Source of the DNA: Verrucomicrobiota bacterium
GTDB lineage: Bacteria; Verrucomicrobiota; Verrucomicrobiia; Verrucomicrobiales; Akkermansiaceae
Length of the DNA: 45,050 nt
Direction of reading: 5' to 3'
Assembly: GCA_018969605.1 (NCBI GenBank)
Contig: JAGWXY010000012.1
Span: 1 to 45,050 of the forward strand
Made by a program: the position numbers and the translations under genes. Positions within the stretch are counted from its first letter, which is position 1. Every line of letters begins with the position of its first letter. A model generated the notes under the pieces. The model made no database searches, was not told the DNA's origin, and saw nothing but the letters and a program-made list of their open reading frames with translations. Positions 1 to 45,050 of the stretch are shown piece after piece.

Positions 1-477
1 TGGTGCGGTGGATGAGAGGGTGGGCAGAAGTTCCGGAGAGGAAATTTCCTGCAATTCGCCGCTGGCGCTGTCGACAAGCATCAGTCGCGGGTTGCCGAGA
101 TTTTTGATGGAGGTGGAAATTTTTTCCAATGCGCTTTCGCGGCGTGATTGGTTGGAAGCGGTTTTGATTTCCATCGATGCCGAGCGGTCGAGGATGAGAA
201 CGACTGTGTCGATCGATCCGCTTCCCCAGCCTGTGATTTCGGAAATCACCGGTCGGGCGGCGGCGATGGCGAGGGCGGTGATGCCCAACGCACGGCAGGT
301 GAGAATGACAATGTGGCGCAGTTTTTTTTCACCGCGGTATTGGCGAGTGGCGCTGAGCAGAAATTGCATCGCGGCCCACTGGATGGTTTTGTGGCGGCGG
401 CGATTAACAAGATGAATGACGACCGGCACGGCTGCGGCGAGCAGGAACCAGAGAAGGGATGGGGAGAGGAAAAGCAT
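1..477 (-). CDS. BatA-type membrane protein with N-terminal aerotolerance domain and start of a VWA-like domain (3' end outside window)
   Basis: Reading leftward from ATG at 475-477 the frame stays open to the window edge, so about 159 residues are visible and the C-terminus is missing. The protein starts with MLFLSPSLLWFLLAAAVPVV, a membrane helix, followed by IHLVNRRR, the pattern of the BatA/aerotolerance-regulator N-terminal domain. A second hydrophobic stretch around residues 55-72 precedes VVLILDRSASM, a DxSxS-like metal-ion site typical of VWA domains. The family occurs with MoxR ATPases and DUF58 proteins, which lie upstream here in the same orientation; it is thought to work at the membrane in folding or maturation of envelope proteins. 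No Shine-Dalgarno precedes the start; 19 nt upstream begins one arm of a 38-bp inverted repeat. Family call firm; function inferred. Confidence 0.85.
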   Translation of the reverse strand, partial: MLFLSPSLLWFLLAAAVPVVIHLVNRRRHKTIQWAAMQFLLSATRQYRGEKKLRHIVILTCRALGITALAIAAARPVISEITGWGSGSIDTVVLILDRSASMEIKTASNQSRRESALEKISTSIKNLGNPRLMLVDSASGELQEISSPELLPTLSSTAP

Positions 478-496
478 GGTTTAAGCACCAAGAGAT

Positions 497-534
497 AAGC
501 ACTAAATCTTAAGCACGAAATTCGAAACGAAGAG
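497..534. repeat. Inverted repeat arm 1 (38 bp) of S23 element 1
   Basis: These 38 bases are the exact reverse complement of 1083-1120 (38/38). The core contains CTAAATCTTAAGCACGAAAT. The hexamer AAGCAC recurs at 483, 497 and 511, every 14 nt, so the outer flank also has repeat-like character. The arm lies 19 nt upstream of the batA start codon. Confidence 0.95.
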
Positions 535-549
535 GAAGAGGTTGAAGGG

Positions 550-575
550 CTAAATCTTTAATGTGAAATTCGAAA
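550..575. repeat. Degenerate partial copy of the 38-bp repeat (same orientation as arm 1)
   Basis: These 26 bases match the inner part of arm 1 (from CTAAATCTT to GAAATTCGAAA) at 21 of 26 positions; the differences cluster in the middle. It lies just inside arm 1 and forms an inverted pair with the copy at 681-711. Confidence 0.75.
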
Positions 576-680
576 GGAGATAAGGAAGCGGCGATTGAGA
601 TGTTTTGTTATGAATGGCGCGGGTGCCGGAATGAGATGGATTTGAAATTCGTTATCAGGTCGCATTCTCAAGTCTCTTTG

Positions 681-711
681 TTTCTAATTTCGTGCTTAAG
701 ATTTAGTGCTT
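681..711. repeat. Inner copy of the 38-bp repeat (same orientation as arm 2)
   Basis: These 31 bases match the corresponding part of the right arm (1090-1120) with a single difference, near the left end. The copy ends 9 bases before the stop codon of the broken S23 gene, so the gene is bounded by direct copies (681-711 and 1083-1120), while arm 1 is inverted relative to both. Confidence 0.9.
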
Positions 712-719
712 CAAATCCC

Positions 720-1082
720 CTATTTCGAATTGCGCAGGATGGTGGCGAGGATACGGGTAAGTTCGTCGGATTCTTTGAAAAGGGTTCTCAGGGTGGATTT
801 GGTGGATTTGTTTTCGGATGTTTCGCCCAGCAGGCGCTGTCAGAGTTTGGATTCGCTGGCTTCTTTTTTTGCGATGCGGATGCGAAAAAGAAAGTCCGGT
901 TTCGAAACCGCGTTGTTGGCCTCGATGTAGTTAGCGGCGACTGATCCGGACGAGCGCAAAAGTTGATCGCAATCCGACCATTGAGTCCTCGTCCATTGGG
1001 ACGCGGAGATGCACGATCTCACCTCGAGCGCGAATTGAAACGTGCGTTCTTCCAAATCGTATGCAGGTTCCCGCTCCTCCAT
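720..1082 (-). pseudogene. Four-helix-bundle (S23/IVS-type) protein, broken by an in-frame TGA
   Basis: From ATG at 1080-1082 the frame encodes 80 residues with hallmarks of the 23S-rRNA-IVS/four-helix-bundle family: DLEERTFQFA near the start, QLLRSSGSVAANYIEANNAV in the middle, then FRIRIAKKEASESKL. It then meets TGA (840-842) where relatives have a Trp codon (usually ...YWLRLL). The same frame continues QRLL... for 39 more codons to TAG at 720-722, with family-like content. A TGG-to-TGA change would explain this, so I call it a pseudogene; the truncated product lacks the last helix. The 38-bp repeat arm ends directly at its start codon. A sequencing error or recoding of TGA is less likely. 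Confidence 0.8.
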
Positions 1083-1120
1083 CTCTTCGTTTCGAATTTC
1101 GTGCTTAAGATTTAGTGCTT
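1083..1120. repeat. Inverted repeat arm 2 (38 bp) of S23 element 1
   Basis: Exact reverse complement of 497-534. It abuts the start codon of the S23 pseudogene (1080-1082) on one side and contains the stop codon of the DUF58 gene (1112-1114) on the other, so the last residues of that protein (Lys-His) are read from repeat sequence. Confidence 0.95.
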
Positions 1121-2002
1121 CGATTTAATGAATCTCGCTGTGAGGAAATCGCGCAGGAGTGGCTCGAGCGGCGAGTCGGTGGTGATGAAGCGGTAGTCGC
1201 AGTGCGACTCGGCGCATTCGCGGCGGACGGATGTGAGAAATGAATTGAGACTGCGTTGGTACTCTTCGGCGATGAGTTCCGGTTCGGCGACGATGGTGGT
1301 TTTGGTTTCCATATCGACGAAGCGGTGGGGGCGTTCGAAATCGAAATCAATTTCCGCGCGGTCCATCACATGGAAGACCGAGACATCGTGCTTTTGTTGC
1401 TGGAGGTGGCGAAGGGCGTTGCCGAGTGGTGCGGTGTCGGCTAGGAGGTCGGAAAGGATCACGACGAAGGAGCGACGCGGGGCTTTCGATGCGATTGCGT
1501 GAAGGGCGCTGGCGAGGCCTGTTTCGCCGGCGGGTGCGATCGAATCGAGCGCGGAAAAAATCCGTTCGAGGTGGGCGGCGCGGCGGCTGGGCGGGATCTC
1601 GAGTTGAAGTTTTTCGGCGCAGACGGAGAGGCCCGCGGCGTCGCCTTGGTTGACGAGCAAATAGGCGAGCGATGCGGCGATGCGGCGGGCGAATTCGAAT
1701 TTTGATTCGCCGTCGCTTTGGAAGTCCATCGAGCCGGACGCATCGACCACAAAGATCGCGCGCATGTTGGTGTCGGCTTCGTATTCCTTGATGTAAAATC
1801 GATCCGAGCGCGCGAAGGCTTTCCAGTCGAGCCGGCGGGTATCATCGCCGGGGACATACTTGCGGTACTCGGCGAATTCGACCGATGAGCCGCGGTGTGG
1901 CGAGCGGTGGCGGCCGGCCATGTTGCCGGTCATTGCGATGCGTGCCTCGACAGGAAGCGAGGAGAGGCGTGAGAGAAGAGCGTTATCGATGAAATCGTAC
2001 AC
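1112..2002 (-). CDS. DUF58 protein of a MoxR/VWA operon
   Basis: A 296-residue protein starting with GTG (2000-2002). Near the N-terminus are the motifs AGRHRSPHRGSSVEFAEYR and GDDTRRLDWKAFARSDRFY, diagnostic of DUF58. The VWA-like part follows with FVVDASGSMDF (MIDAS-like DxSxS). DUF58 proteins are encoded with MoxR AAA+ ATPases and membrane VWA proteins, exactly as here (moxR upstream, batA downstream), and the set is proposed to act as a chaperone-like system on periplasmic or membrane targets. The C-terminus (KSKH) runs into the 38-bp repeat, so the natural end may have been altered by insertion of the element. No clear Shine-Dalgarno precedes the GTG. Confidence 0.88.
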   Translation of the reverse strand: MYDFIDNALLSRLSSLPVEARIAMTGNMAGRHRSPHRGSSVEFAEYRKYVPGDDTRRLDWKAFARSDRFYIKEYEADTNMRAIFVVDASGSMDFQSDGESKFEFARRIAASLAYLLVNQGDAAGLSVCAEKLQLEIPPSRRAAHLERIFSALDSIAPAGETGLASALHAIASKAPRRSFVVILSDLLADTAPLGNALRHLQQQKHDVSVFHVMDRAEIDFDFERPHRFVDMETKTTIVAEPELIAEEYQRSLNSFLTSVRRECAESHCDYRFITTDSPLEPLLRDFLTARFIKSKH

Positions 2003-2019
2003 TTGGGAGAGTCAAGAGG

Positions 2020-2039
2020 CCAGAGGCAAGAATCCAGAA
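2020..2039. repeat. Inverted repeat arm (20 bp), S23 element 2, left
   Basis: CCAGAGGCAAGAATCCAGAA on the plus strand pairs with 2465-2484 at 19 of 20 positions. It lies 17 nt upstream of the DUF58 GTG start in transcript direction. A related half-copy (ATCAAGATTCCAGA, 2063-2076) covers the 3' end of the S23 gene. Confidence 0.9.
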
Positions 2040-2063
2040 AGAGAAGAGGGAGAAAGGCGGCAA

Positions 2064-2447
2064 TCAAGATTCCAGATGAAGAGGAGGTGAGGGCTTTAGG
2101 TGTCCGATGAAACCGCTCAACATTCGTGAGATTTCCCGCGTTTCTTCAATCATGGCATCCGTATTGGCAAATGGTTTGGTCTTCAATTCTCGGCAGACTT
2201 CGCGATGAATCATCAATTGCGTGCTAAGTTCACCACACGAGCCTTTGCTGTAGCTCAGGAACCTCACGAAATCCGCATCGGAAGCCCTCTCCGCTCCTTC
2301 TGCGATGTTTGAGGGAATTGAAATCGCAGAGCGTTGAATTTGATCCTTGAGCGCGAATTCTTGCGACTTGTGCGATGCGACGCAGACATTTACCGCCAAT
2401 CGGCATCCACGCTTCCAGACATCAAGATTTTCAAAGTTATGGTCCAT
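2064..2447 (-). CDS. Four-helix-bundle protein (S23/23S-rRNA-IVS family)
   Basis: An intact 127-residue protein. NLDVWKRGCRLAVNVCVASH, FALKDQIQRSAISIPSNIAEG and DFVRFLSYSKGSCGELSTQL are hallmark segments of this family (helix 1; the conserved Q-x-x-R-S-x-x-S-I-x-x-N-I-x-E-G signature; helix 3 with Gly-Ser-x-x-E). Usual length is 115-130 residues, so it is complete. Family members occur as ORFs in 23S rRNA intervening sequences and are structurally related to the Avd accessory protein of diversity-generating retroelements; function is unknown, though nucleic-acid binding is suspected. It is co-directional with moxR and DUF58. Start ATG at 2445-2447. Confidence 0.9.
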   Translation of the reverse strand: MDHNFENLDVWKRGCRLAVNVCVASHKSQEFALKDQIQRSAISIPSNIAEGAERASDADFVRFLSYSKGSCGELSTQLMIHREVCRELKTKPFANTDAMIEETREISRMLSGFIGHLKPSPPLHLES

Positions 2448-2464
2448 GATGAGCAGTGTCTTGA

Positions 2465-2484
2465 TTCTGGATTCTTGTCTCTGG
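2465..2484. repeat. Inverted repeat arm (20 bp), S23 element 2, right
   Basis: Pairs with 2020-2039 at 19 of 20 positions. In the operon mRNA the two arms would form a stem with the whole S23 gene in the loop. It lies 12 nt after the moxR stop codon. Confidence 0.9.
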
Positions 2485-2496
2485 TTTCTTTTTTTC

Positions 2497-3519
2497 TCAC
2501 TCCTCGCGTGATTCGCGGATCAGGCGTTCAACGATTTTTTTGGAATTCATGCCTTGAGATTCCGCGTTGAAGTTGGTGATGACCCGGTGGTTGAGAACGG
2601 CGGGGGCGATGGCTTCGAGGTCTTCGAGCGAGGCCATGTAGGATCCGCGGAGGGCGGCGCGGGATTTTGCGCCGAGGACTAGGTACTGGACAGCGCGGGG
2701 TCCGGCACCCCAGGCGACCGAGTCGTTGATCCATGCGGGGGTGTCCGTTTGGCCCGGGCGAGTTTTGCGTACGAGGCGAACGGCGGCCTGATACACATGC
2801 TCCGGGACGGGAAGTCGTCGCACGAGTTGTTGGCAGGCGAGGATTTTTGGTCCGTCGATCAGTTTCTCGAGTGGTGTGGCGTGGCCGCCGGTGGTTTCAC
2901 GGGCGATGCGGGTTTCCTCTTCGAGCGAGGGGTAGCCGACTTCGATGAGGAACATGAAGCGGTCGAGTTGCGCTTCGGGCAGCGGGTAAGTGCCTTCCTG
3001 TTCAATCGGATTTTGAGTTGCGAGGACGAAAAATGGCGAGGGCAGCGGGTAGGTTTTGCCGAGGACGGTGACCTTGTTTTCCTGCATCGCCTCTAGCATG
3101 GCTGATTGTGTTTTGGCGGGCGCGCGGTTGATTTCATCGGCGAGTACCATGTGGGAAAAGACCGGGCCTTTGATGAACTCGAATTCCCTGCGGCCGCCAG
3201 CGCCGGATTCCTGGATGATGTCGGTGCCGGTGATGTCGGCGGGCATCAGGTCGGGGGTGAACTGGATGCGGTTGAAGGTGAGGTCGAAGGTTTGGGCGAC
3301 CGAGGAAACGAGCAAGGTTTTGGCAAGGCCGGGGACGCCCATGAGCAGCGCGTGCCCTTTGGCGAAGAGGCAGATCGCAAGCTGCTCGATCACCTGTTCC
3401 TGGCCGATGATCACCTTGCCGATTTCTTGGCGAAGGACTTGATGGATTTTTCCAAGTTCGTCGATGGCGGCGACATCGTCTTCGGGAAGTTGCGGGGGGG
3501 AGTCGGTGTGGGATTCCAT
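2497..3519 (-). CDS. moxR: MoxR-family AAA+ ATPase
   Basis: 340 residues from ATG at 3517-3519. The frame is open further upstream, but only from this Met does it match the family (DELGKIHQVLRQEIGKVIIG). Motifs in order: IGQEQVIEQL, Walker A GVPGLAKT, QFTPDLMPADITGTD, Walker B region VLADEINRAPAKTQSAMLEAM, sensor ATQNPIEQEGTYPLPEAQLDRF. MoxR ATPases remodel substrate proteins together with VWA-domain partners; here the DUF58 and BatA proteins downstream are the likely partners, and the Asp/Ser-rich MIDAS sites of those partners fit. It is the first gene of the operon, so the promoter should lie in 3520-3660, near that of the divergent toxin-antitoxin pair. Confidence 0.93.
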   Translation of the reverse strand: MESHTDSPPQLPEDDVAAIDELGKIHQVLRQEIGKVIIGQEQVIEQLAICLFAKGHALLMGVPGLAKTLLVSSVAQTFDLTFNRIQFTPDLMPADITGTDIIQESGAGGRREFEFIKGPVFSHMVLADEINRAPAKTQSAMLEAMQENKVTVLGKTYPLPSPFFVLATQNPIEQEGTYPLPEAQLDRFMFLIEVGYPSLEEETRIARETTGGHATPLEKLIDGPKILACQQLVRRLPVPEHVYQAAVRLVRKTRPGQTDTPAWINDSVAWGAGPRAVQYLVLGAKSRAALRGSYMASLEDLEAIAPAVLNHRVITNFNAESQGMNSKKIVERLIRESREE

Positions 3520-3626
3520 GTCTGGGGTAGGATGCCAAGCTAGGTTCGCACGGGTTTTTGTCCAGAAGTGATCTTGGTACAGGGGTGGGGGCAGGGATTT
3601 ACAACTTGTCGGTTCCAATCGCCGGA

Positions 3627-3659
3627 TTGACAATTCAGCTAGGAAATGCCATTTATATT
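3627..3659 (+). promoter_or_regulatory. Possible promoter of the AbrB/PIN pair
   Basis: TTGACA at 3627-3632 is a perfect -35 hexamer. An AT-rich stretch ATTTATATT at 3651-3659 could give a -10, but spacing is 18-21 nt depending on the hexamer chosen. The start codon follows at 3663, so the transcript would be nearly leaderless. Weak call because of the spacing. Confidence 0.35.
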
Positions 3660-3662
3660 ACC

Positions 3663-3926
3663 ATGCAAATCACGCTTGATCGCATGAGTCGGATTGTGGT
3701 GCCCAAGGCCATCCGGGATCGTTTTGCGCTGAAGCCTGGCGACGATATGGAAATCACCGTTGAGCCGGATGGGATTCGGCTACGCCCGGCGTCCCCGGCA
3801 TCGTCGCTTGCTGAGGAAAGCGGAATTCTTGTTTGCTCCAGTGAAGTTCCGCCATCGGCGTGGGACATCGGGGCATTTTTGGAAGAGCAGAGAAAAAATC
3901 GCAGCACTGAGATTGGTGGGCTTTGA
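3663..3926 (+). CDS. AbrB/MazE-like antitoxin (SpoVT-AbrB fold)
   Basis: 87 residues from ATG at 3663. MQITLDRMSRIVVPKAIRDR followed by FALKPGDDMEI is the typical swapped-hairpin AbrB DNA-binding domain (about residues 1-45). The rest, rich in Pro/Ser/Glu, would wrap the toxin and block its active site. It is followed after 3 nt by a PIN-domain gene, the classical antitoxin-toxin order. Such antitoxins bind their own promoter as dimers, more strongly in complex with the toxin. An upstream in-frame extension to 3558 exists but does not resemble the family. Confidence 0.88.
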   Translation: MQITLDRMSRIVVPKAIRDRFALKPGDDMEITVEPDGIRLRPASPASSLAEESGILVCSSEVPPSAWDIGAFLEEQRKNRSTEIGGL

Positions 3927-3929
3927 TTC

Positions 3930-4361
3930 ATGAAAGTCTGTTTTGACACCTCCACTCTCGTTGCTGCTCTGCTTCAGCAACACCCCCATCACGCCATTGC
4001 GTTTCCACGGCTCAAAGCGGTGAAAGATGGCTTGCTGCACGGGTATTTGACGACCCATTGCCTGGCCGAACTTTTCGCCACGCTCACTGCATTACCGCTC
4101 AAGCCCCGTCTGCTTCCAGCCGAGGCCCAGCGCATCATGGGTCAAAGCATCCTTGGGCATTTTGTCCTCATTCCATTGAGCGCCGACCACTACCATGAGG
4201 CCATGAAAATGACGGTCACTGAAAACCTGTCCAGCGGGGCCATCTACGACGCCCTCCATCTCGTCGGTGCTCTCAGTGTCGGTTGCAGCACCCTATACAC
4301 GCTAAATTTGCGCCATTTTCGCTCGCTGGCGCCGGGTGACTCCATCATTGCCTCGCCTTGA
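3930..4361 (+). CDS. PIN-domain ribonuclease toxin (VapC-like)
   Basis: 143 residues. CFDTSTLVAALL (Asp6), LAELFATL (Glu47) and GAIYDALHLVGAL (Asp107) give three of the acidic residues that coordinate Mg2+ in PIN nucleases. The fourth position reads LYTLNLRHF, with Asn126, a known variant in this subfamily. PIN toxins cleave RNA, often tRNA or rRNA. The gene starts 3 nt after its AbrB-type antitoxin, so the two are translationally coupled. The pair sits between the moxR operon and the ribosomal genes, typical of an acquired stabilisation module. Activity is inferred from motifs. Confidence 0.87.
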   Translation: MKVCFDTSTLVAALLQQHPHHAIAFPRLKAVKDGLLHGYLTTHCLAELFATLTALPLKPRLLPAEAQRIMGQSILGHFVLIPLSADHYHEAMKMTVTENLSSGAIYDALHLVGALSVGCSTLYTLNLRHFRSLAPGDSIIASP

Positions 4362-4583
4362 AGTGTTTTTTACCTCATTTAGGCAGATCGACGGGATTGT
4401 TGCAGCTTCGTTCACTGGTAGCTTTTTCTCGGGGTGAAGTGCTGCCCCCACTTTTTTGTCCCAAGGAGAAGAAAATTTCCATTTCCGGCTTGCCAGACTG
4501 TTGATGTCTGCTAAACCACCCGCCCCGCAGGGTTTCGGAGACAGTCCGAATGTCCCGAGCAACCACGCGAAACTCCGCACATC
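4362..4583. other. Leader region upstream of rpsM
   Basis: 222 bp between the toxin gene and rpsM. No gene recognised. It includes GTTTCGGAGACAGTCC and other short stems and probably carries the ribosomal-operon promoter and a leader that S4 could bind, as known in other bacteria; no site was pinned down. Confidence 0.3.
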
Positions 4584-4952
4584 ATGGCACGCATCCTAGG
4601 CATTGAAATCCCCAACGAGAAGCGCATCGAAGCTTCTCTTCCCTACATGTTTGGCATTGGCCGACCGACGGCAGCCAAGATTCTCGAGCATGCGGGAATC
4701 GACCCCAACATCCGCACCGGTCAACTCACCGAAGACCAGCTTGTTCGCATTTCCCAAGTTATTCAGACCGAAGGCATCCTCGTCGAAGGCGACCTGCGCC
4801 GTGAGCGTCAGGCCCAGATGAAACGCCTCACCTCGATCAACTGCTATCGTGGCATCCGCCACAAGCGTGGCCTACCCGTCCGCGGTCAGCGCACCCGCAC
4901 CAACGCCCGCACCCGCAAGGGCAAGAAGAAGACCGTGGGCGTCAAGAAGTAA
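4584..4952 (+). CDS. rpsM: 30S ribosomal protein S13
   Basis: 122 residues, full length. [19 protein letters not shown] and the C-terminal [20 protein letters not shown] followed by a basic tail are diagnostic. S13 sits in the head of the 30S subunit and contacts the 50S subunit and P-site tRNA. It is the first gene of an rpsM-rpsK-rpsD cluster. The 222 bases upstream (4362-4583) hold no gene I recognise and probably contain the promoter and leader. The rpmJ and infA genes that often precede rpsM are not visible. Confidence 0.97.
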
Positions 4953-4971
4953 TCCTATCAATCATTGATTC

Positions 4972-5493
4972 ATGTCCGACCAAGAAACCAATCAGGAAAT
5001 CGAAGCCGAAGTGAAGGCAGCCGCAGCGGCCCCCGCGCCGGAGGCTGTTGCCGAGGCTCCGAAGAAGGAAGCCAAGCGCGACATCTTCGCCGAGATCGGC
5101 GGAGGTGAAGAGGAGATCAAAATTCACAAGGCGAAGGGCTCGAAGAATGTCTCCCGTGGAGTGGTCCATGTGACTGCCACCTTCAACAACACCTTGGTCA
5201 GCGTGACTGATGTGAATGGCAATGCGATCGGCTGGTCGACTGCCGGCAAGATGGGCTTCAAGGGATCTCGCAAGAGCACTGCATACGCCGCTCAGGTGGT
5301 GTCGCAAGACGCCTGCCGCCAAGCGATGGGTCACGGCCTCAAGGAGGTCGATGTCCGCGTCAAGGGTCCGGGTTCCGGTCGTGAGTCTGCAGTTCGCGCC
5401 GTGCAAGGCCTTGGCTTGGAAATCCTTTCCATTCGCGATGTGACTCCGATACCGCACAACGGCTGCCGTCCGAAGAAGGCCCGCCGCGTTTAA
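4972..5493 (+). CDS. rpsK: 30S ribosomal protein S11 with an acidic/Ala-rich N-terminal extension
   Basis: 173 residues, against about 125-130 in most bacteria. The S11 core begins near residue 54 ([20 protein letters not shown]) and runs to [13 protein letters not shown]. The extra N-terminal stretch of about 45-50 residues is rich in Glu, Ala and Pro and probably disordered. The start at 4972 has rpsM 19 nt upstream and no other in-frame Met that fits better before the core. S11 is on the platform of the 30S subunit by the E site. I see no sign of fusion to another domain in the extension. Confidence 0.96.
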
Positions 5494-5517
5494 TATCCAA
5501 CTTATTTATCTCACAAC

Positions 5518-6129
5518 ATGGCTCGTTACACAGGTCCCCGTACCAAGATCAGCCGCCGGTTTGGCGTCGCACTCTTTGGCTCTTCCAAGGCGCTTGAGCG
5601 TCGCAACTTCCCGCCCGGTCAGCACGGTGTGCGCGCCGGCCGCAAGAAGAAGAGCGAGTACTCCGTCGCACTCGGCGAAAAACAAAAGCTCCGCTTCCAA
5701 TACGGTGTGCTCGAGAAGCAGTTCCGCGGCTACTACGAAGAGGCTGCTAGGCGTCGTGGTGTGACCGGTGTGATCCTTCTCCAATTGCTTGAGACCCGTC
5801 TGGACAATGTTTGCTATCGTGCCGGTTTCGGCAACTCGCGCCAGGCTGCCCGCCAAATCGTCAACCACGGCCACATCCTCGTGAACGGTCGCTGCGTCGA
5901 CATTGCGAGCTATCAAGTCAAGCCAGGCGATGTCATCAAGGTCGGTGCCAAGCCTTCCTCGCAGCAGCTCGTGCTTCGCATGACCGATCTGACCCAATCG
6001 ATGCCTTCGTGCGATTGGCTTAATGTCGACAAGGACAAGCTTGAGGTCACCGTTTCGCGTGTGCCTGAGCGTTCCGACATTGATCCGGTCGTCAACGAGC
6101 AGCTCATCGTCGAGCTTTACTCGCGCTGA
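5518..6129 (+). CDS. rpsD: 30S ribosomal protein S4
   Basis: 203 residues, normal length. MARYTGPRTKISRRFGVALF, the basic segment around residues 30-45, and the S4 domain (LETRLDNVCYRAGFGNSRQA, about residues 90-110) identify it. It lacks the N-terminal zinc cysteines, i.e. the C-minus form. S4 nucleates 30S assembly and in many bacteria represses its own operon by binding the leader. Here rpoA and rplQ, which usually follow, are absent: a terminator and the convergent recF come next. Confidence 0.97.
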   Translation: MARYTGPRTKISRRFGVALFGSSKALERRNFPPGQHGVRAGRKKKSEYSVALGEKQKLRFQYGVLEKQFRGYYEEAARRRGVTGVILLQLLETRLDNVCYRAGFGNSRQAARQIVNHGHILVNGRCVDIASYQVKPGDVIKVGAKPSSQQLVLRMTDLTQSMPSCDWLNVDKDKLEVTVSRVPERSDIDPVVNEQLIVELYSR

Positions 6130-6154
6130 TTTTTATCGGTCATCAATTTCTCCG

Positions 6155-6188
6155 AAAGCCCGGGAATTTCCTGGGCTTTTGTGTTTTT
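6155..6188 (+). terminator. Rho-independent terminator after rpsD
   Basis: AAAGCCCGGG / CCTGGGCTTT pair at 9 of 10 positions around a 5-nt loop, followed by TTGTGTTTTT. It lies 25 nt after the rpsD stop and ends the ribosomal-protein transcript before the convergent recF gene. Confidence 0.88.
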
Positions 6189-6234
6189 CGGGGCAACTAC
6201 GCAAGGCACAAAAACTCACCAAAGGGGCATCAAT

Positions 6235-7299
6235 TTAGCGATTTGCCGAGCAAGTGCCCGCCTTGATGGTGAAGCGGGCGATCGGCCCGAGGCTTTGGGT
6301 GGATTTGAGCCAATCAAGGTGGGTGGTGGTGATCCACTTTTGGGCGTTTGCGGGCATGTGGCTGATGAGCGCGTTGCGGCGAACGGGATCGAGTTCGCCG
6401 AAGATATCGTCGAGCAGGTAGACCGGGGTTGATTTGCCGGCGGTTTCGAGCAAGCGGCCTTGTGCGAGTTTGAGGGCGAGCGTGATTGTGCGTTGTTGAC
6501 CTTCGCTGGCGAAATCGGCGGCGGGTTTGCCATCGATGCGCAGTGAGATGTCATCGCGGTGGGGGCCAACCACCGATTGGCGGGTCCGTCGTTCGCGTTC
6601 GCGGGCGTCGATGATCGACTGGTGGAGATCGGGTCCGCTGGCTGGGATGTAGTCGAGTGTAAGGGATTCGTTTTTGCTGCTGATGGCGGCCTGTGCTTCG
6701 GCAGCGAAGGGGTTGAGTTGCGCGATCATTTGCGCGCGGGCGCGGATGATTTGGCTGCCGTGTTCGGCGAGGATTTGATCGTAGGAGAGGATTTCTTTTT
6801 CGCGACCGTAACCTTCACGCAGCAGCAGGTTTTTGGCCATCAATGCGCGGCGATAGCGGGCCAATGAGCGGCGGTAGGCGGGGTCGATTTGCGAGCCGAT
6901 AAAATCGAGGTAGCGTCGGCGGGTCTCGCCGGGCCCGCGGACGAGTTCAAGGTCTTCGTTGCCCATCCAGACGATGAGACCGCCTTGTGCGAGGTAGTCC
7001 GAGCGGCTGGCGCAGGGCGTGTTGTCCTGTTTGAGAATGATGCTGTTGCGGTTCCATTTCACCTGCCGTTCTTCGTTCCATGCGTTGCCGGCGATACCGA
7101 AGCCATCCTTGCCAAAATGAGCGAGCGTGGCGAGTCGGTGGCTGCGTGGCGATTGCAGTCGCACCAGCATGCAGATCGCTTCGAGGATTGAGGTTTTTCC
7201 TTGGGCATTGTCGCCGGTGAGAATGGCGCCGGCTTCGGGCGCTTCGAGATCGAGCGACTCAAAGCACCTGAAGTCCATCAATCGCAGCGAGCGGATCAC
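6235..7299 (-). CDS. recF: DNA replication and repair protein RecF
   Basis: 354 residues. Walker A GDNAQGKTS (residues 29-37) follows the typical start MIRSLRLMDFRCF. Later come RRYLDFIGSQIDPAY, SVVGPHRDD, the ABC signature SEGQQRTITLALKLA and Walker B VYLLDDIFGELD. RecF loads RecA at gaps through RecO and RecR. In many genomes it sits with dnaA/dnaN; here it is alone, convergent with rpsD and divergent from xseA. Start ATG at 7297-7299; the 100-bp gap to xseA probably holds both promoters and contains a perfect 14-bp palindrome (7373-7386). Confidence 0.95.
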   Translation of the reverse strand: MIRSLRLMDFRCFESLDLEAPEAGAILTGDNAQGKTSILEAICMLVRLQSPRSHRLATLAHFGKDGFGIAGNAWNEERQVKWNRNSIILKQDNTPCASRSDYLAQGGLIVWMGNEDLELVRGPGETRRRYLDFIGSQIDPAYRRSLARYRRALMAKNLLLREGYGREKEILSYDQILAEHGSQIIRARAQMIAQLNPFAAEAQAAISSKNESLTLDYIPASGPDLHQSIIDARERERRTRQSVVGPHRDDISLRIDGKPAADFASEGQQRTITLALKLAQGRLLETAGKSTPVYLLDDIFGELDPVRRNALISHMPANAQKWITTTHLDWLKSTQSLGPIARFTIKAGTCSANR

Positions 7300-7372
7300 G
7301 GGTTTTTCTTAACGCCGGAATTGACGTGTGGAAAGCGGGCAATCGATGCGGGCGGGCAAATTGTTTTTTTTG

Positions 7373-7386
7373 CGGAAAATTTTCCG
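7373..7386. promoter_or_regulatory. Perfect 14-bp palindrome in the recF-xseA divergent region
   Basis: CGGAAAATTTTCCG is fully self-complementary and lies between two divergent DNA-repair genes, 16 nt upstream of the proposed xseA GTG. A dimeric regulator site is possible; as RNA it would be a weak hairpin. No regulator is identified. Confidence 0.35.
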
Positions 7387-7401
7387 GCTCGATCATTTCT
7401 C

Positions 7402-8790
7402 GTGTGGCTGGCAGATTCGGGCGTGGATTTGTTTTCGCGTTCCAAGCCCGTGGCGGATGCCGCCTTGTCGGTGACGCAACTTTTGCGGCGGATGAAGTTT
7501 GTTCTCGAGGGTGAGATTGGCGAGCTGTGGGTCGAGGGCGAAGTCTCGAATCTCAAGAAACAGGGAAGCGGGCATTGGTATTTTTCGCTCAAGGATGACG
7601 GCGCGCAGATTCAGTGCGTGATGTTTTCCGCAGCGAGACGCGAAGGTTCGGCGGCCTTGGTGGATGGCGCTAAGGTGCGGGTGTTTGCCGAGGCAAGTGT
7701 CTACGAGGCACGCGGGCAATTGCAGGTCATCGTGCGGCAAGTCGAGCGCGCCGGGGCGGGGGACTTGCAGGCAAAGTTCGAGCAGCTCAAGCGGCGTCTG
7801 CAGGAGGAAGGATTGTTTGATGCGGAACGCAAAAAACCGCTGCCGTTTTTCCCGCGCGTGGTGGGCATCGTGACATCAGAGTCGGGTGCGGCTTTGCAGG
7901 ACATGCTGAATGTCTTGTCGCGGCGCGCGCCATGGGTGAAGGCGGTGCTTTATCCAGTCAGGGTGCAGGGAAAAGGAGCGGAGCTCGAAATCGCGAGGGC
8001 GATTGAAAGGATGGGGCGGCCGGATGATTTTGGTTTGCCTCGGTGTGATGTTTTGATCGTTGGGCGCGGTGGTGGATCCATCGAGGACCTTTGGAATTTC
8101 AATGAGGAAATTGTGGCGCGCGCGATTGCCGCATGTCCGCTGCCGGTTGTTTCGGCGGTCGGGCATGAGATTGATTTCACCATTGCGGACTTTGTCGCCG
8201 ATCTTCGAGCGCCGACGCCGAGTGCCGCGGCTGAGTTGGTGGTGCCGGATGCAGCGACCTTGAAGGCAAGGCTTACGCAGCTTCAACGCCGTGGTGGGCG
8301 CGTGATCCATGAGCGAATTTTGCAAGGTCAGAGGCAGCTCGAAACTTTGCGCAGAGGCGCTTTGCAACGCGATGGCGAGCGTTTGTTGCGCGAGCCGGTG
8401 ATGCGCTTGGATGCCATTGCTGACAGGCTGATGAGCGCTCTTGAGTCATCGATGGACGCCTCGCGAATAAGGCTGCGTGAGTTGGGTTTTCGGCACCAGG
8501 GGCACCATCCCGCGCGGGTGCTTGAGCGTCGCGTGGAGTCGTTGGCGGCGACGCGAAGGCAGTTCGATGTGGCGTGCGTGAATGCAATGCAGCACAAGCG
8601 TGAGCGCGTGATGCAGCTTGCGGGCCTGTTGCGCGCGCTCGGGCCGGAGTCGGCATTTCAGCGTGGATTTTCTATCACGCTTGATGCGCAAGGGCGCTTG
8701 GTGAGGTCGGCCCATGAGCTCAAGCCCGGTGACGAGTTGCGCACGAGGTTTGCCGATGGTGAGACTCGCAGTCGGGTGCTAGGCGAATGA
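7402..8790 (+). CDS. xseA: Exodeoxyribonuclease VII large subunit
   Basis: 462 residues from GTG at 7402; GTG 7423 is an alternative. The frame is open back to 7201, but that part is antisense to recF and unlike the family. The OB-fold region LSVTQLLRRMKFVLEGEIGE then VEGEVSNLKKQGSGHWYFSL is diagnostic, followed by the catalytic core with FPRVVGIVTSESGAALQDML, DVLIVGRGGGSIEDLWNFN and SAVGHEIDFTIADFVADLRA, then a long helical region. The end QRGFSITLDAQGRLVRSA is typical. The enzyme degrades single-stranded DNA to oligonucleotides with small subunit XseB, whose gene is not in the window. Confidence 0.94.
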   Translation: MWLADSGVDLFSRSKPVADAALSVTQLLRRMKFVLEGEIGELWVEGEVSNLKKQGSGHWYFSLKDDGAQIQCVMFSAARREGSAALVDGAKVRVFAEASVYEARGQLQVIVRQVERAGAGDLQAKFEQLKRRLQEEGLFDAERKKPLPFFPRVVGIVTSESGAALQDMLNVLSRRAPWVKAVLYPVRVQGKGAELEIARAIERMGRPDDFGLPRCDVLIVGRGGGSIEDLWNFNEEIVARAIAACPLPVVSAVGHEIDFTIADFVADLRAPTPSAAAELVVPDAATLKARLTQLQRRGGRVIHERILQGQRQLETLRRGALQRDGERLLREPVMRLDAIADRLMSALESSMDASRIRLRELGFRHQGHHPARVLERRVESLAATRRQFDVACVNAMQHKRERVMQLAGLLRALGPESAFQRGFSITLDAQGRLVRSAHELKPGDELRTRFADGETRSRVLGE

Positions 8791-8863
8791 TCCCGTGCGG
8801 CGTGAAATGTTTTTGCGCTGAAATTTTCTCCACATCCGCGCGGATTGGCGGCATTGAAAGGTT

Positions 8864-9619
8864 ATGGCAGATTTGCATGAGTTGGTGGAATTTCTCGATC
8901 GTGAGTTGAAGGTTTCGGAGATATCCGATTATCCGGGCGCGATGAATGGCTTGCAGTTGGCCAATGAGGGCAGGATCAATCGTGTGGTGGCGGCGGTGGA
9001 CGCTTCGTTGCCGGTGATCGAAGCCGTGGCTGCGGGCGGACCAGGCTTGCTGATTGTTCATCACGGCATGTTTTGGCAGGGCGCGCAGCCGGTGACGGGG
9101 GCGTTTTACCGCAAGCTGCGCGTGGCGATGGAGGCGGGGCTGGCGATTTATTCGAGCCACTTGCCCCTCGATGTGCACCCCGATTGGGGCAACAACGCTC
9201 TGCTGGCAGGAGCTCTTGGGGTCGTTGATCCGCGGCCGGACATCGAGATCAAGGGCTTTCGGGTCGGGCTCAGCGGCCGCTGGCAGGGCAGTCGGGAGGA
9301 GCTCAAGGCCCGGCTTGAGGAAACCCTTGGCGGGCGGGTGCACCTTTGCCCGGCCGGACCGGAGGAAATTTCGCGGGTTGCCATCATCACGGGCGGGGCC
9401 GGCAGCGAAATTGCGAAAATTGCCGAAAGCGGGGTCGAGGCCTTCATCACCGGCGAGGGTCCGCATTGGAGCTATTGTTTGGCGGAGGAGCTGGGAATGA
9501 ATCTCTTTTACGGCGGGCACTACGCTACAGAAACCTTTGGTGTTCAAAGAGTTGCAAAATTAATCGGAGAGCGTTTTGGGTTGCCGTCGAGTTTTTATGA
9601 CCACTCGACGGGATTGTGA
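8864..9619 (+). CDS. Nif3-like dinuclear metal-centre protein (YbgI/DUF34 family)
   Basis: 251 residues, usual length for the short form. LLIVHHGMFW, YSSHLPLDVHPDWGNNALLA and the C-terminal MNLFYGGHYATETFGVQRVA carry the conserved His/Asp/Glu residues that bind two metals inside a hexameric ring. The family is nearly universal; GTP cyclohydrolase and repair-of-metabolite roles have been suggested without consensus. It follows xseA by 73 nt in the same direction. Start ATG at 8864. Confidence 0.93.
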   Translation: MADLHELVEFLDRELKVSEISDYPGAMNGLQLANEGRINRVVAAVDASLPVIEAVAAGGPGLLIVHHGMFWQGAQPVTGAFYRKLRVAMEAGLAIYSSHLPLDVHPDWGNNALLAGALGVVDPRPDIEIKGFRVGLSGRWQGSREELKARLEETLGGRVHLCPAGPEEISRVAIITGGAGSEIAKIAESGVEAFITGEGPHWSYCLAEELGMNLFYGGHYATETFGVQRVAKLIGERFGLPSSFYDHSTGL

Positions 9620-9728
9620 GGGCCAGGAGCGTCATAACCTTGGATTTGGCACGAATTCCCCCATATTTTCCAAGATACGCGATGAATTAATTTTTCTTAA
9701 ATAATCGAGATATTCGTAGATAAAAAGT

Positions 9729-9758
9729 TTGACTCCGCGCCGCTCCATTGGCGATATT
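9729..9758 (+). promoter_or_regulatory. Promoter of tRNA-Gly
   Basis: TTGACT (9729-9734), an 18-nt spacer and GATATT (9753-9758) place a transcription start close to the tRNA 5' end at 9770. The hexamers match the sigma-70 consensus at 5/6 and 4/6. An AT-rich stretch upstream (9690-9728) could serve as an UP element. Confidence 0.5.
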
Positions 9759-9769
9759 CGCTTCGTCAA

Positions 9770-9843
9770 GCGGGCATAGCTTAGTGGTAAAGCGCTATCC
9801 TTCCAAGTTAGACATGCGGGTTCGATTCCCGCTGCCCGCTCCA
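9770..9843 (+). tRNA. tRNA-Gly (anticodon UCC)
   Basis: 74 nt including an encoded CCA. The acceptor arm GCGGGCA pairs fully with TGCCCGC; the D-loop contains GTGGTAAAGC; the anticodon loop is CTTCCAA, giving anticodon TCC; the T-arm is GCGGGTTCGATTCCCGC. The anticodon stem has one T-T mismatch. It sits alone between the Nif3-like gene and the exopolysaccharide-type locus; no integrase is adjacent. Confidence 0.97.
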
Positions 9844-9877
9844 CACTTCAGTTTACAAATCAACCACCATTGCTGCC

Positions 9878-10936
9878 ATGAAAAACATCCGGACCCTATC
9901 CTTACTTGTGGCGTTAATCGCCATTCATACTCCCGCGACCGCGCAGACGGCTAATGTCAATCAGGCGACCGCTAGCGTCAAATCGGCCATCGCAGCGAGA
10001 GGTGCGACCAAGGAGTCGATTGCCAAAGCAGTTGCTGATGCGGTAAAATCAAATCCGGACGCAGCGGCTGCAATTGTCACGGCTGCCATTCAAGCAGTTA
10101 CGCAGGGCGGTCTGTTTGGCGGGGATGTTTCTTACATTGCCTCGGTCGTCGAGGCTGCGGTGAGGGAGGTGCCGCAAGCGGCTGCAGCGATTACTCAAGC
10201 CGCGGTTACGGCTGCCCCCACAGCAGCAGCGGTGATTACCGAGGCAGCGGTGACGGCGGCCCCCAAAGCGGCTGCGGCCATTACGGAGGCAGCAGTCACG
10301 GCGGCACCCGCTGCAGCGGCGGCGATTACTCAAGCCGCGGTCACGGCTGCGCCCGCAGCGGCAGCGGCCATCACCGAAGCAGCGGTGACGGCGGCCCCCC
10401 AAGCGGCAGCAGCGATTACCCAAGCAGCGGTGACGGCAGCACCCCAAGCGGCAGCAGCGATTACCCAAGCAGCGGTGACGGCAGCACCGCAATCGGCAGC
10501 AGTGATCACCGAGGCCGCGATTACTGCGGCGCCACAAGCAACGGCGGCCATCGTCGAGGCTGCGGTTTCTGCGGCTCCCCAAGCGGCAGCCATCATTACC
10601 CAAGCTGCTGAAGCTGCAGCACCTCCCGGCTCGGCGGCCATGATCCAAGCTGCGGCGGCGAATGCCCAAGCATCATCAATGCCCAACCCACTTAGTTTCC
10701 CCGGAGAGGATGCGACTGGCAAAGTGCCTGTCGGAAATAATGATGGGGGTGATGATGAGGGTTCCGAAGGCGGAGTTGCCGATGGCGGTGCCAGCGGAGG
10801 CGATGGTTTTGGCGGTGGCGGCCAAGGTGACGGTGGCTTCTCGGGCGGTGGTGGCGGTGGTGGAGTCATTATCCCACCTGTGATCCCGCCTCCGACCCCG
10901 GTGACTACAACCAACCCACAGCAAAAGGCCCAGTAA
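9878..10936 (+). CDS. Secreted Ala-rich protein with 15-residue tandem repeats and a Gly-rich tail
   Basis: 352 residues. A signal peptide (MKNIRTLSLLVALIAIHTPA, cut after TAQ) is followed by a helical Ala-rich region. From residue 99 a 15-residue unit repeats about ten times (consensus P-Q-A-A-A-A-I-T-Q-A-A-V-T-A-A, with Q/E, T/K/A/Q variation), encoded by 45-bp units at 10172-10666. Each unit would be a short amphipathic helix ending in Pro. Then comes an acidic Gly/Asp-rich tail with a long Gly run and PPVIPPPTP. I do not recognise a named family. It is the first gene of the exopolysaccharide-type locus, so a cell-surface, matrix or export-channel role is plausible but unproven. A small hairpin (10945-10961) follows the stop. 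Confidence 0.8.
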   Translation: MKNIRTLSLLVALIAIHTPATAQTANVNQATASVKSAIAARGATKESIAKAVADAVKSNPDAAAAIVTAAIQAVTQGGLFGGDVSYIASVVEAAVREVPQAAAAITQAAVTAAPTAAAVITEAAVTAAPKAAAAITEAAVTAAPAAAAAITQAAVTAAPAAAAAITEAAVTAAPQAAAAITQAAVTAAPQAAAAITQAAVTAAPQSAAVITEAAITAAPQATAAIVEAAVSAAPQAAAIITQAAEAAAPPGSAAMIQAAAANAQASSMPNPLSFPGEDATGKVPVGNNDGGDDEGSEGGVADGGASGGDGFGGGGQGDGGFSGGGGGGGVIIPPVIPPPTPVTTTNPQQKAQ

Positions 10937-11004
10937 CCTCTTCAGTGAACTAGCTGTTCACGTAAATTCTAACCGTTATTCACCCCGTTGACCCCTTACT
11001 ATTC

Positions 11005-12240
11005 ATGAAACGCAAATTCCCAATTTTATTCGTTGCGGCACTGAGCAGTCCCGCATTTGCCGCCCAAGGCTTGTACTACACTGGTAGCGAAGCCCAGGAG
11101 AGCTTCCCCATCAAATTGCAGGTGGGACTTAACGCTATTTTTGACGACAACGTCGCGGCTGGCTCCTCGACTGTTGAAGATTCGTCAATGGCCATCAGCC
11201 CTAAAGTCGGATTGGCATTTTCCAGCGCCACACCACAGACGACCTGGGATGTCTATGGCAACCTTGGCATGATCTATTATTTTGATGCACCTGATTCGCT
11301 CGGCGGCGAAGATAGCTTCAGTCAGTCTCGGATCAACGCATCGGTGACCCACCGATTCAGCGAGCGTGTCAGGTTATCGAGTCGCAATTACGTCGCCAAT
11401 GAACTTGAACCGGACTATTCGTATGGAATTGCGTCCAGCCGCACCGGAAATGAAACCTTCACATGGATGACCGATAACTCGATCGGTTACCGTTGGACTG
11501 AAAGGCTCGGCACATACACAGGCTTTCGCTTTAGTGGAACTAGGGCTGATGTAGATGAGGGGCAGAGAAACAACACGGACCGTACTACCCTCGAATTTTA
11601 CGAGCAGTTCCGTTATCAACTCTCACCTCAGTCGGTGCTGACTCCTGAATACCGTATTTCGCAAACCAATGCCATAAACGATGCATCAGACTCCATGGAC
11701 CAGTATTTCCTTATCGGTCTTGACCATCGGTTTTCGCCCAACACCATCGGAATCTTCAAAACGGGTGCCCAATTGCGTGATGTGGACGATGGTGATAGTG
11801 GCCTGTGCCCCTACTTGGAGATAGCTCTTCAATCCCAGGTCAACCAACAGCTCAAACTCGGTGCGTACACTCGTTACGGTGCTGAGTTCAATGATACGGT
11901 GCTCACCGAGGGTTCCAATACCTATGACTACGAAGATCGTCGTGCTCTGCGTATTGGTTTCAACGCCAATTATACGGTCACAAAGGATGTGTCGCTGCTC
12001 ATGGGATCTGATACGATCTTCTCGAATTACAATGACGGCCGCGATGTCAACAATTCCAACAACTTCGGACCTGACAAATACGAAAACAACTTCAACGCTT
12101 ACGTCGGCTTTTCGACCAAGTTGACCGATTACTTGTTCTGCAACCTCTATTACACCTATACCCAAACCTTCACTGATATCAGCGACGAGCGGGAATACGT
12201 CCGCAACCGCATTTCCCTTGGCTTGTCGGCGGAGTTTTGA
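11005..12240 (+). CDS. Outer-membrane beta-barrel protein of the exopolysaccharide-type locus
   Basis: 411 residues with a signal peptide (MKRKFPILFVAALSSPAFAA). The mature part is a series of alternating-residue strands (for example NETFTWMTDNSIGYRWTERL, YTGFRFSG, LRIGFNANYTVTKDVSLLMG) and ends in ISLGLSAEF, a C-terminal Phe as in barrels inserted by the Bam machinery. It resembles outer-membrane beta-barrel proteins found in exopolysaccharide operons of Verrucomicrobia and Proteobacteria. It lies between the Ala-repeat protein and the BY-kinase, so an outer-membrane exit port or anchoring role is likely. A strong terminator follows. Confidence 0.8.
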   Translation: MKRKFPILFVAALSSPAFAAQGLYYTGSEAQESFPIKLQVGLNAIFDDNVAAGSSTVEDSSMAISPKVGLAFSSATPQTTWDVYGNLGMIYYFDAPDSLGGEDSFSQSRINASVTHRFSERVRLSSRNYVANELEPDYSYGIASSRTGNETFTWMTDNSIGYRWTERLGTYTGFRFSGTRADVDEGQRNNTDRTTLEFYEQFRYQLSPQSVLTPEYRISQTNAINDASDSMDQYFLIGLDHRFSPNTIGIFKTGAQLRDVDDGDSGLCPYLEIALQSQVNQQLKLGAYTRYGAEFNDTVLTEGSNTYDYEDRRALRIGFNANYTVTKDVSLLMGSDTIFSNYNDGRDVNNSNNFGPDKYENNFNAYVGFSTKLTDYLFCNLYYTYTQTFTDISDEREYVRNRISLGLSAEF

Positions 12241-12302
12241 TCTGCAGCCTAGCGAGAAACAAATTTATCTGACGTTACCTTTTGAAATCTGACTTTTAGG
12301 TT

Positions 12303-12347
12303 GAAAACTCTCGCAATGTGATCGTTGCGAGAGTTTTCATTTTCTTT
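12303..12347 (+). terminator. Strong terminator or attenuator between barrel gene and BY-kinase
   Basis: A perfect 14-bp stem (GAAAACTCTCGCAA with TTGCGAGAGTTTTC, 8-nt loop) followed by ATTTTCTTTG. It ends only about 32 nt before the BY-kinase start codon, leaving no room for a promoter downstream. Confidence 0.85.
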
Positions 12348-12379
12348 GTAAATCCGATTTTCTGTGTCATCCATAAGCC

Positions 12380-14578
12380 ATGAACACTACCTCCGCACAA
12401 CAAAATGAAGCCATGCTCCACGCGGTGGACTATTGGCAGGTCATCAAGAACCGCTACGGCATCATTCTTCTCTCGCTGCTGTTGGTCTTCATGACGGCAG
12501 CCGTCATCACTTACGTGATGCCTAAAAAGTATGAGAGTGAGGCGACCATCGAGGTCAAGCCGCGCGCGGCAGGCCTTTCGCCACTTGGCTCTGACCTCAA
12601 TGAGCTTTCGGGTGCGGGCCGGACGACCCCGCAGTTCTTCGGCACCGAGTTTGAGAAAATCAAGAGCCGGAATTCTTTGGAAAAAGTCGTTCAAAACCTC
12701 GAGCTGGTGAACCGCTGGAGCACGGACAAGGAAACCGCGCTGCAGATACTCAAGGGCATCGTAAATACTCAGAACATTCGCGGAACCGACCTGATTTCGA
12801 TTCGTGTGCGACATACCAATAAGGTAGATGCCAGAGACATCGCCGAAGAAGTTGCCCGCGCTTACAAGCAGTACCGGGCGGAAATGGAGAGTCGGGATTC
12901 TGAGAACGCATTGTTGGAGCTCAACAAAGCCGTGAGAAATCAGGAAGACAAAGTCGAGGAGCGTCGCAAAGTGCTCGCGACGATCGTGCGTACGAAAGGA
13001 ATTATCTATAAGGGAACCGACTCATTCTACGGTCAGTCGGGTGTGGACGAGGACCAAGGTGCGAGGACGGCGCTCGAGGCTTACAACGAACTTGAACAGG
13101 AGAAGCGCAAGCTTGAGAGCCAGATTAACAGCCTTCTGAAGTATGACAGCGACCAGTTGATGGTATATGCCGCAGGTCTTGATTTGCCGGATAACATCAT
13201 TCGAAACCTATACCCTCTTTATCTTGAGGCCAAACGCCAGTTGGATGGTTATCGAATCAACGGTCTTGGTGCAAGGCATCCGACCGTCATGGCGGCAGTC
13301 GACCAGATAGAGAACATGAAGCGTCAGCTTGATGAGGGGGTGGTCAATCTTCGTGCGACTCTCACGGCGCAGCTCGACCTTGCGGCCGATCGCCTTAAGA
13401 GCGTCGAGGCGATGAAGGATGAAACACGCGAAGAGGCCATCAAGAGGGGGCTTGACGCGCAGGACTATGTTGATGCCAAGCGTGATTTCGAAACCGACCA
13501 GGAGCTGTTGCAGACGATGCGTCTGAAGCAAATGGGTGAGACGATTTCGAGCAGAATGCCGCCCGAGAGCGTCCTGGTGCATGATTCACCGACTATTTCG
13601 GAGGCACCGGTGAGTCCGAATGTGACTTTGAATCTTGTGCTTGGGGCCGTGGTCGGACTCATCTTCGGCGTTGGCATTGCATTCTTTCTCGAGTACCTCG
13701 ACACATCGATTAAGTCGCTTGAGGATGTGGAAAGGTACCTGCAGGTGCCTGTTCTTGCGGTTATTCCCAAGGATATCTCGCTGATTCACAGGCAGAGGGG
13801 ATCGAGTCCCGATGCCGAGGCCTACCGTATTCTCAGAACCAATATCGAGTTCAACCGCAAGAATCCTGAGGACAATGTGATAACCGTGGTTTCTGGTGGT
13901 GCTGGCGAGGGCAAGTCGACGACATTGATGAACCTTTCCTACATTTGCGCCCAGGGGGGGTATACCACGCTTATGATCGACGCCGACCTTCGGCGTCCGC
14001 GTTTGCACACCTTTTTCGGCATCAACAACTCGGTGGGTCTGACCAATTACCTCACTACGGACCTGATGCTTGAGGATGTGATTTTGCAAACTCCGGTCGA
14101 CAACCTGTACTTTATGCCATCCGGCATTCTGCCAGTCGATGCCGCAGGCATCCTCAACTCGCGGCGCATGTCCGAGCTGATCCAGGATGTGAAGCAGCGC
14201 TTCGACCTGATCTTTGTCGACAGTCCGCCAATTCTTGGCGTCAGCGACGCGGCGGTGATCGCCAGTGAGGTCGACCTTGCCATCATTGTTGTCCAGCACC
14301 GCAAGCTGCCACGGAACATGCTTCTTCGGGTCAAGCAGTCGATTGAAAATGTCGGCAGCAACATTCTTGGCGTCGTTCTCAACAATGTGGATATCCGCAG
14401 CGACAGTCAGTACCAGTACTATACAAGCTATTACACCTACTACGCACCGTCGGATGCGCAAGGTCCGCCCGTGATGTCAGCGTCGGCAGTTGCGGCGACA
14501 CCCACACCGACGGATACCAAGACAAAACCGAGGGCCACGGCCGCTAACGAGAATAATTCCGAGTCGGATCTTTACTAA
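12380..14578 (+). CDS. Polysaccharide co-polymerase / BY-kinase (Wzc-like tyrosine autokinase)
   Basis: 732 residues. The Wzz domain starts after MLHAVDYWQVIKNRYG with a first membrane helix (IILLSLLLVFMTAAVITYVM), then a long periplasmic coiled-coil part (about 150-400), PVSPN and a second helix (residues 415-440). The cytoplasmic kinase has Walker A GGAGEGKS (506-513), A' IDADLRRP (533-540), B LIFVDSPP (610-617). A Tyr cluster of seven residues lies at 678-688, the usual autophosphorylation site. Such proteins control polymerisation and chain length of extracellular polysaccharide. The exporter gene follows after 20 nt. Glycosyltransferases and Wzx/Wzy are not in the window. Confidence 0.93.
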   Translation: MNTTSAQQNEAMLHAVDYWQVIKNRYGIILLSLLLVFMTAAVITYVMPKKYESEATIEVKPRAAGLSPLGSDLNELSGAGRTTPQFFGTEFEKIKSRNSLEKVVQNLELVNRWSTDKETALQILKGIVNTQNIRGTDLISIRVRHTNKVDARDIAEEVARAYKQYRAEMESRDSENALLELNKAVRNQEDKVEERRKVLATIVRTKGIIYKGTDSFYGQSGVDEDQGARTALEAYNELEQEKRKLESQINSLLKYDSDQLMVYAAGLDLPDNIIRNLYPLYLEAKRQLDGYRINGLGARHPTVMAAVDQIENMKRQLDEGVVNLRATLTAQLDLAADRLKSVEAMKDETREEAIKRGLDAQDYVDAKRDFETDQELLQTMRLKQMGETISSRMPPESVLVHDSPTISEAPVSPNVTLNLVLGAVVGLIFGVGIAFFLEYLDTSIKSLEDVERYLQVPVLAVIPKDISLIHRQRGSSPDAEAYRILRTNIEFNRKNPEDNVITVVSGGAGEGKSTTLMNLSYICAQGGYTTLMIDADLRRPRLHTFFGINNSVGLTNYLTTDLMLEDVILQTPVDNLYFMPSGILPVDAAGILNSRRMSELIQDVKQRFDLIFVDSPPILGVSDAAVIASEVDLAIIVVQHRKLPRNMLLRVKQSIENVGSNILGVVLNNVDIRSDSQYQYYTSYYTYYAPSDAQGPPVMSASAVAATPTPTDTKTKPRATAANENNSESDLY

Positions 14579-14598
14579 CCTACCATTACAATTTGCCC

Positions 14599-15162
14599 AT
14601 GAGACTCAAATTCATCTCTTCTTTGTTTGTCGCCCTGATCTGTCTTGGCACCGGTGCCTTCGGGCAGATCCAGGCCGGACGGGCGATCCAGATATCGGTG
14701 AGTGGCGTGCCGAGTGAGGAAAAGGGCCGGATCGATGCGATTTATCCGGTTTCCGAGTCTGGCATGATCAATGTTCCTTTCATTGGACAGGTGCGTGCTG
14801 AAGGGCTGCGAGCCGAGCAACTGGCGCAGGTTCTTGAACAGCGCTTCCGCGCGGCGGAAATTTACACGAGCCCGACTTTTCAGGTGATCGATTCCAGCGC
14901 CAAGAGCATCGAGGAAAAAGTGGTGACCATCGGTGGCCAAGTTCGCAAGACCGGACCGGTGCCGTTCAACAGGGGGCTCACCTTGTATCAGGCCATCCAG
15001 AATGCCGGTGGCCCGACGGAATTTGGCAGCATGCACCGCGTGAAGCTATATCGTGCCGGCAAGCAGACCGAATATGACCTTACCAAGGCCGAGGCCATGA
15101 ACATCCTGCTTGAGTCGGATGACACCATCGAGGTGCCACAGAAAAATGCCTTTGGGCGTTGA
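14599..15162 (+). CDS. Polysaccharide export protein (Wza-like, Poly_export/SLBB)
   Basis: 187 residues from ATG at 14599. A signal peptide (MRLKFISSLFVALICLGTGA FG) is followed by a Poly_export domain: IQISVSGVPSEEKGRIDAIY then SGMINVPFIGQVRAEGL and QLAQVLEQRF. The second half, VTIGGQVRKTGPVPFNRGLT, is an SLBB domain. Shorter than E. coli Wza (about 380), as in many minimal systems. No lipobox Cys is obvious. It should form the periplasmic/outer-membrane export channel with the BY-kinase upstream. Confidence 0.9.
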   Translation: MRLKFISSLFVALICLGTGAFGQIQAGRAIQISVSGVPSEEKGRIDAIYPVSESGMINVPFIGQVRAEGLRAEQLAQVLEQRFRAAEIYTSPTFQVIDSSAKSIEEKVVTIGGQVRKTGPVPFNRGLTLYQAIQNAGGPTEFGSMHRVKLYRAGKQTEYDLTKAEAMNILLESDDTIEVPQKNAFGR

Positions 15163-15262
15163 TCTTGAGCGATTGCGAATTCACTCGAAAGAGTGGAGTC
15201 GATGGGGGTGAGTTTGAGGCATCCATGGTGATTTTTCATGTGATTGAAACAGTCTCCTTACG

Positions 15263-16033
15263 ATGTCGTTTACCAACTGCCTATTGCTTTTTGTGACCTT
15301 GCCTTGCGTGCTTGGCGCGGAGGCGATACCGAAGAGTTTTTTGAAAGCCATGGAGTCCGAGGATTTCAAGGCGCGTGAGTCGGCGCAGACCAATGTGTTG
15401 TCATGGGCGAGGAAAAACCCCAAGACGGCAGTGGCGGAACTTTTGCAGCTTTCTTCGGACGCTGGCAGCCACAGCCCTGAAGTGCGGGAGCGTTGCTTGC
15501 AAGTGTTGCGTCAACTTGCGGCGGATGATTTCGCCAAGGAAGGAGATGGCTACCTTGGAGTGCGCATGAACGACCGGATGGTTCAGATGCCGGGAAATCA
15601 GCCCGATCGTTGGGCGGTTGTCGTGGTCGAGGTGGTGGCGGACTCCGCTGCAGCGAGGTGTGGGCTGAAGGCTGGCGACGCGATTGTGGGGTTGGATGGC
15701 CAAACATGGCAGCAAGAGGCCTCGAAGTCATTCAGTGAGCTAATTCGCAAGCGCAAGCCTGGTACACGCGTGAACTTGAGGGTTCTGAGAGATGGGGCAC
15801 TTGAAGACATACGGGTTGAGTTGGGGCGCAGGCCCGCGGATGCGGACCAGCTCATGCCCGGCATGGACCCGGAGGGGCAGAAGGCCTTGGAGCAGCAGTC
15901 CAAGGATGCCCATTTTCAACGCTGGCTACTTGAAAAAAAGGTCCACGGTGATGCAAATGTCGTTTTGGAAATCGACAAGCGCGAAAGCGGTGGCAAGTTG
16001 AAGCCCGCCCCCGGCACCTTTGATTCCCCCTAA
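15263..16033 (+). CDS. Secreted PDZ-domain protein
   Basis: 256 residues. A signal peptide (MSFTNCLLLFVTLPCVLGA) is followed by a helical region that resembles one HEAT-like repeat (residues 25-90). A PDZ domain spans about 97-195 (GYLGVRMND; VVADSAAARCGLKAGDAIVG; GTRVNLRVLRDG). The last 55 residues are charged. No catalytic domain is present, so it probably binds C-terminal peptides of envelope proteins. The stop is 4 nt before the prc start, so it may deliver substrates to, or regulate, the Prc protease. Confidence 0.83.
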   Translation: MSFTNCLLLFVTLPCVLGAEAIPKSFLKAMESEDFKARESAQTNVLSWARKNPKTAVAELLQLSSDAGSHSPEVRERCLQVLRQLAADDFAKEGDGYLGVRMNDRMVQMPGNQPDRWAVVVVEVVADSAAARCGLKAGDAIVGLDGQTWQQEASKSFSELIRKRKPGTRVNLRVLRDGALEDIRVELGRRPADADQLMPGMDPEGQKALEQQSKDAHFQRWLLEKKVHGDANVVLEIDKRESGGKLKPAPGTFDSP

Positions 16034-16037
16034 TCGC

Positions 16038-18278
16038 ATGACATTACACAGGCTACGCAATACCTTTCTCGCAGCAGCGGTGCTGGCGTCGTTTTCTCCC
16101 CTCAGGGGCCAGCAGGCGGACTTCAACGAGGTCGGTCGCCAGATGTCGATCATGCTGCAAAACAGCCATTTCGCACGGCTGCCATTCGACGAGGCCCTGA
16201 GCCGGCGTTTCCTTGATGACTATTTGAAGGATCTGGATTTCCAGAGGTTGTATTTTACTCAGGAGGACGTCGACCGTTTCAACGAGGCGTACGGCAGCCG
16301 GATGCACAGTCTGATTTTGCAAGGCAAGAGCATGGACGCTGCAACCAAGATTTACGAGATTTTCAAGCAGCGGGTTCGCGCGCGAGTGGAGCAGACCGAA
16401 AAGTTGTTGAATGGAAATGACTTTGATTTCACTTCCAACGACAAGGTCATGATGAGCCGCAAGGATGCTGCGTGGCCAAAAAATGAAAAGGAGGCGGCAG
16501 AGTTGTGGCGCCTGCAGATCAAGGAAGCGGTTTTGGGCGAGATCCTGCGTCGTGAAATGTTGGCGAAGATGGCCAAGGAGCAGGGTAAGGCGGATCCCGG
16601 CAGTGATGATCGCAGCCCGAAGGAAAAAGTTTCGCTTCGTTACAAACGCTTCCTCGCCAGCGTTGAGGATGTCGATAACGAGGAGGTCGCCAATTATTTT
16701 CTCAGCGCCGTGGCCAGAGCTTACGACCCGCACACCGACTACATGAGTGCCCGTGAAATGAGCCGTTTCAAGGACAGCATGAAGAACGAACTTGTCGGAA
16801 TCGGTGCCCTGCTGCAAGCAGAGGAAGATGGTGCCACCAAGATCATGGGCATCGTGGTTGGTGGTCCAGCTGACCGCGAGGGCAGCCTCAAGCTCAACGA
16901 TCGGGTGGTGGGCGTGAATGTCCTCAACACCGACAAGCCGACGGACATGGTCGACATTATGTTCATGAAGATCGACAAGGTGGTGGATCTGATCCGCGGC
17001 AAGGAGGGAACCTCGGTGGCGCTCAAAGTCGAGCCGGCATCGGGACCGCCGGGCGTGACTCGCATGGTAGTGATCAAGCGCGGCAAGGTCGAGATGAAGG
17101 ACGAGCAAGCGGGCGGTGAATTGATCGAAATCAAGAATGAGAAAAACCAGTCGAAAAGATTAGGTCTCATTACGCTGCCATCGTTTTACGCGGATTTCGA
17201 CAATGGCGAAGTAAGCTGCGCCGATGATGTTGAAAAAATCCTCAATCGATTGATGGACGAAAAAATTGACGGGTTAATTCTTGATCTCCGCAACAATGGA
17301 GGTGGTTCGCTCGATGAGGTACGCCGCATGACGGGATTTTTCATGGAGCAGGGACCGGTGGTGCAGGTCAAGGACACCCTTGGCCGCGTGCAGGTGAAGA
17401 ATTCCGAGAACGGCAAGCCGATCTACACCGGGCCGATGGTGGTGTTGACGGATCGCAGCAGCGCCTCCGCGAGCGAGATTCTTGCGGGTGCCTTGCAGGA
17501 CTTCAACCGTGCCGTCGTGGTGGGTGAGGTCTCGACCTTTGGCAAGGGTACCGTGCAGCAGCCAATGGACATTGGTCGCATGCTGCCACTTTTTTCAAAT
17601 CGCAATGGTGCCGGATTCCTTAAGGTTACGATTCAGAAATTTTATCGTCCATCAGGCTCATCGACGCAGATGGATGGAGTGGCATCGGATGTTGTGATTC
17701 CCAGCATCATGGATGGGCTCGAGATTGGTGAATCTTATTTGGAGCATGCCTTGGAGCATGATCTCATTCGCAGTGCGGAAGACTTCAAGCCACTTGATGC
17801 CGAGAGGCTTTTCATTCCCAAGCTCAAGGAGTTAAGTGCCAAGCGCCTGAATGCTTGCAAGGATTTCGAGTATGTGCGCGATGATGTGCGGAGGACTACC
17901 GAACGCATCAATGCGAACACGCTCTCACTGAATAAGGCCGAGCGCGAGAAGGAGTTGGCCGAGTCGGATGCCCGGCAGAAGGAGCGCAATGCCGAGCGCC
18001 GCGAGCGCTTCGCGAAGGTTGCGCAAGAGGATAAGCAAAGCTTCAAGTTCTACAAACTCACTCTCGATGACATCAAGGAGGGCAACAAGCTCAAGACCTA
18101 CGATCCTTCGGAAGAAAGCGTTTCATTCATGCGCAAAGCCAAGGACGAGACGGAGGATCTTGATGACTCGCCGAAGTGGCCGACCGGGCTCGATCCGATC
18201 AAGCGTGAGTCAATTTCGGTGTTGCGCGATCTCGTCGAGCTTTCGGAAAGCGCGCGTGTGGCTGGCTTGTTCGAGTGA
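16038..18278 (+). CDS. prc: Carboxy-terminal processing protease Prc/Tsp (peptidase S41)
   Basis: 746 residues from ATG at 16038. After a signal peptide (ends SFSPLRGQQA) come an N-terminal helical domain with YDPHTDYMSARE, a PDZ domain (KIMGIVVGGPADREGSLKLN), and the S41 core: GLILDLRNNGGGSLDEVRRM, DRSSASASEILAGALQDFNR and STFGKGTVQQPMD. The Ser-Lys dyad is probably Ser477 and Lys503. The C-terminal helical part is as long as in E. coli Tsp, so this is the Tsp-type rather than the short CtpA-type. It degrades or trims periplasmic proteins at the C-terminus. Directly after the PDZ-protein gene. Confidence 0.93.
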   Translation: MTLHRLRNTFLAAAVLASFSPLRGQQADFNEVGRQMSIMLQNSHFARLPFDEALSRRFLDDYLKDLDFQRLYFTQEDVDRFNEAYGSRMHSLILQGKSMDAATKIYEIFKQRVRARVEQTEKLLNGNDFDFTSNDKVMMSRKDAAWPKNEKEAAELWRLQIKEAVLGEILRREMLAKMAKEQGKADPGSDDRSPKEKVSLRYKRFLASVEDVDNEEVANYFLSAVARAYDPHTDYMSAREMSRFKDSMKNELVGIGALLQAEEDGATKIMGIVVGGPADREGSLKLNDRVVGVNVLNTDKPTDMVDIMFMKIDKVVDLIRGKEGTSVALKVEPASGPPGVTRMVVIKRGKVEMKDEQAGGELIEIKNEKNQSKRLGLITLPSFYADFDNGEVSCADDVEKILNRLMDEKIDGLILDLRNNGGGSLDEVRRMTGFFMEQGPVVQVKDTLGRVQVKNSENGKPIYTGPMVVLTDRSSASASEILAGALQDFNRAVVVGEVSTFGKGTVQQPMDIGRMLPLFSNRNGAGFLKVTIQKFYRPSGSSTQMDGVASDVVIPSIMDGLEIGESYLEHALEHDLIRSAEDFKPLDAERLFIPKLKELSAKRLNACKDFEYVRDDVRRTTERINANTLSLNKAEREKELAESDARQKERNAERRERFAKVAQEDKQSFKFYKLTLDDIKEGNKLKTYDPSEESVSFMRKAKDETEDLDDSPKWPTGLDPIKRESISVLRDLVELSESARVAGLFE

Positions 18279-18300
18279 GATCGCTTTTCTACCTGCATTG

Positions 18301-19008
18301 ATGGAGGGCATTGCGACGAATTTTGCGGAAGTAAGGCAACGGATGGAAGCCGCTTGCCGCCGTGTTGGTCGTGAGCCAAGTGATGTCGAGTTGGTGGCAG
18401 TGTCGAAAACCTTTCCGGTGAGCGACATTGCCGAGGCGGTGAAGGCGGGTCAGTTGGTTTTCGGCGAGAGCCGCCTGCAAGAGGCCGAGCCAAAGATCGA
18501 CGCGTTGCCGGCTTCTTTGTGCTGGCATTTCATAGGCAGCGTTCAGCGCAACAAGGTGCGGAAAATTTTGCAGAAGTTTGCCGTCATTCATGCCATCGAT
18601 TCGCTGCGTTTGGCGGAGTATGTGAATGGCATTGCATGCGAATTGGGAAACGCGGCGGAGGTTTTCCTGCAGGTCAACGTCGGCGGTGAGGCGAGCAAAG
18701 GTGGATTTGAGGCAGCCGTGTTGCGGCAGGAGATTGGGAAACTGTGTGCGTTGGAGCATTTGCGGATTCTCGGGCTGATGTGCATTCCGCCGGCGGGGCC
18801 TGATGCAGAGTCGGCGCGACGGTGGTTTGTTTCGTTGCGCGAGTTGCGTGATGAGCTTCAGACGATTTCGGGTCGTCAATTTTCCAAGTTGAGCATGGGA
18901 ATGAGTGGTGATTATGAAGTGGCGATCGAGGAGGGCGCGACCCATGTGCGGGTTGGGTCCTTGATCTTTGGCCATCGAAGCCGGAGGGTGGAAGGCGAGC
19001 TTGGTTGA
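18301..19008 (+). CDS. YggS-family pyridoxal-phosphate homeostasis protein
   Basis: 235 residues from ATG at 18301 (an upstream extension overlaps prc in another frame and is unlike the family). VELVAVSKTFPVSDI contains the Lys that binds PLP; FGESRLQEAEPKI, WHFIGSVQRNKVRKI, FLQVNVGGEASKGGF and LSMGMSGDYEVAIEEGATHV are the family motifs. It is a single-domain fold-III barrel without known enzymatic activity, acting in vitamin B6 and amino/keto acid balance. First of a run with DUF971 and recG. Confidence 0.94.
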   Translation: MEGIATNFAEVRQRMEAACRRVGREPSDVELVAVSKTFPVSDIAEAVKAGQLVFGESRLQEAEPKIDALPASLCWHFIGSVQRNKVRKILQKFAVIHAIDSLRLAEYVNGIACELGNAAEVFLQVNVGGEASKGGFEAAVLRQEIGKLCALEHLRILGLMCIPPAGPDAESARRWFVSLRELRDELQTISGRQFSKLSMGMSGDYEVAIEEGATHVRVGSLIFGHRSRRVEGELG

Positions 19009-19021
19009 GGGCCAAAAAATC

Positions 19022-19333
19022 ATGACAGAAACTTTGCAACATGTGGCCATCATTGGGGATGAGTTTGCCTGCTTGTTTGGGGATTCATTCGAAGCGTATT
19101 TGCCGTTGGCCATGCTGCGTCGTGCCTGCCCCTGTGCTGCCTGCCAAGGTGAGCCGGATGCCTTGGGACGGGTGCTGAGGCCATTGGTCGAGCACGGGCC
19201 GCGCGCGTTTGAGTTGTCGCGCTTTGAGCAAGTGGGAGGTTACGCGCTGCAATTGTTTTGGGCGGATGGTCATTCTTCAGGCATCTATAGTTTCAGTTAC
19301 CTGAGGAAGCTTGCGGCGATCGGGGAGGCTTGA
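19022..19333 (+). CDS. DUF971 protein (GBBH-like N-terminal domain)
   Basis: 103 residues from ATG at 19022, 13 nt after yggS. The motif LRRACPCAACQGE matches the conserved Cys-x-Cys...Cys-x-x-E segment of DUF971, and the end FSYLRKLA is typical. The same domain begins gamma-butyrobetaine hydroxylases and is found alone in many bacteria, sometimes next to mrp/apbC; a metal or Fe-S-related role is suspected. The stop TGA overlaps the TTG start of recG. Confidence 0.88.
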   Translation: MTETLQHVAIIGDEFACLFGDSFEAYLPLAMLRRACPCAACQGEPDALGRVLRPLVEHGPRAFELSRFEQVGGYALQLFWADGHSSGIYSFSYLRKLAAIGEA

Positions 19334-21420
19334 TAGAAAGCATTCCTGTCATTGATGCCGTGATATCCGCCCGAGATGATTTGGCCCGCGTTGGCCTCTT
19401 GGTGAGCCGCGAGCTTGAGTTCTTGCGGTCGGCCGGATACTCGACGGCTGCGGATTTGCTCGACCATTTCCCCAAGCGTCATGAGGACCGGCGGCAGTTG
19501 GGCTTTCCGGTGAACTCGGCCAACCTTGGTCCGATTTGTTTTTGTGCGGAAGTCGTCGATACGTCGCAGCGGCGCTTTGGTCACGGCAAAGGGCTCTTCG
19601 AAGCGGTGTTGGTCGATGCGAATGGCGGTCTCTTTGGTTCGGCGCGGGTCACCTGCCGTTGGTACAACATGCCGTTCATGAACAAGGTCCTTGCGGCGGG
19701 TCAGCAAGTGGTCGCACATGGAAAATTGAAGGAAATCGACGGGCGATTTTTCATCGATCATCCCGAGTTCGAAATTTTGCGCGAAGAAGATCTTGAAGGT
19801 GGCTCCATTCACCTCGATCGTATCGTGCCGGTGTATCGCAACATTCCTGGCATCGCGCAGCGCCGCTTGCGCGAGGTCATGCACGAGTTGCTTGGCTTGG
19901 TGGATCCGGCGAGCCTGGATGCCGGCATCGATGTCGGCAGCGGGGTTGCACGAGCCAATGATCTGCATTCGGTGCATTTTCCCGAATCGTTTGAAACGGC
20001 GAAGGCGGCGAGTCGCAGGTTTGCGCTCGAGGAATTTTTTGCCGTACAGCTCAACGTGCTTTGGCGGCGCAAGAATCATCGTCGGCGAGAGGGGCGTTCG
20101 CACGGTCGCAAAACAACTTTGTTAAAAAAATTTTACGCCAGTCTGCCCTTTGAGTTGACGGAGGCGCAGAAGAGGTCGATTCGTGAGATCGTTGAGGACA
20201 TGCGTGACTCATGCCCGATGGCGCGCTTGATGCAGGGGGATGTGGGATCGGGAAAAACTTTTGTCGCGATGGCGGCGATGCTGATGGCAGTCGACTCCGG
20301 CTCGCAGGCGGCGCTGATGGCACCCACGCAGATCCTTGCGGAGCAGCACTTTTTGACATTTTGCAAGTGGCTTGAGCCTTTGGGGATTCGCATTGCTCTG
20401 CGCACCGCATCGCGCGATGAGCACACCCACGAGGATGATGAGGGGCATCCGCAGATGGTCATTGGCACGCATGCCCTGATCCATGGCGGAGGAAATTTTG
20501 AAGATCTCGGATTGGTGGTGATCGATGAGCAGCACAAGTTCGGGGTGGGTCAACGCGCGGCGCTTATCGGCAGGGGCACAGCGCCGGATGTGTTGGTGAT
20601 GACCGCAACGCCGATTCCGCGCACGCTGACGATGACCTTATATGGCGACCTTGATGTTTCTGTTTTGGATGAAAAACCGCCTGGACGCGGAAAAGTGATC
20701 ACAGCGGTTCGCGTTTCCGCGAAGCAGTCGGACGTCACCGCATTTGTGAAGGGCAAGCTCGCTGAGGGGCGTCAGGCATATCTGGTGTATCCTTTGGTAG
20801 AGGAAAGCGAGGGGCTTAAGGTTGAGTCGGCGGTGGAAGCGCATGCCAAATGGAAGAAGCGCTTATCTGGGCACGAGGTTGGCTTGATTCACGGTAAGTT
20901 GAAGCCGGATGAAAAAGAGCGGGTGATGCAAGATTTTCGCGATGGTCTTATCGGGGTTTTGGTAGCGACATCGGTGATCGAGGTCGGCGTCGATGTGCCG
21001 AATGCCTCGTTGATGGTGGTGCATCATGCCGATCGTTTTGGCATGGCGCAGTTGCATCAATTGAGGGGAAGGATCGGCCGCGGTGGCAACAAGGGTTACT
21101 GCATTTTGTTAAGCGATGGAAAAAACCCTGAGGGCATGGAAAAGCTCAAGGTGCTGGAAGGCACTGGCGATGGGTTTGAAATTGCCGAGGCCGACTTGCG
21201 TTTGCGCGGGCCGGGCGATGTGATGGGTACCTCGCAAAGCGGTCTGGCGGAGTTGAAATTTGTGGAATTTCTTGCGGACTCATCCTTGGTGAGGGAGGCG
21301 GGCAAACTCGCGGCTGGGGTGCTTGCGGCGGACCCGGATCTGAGTGGGCGGCATGCGGGCTTGCGCGGGCTGATCAAGGAGCTTGGGGCCGAGGCGTTTT
21401 CGCAGGGCGGAACGGCTTGA
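19330..21420 (+). CDS. recG: ATP-dependent DNA helicase RecG
   Basis: 696 residues, normal length, starting at TTG 19330 which overlaps the DUF971 stop (TTGA). No ATG fits better. Domains: N-terminal wedge/OB domain (LLDHFPKRHEDRRQ; HGKLKEIDGRFFIDHPEFEI), helicase motifs I GDVGSGKT (303-310), II DEQH (399-402), III MTATPIPRTLTMTLYGDLDV, then VEVGVDVPNASLMVVHHADR, GRIGRGGNKGYC and a TRG-like end. RecG rewinds stalled forks and branched DNA. The tight overlap indicates coupling to DUF971. Confidence 0.96.
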   Translation: MIESIPVIDAVISARDDLARVGLLVSRELEFLRSAGYSTAADLLDHFPKRHEDRRQLGFPVNSANLGPICFCAEVVDTSQRRFGHGKGLFEAVLVDANGGLFGSARVTCRWYNMPFMNKVLAAGQQVVAHGKLKEIDGRFFIDHPEFEILREEDLEGGSIHLDRIVPVYRNIPGIAQRRLREVMHELLGLVDPASLDAGIDVGSGVARANDLHSVHFPESFETAKAASRRFALEEFFAVQLNVLWRRKNHRRREGRSHGRKTTLLKKFYASLPFELTEAQKRSIREIVEDMRDSCPMARLMQGDVGSGKTFVAMAAMLMAVDSGSQAALMAPTQILAEQHFLTFCKWLEPLGIRIALRTASRDEHTHEDDEGHPQMVIGTHALIHGGGNFEDLGLVVIDEQHKFGVGQRAALIGRGTAPDVLVMTATPIPRTLTMTLYGDLDVSVLDEKPPGRGKVITAVRVSAKQSDVTAFVKGKLAEGRQAYLVYPLVEESEGLKVESAVEAHAKWKKRLSGHEVGLIHGKLKPDEKERVMQDFRDGLIGVLVATSVIEVGVDVPNASLMVVHHADRFGMAQLHQLRGRIGRGGNKGYCILLSDGKNPEGMEKLKVLEGTGDGFEIAEADLRLRGPGDVMGTSQSGLAELKFVEFLADSSLVREAGKLAAGVLAADPDLSGRHAGLRGLIKELGAEAFSQGGTA

Positions 21421-21481
21421 ACGATGACCGAAGTGAACTTGACTCTTGCTTAAAACGCTGGCCGGAGTCAACGATTGGGGC

Positions 21482-22546
21482 GTGACGCATCATCGTACCG
21501 ACGACCTCCGGATCACCGGCCTAAACCCGCTCATTTCGCCAGCGGTTCTTGCCTATTATTTGCCGCTTGGCGAGAAGGCCTCCGAATTGGTGGCCGGCGC
21601 GAGGGCGCAGGCCGATGCCATCATCCAGCGTGAAGACGATCGCCTGCTTGCGATTGTCGGGCCCTGTTCGATTCATGATCCCGAGGCGGCGCTCGAGTAT
21701 GGCGAAAAGCTCCGCAAGGAGGCCAAGCGATTTGAAAAGGATTTGTTCGTAATGATGCGCGTCTATTTCGAGAAGCCGCGCACGACGGTTGGTTGGAAGG
21801 GCTTGATCAATGATCCCGGGCTCAACGACTCCTTTGACATCAATCAAGGTCTGCGCATCGCGCGTGGCTTGCTGCTCGATCTTGCCAACATGGGCGTGCC
21901 GGCGGGGACGGAATTTCTCGATACCATTTCTCCGCAGTACATCGCCGACCTCATTGCGTGGGGTGCAATTGGTGCCCGCACGACTGAGTCGCAGATACAT
22001 CGTGAATTGGCTTCCGGGCTCTCGATGCCGGTGGGCTTCAAGAACGGCACGGGCGGTTCGGTACAAATCGCCATCGATGCGATTCAATCGGCATCGCGCC
22101 CGCATCATTTTCTCTCGGTGACCAAGCAGGGGGTTTCGGCAATCGTTTCGACAACCGGCAACAACTCCTGCCATCTGATTCTTCGCGGTGGCAAGACCGG
22201 CCCGAACTATGAAAAGCCGTTCATCGATGAGGCGGTGACGATGCTGCGTGAGCAGGGCATGAACGAATCGATCATGATCGACTGTTCGCACGGCAATTCG
22301 CTCAAGGACTACCGCAACCAACCGATGGTCGCCCGCAGCATTGCGAATCAGGTGGCCGAAGGTTGCCGCGAAATCACTTCGCTGATGATTGAGTCGAACC
22401 TCGTCGAGGGAGCCCAGAAACTCACCAAAGATTTGTCCGCGCTCAAGCGGGGTCAGTCGATCACCGATGCCTGCCTTGGCTGGGACGAGACCGTCGAGAC
22501 TCTCGAGGTTCTGGCCGAAGGCGTGCGCAAGCGGAGGGGGGAGTGA
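21482..22546 (+). CDS. 3-deoxy-7-phosphoheptulonate synthase, class I (AroF/G/H type)
   Basis: 354 residues from GTG at 21482; a TTG at 21446 would add 12. E. coli AroG has 350 and begins with the equivalent of TDDLRI, which supports the GTG. Motifs: IVGPCSIHDPEAALEYGEKL, RVYFEKPRTTVGWKGLINDP, GIGART-like GAIGARTTESQIHRELASGL, GFKNGTGG, and IDCSHGNSLKDYRNQP. It condenses PEP and erythrose 4-phosphate, the first step of the shikimate pathway. Whether it is feedback-inhibited by Phe or Tyr cannot be read here. It converges on the toxin-antitoxin genes with 4 nt between stop codons. Confidence 0.94.
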   Translation: MTHHRTDDLRITGLNPLISPAVLAYYLPLGEKASELVAGARAQADAIIQREDDRLLAIVGPCSIHDPEAALEYGEKLRKEAKRFEKDLFVMMRVYFEKPRTTVGWKGLINDPGLNDSFDINQGLRIARGLLLDLANMGVPAGTEFLDTISPQYIADLIAWGAIGARTTESQIHRELASGLSMPVGFKNGTGGSVQIAIDAIQSASRPHHFLSVTKQGVSAIVSTTGNNSCHLILRGGKTGPNYEKPFIDEAVTMLREQGMNESIMIDCSHGNSLKDYRNQPMVARSIANQVAEGCREITSLMIESNLVEGAQKLTKDLSALKRGQSITDACLGWDETVETLEVLAEGVRKRRGE

Positions 22547-22550
22547 TTGT

Positions 22551-22985
22551 TTAAGGCTTTATTTTGAGTCCTTCGAGCTTTGCTGCCTTTCTTTGGCGCA
22601 GGTCAAAGGAGAGGAATGCATCAGCTTTGAGCAACAGGGCTATTGCGATGTGCATGAGGTCGAGGCTACGCGTGCCAATGCGGGCGCTATGGCGGTCGAT
22701 CAGCTCAGTGGTTTTTGAATGCATGGCTGACGAGGAAACCGGCATGACCACAAAATTTCCATTTCTGAGATCCTGTTGAAATAGCTGCAGTTTGAGTTGC
22801 GCTGAGTGCTTGTCGATTTCGCCGCGAAATACTGCGAGTTGGAAGGCGTTGCGGAGTTCGATTTCGCTCAAGGTGGAAATCCAGATCGTTGACTGCAGCT
22901 TTTTCATTAAAGCGGCGGCTTTTTCGCTCGTGCTCTCCAACTTGTAGAGGGAGACCACAAATCCTGTGTCAGCGTAAGCGTTCAC
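22551..22985 (-). CDS. PIN-domain ribonuclease toxin (VapC-like)
   Basis: 144 residues. AYADTGFVVSL (Asp6), STLSEIELRNAF (Glu41/43), SLDLMHIAIALLL (Asp109) and FLSFDLRQRKAA (Asp128) supply the complete acidic set of a PIN nuclease. Its ATG overlaps the antitoxin stop (ATGA, 22982-22985), so translation is coupled. Gene order antitoxin-toxin in an operon. Probably cleaves tRNA or rRNA. Confidence 0.88.
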   Translation of the reverse strand: MNAYADTGFVVSLYKLESTSEKAAALMKKLQSTIWISTLSEIELRNAFQLAVFRGEIDKHSAQLKLQLFQQDLRNGNFVVMPVSSSAMHSKTTELIDRHSARIGTRSLDLMHIAIALLLKADAFLSFDLRQRKAAKLEGLKIKP

Positions 22986-23230
22986 CGGTTGTCGCGATCG
23001 TACTCTACCACGGGTGCCAGGTGCTTGTTCACCGTTTCATTGGGGAATAGCTTGCGCATTCGGTCCATGAAATCCGGCATTTGCGGTTTGCGCGGTTTTG
23101 CTGCCGGAGCGGGTGAGAGCTTGGCAAATGGTTTGCCCGAGCGGGTGATTTCCACCGACTCGCCTTCCTCGATCCATTGAGCCACCTGGGGAAAGGAATT
23201 GCGAAGGTCGCGTATTGAGGCACTTTTCAT
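22982..23230 (-). CDS. Phd/YefM-family antitoxin
   Basis: 82 residues from ATG at 23228-23230. MKSASIRDLRNSFPQVAQWI and EGESVEITRSGKPFAKLSPA are the typical N-terminal DNA-binding domain of Phd/YefM. The rest binds the toxin (FMDRMRKLFPNE...). Upstream, a 22-bp imperfect palindrome overlaps the -10 box, the usual site for autorepression. An alternative start seven codons earlier (23251) lies inside that palindrome and is less likely. Confidence 0.88.
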   Translation of the reverse strand: MKSASIRDLRNSFPQVAQWIEEGESVEITRSGKPFAKLSPAPAAKPRKPQMPDFMDRMRKLFPNETVNKHLAPVVEYDRDNR

Positions 23231-23267
23231 TGTGAGACAAATATGTATCACAAAAATACGATGTCAA
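23231..23267 (-). promoter_or_regulatory. Promoter and palindromic operator of the Phd/PIN pair
   Basis: On the minus strand TTGACA (complement of 23262-23267), a 16-nt spacer and CATATT (complement of 23240-23245) form a promoter. Positions 23231-23252 are an imperfect palindrome, TGTGAGACAAATATGTATCA plus CA, matching its reverse complement at 18 of 22 positions; it covers the -10 box and ends at the start codon, as expected for antitoxin autorepression. Confidence 0.6.
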
Positions 23268-23300
23268 GCACCCAAAAAATGTCGTCGAGTCACCTCTACC

Positions 23301-24224
23301 TCAATGCCCGCTGAGGTAGCGTTCTGCCTCGAGTGCGGCGGCGCAGCCTTGGCCGGCGGCGGTGATGGCTTGGCGGTAGTAGTGGTCGGCGACATCGCCA
23401 GCGGCGAAGAGTCCCGAGGTCTTGGTGGAGGTCCGGCCAGGAGTTTGGATGATGTAACCGTTTTCATCCTTGTCGACCAGGTCGCCGAGGAACGCGCTGT
23501 TGGGAACATGGCCGATGGCGACGAATACACAGGCGACGGGGAGTTCCGATTTTTCACCGCTGACGAGGTTTTGGAGGGTCACCGCGCGCATTTCACCTTT
23601 TTCGTCGGTGAGGTATTCGGTGACGGTTGAGTTCCAGACCGGCTCGATTTTTGGGTTGGCGAGAACGCGGTCGGCCATGATTTTTGAGGCGCGCAGTTCG
23701 TCGCGGCGGTGGATAAGAAAAACTTTGCTGGCAAAGCGCGTGAGGAAGTCAGCTTCCTCGCAGGCGCTGTCGCCGCCGCCGATCACGCAGACCGGCACAT
23801 CGCGATAGAATGCGCCGTCGCAGGTGGCGCACGAGGTGAGGCCGTGGCCGATGAGTTTTTGTTCGCCGGGCAAGCCGAGGTGGCGTGGTGCGGCGCCGGT
23901 GGCGACGATGAGGGTTTTGGTCTCGAAGGATTCCGCGCCGGCCTTCAGCAGGAAGGAGCCATCGCTGCGGCGCTCGACCGACTCAACGCTGGCATAGGCG
24001 ATGCGGGCGCCGAATTTCTCCGCTTGGGCCTGCATTTTCATCATCAACTCCGGGCCCATGATGCCATCGGGATGCCCAGGGAAATTTTCCACTTCGGTGG
24101 TGGTCGTCAGTTGTCCGCCTGGTTGGGTGCCGGAAAGGAGCAGGGGGCTGAGGTTGGCGCGTGCGGTGTAGATCGCTGCGGTGTAGCCGGCGCAACCGGT
24201 GCCGATGATGATGACATTTTCCAT
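23301..24224 (-). CDS. trxB: Thioredoxin-disulfide reductase
   Basis: 307 residues from ATG at 24222-24224. The FAD-binding GTGCAG (8-13), [20 protein letters not shown], the redox-active CATC (Cys132 and Cys135), the NADPH-binding [13 protein letters not shown], and the end [20 protein letters not shown] are all present. The enzyme reduces thioredoxin with NADPH. Divergent from mrp, with 167 nt between the start codons. No thioredoxin gene is in the window. Confidence 0.96.
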
Positions 24225-24391
24225 GGATGTAAGGGACTGAAGTGCTCGGGAGTATCGGACGATCCGAGCAGTCGAGTCAACCGCCCGCTCGCGTGATTGG
24301 CGTATGATTTTCAATTTCCGCGCAGTCGTGGGTCCTCATGTTGCGAGTAGTGCTTGCACAAGGGCGAGAGCGGGCGAAACTGCCGGCGTTT

Positions 24392-25426
24392 ATGAATCCC
24401 GATTCCGTTCGAGAAATTTTGCGGCAGGTGCGATATCCCGGTTTTTCCCGAGACATCGTGTCATTTGGTTTGGTCAAGGATGTGCATGTGGAGGATGGCG
24501 TGACGGTGGTGAAGATCGAGGTTTCCACTCGCGATCCCAAGGTGCCGGAGCAAATTTTCAAGGACTGCCATGCGGCGTTGGACGCGGTGCCAGGAATTGG
24601 CAGCGTGAAGGTGGATATCGATGTCAAGGATGCGCCCGCCGCTTCCGGTGGCTCGGGTGTCGGAAAATCATCGATCCCCGGAGTGAAGCGCGTGATCGCG
24701 GTCGCATCGGGCAAAGGTGGTGTGGGGAAATCAACCGTCGCGGCAAATCTCGCGGTGGCTCTGGCGGCGACCGGTGCGCGCGTCGGGCTATGCGATTGCG
24801 ATCTATATGGCCCCTCGGTGGCGCAGATGTTTGGTGTCAATGATCGGCCGATGGCCAATGAGCGTGATGAGATCATCCCCCTCGAAGCGCATGGCATTCA
24901 GCTCATGTCGATGGGTTTCCTGCTCGATGACCGTTCGCCGGTGATTGTAAGGGGTCCGATGGCGACGCGTTACACGCAGCAATTTTTGCGTCAGGTCGCG
25001 TGGGATGATTTGGATTATCTCGTGCTCGACATGCCGCCGGGCACGGGTGACATCCAATTGACGATTGTCCAAACCGTGACGGTTGATGGTGCGTTGATTG
25101 TGACCACGCCGCAGGAGGTTGCCTTGATCGATGCGCGCAAGGCTGTGTCGATGTTTGCGAAGGTAAATGTGCCGATTCTTGGTTTGGTCGAGAACATGGC
25201 GTGGTTTGAGTGCGATGTTGGCAAGCGTTACTATCTTTTTGGTGAAGGTGGCGGCGTGCGTGAGGCAGAGGCCATGAATGTGCCGTTGCTTGGGCGGATT
25301 CCGATCGATGTGGTGACGCGTGAGCGGGCCGATTCGGGAGCGCCGGTTGCTTTGATGGAGCCTTCCGCGAATGCGGTTTCGGCCGCCTTCCATCAACTTG
25401 CGGCTGGTGTCCGTAAAAAATTCTGA
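24392..25426 (+). CDS. Mrp/ApbC-type P-loop ATPase, Fe-S carrier family, lacking the CxxC motif
   Basis: 344 residues from ATG at 24392; an earlier ATG at 24338 adds 18 residues unlike the family. An N-terminal MIP18 domain (DSVREILRQVRYPGFSRDIV) is followed by the deviant Walker A SGKGGVGKS (106-114), DCDLYGPSVAQMFG and LDMPPGTGD (213-220). Where most Mrp proteins have a C-P-x-C metal motif, this one reads WFECDVGKRYYLFG, with only Cys274. Related forms without the second Cys exist in other lineages. Role in Fe-S cluster carriage is from the family; how it would bridge a cluster without the motif is open. Confidence 0.9.
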   Translation: MNPDSVREILRQVRYPGFSRDIVSFGLVKDVHVEDGVTVVKIEVSTRDPKVPEQIFKDCHAALDAVPGIGSVKVDIDVKDAPAASGGSGVGKSSIPGVKRVIAVASGKGGVGKSTVAANLAVALAATGARVGLCDCDLYGPSVAQMFGVNDRPMANERDEIIPLEAHGIQLMSMGFLLDDRSPVIVRGPMATRYTQQFLRQVAWDDLDYLVLDMPPGTGDIQLTIVQTVTVDGALIVTTPQEVALIDARKAVSMFAKVNVPILGLVENMAWFECDVGKRYYLFGEGGGVREAEAMNVPLLGRIPIDVVTRERADSGAPVALMEPSANAVSAAFHQLAAGVRKKF

Positions 25427-25473
25427 GAAGATGTTAGTGACACCCTGTGTGTAAACGCTGGCGTCATTAGATT

Positions 25474-27834
25474 ATGCAAGATGCTCCGAAAAATTCAGGA
25501 TCCGGCGAAATGCCCGATCATAAGCTGACCGATCACAGCGGAATTCTAAGGGTCGAGAAGGATGCGTCCGGCAGTGGTTTGCACATTGATTATGATCCTC
25601 GCTTGCTGAGTGAAGGAGAGGTTCGCCGAATCGTCGACGAGCACCGCGAACAGCTTGCTTCGGCGATCCGCAGGAGCACCTTTCGCATCGAAAGCGATGC
25701 GAGCGAGGCGGTTGCGCAGAAGCTTGAGAAGCGGGTGACTGGAATTCCCGGGGTGAGGCGTGCGACGGCGACTTTCATTGGCAAGGTTTTGTCAGTTACT
25801 TTCGATACGCAGATCAAGTCCGAGGAAGCGATCATCGCCGACCTCAAGCATGCGGGGGCCGACATCCAGCCATTGCAGGCGAGTTTGATGGAGAAGCGTT
25901 CGCTGTGGGAAAAGGTTCGAAGTGGCGATTTGAACGAAGAAATTTCCTGCGCATTGGGTTTTGTGTTTTTGATTGCCGCTTGGGTGGTCGGTCGGTGGGT
26001 GAGTGAGCCTTTGTCACATGGATTGTATGTGGCGGCGTATGCATTTGCGGGTCAGCAAGGCGTGAGGTCGGCGATCGCGTCGCTGCGCGAGTGGGTGCTT
26101 GATGTCGATGTGCTGATGGTGCTTGCGGCCTTGGGCGCGGCCTTGATTGGTGCGCCCTTCGAGGGGGCCTTGCTGTTGTTTTTGTTCAGCTTTTCCAATG
26201 TCCTGCAGCGTCATGCGATGGACCGCACGCGGCGAGCGATTGAAGCCTTGCTCACGCTGCGTCCGACTGAGGCGATGGTCAAACGCAACGGGTCCATAGT
26301 GCGGGTGCCGGTCGAGCAGGTCGAGGTGGATGAAATTGTGGTGGTAAAACCTGGTGAGCAGATTTCGGTGGATGGCGTGCTGAGCGAGGGCTCCACGCAT
26401 GTCAATGAATCCTCGCTGACCGGTGAGTCGATGCCTGTTTCAAAGACCGTTGGCAGTTTGCTGTTTGCGGGGACGCTCAATCAAAGTGGGGGCATTGAAT
26501 TGCGGGTGACCAAGCGGCCGGAGGACTCCGCGCTTGCGCGAATGGTCAAGCTCGTGGCTGAAGCACAGGCGGAAAAGTCCGGCACGCAAAGGTTTCTTGA
26601 GCGTGCGGAGCAGTATTATGCGATGGGCGTGATCGCATTCACGATTGCGGTTTTCCTCATTCCGTTTTTGGCGATGGGAGAAAATTTCTCCACTGCGTTT
26701 TACCGTGCGATGACGCTGATGGTGGTGGCCTCGCCGTGTGCTTTGGTCATTAGCACGCCAGCGACTGTGTTGTCGGCGATCGGAGGTGCAGCGAGGCGGG
26801 GGATTTTGATCAAGGGTGGATCTCATCTTGAGCGTGCGGCTTTGATCGACATTGTCGCAGTCGACAAGACCGGAACGCTGACTGTGGGCAAGCCGTCGCT
26901 GACGGAGATTGTCACTGGTGATGGCGTGCATGCCTTGGGCGCGAGTTTGCCCGCGGATGTTGTCGGCATGTTGCGTTTGGCAGCGGCACTTGAGGCAAAG
27001 TCCGAGCACCCCTTGGCGCATGCCATTGTGAAGGGAGCGCTGGATTGTGGCATTGCATCTCCCGAGGTGACGGATTTCCAAGCCACCCCCGGCAAGGGCG
27101 CGGAAGGAAATGTTGATGGATTGCGCGTGGTTGTGGGTAGTGAGCGTTTGTTTCGTGAATTGCAGGTGAGTGGATTTGAAGCAATTGAAAATTGTTCGCG
27201 GCCGTTGCAGCAGATGGGCAAGACCTGCGTGTGGATGGGTTTGCGTGAGGGTAATCATGTGACTGCAAAGGCGGTGATGGTCATGGCCGATACCATTCGG
27301 GCCGAGGCGCGCACATTGACGAATGATTTGCACAAACTGGGTGTGCGTCGCGTGGTGATGCTGACGGGGGATCAGCAACCTGTTGCCGAAGCGATTGCGC
27401 GCGAGGCTCATGTGGATGAGCTGCATGCCGGTCTTTTGCCGGAGGACAAGCTCAAGCTCATCCGGCAGCTGCGTCAGGAAGGTCGAGTGATGATGATCGG
27501 CGATGGTGTTAATGATGCGCCGGCCTTGGCGATGGCGGACATTGGAGTGGCGATGGGTGCGGCCGGTACCGACGTGGCAATGGAAACGGCGGATATCGTG
27601 CTGATGGGTGACCGTTTGGAAAACATTCCGCTGCTGTTGAATCACGCGCGTCGGGCCAAGCGTGTCTTGTTGCAAAACCTGTGTTTTTCCGGTGGCGTGA
27701 TTGTGTTACTCATACTCGCTGCGCTTGGCTGGGGATTGCCCTTGCCGATCGGCGTGGTGGGTCATGAAGGCAGCACCGTGTTGGTTTGCCTCAATGGCTT
27801 GCGTTTGCTGTTGATTTCGCGCTCGGAGATTTGA
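25474..27834 (+). CDS. P1B-4-type heavy-metal-transporting ATPase
   Basis: 786 residues. A ferredoxin-like N-terminal region (HMA-like, about 65-125) lacks the Cys-x-x-Cys metal site. Then membrane helices, TGES (316-319), SPC in the ion pathway (Ser420-Pro-Cys422), phosphorylation motif DKTGT with Asp464, SEHPLA, GDGVNDAPA (from 676) and HEGST (His764) in the last helix. SPC together with HEG(S/T) defines subgroup P1B-4, whose members export Co2+, Fe2+ or Zn2+, so this is not the CPC-type Cu/Zn/Cd class. Start ATG at 25474, with ATG 25510 as alternative. It follows mrp by 47 nt. Confidence 0.9.
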   Translation: MQDAPKNSGSGEMPDHKLTDHSGILRVEKDASGSGLHIDYDPRLLSEGEVRRIVDEHREQLASAIRRSTFRIESDASEAVAQKLEKRVTGIPGVRRATATFIGKVLSVTFDTQIKSEEAIIADLKHAGADIQPLQASLMEKRSLWEKVRSGDLNEEISCALGFVFLIAAWVVGRWVSEPLSHGLYVAAYAFAGQQGVRSAIASLREWVLDVDVLMVLAALGAALIGAPFEGALLLFLFSFSNVLQRHAMDRTRRAIEALLTLRPTEAMVKRNGSIVRVPVEQVEVDEIVVVKPGEQISVDGVLSEGSTHVNESSLTGESMPVSKTVGSLLFAGTLNQSGGIELRVTKRPEDSALARMVKLVAEAQAEKSGTQRFLERAEQYYAMGVIAFTIAVFLIPFLAMGENFSTAFYRAMTLMVVASPCALVISTPATVLSAIGGAARRGILIKGGSHLERAALIDIVAVDKTGTLTVGKPSLTEIVTGDGVHALGASLPADVVGMLRLAAALEAKSEHPLAHAIVKGALDCGIASPEVTDFQATPGKGAEGNVDGLRVVVGSERLFRELQVSGFEAIENCSRPLQQMGKTCVWMGLREGNHVTAKAVMVMADTIRAEARTLTNDLHKLGVRRVVMLTGDQQPVAEAIAREAHVDELHAGLLPEDKLKLIRQLRQEGRVMMIGDGVNDAPALAMADIGVAMGAAGTDVAMETADIVLMGDRLENIPLLLNHARRAKRVLLQNLCFSGGVIVLLILAALGWGLPLPIGVVGHEGSTVLVCLNGLRLLLISRSEI

Positions 27835-27849
27835 GCGGATTTTTTACGA

Positions 27850-29166
27850 TCAGCGATCCATCAGCGCGAACTTCAATTCCGCTTCGGACACCACCTCGTT
27901 GTTGACGAGGCAGCGGCAGCGGGTTTGGCCGATTGAGCCGCGGATCTTGATGATTTCGGTTTCGATCAGCAACGTGTCGCCTGGGAGAACCGGACGGCGC
28001 CACTTCACATTGTCGGCGCTCATGAAATAGCCAATTTTGCCGACATTTTCCGGTTTGCGAAGCATGAGTACCGATGAGACCTGTGCCATCGCTTCGAGTT
28101 GGAGCACGCCGGGCATGATCGGGTGACCGGGGAAGTGGCCGGGGAAGTACGGCTCGTTCATCGTCACATTTTTCACGCCGGTGCACTTGTTCTCGCCGAG
28201 GCAATCGACGATGCGGTCGACCATGAGGAACGGGTAGCGATGGGGGAGAATTTTGAGCACCTCTTGGATGTCGAGCACGCTTTCGCCATCGGGGATGCTG
28301 ACGGCGGCGGGGACCATCGAGCGCATGCGTAGGTATTCGGCCTTGAGAGTGGCAGCCATTTTGGTGTTCGGGCCGTGACCGGGTTTCACTGCGATGACAT
28401 GGCCGTGGATGCGGACGCCGGAGAGCATCAGGTCGCCGATGATGTCGAGAGCCTTGTGGCGCGCGAACTCGTTGTTGAAGCGCATGGGTTCCTTGGACAT
28501 GATTTCACCGCCGCGAATGACCACCGCGCTTTCGAGAGAACCGCCCTTGATGAGACCTTTTTCCAAGAGCGGTTTGACATCTTCGTAATAAACAAAGGTG
28601 CGTGCCGGAGCGATTTCCTTCTCGTACTTTTCCGGAGTGATTTCGCTGGAGAAATATTGGGTGAAGCGTCCGTCAGGTCCGACATTGGTGACGGAAATTT
28701 TGAAAGTCTTGCAGGGGACGATCGTGATCAGCGTGCCATCGGCTGTCTCTTGATGGATTGTTTCGCGGATTTCCCAAACGCGGCGTGGCAATGGTTGTGC
28801 GACGAGGCCCGCCTTGCGGATCATTTCGACGAATGGCCGTGATGATCCGTCGCCGATCGGAGGTTCGTTTGCGTCCATTTCGATCAGTGCGTTGTCGACG
28901 CCCATGCCAGTGAGGGCGGAGATCACATGTTCGACCGTGTGGACTTTCACCGAGCCTTCGGCGAGCGTGGTCGCGCGCTCGACCGTTTGGACCTTGTCGA
29001 CATCGGCATTGATGAAGGGTTGGTCGGGCAGGTCGATGCGACGAAATTTGAAGCCATGGCCCTCGGGTGCGGGTTTGAGCGTTAGGGTGACCTTTTGTCC
29101 GGTGTGGAGTGAGGTTCCTTCGAGGGTGGCGGGGCCGGCGAGGGTGTGTTGGAAGGCTGCGGACAT
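27850..29166 (-). CDS. lpxC-fabZ: Bifunctional UDP-3-O-acyl-N-acetylglucosamine deacetylase / (3R)-hydroxyacyl-ACP dehydratase
   Basis: 438 residues, a fusion. Residues 1-295 are LpxC: start HTLAGPATLEGTSLHTG, zinc ligands His80 (TVEH), His237 and Asp241 (FARHKALDIIGDL), His264 (PGHGPNT). Residues 300-438 are FabZ: LPHRYPFLMVDRI, active-site His344 and Glu358 in FPGHFPGHPIMPGVLQLEAM. LpxC commits to lipid A synthesis; FabZ dehydrates 3-hydroxyacyl-ACP, competing for the same acyl pool. Fusion puts both in fixed ratio. This arrangement is known in Bacteroidetes, Chlamydiae-relatives and Verrucomicrobia. A 7-bp hairpin (29189-29208) lies in the leader. Confidence 0.96.
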   Translation of the reverse strand: MSAAFQHTLAGPATLEGTSLHTGQKVTLTLKPAPEGHGFKFRRIDLPDQPFINADVDKVQTVERATTLAEGSVKVHTVEHVISALTGMGVDNALIEMDANEPPIGDGSSRPFVEMIRKAGLVAQPLPRRVWEIRETIHQETADGTLITIVPCKTFKISVTNVGPDGRFTQYFSSEITPEKYEKEIAPARTFVYYEDVKPLLEKGLIKGGSLESAVVIRGGEIMSKEPMRFNNEFARHKALDIIGDLMLSGVRIHGHVIAVKPGHGPNTKMAATLKAEYLRMRSMVPAAVSIPDGESVLDIQEVLKILPHRYPFLMVDRIVDCLGENKCTGVKNVTMNEPYFPGHFPGHPIMPGVLQLEAMAQVSSVLMLRKPENVGKIGYFMSADNVKWRRPVLPGDTLLIETEIIKIRGSIGQTRCRCLVNNEVVSEAELKFALMDR

Positions 29167-29449
29167 GCTCCGAAGAGTTTGATTTTTCCCGGCTTCGGAT
29201 CAAGCCGGAATAAGCTGATTCGAGGGGCATGCGAGCCAAGCATGGATGATTTTTGGCGAATCGTCTTGCAAATCGGGTAGATCCGCATGACCTCTGAGCC
29301 TGCCTTGCCGATGAATCCTTTGTGATTTCATTCGACGGCTGGGCTCCTTTTTTCCTTCTTAATCGATGAGAGTTGGCCTGAGGTTTCACTGAACATGCTC
29401 ATCGACCTGTCCGACGCCGAGATCCGGTGGGTGCGGACCTTATCAAGAA

Positions 29450-30721
29450 ATGAAGACCAATCGATTTGATGCGCTGCCGTTGGCGGCGCCTTTGCAGCAA
29501 GTATTGAAAGAGCTCGGGTATGAAGAGCCATCGCCGATCCAGGCGCAGGCGATTCCGATTTTGTTGCAAGGCAAAGACTTGCTCGGTTGTGCGCAGACCG
29601 GCACTGGCAAGACCGCGAGTTTCGCATTGCCGATTTTGCAGCAACTCCATGAACGACGCAAAACCGTGCGGCCGAAGGCGTGTCGTGCCTTGGTGTTGGC
29701 TCCGACGCGCGAGCTTGCGGGGCAGGTCGGCAAGAGTTTTGCGACTTATGGAAAGTTAGTCAAATTTCGCCAGACCTTGATCTATGGTGGTGTCGGATCA
29801 GTGCCGCAGATCAATGCCATGCGCAATGGTGTCGATGTCTTGGTGGCAACGCCAGGGCGCTTGCTGGATTTGATTGATCAGCGCCATGTCGATCTTTCGC
29901 AGGTCGAGTTTTTCGTGCTCGATGAAGTCGACCGGATGTTGGATATGGGATTTTTGCGTGATGTGAAGCGCATCATTTCGCTGTTGCCATCGCGGAGGCA
30001 GTCCTTGTTTTTCTCGGCCACGCTGGCGCCAAACATTGTTGAGCTTGCGCAAACGATTTTGAAGGACCCGGCGCGGGTAAGCATCACGCCGGAGACAACG
30101 ACTGCTGAGAAGATCGAGCAGCGGATCTGTTTCCTGAACCGTGAGTACAAACGACCGCTGCTCGAGCAATTGTTGCGCGAGCAGTTCGAGGCGAAGGAGC
30201 AGAAGCTCACGATTGTTTTCAGTCGCACCAAGCACGGCGCGAACAAACTAGCGAAGAGCTTGAATGCGGCGGGTTATCCGTCGGAGGCGATTCACGGCGA
30301 CAAGTCGCAATCACAGCGCGAGAAGGCCTTGGAACGCTTCAAGAAAGGGCTCACGCCGATTTTGGTGGCGACCGATGTTGCGGCGCGCGGGGTTGATGTG
30401 AAAGAGGTCGGCCTTGTGGTGAATTTCGATCTACCCAACGAGCCCGAGTCGTATGTCCATCGGATCGGCCGGACCGCGCGGGCGGGCGCCGAGGGTCGAG
30501 CAGTTTCCTTTTGCTCGGAGGAAGAGTTGGAATTTTTGCGCGAGATTGAGAAGACCATTCGCATGGCGATTCCCAAGTGGGAAGATCATGACTGGCACAA
30601 CGTGTCTCTCGCTGAGCGTCATGCTCGTGGCAAGTCAGCGAATGGCGCAAAGCCATCGGCCGCGAAACAGTCGGCGGGTGGGGGGCGTTCCGGCCGAGGC
30701 CGGAGACGCGGTCGGCGTTGA
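29450..30721 (+). CDS. DEAD-box-family RNA helicase (RhlE-like, motif II DEVD)
   Basis: 423 residues. F-motif RFDALPLAAPL, Q motif PSPIQAQAIPI, motif I AQTGTGKT (48-55), Ia PTRELA, Ib TPGR, motif II DEVD (158-161), III SAT, IV-VI FSRTKHG, ATDVAARGVDV and YVHRIGRTAR. Motif II is Val rather than Ala at the third position, a conservative variant. The C-terminus ends in a Gly/Arg-rich basic tail (SGRGRRRGRR), probably for RNA binding. RhlE-type helicases act in ribosome assembly, RNA decay and cold growth. Divergent from lpxC-fabZ with 283 nt between starts. Confidence 0.93.
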   Translation: MKTNRFDALPLAAPLQQVLKELGYEEPSPIQAQAIPILLQGKDLLGCAQTGTGKTASFALPILQQLHERRKTVRPKACRALVLAPTRELAGQVGKSFATYGKLVKFRQTLIYGGVGSVPQINAMRNGVDVLVATPGRLLDLIDQRHVDLSQVEFFVLDEVDRMLDMGFLRDVKRIISLLPSRRQSLFFSATLAPNIVELAQTILKDPARVSITPETTTAEKIEQRICFLNREYKRPLLEQLLREQFEAKEQKLTIVFSRTKHGANKLAKSLNAAGYPSEAIHGDKSQSQREKALERFKKGLTPILVATDVAARGVDVKEVGLVVNFDLPNEPESYVHRIGRTARAGAEGRAVSFCSEEELEFLREIEKTIRMAIPKWEDHDWHNVSLAERHARGKSANGAKPSAAKQSAGGGRSGRGRRRGRR

Positions 30722-30730
30722 TTTGAAAGC

Positions 30731-31273
30731 TCAGCGATCGAGGATCGAATTCCAGTGTTCGATATTGTCCTTTTGCGACTCGAAGAGTGCGGTCGTGTCG
30801 TCGTGAATGGTGATCGAGGTGATCTTGTCGCCGACGCCGTTGTATTTGCAGCCGCGCTCGCCGGTGTTGTTTTTGCCGGTGATTTTTTCCACGATGTCTA
30901 GGCCGTTGGTGACTTGGCCAAAGACCGAGTGGCGGTTGTCGAGGAATGGGGTGGGTACGGTCGTGATGAAGAATTGTGAGCCGTTGGTACCGGGGCCGGC
31001 GTTGGCCATGGAGAAGACGCCGGGTGAGCGGTGGCGAAGTTCGGGATGGAACTCATCGGCAAACTTGTAGCCCGGCCCGCCGCGGCCGGTTTCCGTTGGG
31101 TCGCCGCCTTGCAGCATGAAGCCTTCGATCACGCGGTGGAAGGCCACGTTGTTGTAGTAGCCGCGGCGTGCGAGGTTGAGGAAATTCGCGCAGGTAAGAG
31201 GGACCTTGGACGCATAGAGGGTGGCGTCGATGTCGCCAGCGGTCGTGTGAACGGTGATTTTGATGTCGGACAT
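30731..31273 (-). CDS. Peptidyl-prolyl cis-trans isomerase, cyclophilin type
   Basis: 180 residues from ATG at 31271-31273. ANFLNLARRGYYNNVAFHRV, GFMLQGGDPTETGRGGPGYK, and GTNGSQFFITTVPTPFLDNR with HSVFGQV are the cyclophilin core, including the catalytic Arg in FHRV. No signal peptide, so probably cytoplasmic. Last gene of the der-to-cyclophilin operon, 39 nt after eboE. Confidence 0.93.
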   Translation of the reverse strand: MSDIKITVHTTAGDIDATLYASKVPLTCANFLNLARRGYYNNVAFHRVIEGFMLQGGDPTETGRGGPGYKFADEFHPELRHRSPGVFSMANAGPGTNGSQFFITTVPTPFLDNRHSVFGQVTNGLDIVEKITGKNNTGERGCKYNGVGDKITSITIHDDTTALFESQKDNIEHWNSILDR

Positions 31274-31312
31274 GGCGCGATCCAACACGAGCGGCGGTCG
31301 CTTGGCAATGCG

Positions 31313-32464
31313 CTACATGTTCTGCGCGAGCACCCAACGGTATTCGGCTGCGATTTGTTCCTCGACCGGGCGGCGAAGCTCGGTCGGCAGCACGCCCCAG
31401 GTGTAGGTCTCGATCTCGAGGTGCGTGCAGGCATCGGGGTGGGAGCCCAGCCATGACAGCGCGTCCATGACATGATCGCTGGTCGAGCCGAGTGGTGTCG
31501 ATGGCTTGGCATCGAGCGGGATGTGGAAATGCACGCGTGCTTCGCCGGTGAGGCTGGATGGTGTGGCGCGAAGGAAATCGGGTAGGTCCAAAAAGCGGCT
31601 CAATGTGCCGGATAAATTTTGATGAATGACCTGATGCGAGTACACCGGCTCGTCAAAGCTCGAGATGGCCGCGATGGCTGCCGGATTTTGCGGATCGAGT
31701 GTGAGGGCGTTCGAGAGGTGTACCTTTGAAATGCGGATACCGGCGTGGGTGAGTGCATCGAGTGAATGTTTCGCGTCCTCGAACTGCAGGGCGAAGTGGC
31801 AGCAGTCGTAGTTGATGCCGATGCGATTGAGCAATGATGTCGGGTCACTTGCCTCATTCGTGAGGCGATTGAAAAATGCCAGTGATTCTTTGGTGTTTTC
31901 GATGTGGCCGAGTGGTTCCGGTTCGAGGCCGAGGTGCAGGTCCTTGCCTGAGCGGGCGGAGAGATCATCGAGCCAATCGGCAAGATGGATCAGGTTTTTC
32001 CGAATGATTGATTCGTCCGCTTCAAACAACTTGTGTGACCCAGGTAGGGTCGAAACGGATCCACCGCTGTTTGCAGGTGCGATGGCAGCAAGGATTTCGA
32101 AAAGGTTTTTGGTGTAATCGACGCGGTCATGATGTGTCCAATCCGGCGCGAAGACTTGTTCCTTCACACGGGTGGCGTGAAAGTCGCCGTAAGGAAATCC
32201 GTTGATCGTGAACACATAGGTGTTTGTCTCGGCGAGCCAATCGCGGAAGCGTGCGAGTTGGTCGCCTTGCAGTAGCTCGCTAGCCGCGTGTGCTGAGAGT
32301 CGAAGCCCGATCGCGAAGGCTTCGTTGGTGGCGAGCATGCCTTGTTTTTTCAGCAGGTCGCGGACGCCAAGCGTGTGGGTTTGGAGGCTGTGGCGCGTTT
32401 CCTCCCAGTTTCCGGCCGGGTGGATGTTGGTGCAGTATGCGAGATGGGCGCGGTGAAATTTCAA
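31313..32464 (-). CDS. eboE: EboE-like TIM-barrel protein (ebo metabolite traffic cluster)
   Basis: 383 residues. The start YCTNIHPAGNWEETRHSL, LRLSAHAASELLQGD, INGFPYGDFHATRVKEQVFA, LEPEPLGHIENT and the end LEIETYTWGVLPTELR match EboE proteins, sugar-isomerase-like TIM barrels. In cyanobacteria and Pseudomonas, ebo genes are needed to move precursors of secondary metabolites such as scytonemin to the periplasm. Here eboE follows a TatD-like gene (EboB) after 12 nt. I do not see eboA, the prenyltransferase eboC or the dehydroquinate-synthase-like eboD in the window. Confidence 0.85.
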   Translation of the reverse strand: MKFHRAHLAYCTNIHPAGNWEETRHSLQTHTLGVRDLLKKQGMLATNEAFAIGLRLSAHAASELLQGDQLARFRDWLAETNTYVFTINGFPYGDFHATRVKEQVFAPDWTHHDRVDYTKNLFEILAAIAPANSGGSVSTLPGSHKLFEADESIIRKNLIHLADWLDDLSARSGKDLHLGLEPEPLGHIENTKESLAFFNRLTNEASDPTSLLNRIGINYDCCHFALQFEDAKHSLDALTHAGIRISKVHLSNALTLDPQNPAAIAAISSFDEPVYSHQVIHQNLSGTLSRFLDLPDFLRATPSSLTGEARVHFHIPLDAKPSTPLGSTSDHVMDALSWLGSHPDACTHLEIETYTWGVLPTELRRPVEEQIAAEYRWVLAQNM

Positions 32465-32476
32465 AAGGCGATTCTG

Positions 32477-33277
32477 TTAGATCACGAATCTCGGCGACTG
32501 GCTGAGGAAGTCGACGGGGTTTTGATGGATGACCCTTTCGATGGCAGCGGGGTCATGGCCACGAGCCTTCATGCGCAGGGCGCACTTTGGAACGGCGAGT
32601 GGATCCGAGATGCCCCAATCGCAGGCGGAGTTCATCCACAGGCGGTCGGGTCCGTGCACTTCGAGAATGTCGATGGCGCGGTCGAGCGAGCACTTGCTGT
32701 GTGGGTAAAGCGTCATGCCCGCCCAGTAGCCGGCGTCGAGCACCTGTGAGACCGTGTGTTCCTCGACATGATCGATGATCACTTGCGAGCGGTTGAGTTG
32801 GGGGAAATTCGCAAGCGAATCGAGAATGAGCCGTGTGCCCTTGAGTTTGTCCTCGAGGTGGGGAGTGTGGATCAGGACCGGAAGCTTGTGATCGAGCGCG
32901 AGCTGCACATGTTCTTCGAAGATGGTGAGTTCGTTGCGCGTGTTTTTGTTGAGACCGATTTCGCCGATGCCGAGGACATTTGGTGCCTTGAGAAACTCCG
33001 GAATGAGCGACATCACTTCGCGAGCGAAGCCCGGGTCGTCGGCTTCCTTTGGATTGATGCAGAGCCACGAGAAATGCTTGATGCCAAACTTTGCTGCGCG
33101 TTGGGGTTCGTACTCGGTGAGTTGGCGGAAATAATCGTGGAACCCTTGCGCGGACGAGCGATCGAAGCCGGCCCAGAATGCCGGTTCGCAAACCGCCTGA
33201 CAGCCGGCGAGAGCGAGCTTTTCATAGTCATCCGTCGTGCGGCTGACCATGTGCGCGTGGGGTTCGATGTATTTCAT
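32477..33277 (-). CDS. eboB: EboB-like TatD-family metal-dependent hydrolase
   Basis: 266 residues. [20 protein letters not shown] gives the HxH metal motif; [16 protein letters not shown] the Glu; PVLIHTPH and VIIDHVEE the two His; MNSACDWG the final Asp. This is the TatD barrel pattern, in the variant seen beside EboE. Family members are nucleases or hydrolases; the substrate of EboB is unknown. Twelve-nt gaps on both sides place it in an operon with an 89-aa ORF and eboE. Confidence 0.85.
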
Positions 33278-33289
33278 CGCGTTGAGAAA

Positions 33290-33559
33290 TCAGAGGTCTG
33301 GCCTGGGCGCGCCGGCGGCACCTTGGGTGGTGGCGTGGGGGATCGGTTCGCTGGAGGGATCCGAGAGCGACTCGAGAATTTTGCGGGCGCGATCGGGATG
33401 ATTTTCCAGCAGGATGGGCAGTGCGTTTTTAAGCGCCTCGAGGCGAAAGTCGGATGGGACCTCATGCCGGTCGAAGCGATCGAGAAAGGCTGCGAGTTCG
33501 ACGAGCGAGTGGCGCGCTTCGATGAACTGCAGGTTCAGGAGTTCGGATTTTCCCGGCAT
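33290..33559 (-). CDS. Hypothetical small helical protein, 89 aa, between SHD1-like and eboB genes
   Basis: 89 residues from ATG at 33557-33559. I do not recognise a family. The first 70 residues (MPGKSELLNLQFIEARHSLV, then AAFLDRFDRHEVPSDFRLEA) look alpha-helical and amphipathic; the last 20 are Pro/Ser/Thr-rich. Gaps of 9 nt upstream and 12 nt downstream show it is a translated operon member rather than a chance frame. It is much shorter than EboA (about 200), so I do not call it that, but it could be a partner of the TatD-like EboB. Confidence 0.7.
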   Translation of the reverse strand: MPGKSELLNLQFIEARHSLVELAAFLDRFDRHEVPSDFRLEALKNALPILLENHPDRARKILESLSDPSSEPIPHATTQGAAGAPRPDL

Positions 33560-33568
33560 GGTGTTTGC

Positions 33569-34309
33569 TTATTCGGGGAGCGCGACCGGATTGGTTTTTT
33601 TCTCTGAAAAGCGGCATACGATCAGAAGCTTGTCGCCTTCGCGTGAGGCGCCGAGCGTGACGCTGCCTTTCGGGCTGAGGTTCCAGAGGTGGGTGGGTTG
33701 ATACGCTCCGTCGGGGATCGAAGAGGTGTTAAGTTCGGGTGATGAGATCACGGGTTTGCCGTAGAGGTTGCTGAGCAACTTCGCGAACTCCTTCCAGCAA
33801 GGAACGAGTGTCTGCTGGGCTTGGGTAATTGGCAGTGGGTCGGTGTGCAGGTTCACTTCCTCGAGGCTGTCCTCGTTTTTCCACTCGAAAAAGAGCGATG
33901 CGTCGAGTCCGCCAATTTTTTCGGTGGTTCGGAAAACCCCATTGAGTCCCGAGCGGCCGAGAAAGGTTTCGGCGACGGTGAGTTTGGCGAACTTGCTGGC
34001 CTTGAGTTTTTCTTCCACCTGCTTGCGGTTGTCGCCGAAAGTCAGTTGATCGAAAACGGCTGCGGGATTTTGTGCGGGCTTGGCATTCAGTGGGTGATTG
34101 TTATCGAGCCAGAAGCGGTCATCCGCATGCAGTTTGTCGAGCGGGATGGTCGTTGTTTTTTTGGTGGCGAGCTGGATGGTGACATCCTTGTCGGTGCGGC
34201 TCACATATTCCCCTTCGAAGGATTTTGTGTCTTCCACATTTCTCCATGTCTTTGCTTGGACGCCAAGTGTGACAGCCAAGGCCATGGTGGTGATGGTGAT
34301 GAGTTTCAT
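33569..34309 (-). CDS. Secreted protein with an SHD1-like domain
   Basis: 246 residues from ATG at 34307-34309, which starts a signal peptide (MKLITITTMALAVTLGVQA). KTWRNVEDTKSFEGEYVSRT and TIPLDKLHADDRFWL form a small beta domain of the SHD1 type (W-x3-dG..; pLs..D..) common in secreted proteins of Verrucomicrobia and Planctomycetes, about residues 20-70. The rest, about 175 residues, has FDQLTFGDNRKQVEEKLKAS, a pattern of bacterial lipoprotein-like domains, but I cannot name it. It starts 14 nt after the der stop. Confidence 0.75.
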   Translation of the reverse strand: MKLITITTMALAVTLGVQAKTWRNVEDTKSFEGEYVSRTDKDVTIQLATKKTTTIPLDKLHADDRFWLDNNHPLNAKPAQNPAAVFDQLTFGDNRKQVEEKLKASKFAKLTVAETFLGRSGLNGVFRTTEKIGGLDASLFFEWKNEDSLEEVNLHTDPLPITQAQQTLVPCWKEFAKLLSNLYGKPVISSPELNTSSIPDGAYQPTHLWNLSPKGSVTLGASREGDKLLIVCRFSEKKTNPVALPE

Positions 34310-34323
34310 CGTGGTGAAAAAAT

Positions 34324-35721
34324 TCAGTGCCCTTGTGGTTTTTGGCGCGGTTCCCATTCGCGGCGTGAGCGTGAGCGCACCGAGAAGATCACCGGGATGC
34401 CGGGAGCCGGGTGGGCGGCGCGGTATTGGTTGGTGAGGTAGGATTCGTAGCTGCTTGCCATGAGGCGCTTGTCGTTGACGAAGAGTACGATCACCGGCAC
34501 GGGAATCACGCTGTATTTTTCGTTGGTGGCGGCGGTGGCGTAGTAGAGTTTGAGTCGGCGTTTGAGTCGGCTGTCGAGTGGGGGCGGGTTGGTTTCGAAA
34601 GCCGTTTGGAGGATGCGGTTGAGTTGGCCGGTGCCGGGGATGTTTTGCGAGCCTTTGCGTATTTTGAGGGCCTCTTTGAGGACTTTTTCGACGGAGCCGC
34701 CGGTTTTTGCGGAGCAGGCGACGAGGGGTGCGAAGTGGAGGAAAAACAATTCGCGGCGGGCGTGGGCGGTCGCTTCTTCGAGGCGAGCGGATTGCTTGGC
34801 GCCTGGGTGGTACAGGTCGAATTTGTTGAGGACGATGAGGCAGGGTTTTTTCTCATCGATGATCGTTTGGGCGATCTTGCGATCTTGAGCAGAGATGCCG
34901 GCGGCGACATCGACGACCAGTACGCAGAGGTCGGCTCGGCGTATCGCCTTTTCGGTGCGCATCGCGGAAAAGACTTCGACCGAGTTGTCGCGTTTGCCGC
35001 GTGGGCGGAGACCGGCGGTATCGATGAGCGTGAAATTTTCTCCTTGGAACGAGCAGGGTAGGTCGATCGCATCGCGGGTGGTGCCGGCGATGTCGGAAAC
35101 GATCGTGCGTTCGTCCTTGAGGATGGCGTTGGCGAGTGAGGATTTCCCTGCGTTTGGTTTGCCGACGATGGCGATTTTGATGCCTTCATTTTCGGCGACT
35201 TCGGTCATGGCTTCCGATTCTTCGACGAGTGGTGCGATCACTGCATCGATTTCATCGCAGAGGCGACCGAAGTTGCGCCCGTGTTCGGCGGAAACAAAGA
35301 GGACTTTTGAAAATCCGAGCCGGGCAAAATCTGGAAATGAAGATTCGTGTTTCGGGTCGTCGACCTTGTTGATGACGAGCATGACCGGAGGGTTGGCCTT
35401 GCGAAGCTTTTGGGCGATCGATTGATCCGTTGCGGTGAGGCCGTCGTGGGCGTCGACCACGAACAGGATGAGGTCGGCTGTTTGCATCGCGATGTCTGCC
35501 TCGATGGCGACTTGCGCGTCGAAGCCATCCTCGATGTTGCCGCCAATGCCACCGGTGTCGATGATCGTGCAGGGGTGGGCGGTTGCTTTGGATGGCGCGC
35601 TGATGCGGTCGCGGGTGACGCCGGGTTGGTCGTGCACGATGGCGATCTTGCGACCGGCAAGGCGGTTGAAGAGCGCGGATTTCCCGACATTCGGGCGGCC
35701 GACGATAGCGACAGTAGGCAT
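34324..35721 (-). CDS. der: Ribosome biogenesis GTPase Der (EngA)
   Basis: 465 residues. Two tandem G domains: GRPNVGKSALFNRL (G1, residues 7-20) with DTGGIG, and a second KPNAGKSSLANAIL with DTAGLRPRG and NKFDLYHPG, then the C-terminal KH-like domain (LKLYYATAATNEKYSVIPVP). The end is basic (RSRSRREWEPRQKPQGH). Der acts in late 50S assembly. First gene of a six-gene minus-strand run down to the cyclophilin gene, with gaps of 9-39 nt. Confidence 0.97.
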   Translation of the reverse strand: MPTVAIVGRPNVGKSALFNRLAGRKIAIVHDQPGVTRDRISAPSKATAHPCTIIDTGGIGGNIEDGFDAQVAIEADIAMQTADLILFVVDAHDGLTATDQSIAQKLRKANPPVMLVINKVDDPKHESSFPDFARLGFSKVLFVSAEHGRNFGRLCDEIDAVIAPLVEESEAMTEVAENEGIKIAIVGKPNAGKSSLANAILKDERTIVSDIAGTTRDAIDLPCSFQGENFTLIDTAGLRPRGKRDNSVEVFSAMRTEKAIRRADLCVLVVDVAAGISAQDRKIAQTIIDEKKPCLIVLNKFDLYHPGAKQSARLEEATAHARRELFFLHFAPLVACSAKTGGSVEKVLKEALKIRKGSQNIPGTGQLNRILQTAFETNPPPLDSRLKRRLKLYYATAATNEKYSVIPVPVIVLFVNDKRLMASSYESYLTNQYRAAHPAPGIPVIFSVRSRSRREWEPRQKPQGH

Positions 35722-35819
35722 GGGTGGGCATGAAAGGGCCGAAACCCGTGAAACGCAAGGTTTTGCGTGACCCCTCCGATGGCTTTCGATGTGGTGGGAT
35801 GACGATCAGATCCGAGTGG

Positions 35820-35871
35820 TGGAAGTGAATGAGGAAGGGGAGAGAGGGGGAGGTGGGAGAGGAGGAGAAGA
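35820..35871 (+). other. Purine-rich tract downstream of the der promoter region
   Basis: About 50 bases that are almost only A and G on the plus strand (GGAAGTGAATGAGGAAGGGG, then further GA-rich sequence), ending at the REP-like hairpin. It lies between der and tRNA-Asp. Such tracts can form triplex or other non-B structures; on the minus strand it would be pyrimidine-rich. Confidence 0.6.
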
Positions 35872-35893
35872 GCGGCGACCGGTGATCGCCGCT
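35871..35893. repeat. REP-like hairpin
   Basis: AGCGGCGA pairs with TCGCCGCT around a 7-nt loop. With the flanking TACGG this resembles the short GC-rich palindromes that are dispersed in genomes carrying RAYT transposases; such a transposase lies at the right end of the window. Only one copy is seen here, so repeat status is inferred. Confidence 0.5.
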
Positions 35894-35900
35894 ACGGACG

Positions 35901-35929
35901 AAAAAACCCCGCCTTGATGGGGCGGGGTT
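35901..35929 (-). terminator. Terminator of tRNA-Asp (minus strand)
   Basis: On the minus strand AACCCCGCC pairs with GGCGGGGTT (9 bp, 7-nt loop) followed by TTTTTT. It lies 17 nt past the tRNA 3' end. Confidence 0.9.
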
Positions 35930-35945
35930 GATTCACGAACAGGGA

Positions 35946-36022
35946 TGGCGGAGCGGACGGGGCTCGAACCCGCGACCTCCAACGTGACAGGCTGGCGCTC
36001 TAACCAACTGAGCTACCGCTCC
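35946..36022 (-). tRNA. tRNA-Asp (anticodon GUC)
   Basis: 77 nt with an encoded CCA. Acceptor GGAGCGG/CCGCTCC pairs fully with discriminator G; D-arm AGCTCAGTTGGTTAGAGC; anticodon loop CTGTCAC, anticodon GTC; T-arm CGCGGGTTCGAGCCCCG. Transcribed leftward, downstream of fabD and followed by a terminator. Confidence 0.97.
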
Positions 36023-36106
36023 ATCCCGTTCGGGTGGGCGGGAAACTAGGAGGCGCCCAAGGCGGAGGCAATACCTTTTTTCAAATGATTGAATATTTTC
36101 ATTCGA

Positions 36107-37033
36107 TCAGGCGAGTTGCTGGATTGCAGCTTCGAGGCTTGGGAGGTCTTCGACCGAGATCACGGTGGCGTCCTTGTCGATTTTGGCGACGAGTCCGGCG
36201 ATGACTTTGCCGGGACCGAGTTCGATGAAATGGCGATGCCCCATGCCGATGAGGGTTTGGATTGATTCCGTCCAGCGGACCGAGCCGGTGACTTGTTTTT
36301 CCAGCATCGAGCGGATTTCGTTTGGTTCGCTGACTACTTTGGCGGCGAAGTTGCAGACGACCGGGATGGCGGGTGCTTGCATCGGCACGGCGGCGAGTTC
36401 GGGAGCGAGTGCGTCTTGCGCTGATTGCATGAGGCGGGAGTGATAGGCGCCGGCGACATTGAGTTTGATGGCGCGGCGGATGCCGAAGTCTTTCGCTTTG
36501 GCGATCGCGTCGTCGATGCCGTTCACGCTGCCGGAGAGAACGATTTGGCCTGGGGCATTGAGGTTGGCGACATCGACATCGGCGGCTTTGGCGAGTTCGC
36601 GGACTTGGGCTTCATCGCCGCCGATGAGTGCGGCCATTGAGCCTTGGGTGGCGAGGCATGCTTGCTCCATCAGTGCCCCGCGTTTGCCGACAATTTTGAG
36701 GCCATCTTCGAAGCTGAAGGTGCCGGCGGCGGCGTGAGCGGTGAATTCGCCGAGTGAGAGACCGGCGGCGGCGACTGGCTTGAGGCTGGGGACTTTTTCG
36801 CGCAGCAGGGCGAGAGCCATGAGGCCGTGGAGGTAGAGCGCGGGTTGGCAGTGCGAGGTTTTGGTGAGTTCATCCTCGGGCCCTTCGGTCATGATTTTGG
36901 AAATCGGTAAACCGAGTGCTTGATCTGCCGCTTCGGCCATCTTGCGGGCGGTGGCGGATGATTCGATGAAGTCCTTGCCCATGCCGGTTTTCTGGGCCCC
37001 TTGTCCGGAGAATAGAAGAACGATTTCGCTCAT
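36107..37033 (-). CDS. fabD: Malonyl-CoA:ACP transacylase
   Basis: 308 residues from ATG at 37031-37033. LLFSGQGAQKTGMGKDF, QPALYLHGLMAL, the active-site Ser in AGLSLGEFTAHAAAGTFS (GLSLG rather than the commoner GHSLG), NLNAPGQIVLSG, and the catalytic His in GAYHSRLM identify it. It transfers malonyl groups from CoA to acyl carrier protein for fatty-acid elongation. Alone rather than with fabH/fabG/acpP; tRNA-Asp lies 84 nt downstream in the same direction. Confidence 0.95.
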   Translation of the reverse strand: MSEIVLLFSGQGAQKTGMGKDFIESSATARKMAEAADQALGLPISKIMTEGPEDELTKTSHCQPALYLHGLMALALLREKVPSLKPVAAAGLSLGEFTAHAAAGTFSFEDGLKIVGKRGALMEQACLATQGSMAALIGGDEAQVRELAKAADVDVANLNAPGQIVLSGSVNGIDDAIAKAKDFGIRRAIKLNVAGAYHSRLMQSAQDALAPELAAVPMQAPAIPVVCNFAAKVVSEPNEIRSMLEKQVTGSVRWTESIQTLIGMGHRHFIELGPGKVIAGLVAKIDKDATVISVEDLPSLEAAIQQLA

Positions 37034-37196
37034 GATGGATGGTGATTTAAGGCATGCCCGGCTGGCTGCAAAGCGCAATCGGCGTGGTGGTTTTTACGCT
37101 TGATTGCGGAGGAGAGGAAATTCGGGTCATGGCTTGGCTTGTCGGTTGACCAAACCCGCGTGGGGTCATAGATTCGCCGCCTTTCCCACCAAACAC

Positions 37197-38186
37197 ATGA
37201 AGACACCCATCACAGTTTCAGTCACCGGTGCGGCCGGCCAGATCGGCTACGCGCTTCTTTTTCGCATCGCATCCGGCTCGGTATTTGGCCCGGATCAGCC
37301 TGTGAACCTGCGGCTCATCGAAATCGAGCCCGGCATGGCCGCGCTTGAAGGTGTGATGATGGAGCTCGATGACTGCGCCTTCCCCTTGCTCAATGATGTG
37401 GTTGGCACTTCGGATCTCAATGAAGGATTCAAGGGCACCAACTGGGCGCTCTTGGTTGGCTCCGTGCCGCGTAAGGCGGGGATGGAGCGTGGTGACCTTC
37501 TTGGCATCAACGGAAAAATTTTCACCGGTCAGGGCAAAGCCATCGCTCGCAACGCGGCCAACGATGTGCGCGTGCTTGTGGTCGGCAATCCCTGCAACAC
37601 CAATGCGCTCATCGCGATGAACAACGCGGACGGTGTGCCGAAGGATCGTTTCTTTGCGATGACTCGCCTTGATGAAAACCGCGCCAAGAGCCAACTCGCG
37701 AAGAAGGCCAGCGTGCATCAGTCGAAGGTCACCAACCTTTGCATCTGGGGTAATCACTCGGCGACTCAGTATCCGGATTTCACCAATGCAAAAATCCACG
37801 GTCGTCCGGTGACCGATGTCATCTCGCATGTCGAGTGGCTCAAGGGAGATTTCATCAGCACCGTGCAGCAGCGCGGAGCGGCGATCATCAAGGCCCGCGG
37901 TGCTTCCTCGGCAGCCTCCGCCGCGAATGCCGCGCTGGATACCGTTAAGAGCCTCATCACGCCGACACCGGCGGGAGATTGGCACTCGGTTGCGGTTTGT
38001 TCCGATGGATCCTATGGCATTGAAAAAGGCCTCATGGCTTCGATGCCGATCCGCACGATCAGCAACGGCAAGTGGGAAGTCGTGCAGGGTCTGCCGATCG
38101 ATGCCTTCAGCCGTGAGAAGATCGATGCATCGATCAATGAGCTCAAGGAAGAGCGCGATGCGGTGGAGAGCCTGCTTCCGGGCTGA
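37197..38186 (+). CDS. mdh: Malate dehydrogenase
   Basis: 329 residues from ATG at 37197 (an upstream extension to 37104 does not fit). [20 protein letters not shown] is the NAD-binding start of the cytosolic-type MDH, then [49 protein letters not shown] with the Asp/Arg of the active site, and [13 protein letters not shown] with catalytic His. It interconverts malate and oxaloacetate in the TCA cycle. Divergent from fabD with 163 nt between starts. Confidence 0.96.
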
Positions 38187-38230
38187 TTTTTTCCAGCGTG
38201 AAGACGCGCTCAAAAATGCGGTTGGCTAGT

Positions 38231-38644
38231 TCAAACAAACCTGGCAGCCGCTTGAAAGAGTCGCTGCGCCAAAGACTCCTGCGCGACGATGCCTTCATTC
38301 CCGAGGTGCTTCATTAGGATTCTGCTGATCTCGCGGTGACCGCTCCCATCAGCACAGCTTGGAATCGACCGAGGATTCGGCCTCGGTCGTGACATCATGC
38401 TCAGCGGTAGCGATAAGTGCTCGAACAAAAACCTCCGAGGATCCCGTCTTCGGGGATTGTTTTTTAGAGCATCATCGAACCAATCTGTCGTTCCATGGGC
38501 GATTGTCTCGACCATCGATATTAAAATCTGCATCAATCCATGAAACAGTGGTTGGTATGATTCGAATGATACATCGACCTCGGCCACGACTTCGGAGTTT
38601 GAATCAAGAAGCTCCGCTACTGGAATGGCCTTTGCTTTTAGCAA
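38231..38644 (-). CDS. Uncertain 137-aa reading frame in the mdh-RRM gap
   Basis: This is the longest frame in a 510-bp gap (38187-38696) that looks less GC-rich than its surroundings. The first half (VAELLDSNSEVVAEVDVSFE...) reads like a folded protein, while the middle (RRRDPRRFLF, SRPRPNPRSIPS) looks like out-of-frame or degraded sequence. I recognise no family. It may be a decayed gene with a frameshift, a lineage-specific gene, or chance. No Shine-Dalgarno is obvious. Confidence 0.25.
   Translation of the reverse strand: MLKAKAIPVAELLDSNSEVVAEVDVSFESYQPLFHGLMQILISMVETIAHGTTDWFDDALKNNPRRRDPRRFLFEHLSLPLSMMSRPRPNPRSIPSCADGSGHREISRILMKHLGNEGIVAQESLAQRLFQAAARFV
38440..38466 (+). terminator. 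Possible terminator downstream of mdh
   Basis: ATCCC pairs with GGGAT around a short GC-containing loop (GTCTTCG), followed by TGTTTTTTA. The stem is only 5-6 bp and it lies 250 nt after the mdh stop, so the call is weak. Confidence 0.35.
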
Positions 38645-38647
38645 AAA

Positions 38648-38683
38648 ACCCCACCGCGGATGAGTCCGGGTGGGGTATTTTTT
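38648..38683 (-). terminator. Bidirectional terminator downstream of the RRM gene
   Basis: ACCCCACC pairs with GGTGGGGT with an inner CGGA/TCCG pairing. T-runs lie on both sides (TATTTTTTT on the plus strand, GGTTTTTT on the minus), so it can terminate the minus-strand RRM transcript and any plus-strand transcript from mdh. Confidence 0.8.
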
Positions 38684-38696
38684 TGATGGTTTGAAA

Positions 38697-39533
38697 TCAG
38701 GCGATGCCTGATTTTTCTGACTCGCTGGGGACGGACTCGACGATGGTTTGGATCACCGGTTCGTCTTCGGCAGCGGCAACAGCGGGCGCGCTTGCTTTGC
38801 TTGCAGCGGCTGGCGGGATAGGCGCGAGCACGATCGGGCGCGAGCTGCGCTCGGGGTTATCCGGCGCTTCATCGCGTTCTTCCATCTCGCGTGCCTTGGC
38901 ACCCGAGACTGTGAGCTTGCGGCCCATGAAGGGTTGGTCGTGGAGCACTTCGACGCAGCGGACCGCGTCATCGATGTTGAGCATTTGCACGAAACCGTAG
39001 CCTTTGGAGCGATGGGTCGTGCGGTTGTACACGATTTCAACGCTGCGTACCGGGCCGACGCCTTTGAACAATTCCTGAAGGTCTTGTTCGGTGACATCGT
39101 AGGATAGGTTGCCAACATAAACGCGGGTGGATTCGACCGTTGACGGGTCGCCACCGCGCGAGCGTTCGGAGCTGCGTCGACCTTGACCTTCAACGGTTTT
39201 GGTTGAGCCCTCGGCGGAGCGTGCATTGCGGGTGTTGGACTTGGCGGCCTTGGGTTCGCCGTGGGATTTGGCGGTTTCCTTTTTGCGCTGAGGGCGTACG
39301 GGCTCTTTGTAGAGACCGACGAGCTTCAGGAGCTTTTGCCACCAGGTGAGCGGTTTTTTGCCGCGGGGTGGGCGTGGCGACTGGAGTCGAAACTCCTCGG
39401 AGCGACCCGATCTGGGGGAACGGGAGCCGCGATCGCCGCGGTGTGAGGATTGGTTGTCACGGTTTTTGCCTCCGCGTGAGCGGCGGCGCCTGCTTTTTCC
39501 CGATGAGTGGGATGCTTGTTCTGCGTTTGACAT
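38697..39533 (-). CDS. RNA-binding protein with one RRM domain and long basic N-terminus
   Basis: 278 residues. The RRM (about 137-212) has RNP2 VYVGNL (138-143) and RNP1 KGYGFVQM (177-184), the type seen in bacterial cold-shock RNA-binding proteins of about 80-100 residues. Here it carries a 135-residue N-terminal part rich in Arg, Ser and Gly (SRRRRSRGGKNRD...), with PLTWWQKLLKLVGLY as an isolated hydrophobic segment, and a 65-residue acidic/Ala-rich tail. It would bind RNA; the basic part adds affinity. The 456-bp region upstream is hairpin-rich and could be its leader. Confidence 0.88.
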   Translation of the reverse strand: MSNAEQASHSSGKSRRRRSRGGKNRDNQSSHRGDRGSRSPRSGRSEEFRLQSPRPPRGKKPLTWWQKLLKLVGLYKEPVRPQRKKETAKSHGEPKAAKSNTRNARSAEGSTKTVEGQGRRSSERSRGGDPSTVESTRVYVGNLSYDVTEQDLQELFKGVGPVRSVEIVYNRTTHRSKGYGFVQMLNIDDAVRCVEVLHDQPFMGRKLTVSGAKAREMEERDEAPDNPERSSRPIVLAPIPPAAASKASAPAVAAAEDEPVIQTIVESVPSESEKSGIA

Positions 39534-39989
39534 GATGTCAGTTGTTGTTTCCGGGCGGTCCGGCGCGCGTCGGATCCGGGTGGATCCGCTGGTGCTGTAG
39601 GGGGGACCGTGTGCTGACCGGGATGGGTCCGACCTCGCGGCTTATGGTTGCCGTGCGAAGCCCCGCAGCCGTGTGCGGGAAGAAGCTTCAGTGGTGGGAG
39701 CCAGCCGGCTCGCGCCGCCGCCTGTGTGGGTGGAGCTGGAATTCCTTTTTCCGGGAGTCCGCCGAAGTCTTTCGCTTCCCCGAGGGGGCTAAAGCCACTA
39801 GCATCTTACCGAACCAGGGACTCGGAAGGCCGAAATCCTGCTCGCGCGCGCAAGGTAGATCCTTTCGGGCTTTTGGCAAGGTCGGATGGTTCAAGCGGGT
39901 CAAATTGTCGCATTTGGCCAAATGCGGGTACGCCTTTTTGAGCATGGCCAGGCCGTGACAACCGTGAGGATCGGGGGTTTATTGGGGCC
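39534..39989. other. Gene-free 456-bp intergenic region rich in hairpins
   Basis: No convincing reading frame. Plus-strand hairpins include CCCGCA/TGCGGG (39661-39678) inside GAAGC/GCTTC, and CCAGC/GCTGG (39702-39739) enclosing two smaller stems, followed by CCTTTTT. A GGCTAAAGCC element (39787-39796) resembles REP-type palindromes, and 39909-39926 is a perfect palindrome. It separates the divergent RRM gene and subtilase gene and must hold both promoters. A leader RNA or a small RNA is possible. I checked for RNase P RNA, tmRNA, SRP RNA and 6S signatures and did not find their conserved motifs. Confidence 0.5.
39909..39926. promoter_or_regulatory. Perfect 18-bp palindrome upstream of the subtilase gene
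   Basis: CGCATTTGGCCAAATGCG is fully self-complementary. It lies 63 nt upstream of the subtilase start codon, a position suited to an operator for a dimeric regulator. It could also form a 7-bp hairpin as RNA, but the T-run (CTTTTT) comes 8 nt later, too far for a standard terminator. Confidence 0.45.
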
Positions 39990-41603
39990 ATGAACGCGCG
40001 CCGGCTTGGCTTTGTCATCGCCTTTGTCGCCTGTGTTGGCCTTGGTTATTGGCTGGCGCACACCGCCGTGCCGGAGCTGGATCGCAAGCCCGCCGCGCAG
40101 GCAGAGCACAGGCAGCCTGCCGAATGGGCGCAGCACGAGGGGTTCCCCAAAACGAAGGTGGCACCGCGAAACAGCGACGCGATGGGGGATCGGGCCGCGA
40201 GTGAACTGGGCGCGCTTGAGGGCGAGCGGGTGCTTATATTCAAGGACGCGGCGGGCATGGCGCGTTTTCTGGAGCGGGCAGCGGGAAAATTGCGGATCAT
40301 TTCCCGGCTGGATGCCTTGCGGGCCTTGCGGGTTGGATTTTCCGACCGCGCGGATTTCGAGCGGTTGCTCGATGGTTCGGAAAACGAGTCGTTTGTTTTT
40401 CCGGTGGTGATCCCCGGATTGCCCGAAGGTGGTGTGCAATCGGGTGCGGTGGCGCTTGGCGGCGGGGTGCTTGAGTGGTTGGGCATCGATGGCGATCGCG
40501 CCACTTGGGGTCGCGGGGTGATGGTGGCGGTCCTCGATACGGGGGTCTCGACGCATGAGGCATTTCGCGGCGAGATCCGCTCGCTTGAGTTGGTGGCGAT
40601 GCCGAAAAATTTGGCCGATTGGAATGGTCACGGCACGGCGGTGGCTTCGTTGATCGCGGGCGATGATGCGTTGACGCCCGGTGTCGCGCCGGGTGCGGAA
40701 ATTTTTTCCATTCGAGTCGCCGACGATGCGGGGAACTCCAACAGTTTTGTGTTGGCGGAGGGCATCGTGAAGGCGGTCGATGCCGGAGCGAAGGTCATCA
40801 ACATTTCGATGGGCAGCTTCGGCGACAGCGCGATCATGCGCGATGCGATCGCATATGCGGACAAACGCGGTGTGCTGCTTGTCGCGGCGGTCGGCAACAA
40901 TGGCATCGACCGCGTGACTTATCCGGCAGCTTACGAATCTGTGATCGCGGTCGGAGCGGTGGATGCAACGGGTGAGCATTTGGATTTTTCGAATTCCGGC
41001 TCGGCGGTCGATCTTGCGGCGCCAGGTTACGGAGTGAATGCCGCGTGGAGTGGCAACGAGGCGGCGCGAGTATCTGGCACATCATTCAGCGCGCCGATTG
41101 TTTCGGGGGCGGTGGCGGCCCTGATGTCGCAAAAGAATATTTCCGCAAGACAGGCCTACGATTTGTTGTCGGCAAATTTGAACGACGGTGGTGCGCCAGG
41201 AAATGATGAGGAGCTTGGCGGCGGCATGCCGGATGTGGGAAGAGCGCTGCAGAGCGGTGAGCCTGGGATTTATGATGCGGCGATCGCATCTCAGCGCGTG
41301 TTGGCGGCCGATGCGTCGAATCCGAATGGCCAGGTCGAGGTGGTGGTGCAAAACCGTGGCACCGAAATGTTGGTCAACACCGCCGTGAAAGTTTCAGTGG
41401 GAGGAATGAGCACCACCAGCAATTTGAGCATGCTCGCGCCCAAGGCGGTCGCCACCGTGCGCGTGCCGGTGCATCAGGATTGGAAAGTGGCGATCGAAGG
41501 TTTACGCATCGAATCGAGCGCGCAACTTTCGGGAGGAATGGTCGACATCAAGCCGTCGAATGACCGTCGAATTGAGATCCATGGGCAAGATCGTTCGAAT
41601 TAA
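39990..41603 (+). CDS. Subtilisin-like serine protease (peptidase S8), membrane-anchored or secreted
   Basis: 537 residues. An N-terminal hydrophobic segment (LGFVIAFVACVGLGYWLAH) is a signal or anchor. The catalytic domain has Asp183 (VAVLDTGVS), His214 (NGHGTAVAS), oxyanion Asn303 (AVGNNG) and Ser365 (GTSFSAP), a complete triad. A 160-residue pro-part precedes it. A C-terminal domain (about 425-535) with VEVVVQNRGTEMLVNTAVKV looks like a CARDB/Ig-like beta domain. The stop overlaps the next gene by 23 nt. Confidence 0.92.
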   Translation: MNARRLGFVIAFVACVGLGYWLAHTAVPELDRKPAAQAEHRQPAEWAQHEGFPKTKVAPRNSDAMGDRAASELGALEGERVLIFKDAAGMARFLERAAGKLRIISRLDALRALRVGFSDRADFERLLDGSENESFVFPVVIPGLPEGGVQSGAVALGGGVLEWLGIDGDRATWGRGVMVAVLDTGVSTHEAFRGEIRSLELVAMPKNLADWNGHGTAVASLIAGDDALTPGVAPGAEIFSIRVADDAGNSNSFVLAEGIVKAVDAGAKVINISMGSFGDSAIMRDAIAYADKRGVLLVAAVGNNGIDRVTYPAAYESVIAVGAVDATGEHLDFSNSGSAVDLAAPGYGVNAAWSGNEAARVSGTSFSAPIVSGAVAALMSQKNISARQAYDLLSANLNDGGAPGNDEELGGGMPDVGRALQSGEPGIYDAAIASQRVLAADASNPNGQVEVVVQNRGTEMLVNTAVKVSVGGMSTTSNLSMLAPKAVATVRVPVHQDWKVAIEGLRIESSAQLSGGMVDIKPSNDRRIEIHGQDRSN

Positions 41604-42384
41604 GCTTTTGCTTCTGCTGAGCTGCTTGGTCGCAAGCGCCGATCCGTGTTGGGTGCATGCACCGAACGGCGGCGCGGTACCGGTCGATCAGTTGCTGGTG
41701 GGATCCAATGCCTGCGGACCTGCGGCGTTGATGAACTCGTTTCACACCGGCAGCGAAAAGTGGCGTCGCGCTTTCAGTGTAATGGGTGGCACGAACGACA
41801 AAGAACGCATGGCTTGGATCATTCGCGAAGTGGGAATGCGTTCGTCGAATCATGTCTACGCGAGCCCACGCTGGAACAGGCGCGGTGTCGGGGTCGAGGA
41901 CCTGCGCGACATGGCAAACGATTTGCTGAGAAAAGCATACCTGCCGACTCTGAAAAAAGAGATTCTGTTTCGCGACGGGGGCGACTCGCCGGAAAATCTT
42001 TTGGCGCAAGCCCACAAGCTCATGCGCAAATCTCTCTCAGCAGGCTTTCCGCCCGTGCTGAGCGTGCGGCGTTACGTGTTGCGAAAAGGGTCGGGAAAAA
42101 ACCCGCAGTGGACGGTGATCGAAGGTCATTTTGTGACGCTCACGGGGATGCCATGCAAAGTGCAGCGCGGTGATCGCGGATTTGCGGTGTCCTATGTCGA
42201 CCCATGGCGAGGCCGGCGTTGCGAAGGGTGGATCGGTATTCCGGAGCGTGCGTTCATGGAAGACCCGCAAGGTATTTCATCATGCCTCGAAGCAGTGTTT
42301 CCCGAAGTGGTGATCGGCAAGGGGCGAATCCGTCGCGGCGAACGCACGGCGATCGCTGTGGCGGCGGTGATCGGAAAATGGTAG
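41581..42384 (+). CDS. Secreted C39-like cysteine peptidase family protein
   Basis: 267 residues from ATG at 41581, inside the end of the subtilase gene. A signal peptide (IKLLLLLSCLVASADP) precedes a papain-like fold: Cys45 in GSNACGPAALMN, His183 in EGHFVTLTG, Asp207 in YVDPWRG, the order and spacing of C39-type peptidases. Such proteins cleave after Gly-Gly or act as bacterial cysteine peptidases; substrate here unknown. The 23-nt overlap implies translational coupling with the subtilase, so one may process the other. Confidence 0.75.
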   Translation: MGKIVRIKLLLLLSCLVASADPCWVHAPNGGAVPVDQLLVGSNACGPAALMNSFHTGSEKWRRAFSVMGGTNDKERMAWIIREVGMRSSNHVYASPRWNRRGVGVEDLRDMANDLLRKAYLPTLKKEILFRDGGDSPENLLAQAHKLMRKSLSAGFPPVLSVRRYVLRKGSGKNPQWTVIEGHFVTLTGMPCKVQRGDRGFAVSYVDPWRGRRCEGWIGIPERAFMEDPQGISSCLEAVFPEVVIGKGRIRRGERTAIAVAAVIGKW

Positions 42385-42436
42385 GCTGCGCGATTCGCAT
42401 TTGAATTTTGCTTATGCCGTCGCATGGTCTCTGCAC

Positions 42437-42814
42437 ATGGGCAATGAGCCGACATCAGGCGAGGAGATTTCATCGGCAACCTTTTGGCGCAAGCTGCGGG
42501 GGATGGTGGCGATCGCGGGACGCAAGACGCTGTTTTCGTCGCTCGTGCTTTTCAATTGCCTCAAGGATCGCGACACGCCGGCATGGGCGCGCGGCGTGAT
42601 CGTCGGGGCTTTGGGATACCTGATTTTGCCAACCGACCTGATCCCCGACATGCTGCCGGGCGCGGGATATGGCGACGACTGGAGCACGATCGTTGTCGCG
42701 CTGGGCACCGTCGCGGCTTACATCAAGGAGACGCACAAGCTGCGGGCCAAAGAGCAACTGGATAAGCTCTTCGGCGGACGGAACACCGCTGTGCCTGCGG
42801 ATTTTGTTGAATAA
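42437..42814 (+). CDS. DUF1232 (YkvA-like) membrane-associated protein
   Basis: 125 residues from ATG at 42437; a TTG at 42401 would add 12. The motif GYLILPTDLIPDMLPGAGYG with the following DDW is the DUF1232 signature, placed between hydrophobic segments (VIVGALGYLILP; WSTIVVALGTVAAYI). Function unknown; the family is widespread in Gram-negative and Gram-positive bacteria. 52 nt after the C39-like gene in the same direction. Confidence 0.88.
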   Translation: MGNEPTSGEEISSATFWRKLRGMVAIAGRKTLFSSLVLFNCLKDRDTPAWARGVIVGALGYLILPTDLIPDMLPGAGYGDDWSTIVVALGTVAAYIKETHKLRAKEQLDKLFGGRNTAVPADFVE

Positions 42815-42861
42815 TCCGGCAGATTGGAGTCAATAAGCGCATGGGAACGTGCGCAGCTTTC

Positions 42862-43572
42862 ATGAAATCGATGATCCATTTGCTCGTGGCATCGGTGCTG
42901 ATGGCATCAGCCGCCATGGCCGAAGTGAGGATTGATGAGAAAGTTTTCGGCGACAGCCTCGGTGGTTGGAAAAAGCGCGACAAGCAGGCGGCGGAGTATC
43001 CCTTGTCGGGTGCCACCTATCGCACTTACCGCCCCGAAGTTTCTCCAACTCCCGATGGCGGTATTTTTGTTTCGGTGCGCATCGATCATGTGCGCGGATG
43101 GTTGTCGACCGATGATCATGCGATCCTCGAAGTAACCATCAACAACAAGGGCGCGATCGTTTCGGCCCGCTCGAATATCGCGATTCAAGGTCGTTCGATT
43201 TCAAGTGACCTCATTCGGGGTGTGGGCGAGACCGGCAAGGCCGCAGTGGGAGCTGATCGTGCCGTGCAGATCGGCACGGACTTGGTGGCAAACCTTTCAG
43301 AAAAATTGCTGCGCGAGAAAATTGTCGAAGCCGGAAGGGTTTCGTTTCCCGCGGCGCTGCGTCACAATTACAACCGTTTGTTTCAAGCAATCCGGCATGA
43401 GGTCGCGGCTCCACCGGTTCCCGAAGCAAAACCGGAATCCCAAAACAAATCCGATACAGCACCGACAGCGCCCGCGGAAAAAGCAGAGGAAAAACCAGCA
43501 TCTGGCAGCGGCGCGCTTGAGATCAAACCATACGCGACGCCGGAGAATGCGGAGATTCCCGCAGGGCAGTGA
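42862..43572 (+). CDS. Secreted hypothetical protein with a Pro/Glu/Ala-rich tail
   Basis: 236 residues from ATG at 42862, which starts a signal peptide (MKSMIHLLVASVLMASAAMA); ATG 42841 is an alternative. Residues 22-170 form a mixed alpha/beta region (EVSPTPDGGIFVSVRIDHVR; ILEVTINNKGAIVSARSNIA) that I cannot assign. From about 173 the sequence is low-complexity (APPVPEAKPESQNKSDTAPT), probably disordered. It is co-directional with the DUF1232 gene and converges on xerD. No catalytic motif seen. Confidence 0.72.
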   Translation: MKSMIHLLVASVLMASAAMAEVRIDEKVFGDSLGGWKKRDKQAAEYPLSGATYRTYRPEVSPTPDGGIFVSVRIDHVRGWLSTDDHAILEVTINNKGAIVSARSNIAIQGRSISSDLIRGVGETGKAAVGADRAVQIGTDLVANLSEKLLREKIVEAGRVSFPAALRHNYNRLFQAIRHEVAAPPVPEAKPESQNKSDTAPTAPAEKAEEKPASGSGALEIKPYATPENAEIPAGQ

Positions 43573-43582
43573 TGTTTGGAAA

Positions 43583-44467
43583 TCAGCCCCGCGGGTGCAA
43601 TTTTTTGTGCAGCGACTTCAGGCGCTGACGATCGACATGCGTGTAAACCTGCGTGGTCGATATGTCGCTGTGACCTAACAGTTCCTGGATCACCCTTAGA
43701 TCCGCGCCACCTTCGAGCAGGTGGGTGGCGAAGGAATGTCTAAGCAAATGAGGATAAATGTTTTGCTCCATGCCAGCGCGCGCCGCGCGTTGCTTGACGA
43801 TTTGGCGAATGCGATCAGGCGATAACGCAGTGCCACGCACGCTGATGAATAGATGCGATGAGGTTTTTTTGTTAACCAGCGAAGGCCGTTCATTGGCGAG
43901 GTAGTCAGCTATCGCGGCAAGCGCTTTTGAGCCGACTCTCACCACTCGGGTTTTATTGCCTTTTCCCGTAACGCGGATAAACCCTTCCTTTTCGTCGAGC
44001 ATTTCAAGTCGCAGATTGCACAACTCGGAAAGGCGCAGGCCGGAGGAATAAAACAATTCCAGAATGGCAATGTCGCGTCGACCGAGCGGCGTTGCTGTTT
44101 CGATCGAATCGAGAAGTTTTTGAATTTCTTGCGCGTGAAGCGTCTCTGGCAGGGTTTGGTCCGGGCGGGGCGCTAGCAGAGGCTCAGCCGGATCCATCGG
44201 GAGTTTTTCGCGCAAGACCAGCCAGCGAAAAAAAATTTTCAGGTGAACATTGGTGATGCGCAACGACGCAGCACTGAGGCCCGAATTTTTTCGCTCGTGC
44301 AGAAAGGCGGCAAGCTCGTCTGTGCCCACATTCGCAAGAGTCATTTTTTTTTGGATCAACCAGTTGGAAAGTGCGTCGAGCGATTGGCCTACCGAGAGTT
44401 GGTAGGCGTCGGACAGCCCGCGCTCGGTCGCGAGGTAGCGGATGAATAACTCCAGTTCGCGATCCAT
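43583..44467 (-). CDS. xerD: Site-specific tyrosine recombinase XerD-like
   Basis: 294 residues from ATG at 44465-44467; normal Xer length is about 295-300. N-terminal SAM-like DNA-binding domain (FIRYLATERGLSDAYQLSVG), then the catalytic set Arg145 (GLRLSEL), Lys169 (TGKGNK), His240 and Arg243 (HLLRHSFATHLLE), His266 (LGHSD), Tyr275 (VYTHV). Xer recombinases resolve chromosome dimers at dif. The normal length and housekeeping neighbours favour Xer over a phage or integron integrase. No dif site was identified. Confidence 0.92.
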   Translation of the reverse strand: MDRELELFIRYLATERGLSDAYQLSVGQSLDALSNWLIQKKMTLANVGTDELAAFLHERKNSGLSAASLRITNVHLKIFFRWLVLREKLPMDPAEPLLAPRPDQTLPETLHAQEIQKLLDSIETATPLGRRDIAILELFYSSGLRLSELCNLRLEMLDEKEGFIRVTGKGNKTRVVRVGSKALAAIADYLANERPSLVNKKTSSHLFISVRGTALSPDRIRQIVKQRAARAGMEQNIYPHLLRHSFATHLLEGGADLRVIQELLGHSDISTTQVYTHVDRQRLKSLHKKLHPRG

Positions 44468-44514
44468 GCCTTGCGATGTTAAAACCCGCAGCTGAAATGG
44501 CAATGCGGCGTTTC

Positions 44515-45050
44515 TCACCCAATGCCCTTGCGTAGGTCGCGCATGCTGCAGAGGAAGGGATTGGCGGCGGAGGCGTCGCCGCGCATCTTGCGGGCGCCGG
44601 AGTTTCGTTTGGGGCCGAAGCGAGTGCGGGAACGGGCAAAGGCTTCGTCGACAAAGAGGCGACTGCCAATCACCGCGCCGTCGGTGAAGTAACGAATGCG
44701 ATGCCGCAGCATGCGGGCGAAGGGAATCTCGCCATCGCGTTGTTGTTTGGCGGCTTGCTCTTCGGGCGTGAGCTGTTTGTGCGGCTCTTTGGGAATCCCT
44801 TTGCGCGTGGTTTTGCGCACCAGCGTGCCGTCGGGTCCGATGCTCTCGGAAGTTTTTTCCACCGCATGGGCCATCAGCATTTTGCGGTAAGCGCGTGAAA
44901 CTTCGCTCGGCCACAAAGCGGCATCGGCAAGCATGCCCTTGTGCGCGCCCCATGCTCGAACAAGCCCTGCCCGCGCGGTTTTTCCATTTCCTTTGGCACC
45001 ACCGCCAATCGCTTCGCCATAGCTGCTCCAGCGGTATTCGGCCGGATCTT
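44515..45050 (-). CDS. RAYT/IS200-like Y1 transposase, C-terminal part (5' end outside window)
   Basis: The frame is open from the right edge to TGA at 44515-44517, about 178 residues. DPAEYRWSSYGEAIGGG near the edge is the conserved PxxYRWSSY of Y1 (REP-associated) transposases, and the region RYFTDGAVIGSRLFVDEAFA with RTRFGPKRNSGARKMRGDA is the C-terminal part typical of Verrucomicrobia/Planctomycete copies. The HUH motif and catalytic Tyr lie outside the window. Such enzymes mobilise or amplify REP palindromes; the hairpin at 35871-35893 is a candidate substrate. Whether the full gene is intact is unknown. Confidence 0.85.
   Translation of the reverse strand, partial: DPAEYRWSSYGEAIGGGAKGNGKTARAGLVRAWGAHKGMLADAALWPSEVSRAYRKMLMAHAVEKTSESIGPDGTLVRKTTRKGIPKEPHKQLTPEEQAAKQQRDGEIPFARMLRHRIRYFTDGAVIGSRLFVDEAFARSRTRFGPKRNSGARKMRGDASAANPFLCSMRDLRKGIG

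Follow-up and report, generated by a model that had tools for sequence, protein, structure and literature searches.

Does an intervening sequence of the kind found in 23S rRNA genes also reside in a protein-coding operon? The question is raised by the moxR operon of a Verrucomicrobiota bacterium (Akkermansiaceae), where a long perfect inverted repeat encloses a gene of the S23 family. Bacterial genomes commonly encode S23 proteins, for which, to our knowledge, no role is known. Among the open-access papers found, those that describe an element around S23 do so only for 23S rRNA. The best comparison is the intervening sequence (IVS) of Coxiella burnetii, which carries an S23 open reading frame, has a 28-bp stem cleaved by RNase III and, immediately upstream of the S23 start, bears AGAAGA and tandem GACAGAT heptamers (PMC4990558). 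The window analyzed here is the whole 45,050-nucleotide stretch at positions 1 to 45,050 of contig JAGWXY010000012.1 (assembly GCA_018969605.1).

Analyses of the DUF58-batA junction indicated that the repeat is real: its two arms are exact reverse complements over 38 bp, as the original prediction had stated, and extended pairing covers 45 bp at 93% (Table 1). No other inverted repeat of at least 22 bp with more than 82% complementarity occurred in the remaining 42 kb of the window, so that the likelihood of a 38-bp repeat arising by chance is negligible. As the same plan was also present in independent assemblies, including the single-contig genomes G004 and G041, both chance and an assembly artefact were rejected. 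The enclosed frame (720-1082) does belong to the S23 family, with a match to PF05635 at E=2.9e-8 (34.3 bits against a cut-off of 33.8) and to TIGR02436, "four helix bundle protein" (47 bits against a cut-off of 24). Its ATG (1082) follows directly after the 5' arm. An in-frame TGA replaces a tryptophan that is kept in an alignment of five intact orthologues; the frame is otherwise full length, aligns at 72% to the intact copy in genome G009 (L026), and is still accompanied by perfect arms. The stretch 497-1120 had been predicted to be a single unit with an S23 gene. An S23 frame is indeed enclosed, but the presence of a third arm, a 95% direct copy of 1083-1120, indicated that the unit is compound, with an S23 part between two direct arm copies (674-711 and 1083-1120) and a 215-bp gene-less hairpin (497-711) formed by the arms 497-534 and 674-711. 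The DUF58-batA copy is a member that was recently damaged by one nonsense codon and is fused to a derivative hairpin that lacks a gene.

Table 1. Features of the moxR operon and its two S23 elements, in operon order; arms are named 5' or 3' in the sense of the operon.
Feature	Position	Strand	Remarks
moxR (AAA ATPase)	2497..3633	-	PF07726; annotated start uncertain
5' arm, moxR-DUF58 element	2465..2490	-	AGAATCC-type words
Intact S23 gene (127 aa), moxR-DUF58 element	2064..2447	-	PF05635 3.6e-28
3' arm, moxR-DUF58 element	2014..2039	-	pairs with 2465-2490 (88%)
DUF58 protein gene	1112..2002	-	PF01882; last codons AAG CAC TAA enter the outer end of the arm
5' arm, DUF58-batA element	1083..1120	-	AAGCACT AAATCTT AAGCACG AAATTCG AAACGAA GAG
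S23-family frame, DUF58-batA element	720..1082	-	PF05635; in-frame TGA 840-842; open part 840-1082 (80 aa)
Extra arm	674..711	-	95% identical to 1083-1120, same orientation
Degenerate arm copy (76%)	545..578	-	oriented like 497-534
3' arm, DUF58-batA element	497..534	-	exact reverse complement of 1083-1120
batA-like gene, truncated by contig end	1..477	-	PF07584

The operon contains a second S23 element. The order of genes on the minus strand is moxR, S23, DUF58, S23 (with the nonsense codon), gene-less hairpin and batA. The original prediction was correct in placing S23 inside a protein-coding MoxR operon but did not mention the intact gene between moxR and DUF58, whose product scored 98.3 bits against PF05635 (cut-off 33.8) and 98 against TIGR02436 (cut-off 24). 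Both elements lie between protein genes and not in 23S rRNA. Their predicted RNA folds differed in strength, with a z score of -6.35 for the DUF58-batA element and of -2.2, modestly better than shuffles, for the moxR-DUF58 element. Just outside the operon, on the plus strand at 3558-4361, the translations read as AbrB-like in one frame and PIN-domain-like in the next, and from these readings the two probably form a toxin-antitoxin pair.

A profile search of the genome (G000) with PF05635 identified five S23 loci above or near the cut-off, each of them between inverted-repeat arms. Another hit (L013, C143:30091) was left aside, being below the Pfam cut-off and having no long enclosing arms. The words that make up the arms differ by junction: AAGCACT AAATCTT..., AGTTTCA AGTGTTT..., GTTAGAA GTTATCA..., AACATCG AACATCG... 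and AGAATCC AGAGACA.... Words of the AAGCACT AAATCTT type were also found in at least two gene-less hairpins (C18:31447-31535 and C108:6566) and in a single arm (C143:24735).

The arrangement recurs widely in related bacteria. PF05635 matches were present in 55 of 59 genomes from the genus and the order, and the complementarity of 5' and 3' flanks was scored for 123 S23 genes from this genome and its relatives, using as controls flanks paired between different S23 genes. The median score was 20, compared with 8.5 in the controls; 87% of the genes exceeded the 95th percentile of the controls and 52% the 99th. The arms are degenerate tandem heptamers, with an identity of 0.57 at lag 7 and 0.54 at lag 14 against 0.31 in shuffled sequence, and lag 7 was the best lag in 76 of 95 arms. 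By a separate array score, heptamer arrays occurred in 60% of 5' flanks, as opposed to 2% of shuffles, usually with 3-5 units (mode 4 or 5). In addition, GAAGA was found upstream of S23 in 39% of cases and at 5% of control starts.

The plan extends beyond the order. In a phylum-wide sample of 29 S23 loci, 79% were above control. A single-protein scan of a wider collection yielded 29 S23 loci labelled as other phyla (Planctomycetota, Desulfobacterota, Gammaproteobacteria, Omnitrophota, Balneolota, Lentisphaerota and others; the labels are those of the records, many of which are metagenome-assembled genomes). Flank complementarity in this set had a median of 19 against 9, with heptamers such as AGTTTTA, and 45% of the loci exceeded the control 95th percentile, which is high here because unrelated elements share the same words. 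Based on these data the feature is not unique, as further S23 loci occur in this genome and in its relatives.

S23 genes mostly lie in the direction of their hosts. For 116 S23 genes both neighbors were called with a codon-usage gene caller, and 110 of these S23 genes lie in the sense of both neighbors; when 54 junctions were grouped by neighbor homology, a grouping that splits a few true junctions, 42 of the 47 that could be scored were co-directional with S23. As a small control, both neighbors were co-directional for 13 of 35 genes of the window. All S23 elements with called neighbors were between protein genes, and the host junctions, as read from the neighboring proteins, include metK-ahcY, nuoI-nuoJ, nuoG-nuoH, moxR-DUF58, DUF58-batA, livG-livF, nrdB-nrdA, cysD-cysN, gyrase/topoisomerase IV subunits, argD-argF and pheS-pheT. 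The sense orientation could reflect a need for read-through transcription alone. The position between co-transcribed genes, together with the S23-less hairpins at such junctions, would suit a simple terminator, attenuator or mRNA-stability hairpin unrelated to S23. We regard this as very improbable, since the arms flank an open reading frame at a distance of about 400 nt or more from each other, are not GC-rich with a T run, and bracket S23 in 87% of cases when judged against the mismatched-flank controls, while orthologous operons without arms have 2-21 nt between the same genes.

We give about an even chance to the reading that the window holds two members of a widespread, mRNA-resident family of IVS-like cassettes that undergo RNase III-type excision and whose arms are recognized by S23. 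Each is an S23 gene between two complementary arms, of about 4-5 degenerate heptamers apiece, and lies in sense after the stop codon of one operon gene and before the start codon of the next. In the operon transcript the arms would pair to form a long stem whose loop contains the S23 message, and a double-strand-specific nuclease (RNase III, as for the 23S rRNA IVS) could cut the stem, which would free a short S23 mRNA and separate the flanking cistrons. The protein itself, which forms a pentamer in a relative of solved structure, probably recognizes the heptamer arms of its own element and probably helps to maintain or move that element.

Comparison of orthologous operons revealed that both elements of the window are variably present. 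At the moxR-DUF58 junction, S23 was found in 9 of 28 genomes (in one as a remnant), 14 genomes had a short or empty junction (2-69 nt) and five had other inserts. At the DUF58-batA junction, S23 was found in 6 of 26 genomes, the junction was short (2-35 nt) in 13, and five had other inserts; a 206-nt insert in two of the 26 was a clear gene-less hairpin in G018 and a degenerate one in G006. The closest relative, G031 (88% nucleotide identity in DUF58), lacks both elements, and G007 lacks the one between moxR and DUF58. Next to batA, G031 retains GAAGCACTAAAC, which may be either a scar or the pre-insertion sequence. The search for empty sites suggested with the original prediction was therefore successful at both junctions, and the possibility it had allowed, of a unique repeat conserved in position in every relative and without empty sites, does not describe what was found: the repeat recurs, and empty sites exist.

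In one case, an exchange of cassettes was observed. Genomes G001 and G013 have flanks that are 90% and 92% identical around wholly different S23 genes and wholly different arms, and the exchanged stretch is bounded by stop and start codons. This cassette replacement could represent movement or a homologous replacement of the junction. At the DUF58-batA junction of G009 (L026), the arms extend from the stop codon of DUF58 up to the start of batA, and pairing continues beyond both. A perfect palindrome there runs through the DUF58 stop (AAG CAC TAG) into the batA start (GTG CTT), as though the arms had taken in host sequence.

Other small inserts were seen at DUF58-batA in L024, L032, L033 and L034 (about 700 bp) and at moxR-DUF58 in L029 and L048. 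The first residues of some of these six resemble the beginnings of Phd/YefM or AbrB antitoxins. From these inserts, both junctions appear to be hot spots of small modules.

Presence and absence, gene-less derivatives and the cassette replacement, as well as the Y1-transposase genes in the genome, are features that would be expected of a transposon-like element or MITE that a transposase, for example of the RAYT/Y1 type, moves in trans at the DNA level. We consider such an element improbable, as the arms share no common end sequence even within one genome, antisense insertions are almost absent, and no clean target duplication was detected at the window junctions compared (G000 against G031 only). 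None of eight inspected Y1-transposase loci had heptamer arms, and movement driven by RAYT was rejected on this basis. No mobility enzyme was identified for the S23 elements. The S23 elements resemble REP/REPIN sequences and MITEs in being short, dispersed and palindromic, with some gene-less copies, but differ in having no shared end sequence and in that most copies carry their own S23 gene.

The two arms of an element were found to co-evolve. At the same junction in different species, an S23 gene's own arm pair scored 20.1 against 12.7 for cross-species arms, the own pair being better in 77 of 89 comparisons. The DUF58-batA element of G002, for instance, has an S23 that is 64-70% identical to the others, yet its 33-bp perfect stem is built of different words. 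Across junctions, arm similarity followed S23 identity, rising from 0.17-0.18 below 40% identity to 0.33 above 60% (Mantel r 0.22, 0 of 500). Joint transfer of gene and arms would be expected to give such co-variation, as would recognition of the arms by the protein.

The moxR-DUF58 S23 proteins share 70-84% amino-acid identity, whereas in the codons of conserved residues only 38-50% of third positions are identical, which is less than in the neighboring genes in nearly all cases, and synonymous sites are largely saturated. Conserved amino acids with diverged third positions indicated purifying selection on an old copy, and a recent horizontal arrival of this S23 was unsupported, as the neighboring genes generally have the higher third-position identity. 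We interpret the empty junction in the G031/G007 lineage as probably due to loss.

The pattern of mismatches in the arms did not indicate selection on pairing of the sense RNA. The result was the opposite, as mismatches of the G-U type were fewer in the sense (106) than in the antisense (176), which argues against such selection. Mutation bias may confound this wobble test; the weakness of the RNA model is real nonetheless. Because of this result we retain, as an unlikely but serious alternative, an explanation at the DNA level, in which heptamer slippage and template switching at palindromes keep the arms complementary, S23 is an ordinary useful operon gene, read-through alone accounts for its sense orientation, and there is no RNA excision. 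The rapid change in the number and words of arm heptamers beside an S23 under purifying selection is consistent with this explanation, as are the missing sense-RNA wobble pattern, the perfect arms next to a nonsense-carrying S23 and the existence of gene-less hairpins. It leaves unexplained the regular bracketing of S23 by arms, the tracking of S23 type by arm type, the difference in period between S23 (7) and a second gene family, GxxExxY (8-9), described below, and the plan common to the 23S rRNA elements (PMC4990558).

This last likeness is considerable. As had been predicted, the elements have the plan of an intervening sequence that codes for S23. Operon and 23S rRNA elements both have an S23 open reading frame in the loop of a long terminal stem and a total length of about 0.4-0.5 kb, with an AG-rich GAAGA or AGAAGA motif and tandem heptamers by the S23 start; both sometimes have a damaged S23 frame and are patchily present. 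The elements at metK-ahcY use AGACAGA-type words, and their similarity to the GACAGAT heptamers of Coxiella is the strongest link to the rRNA elements. Solved structures of S23 relatives include 2gsc and 2rld, and the Xanthomonas S23p is described as a homopentameric toroid (PMC4990558). The operon elements differ from the 23S rRNA IVS in that they lie between protein genes, their arms are heptamer arrays throughout and vary by junction, and their S23 is under purifying selection. We did not class them as 23S rRNA IVS because of their location outside 23S rRNA and because their cutting by RNase III is something we infer. There is a fair chance that they are a new class rather than a variant of the IVS. 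Searches of an open-access library, which covers only a minority of subscription papers, revealed no account of S23 cassettes in protein operons, in agreement with the original prediction, and none in which heptamer arms are a general property of S23 genes.

Almost all S23 genes sampled from the order, and many from outside it, have heptamer arms and lie in sense in housekeeping operons (nuo, nrd, metK-ahcY, pheS-T, cysD-N, gyr/par). S23 thereby gains an element, a predicted binding target in its own arms, and hosts in which it can be tested. If RNase III does cut these stems, many polycistronic mRNAs would carry natural cut-out segments like those of ribosomal RNA, and the reading of transcript processing and gene dosage in the host operons would change.

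Two other known systems have partial similarities. Avd, the accessory protein of diversity-generating retroelements, has a four-helix-bundle fold, in common with S23, and binds reverse transcriptase. A search with PF00078 produced 0 matches in this 98.7% complete assembly, unlike in diversity-generating retroelements with Avd, and retro-mobility by a resident reverse transcriptase was rejected on this basis. Cyanobacterial STRR heptamers are another bacterial heptamer repeat set. TAACTGA heptamer repeats occur in Beggiatoaceae, cyanobacteria and Bacteroidetes (PMC4679880). Both sets resemble the arms in having 7-nt units that are intergenic and often near start codons, but each repeats a single fixed heptamer in direct orientation and is not described as forming arms that pair around a gene, whereas the S23 arms are degenerate, complementary and bracket S23.

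Genes of the GxxExxY/PDDEXK_3 family (PF13366) were likewise found to be bracketed by inverted repeats on an S23-like plan with other words. The 32 loci comprise three in this genome (L164, L165 and L166, on C58, C18 and C20) and L311-L339, and in 81% of them flank complementarity exceeded the control 95th percentile. The best lag was 9 (15 loci) or 8 (6 loci) and never 7, with arm words of 8-9 nt such as CGCCAAGAC, CGCAGAGGA, ACAGGATTT and CACGAA.... In G031 the C18 gene is absent and a remnant of another, heptamer, arm, GATGTTCAATGTTGGGTGTTCAATGTTCGATG, is present (L187, G031:C372, compared with L160:5291-5797); by this comparison, the junction appears to have been occupied successively by different cassettes. 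The GACCACTGATTTCACTGATT words of the C18 element also occur in dispersed hairpins of about 100-140 nt, with no gene in them, in G031 and G007 (L188-L193), although the element is absent as a gene from both.

Based on the difference in repeat period between the two families, we tentatively propose, at rather less than an even chance, a class of boxed-gene cassettes. In this class a small gene would be bracketed by complementary degenerate arrays, the protein that it encodes would determine their period (7 with S23 in several phyla, 8-9 with the GxxExxY nuclease family) and read its own arms, and cassettes would occupy, leave and replace each other at the stop-to-start joints of housekeeping operons as cut-out segments of the mRNA.

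Two further repeats were noted in the genome of the window. On C143 (L018, about 1170-1280), a long run of CTTCCT hexamers abuts a single arm-like array (TTTCGTTTCGAATTTCGAATTTCGAATTTAAAATTTC). Near a Y1-transposase match on C58 (L303) there is a near-perfect GC-rich inverted repeat, GGGAGCGCGGGCGTCCCGCCCGC, unlike the heptamer arms, and a word similar to it is also present in L018.
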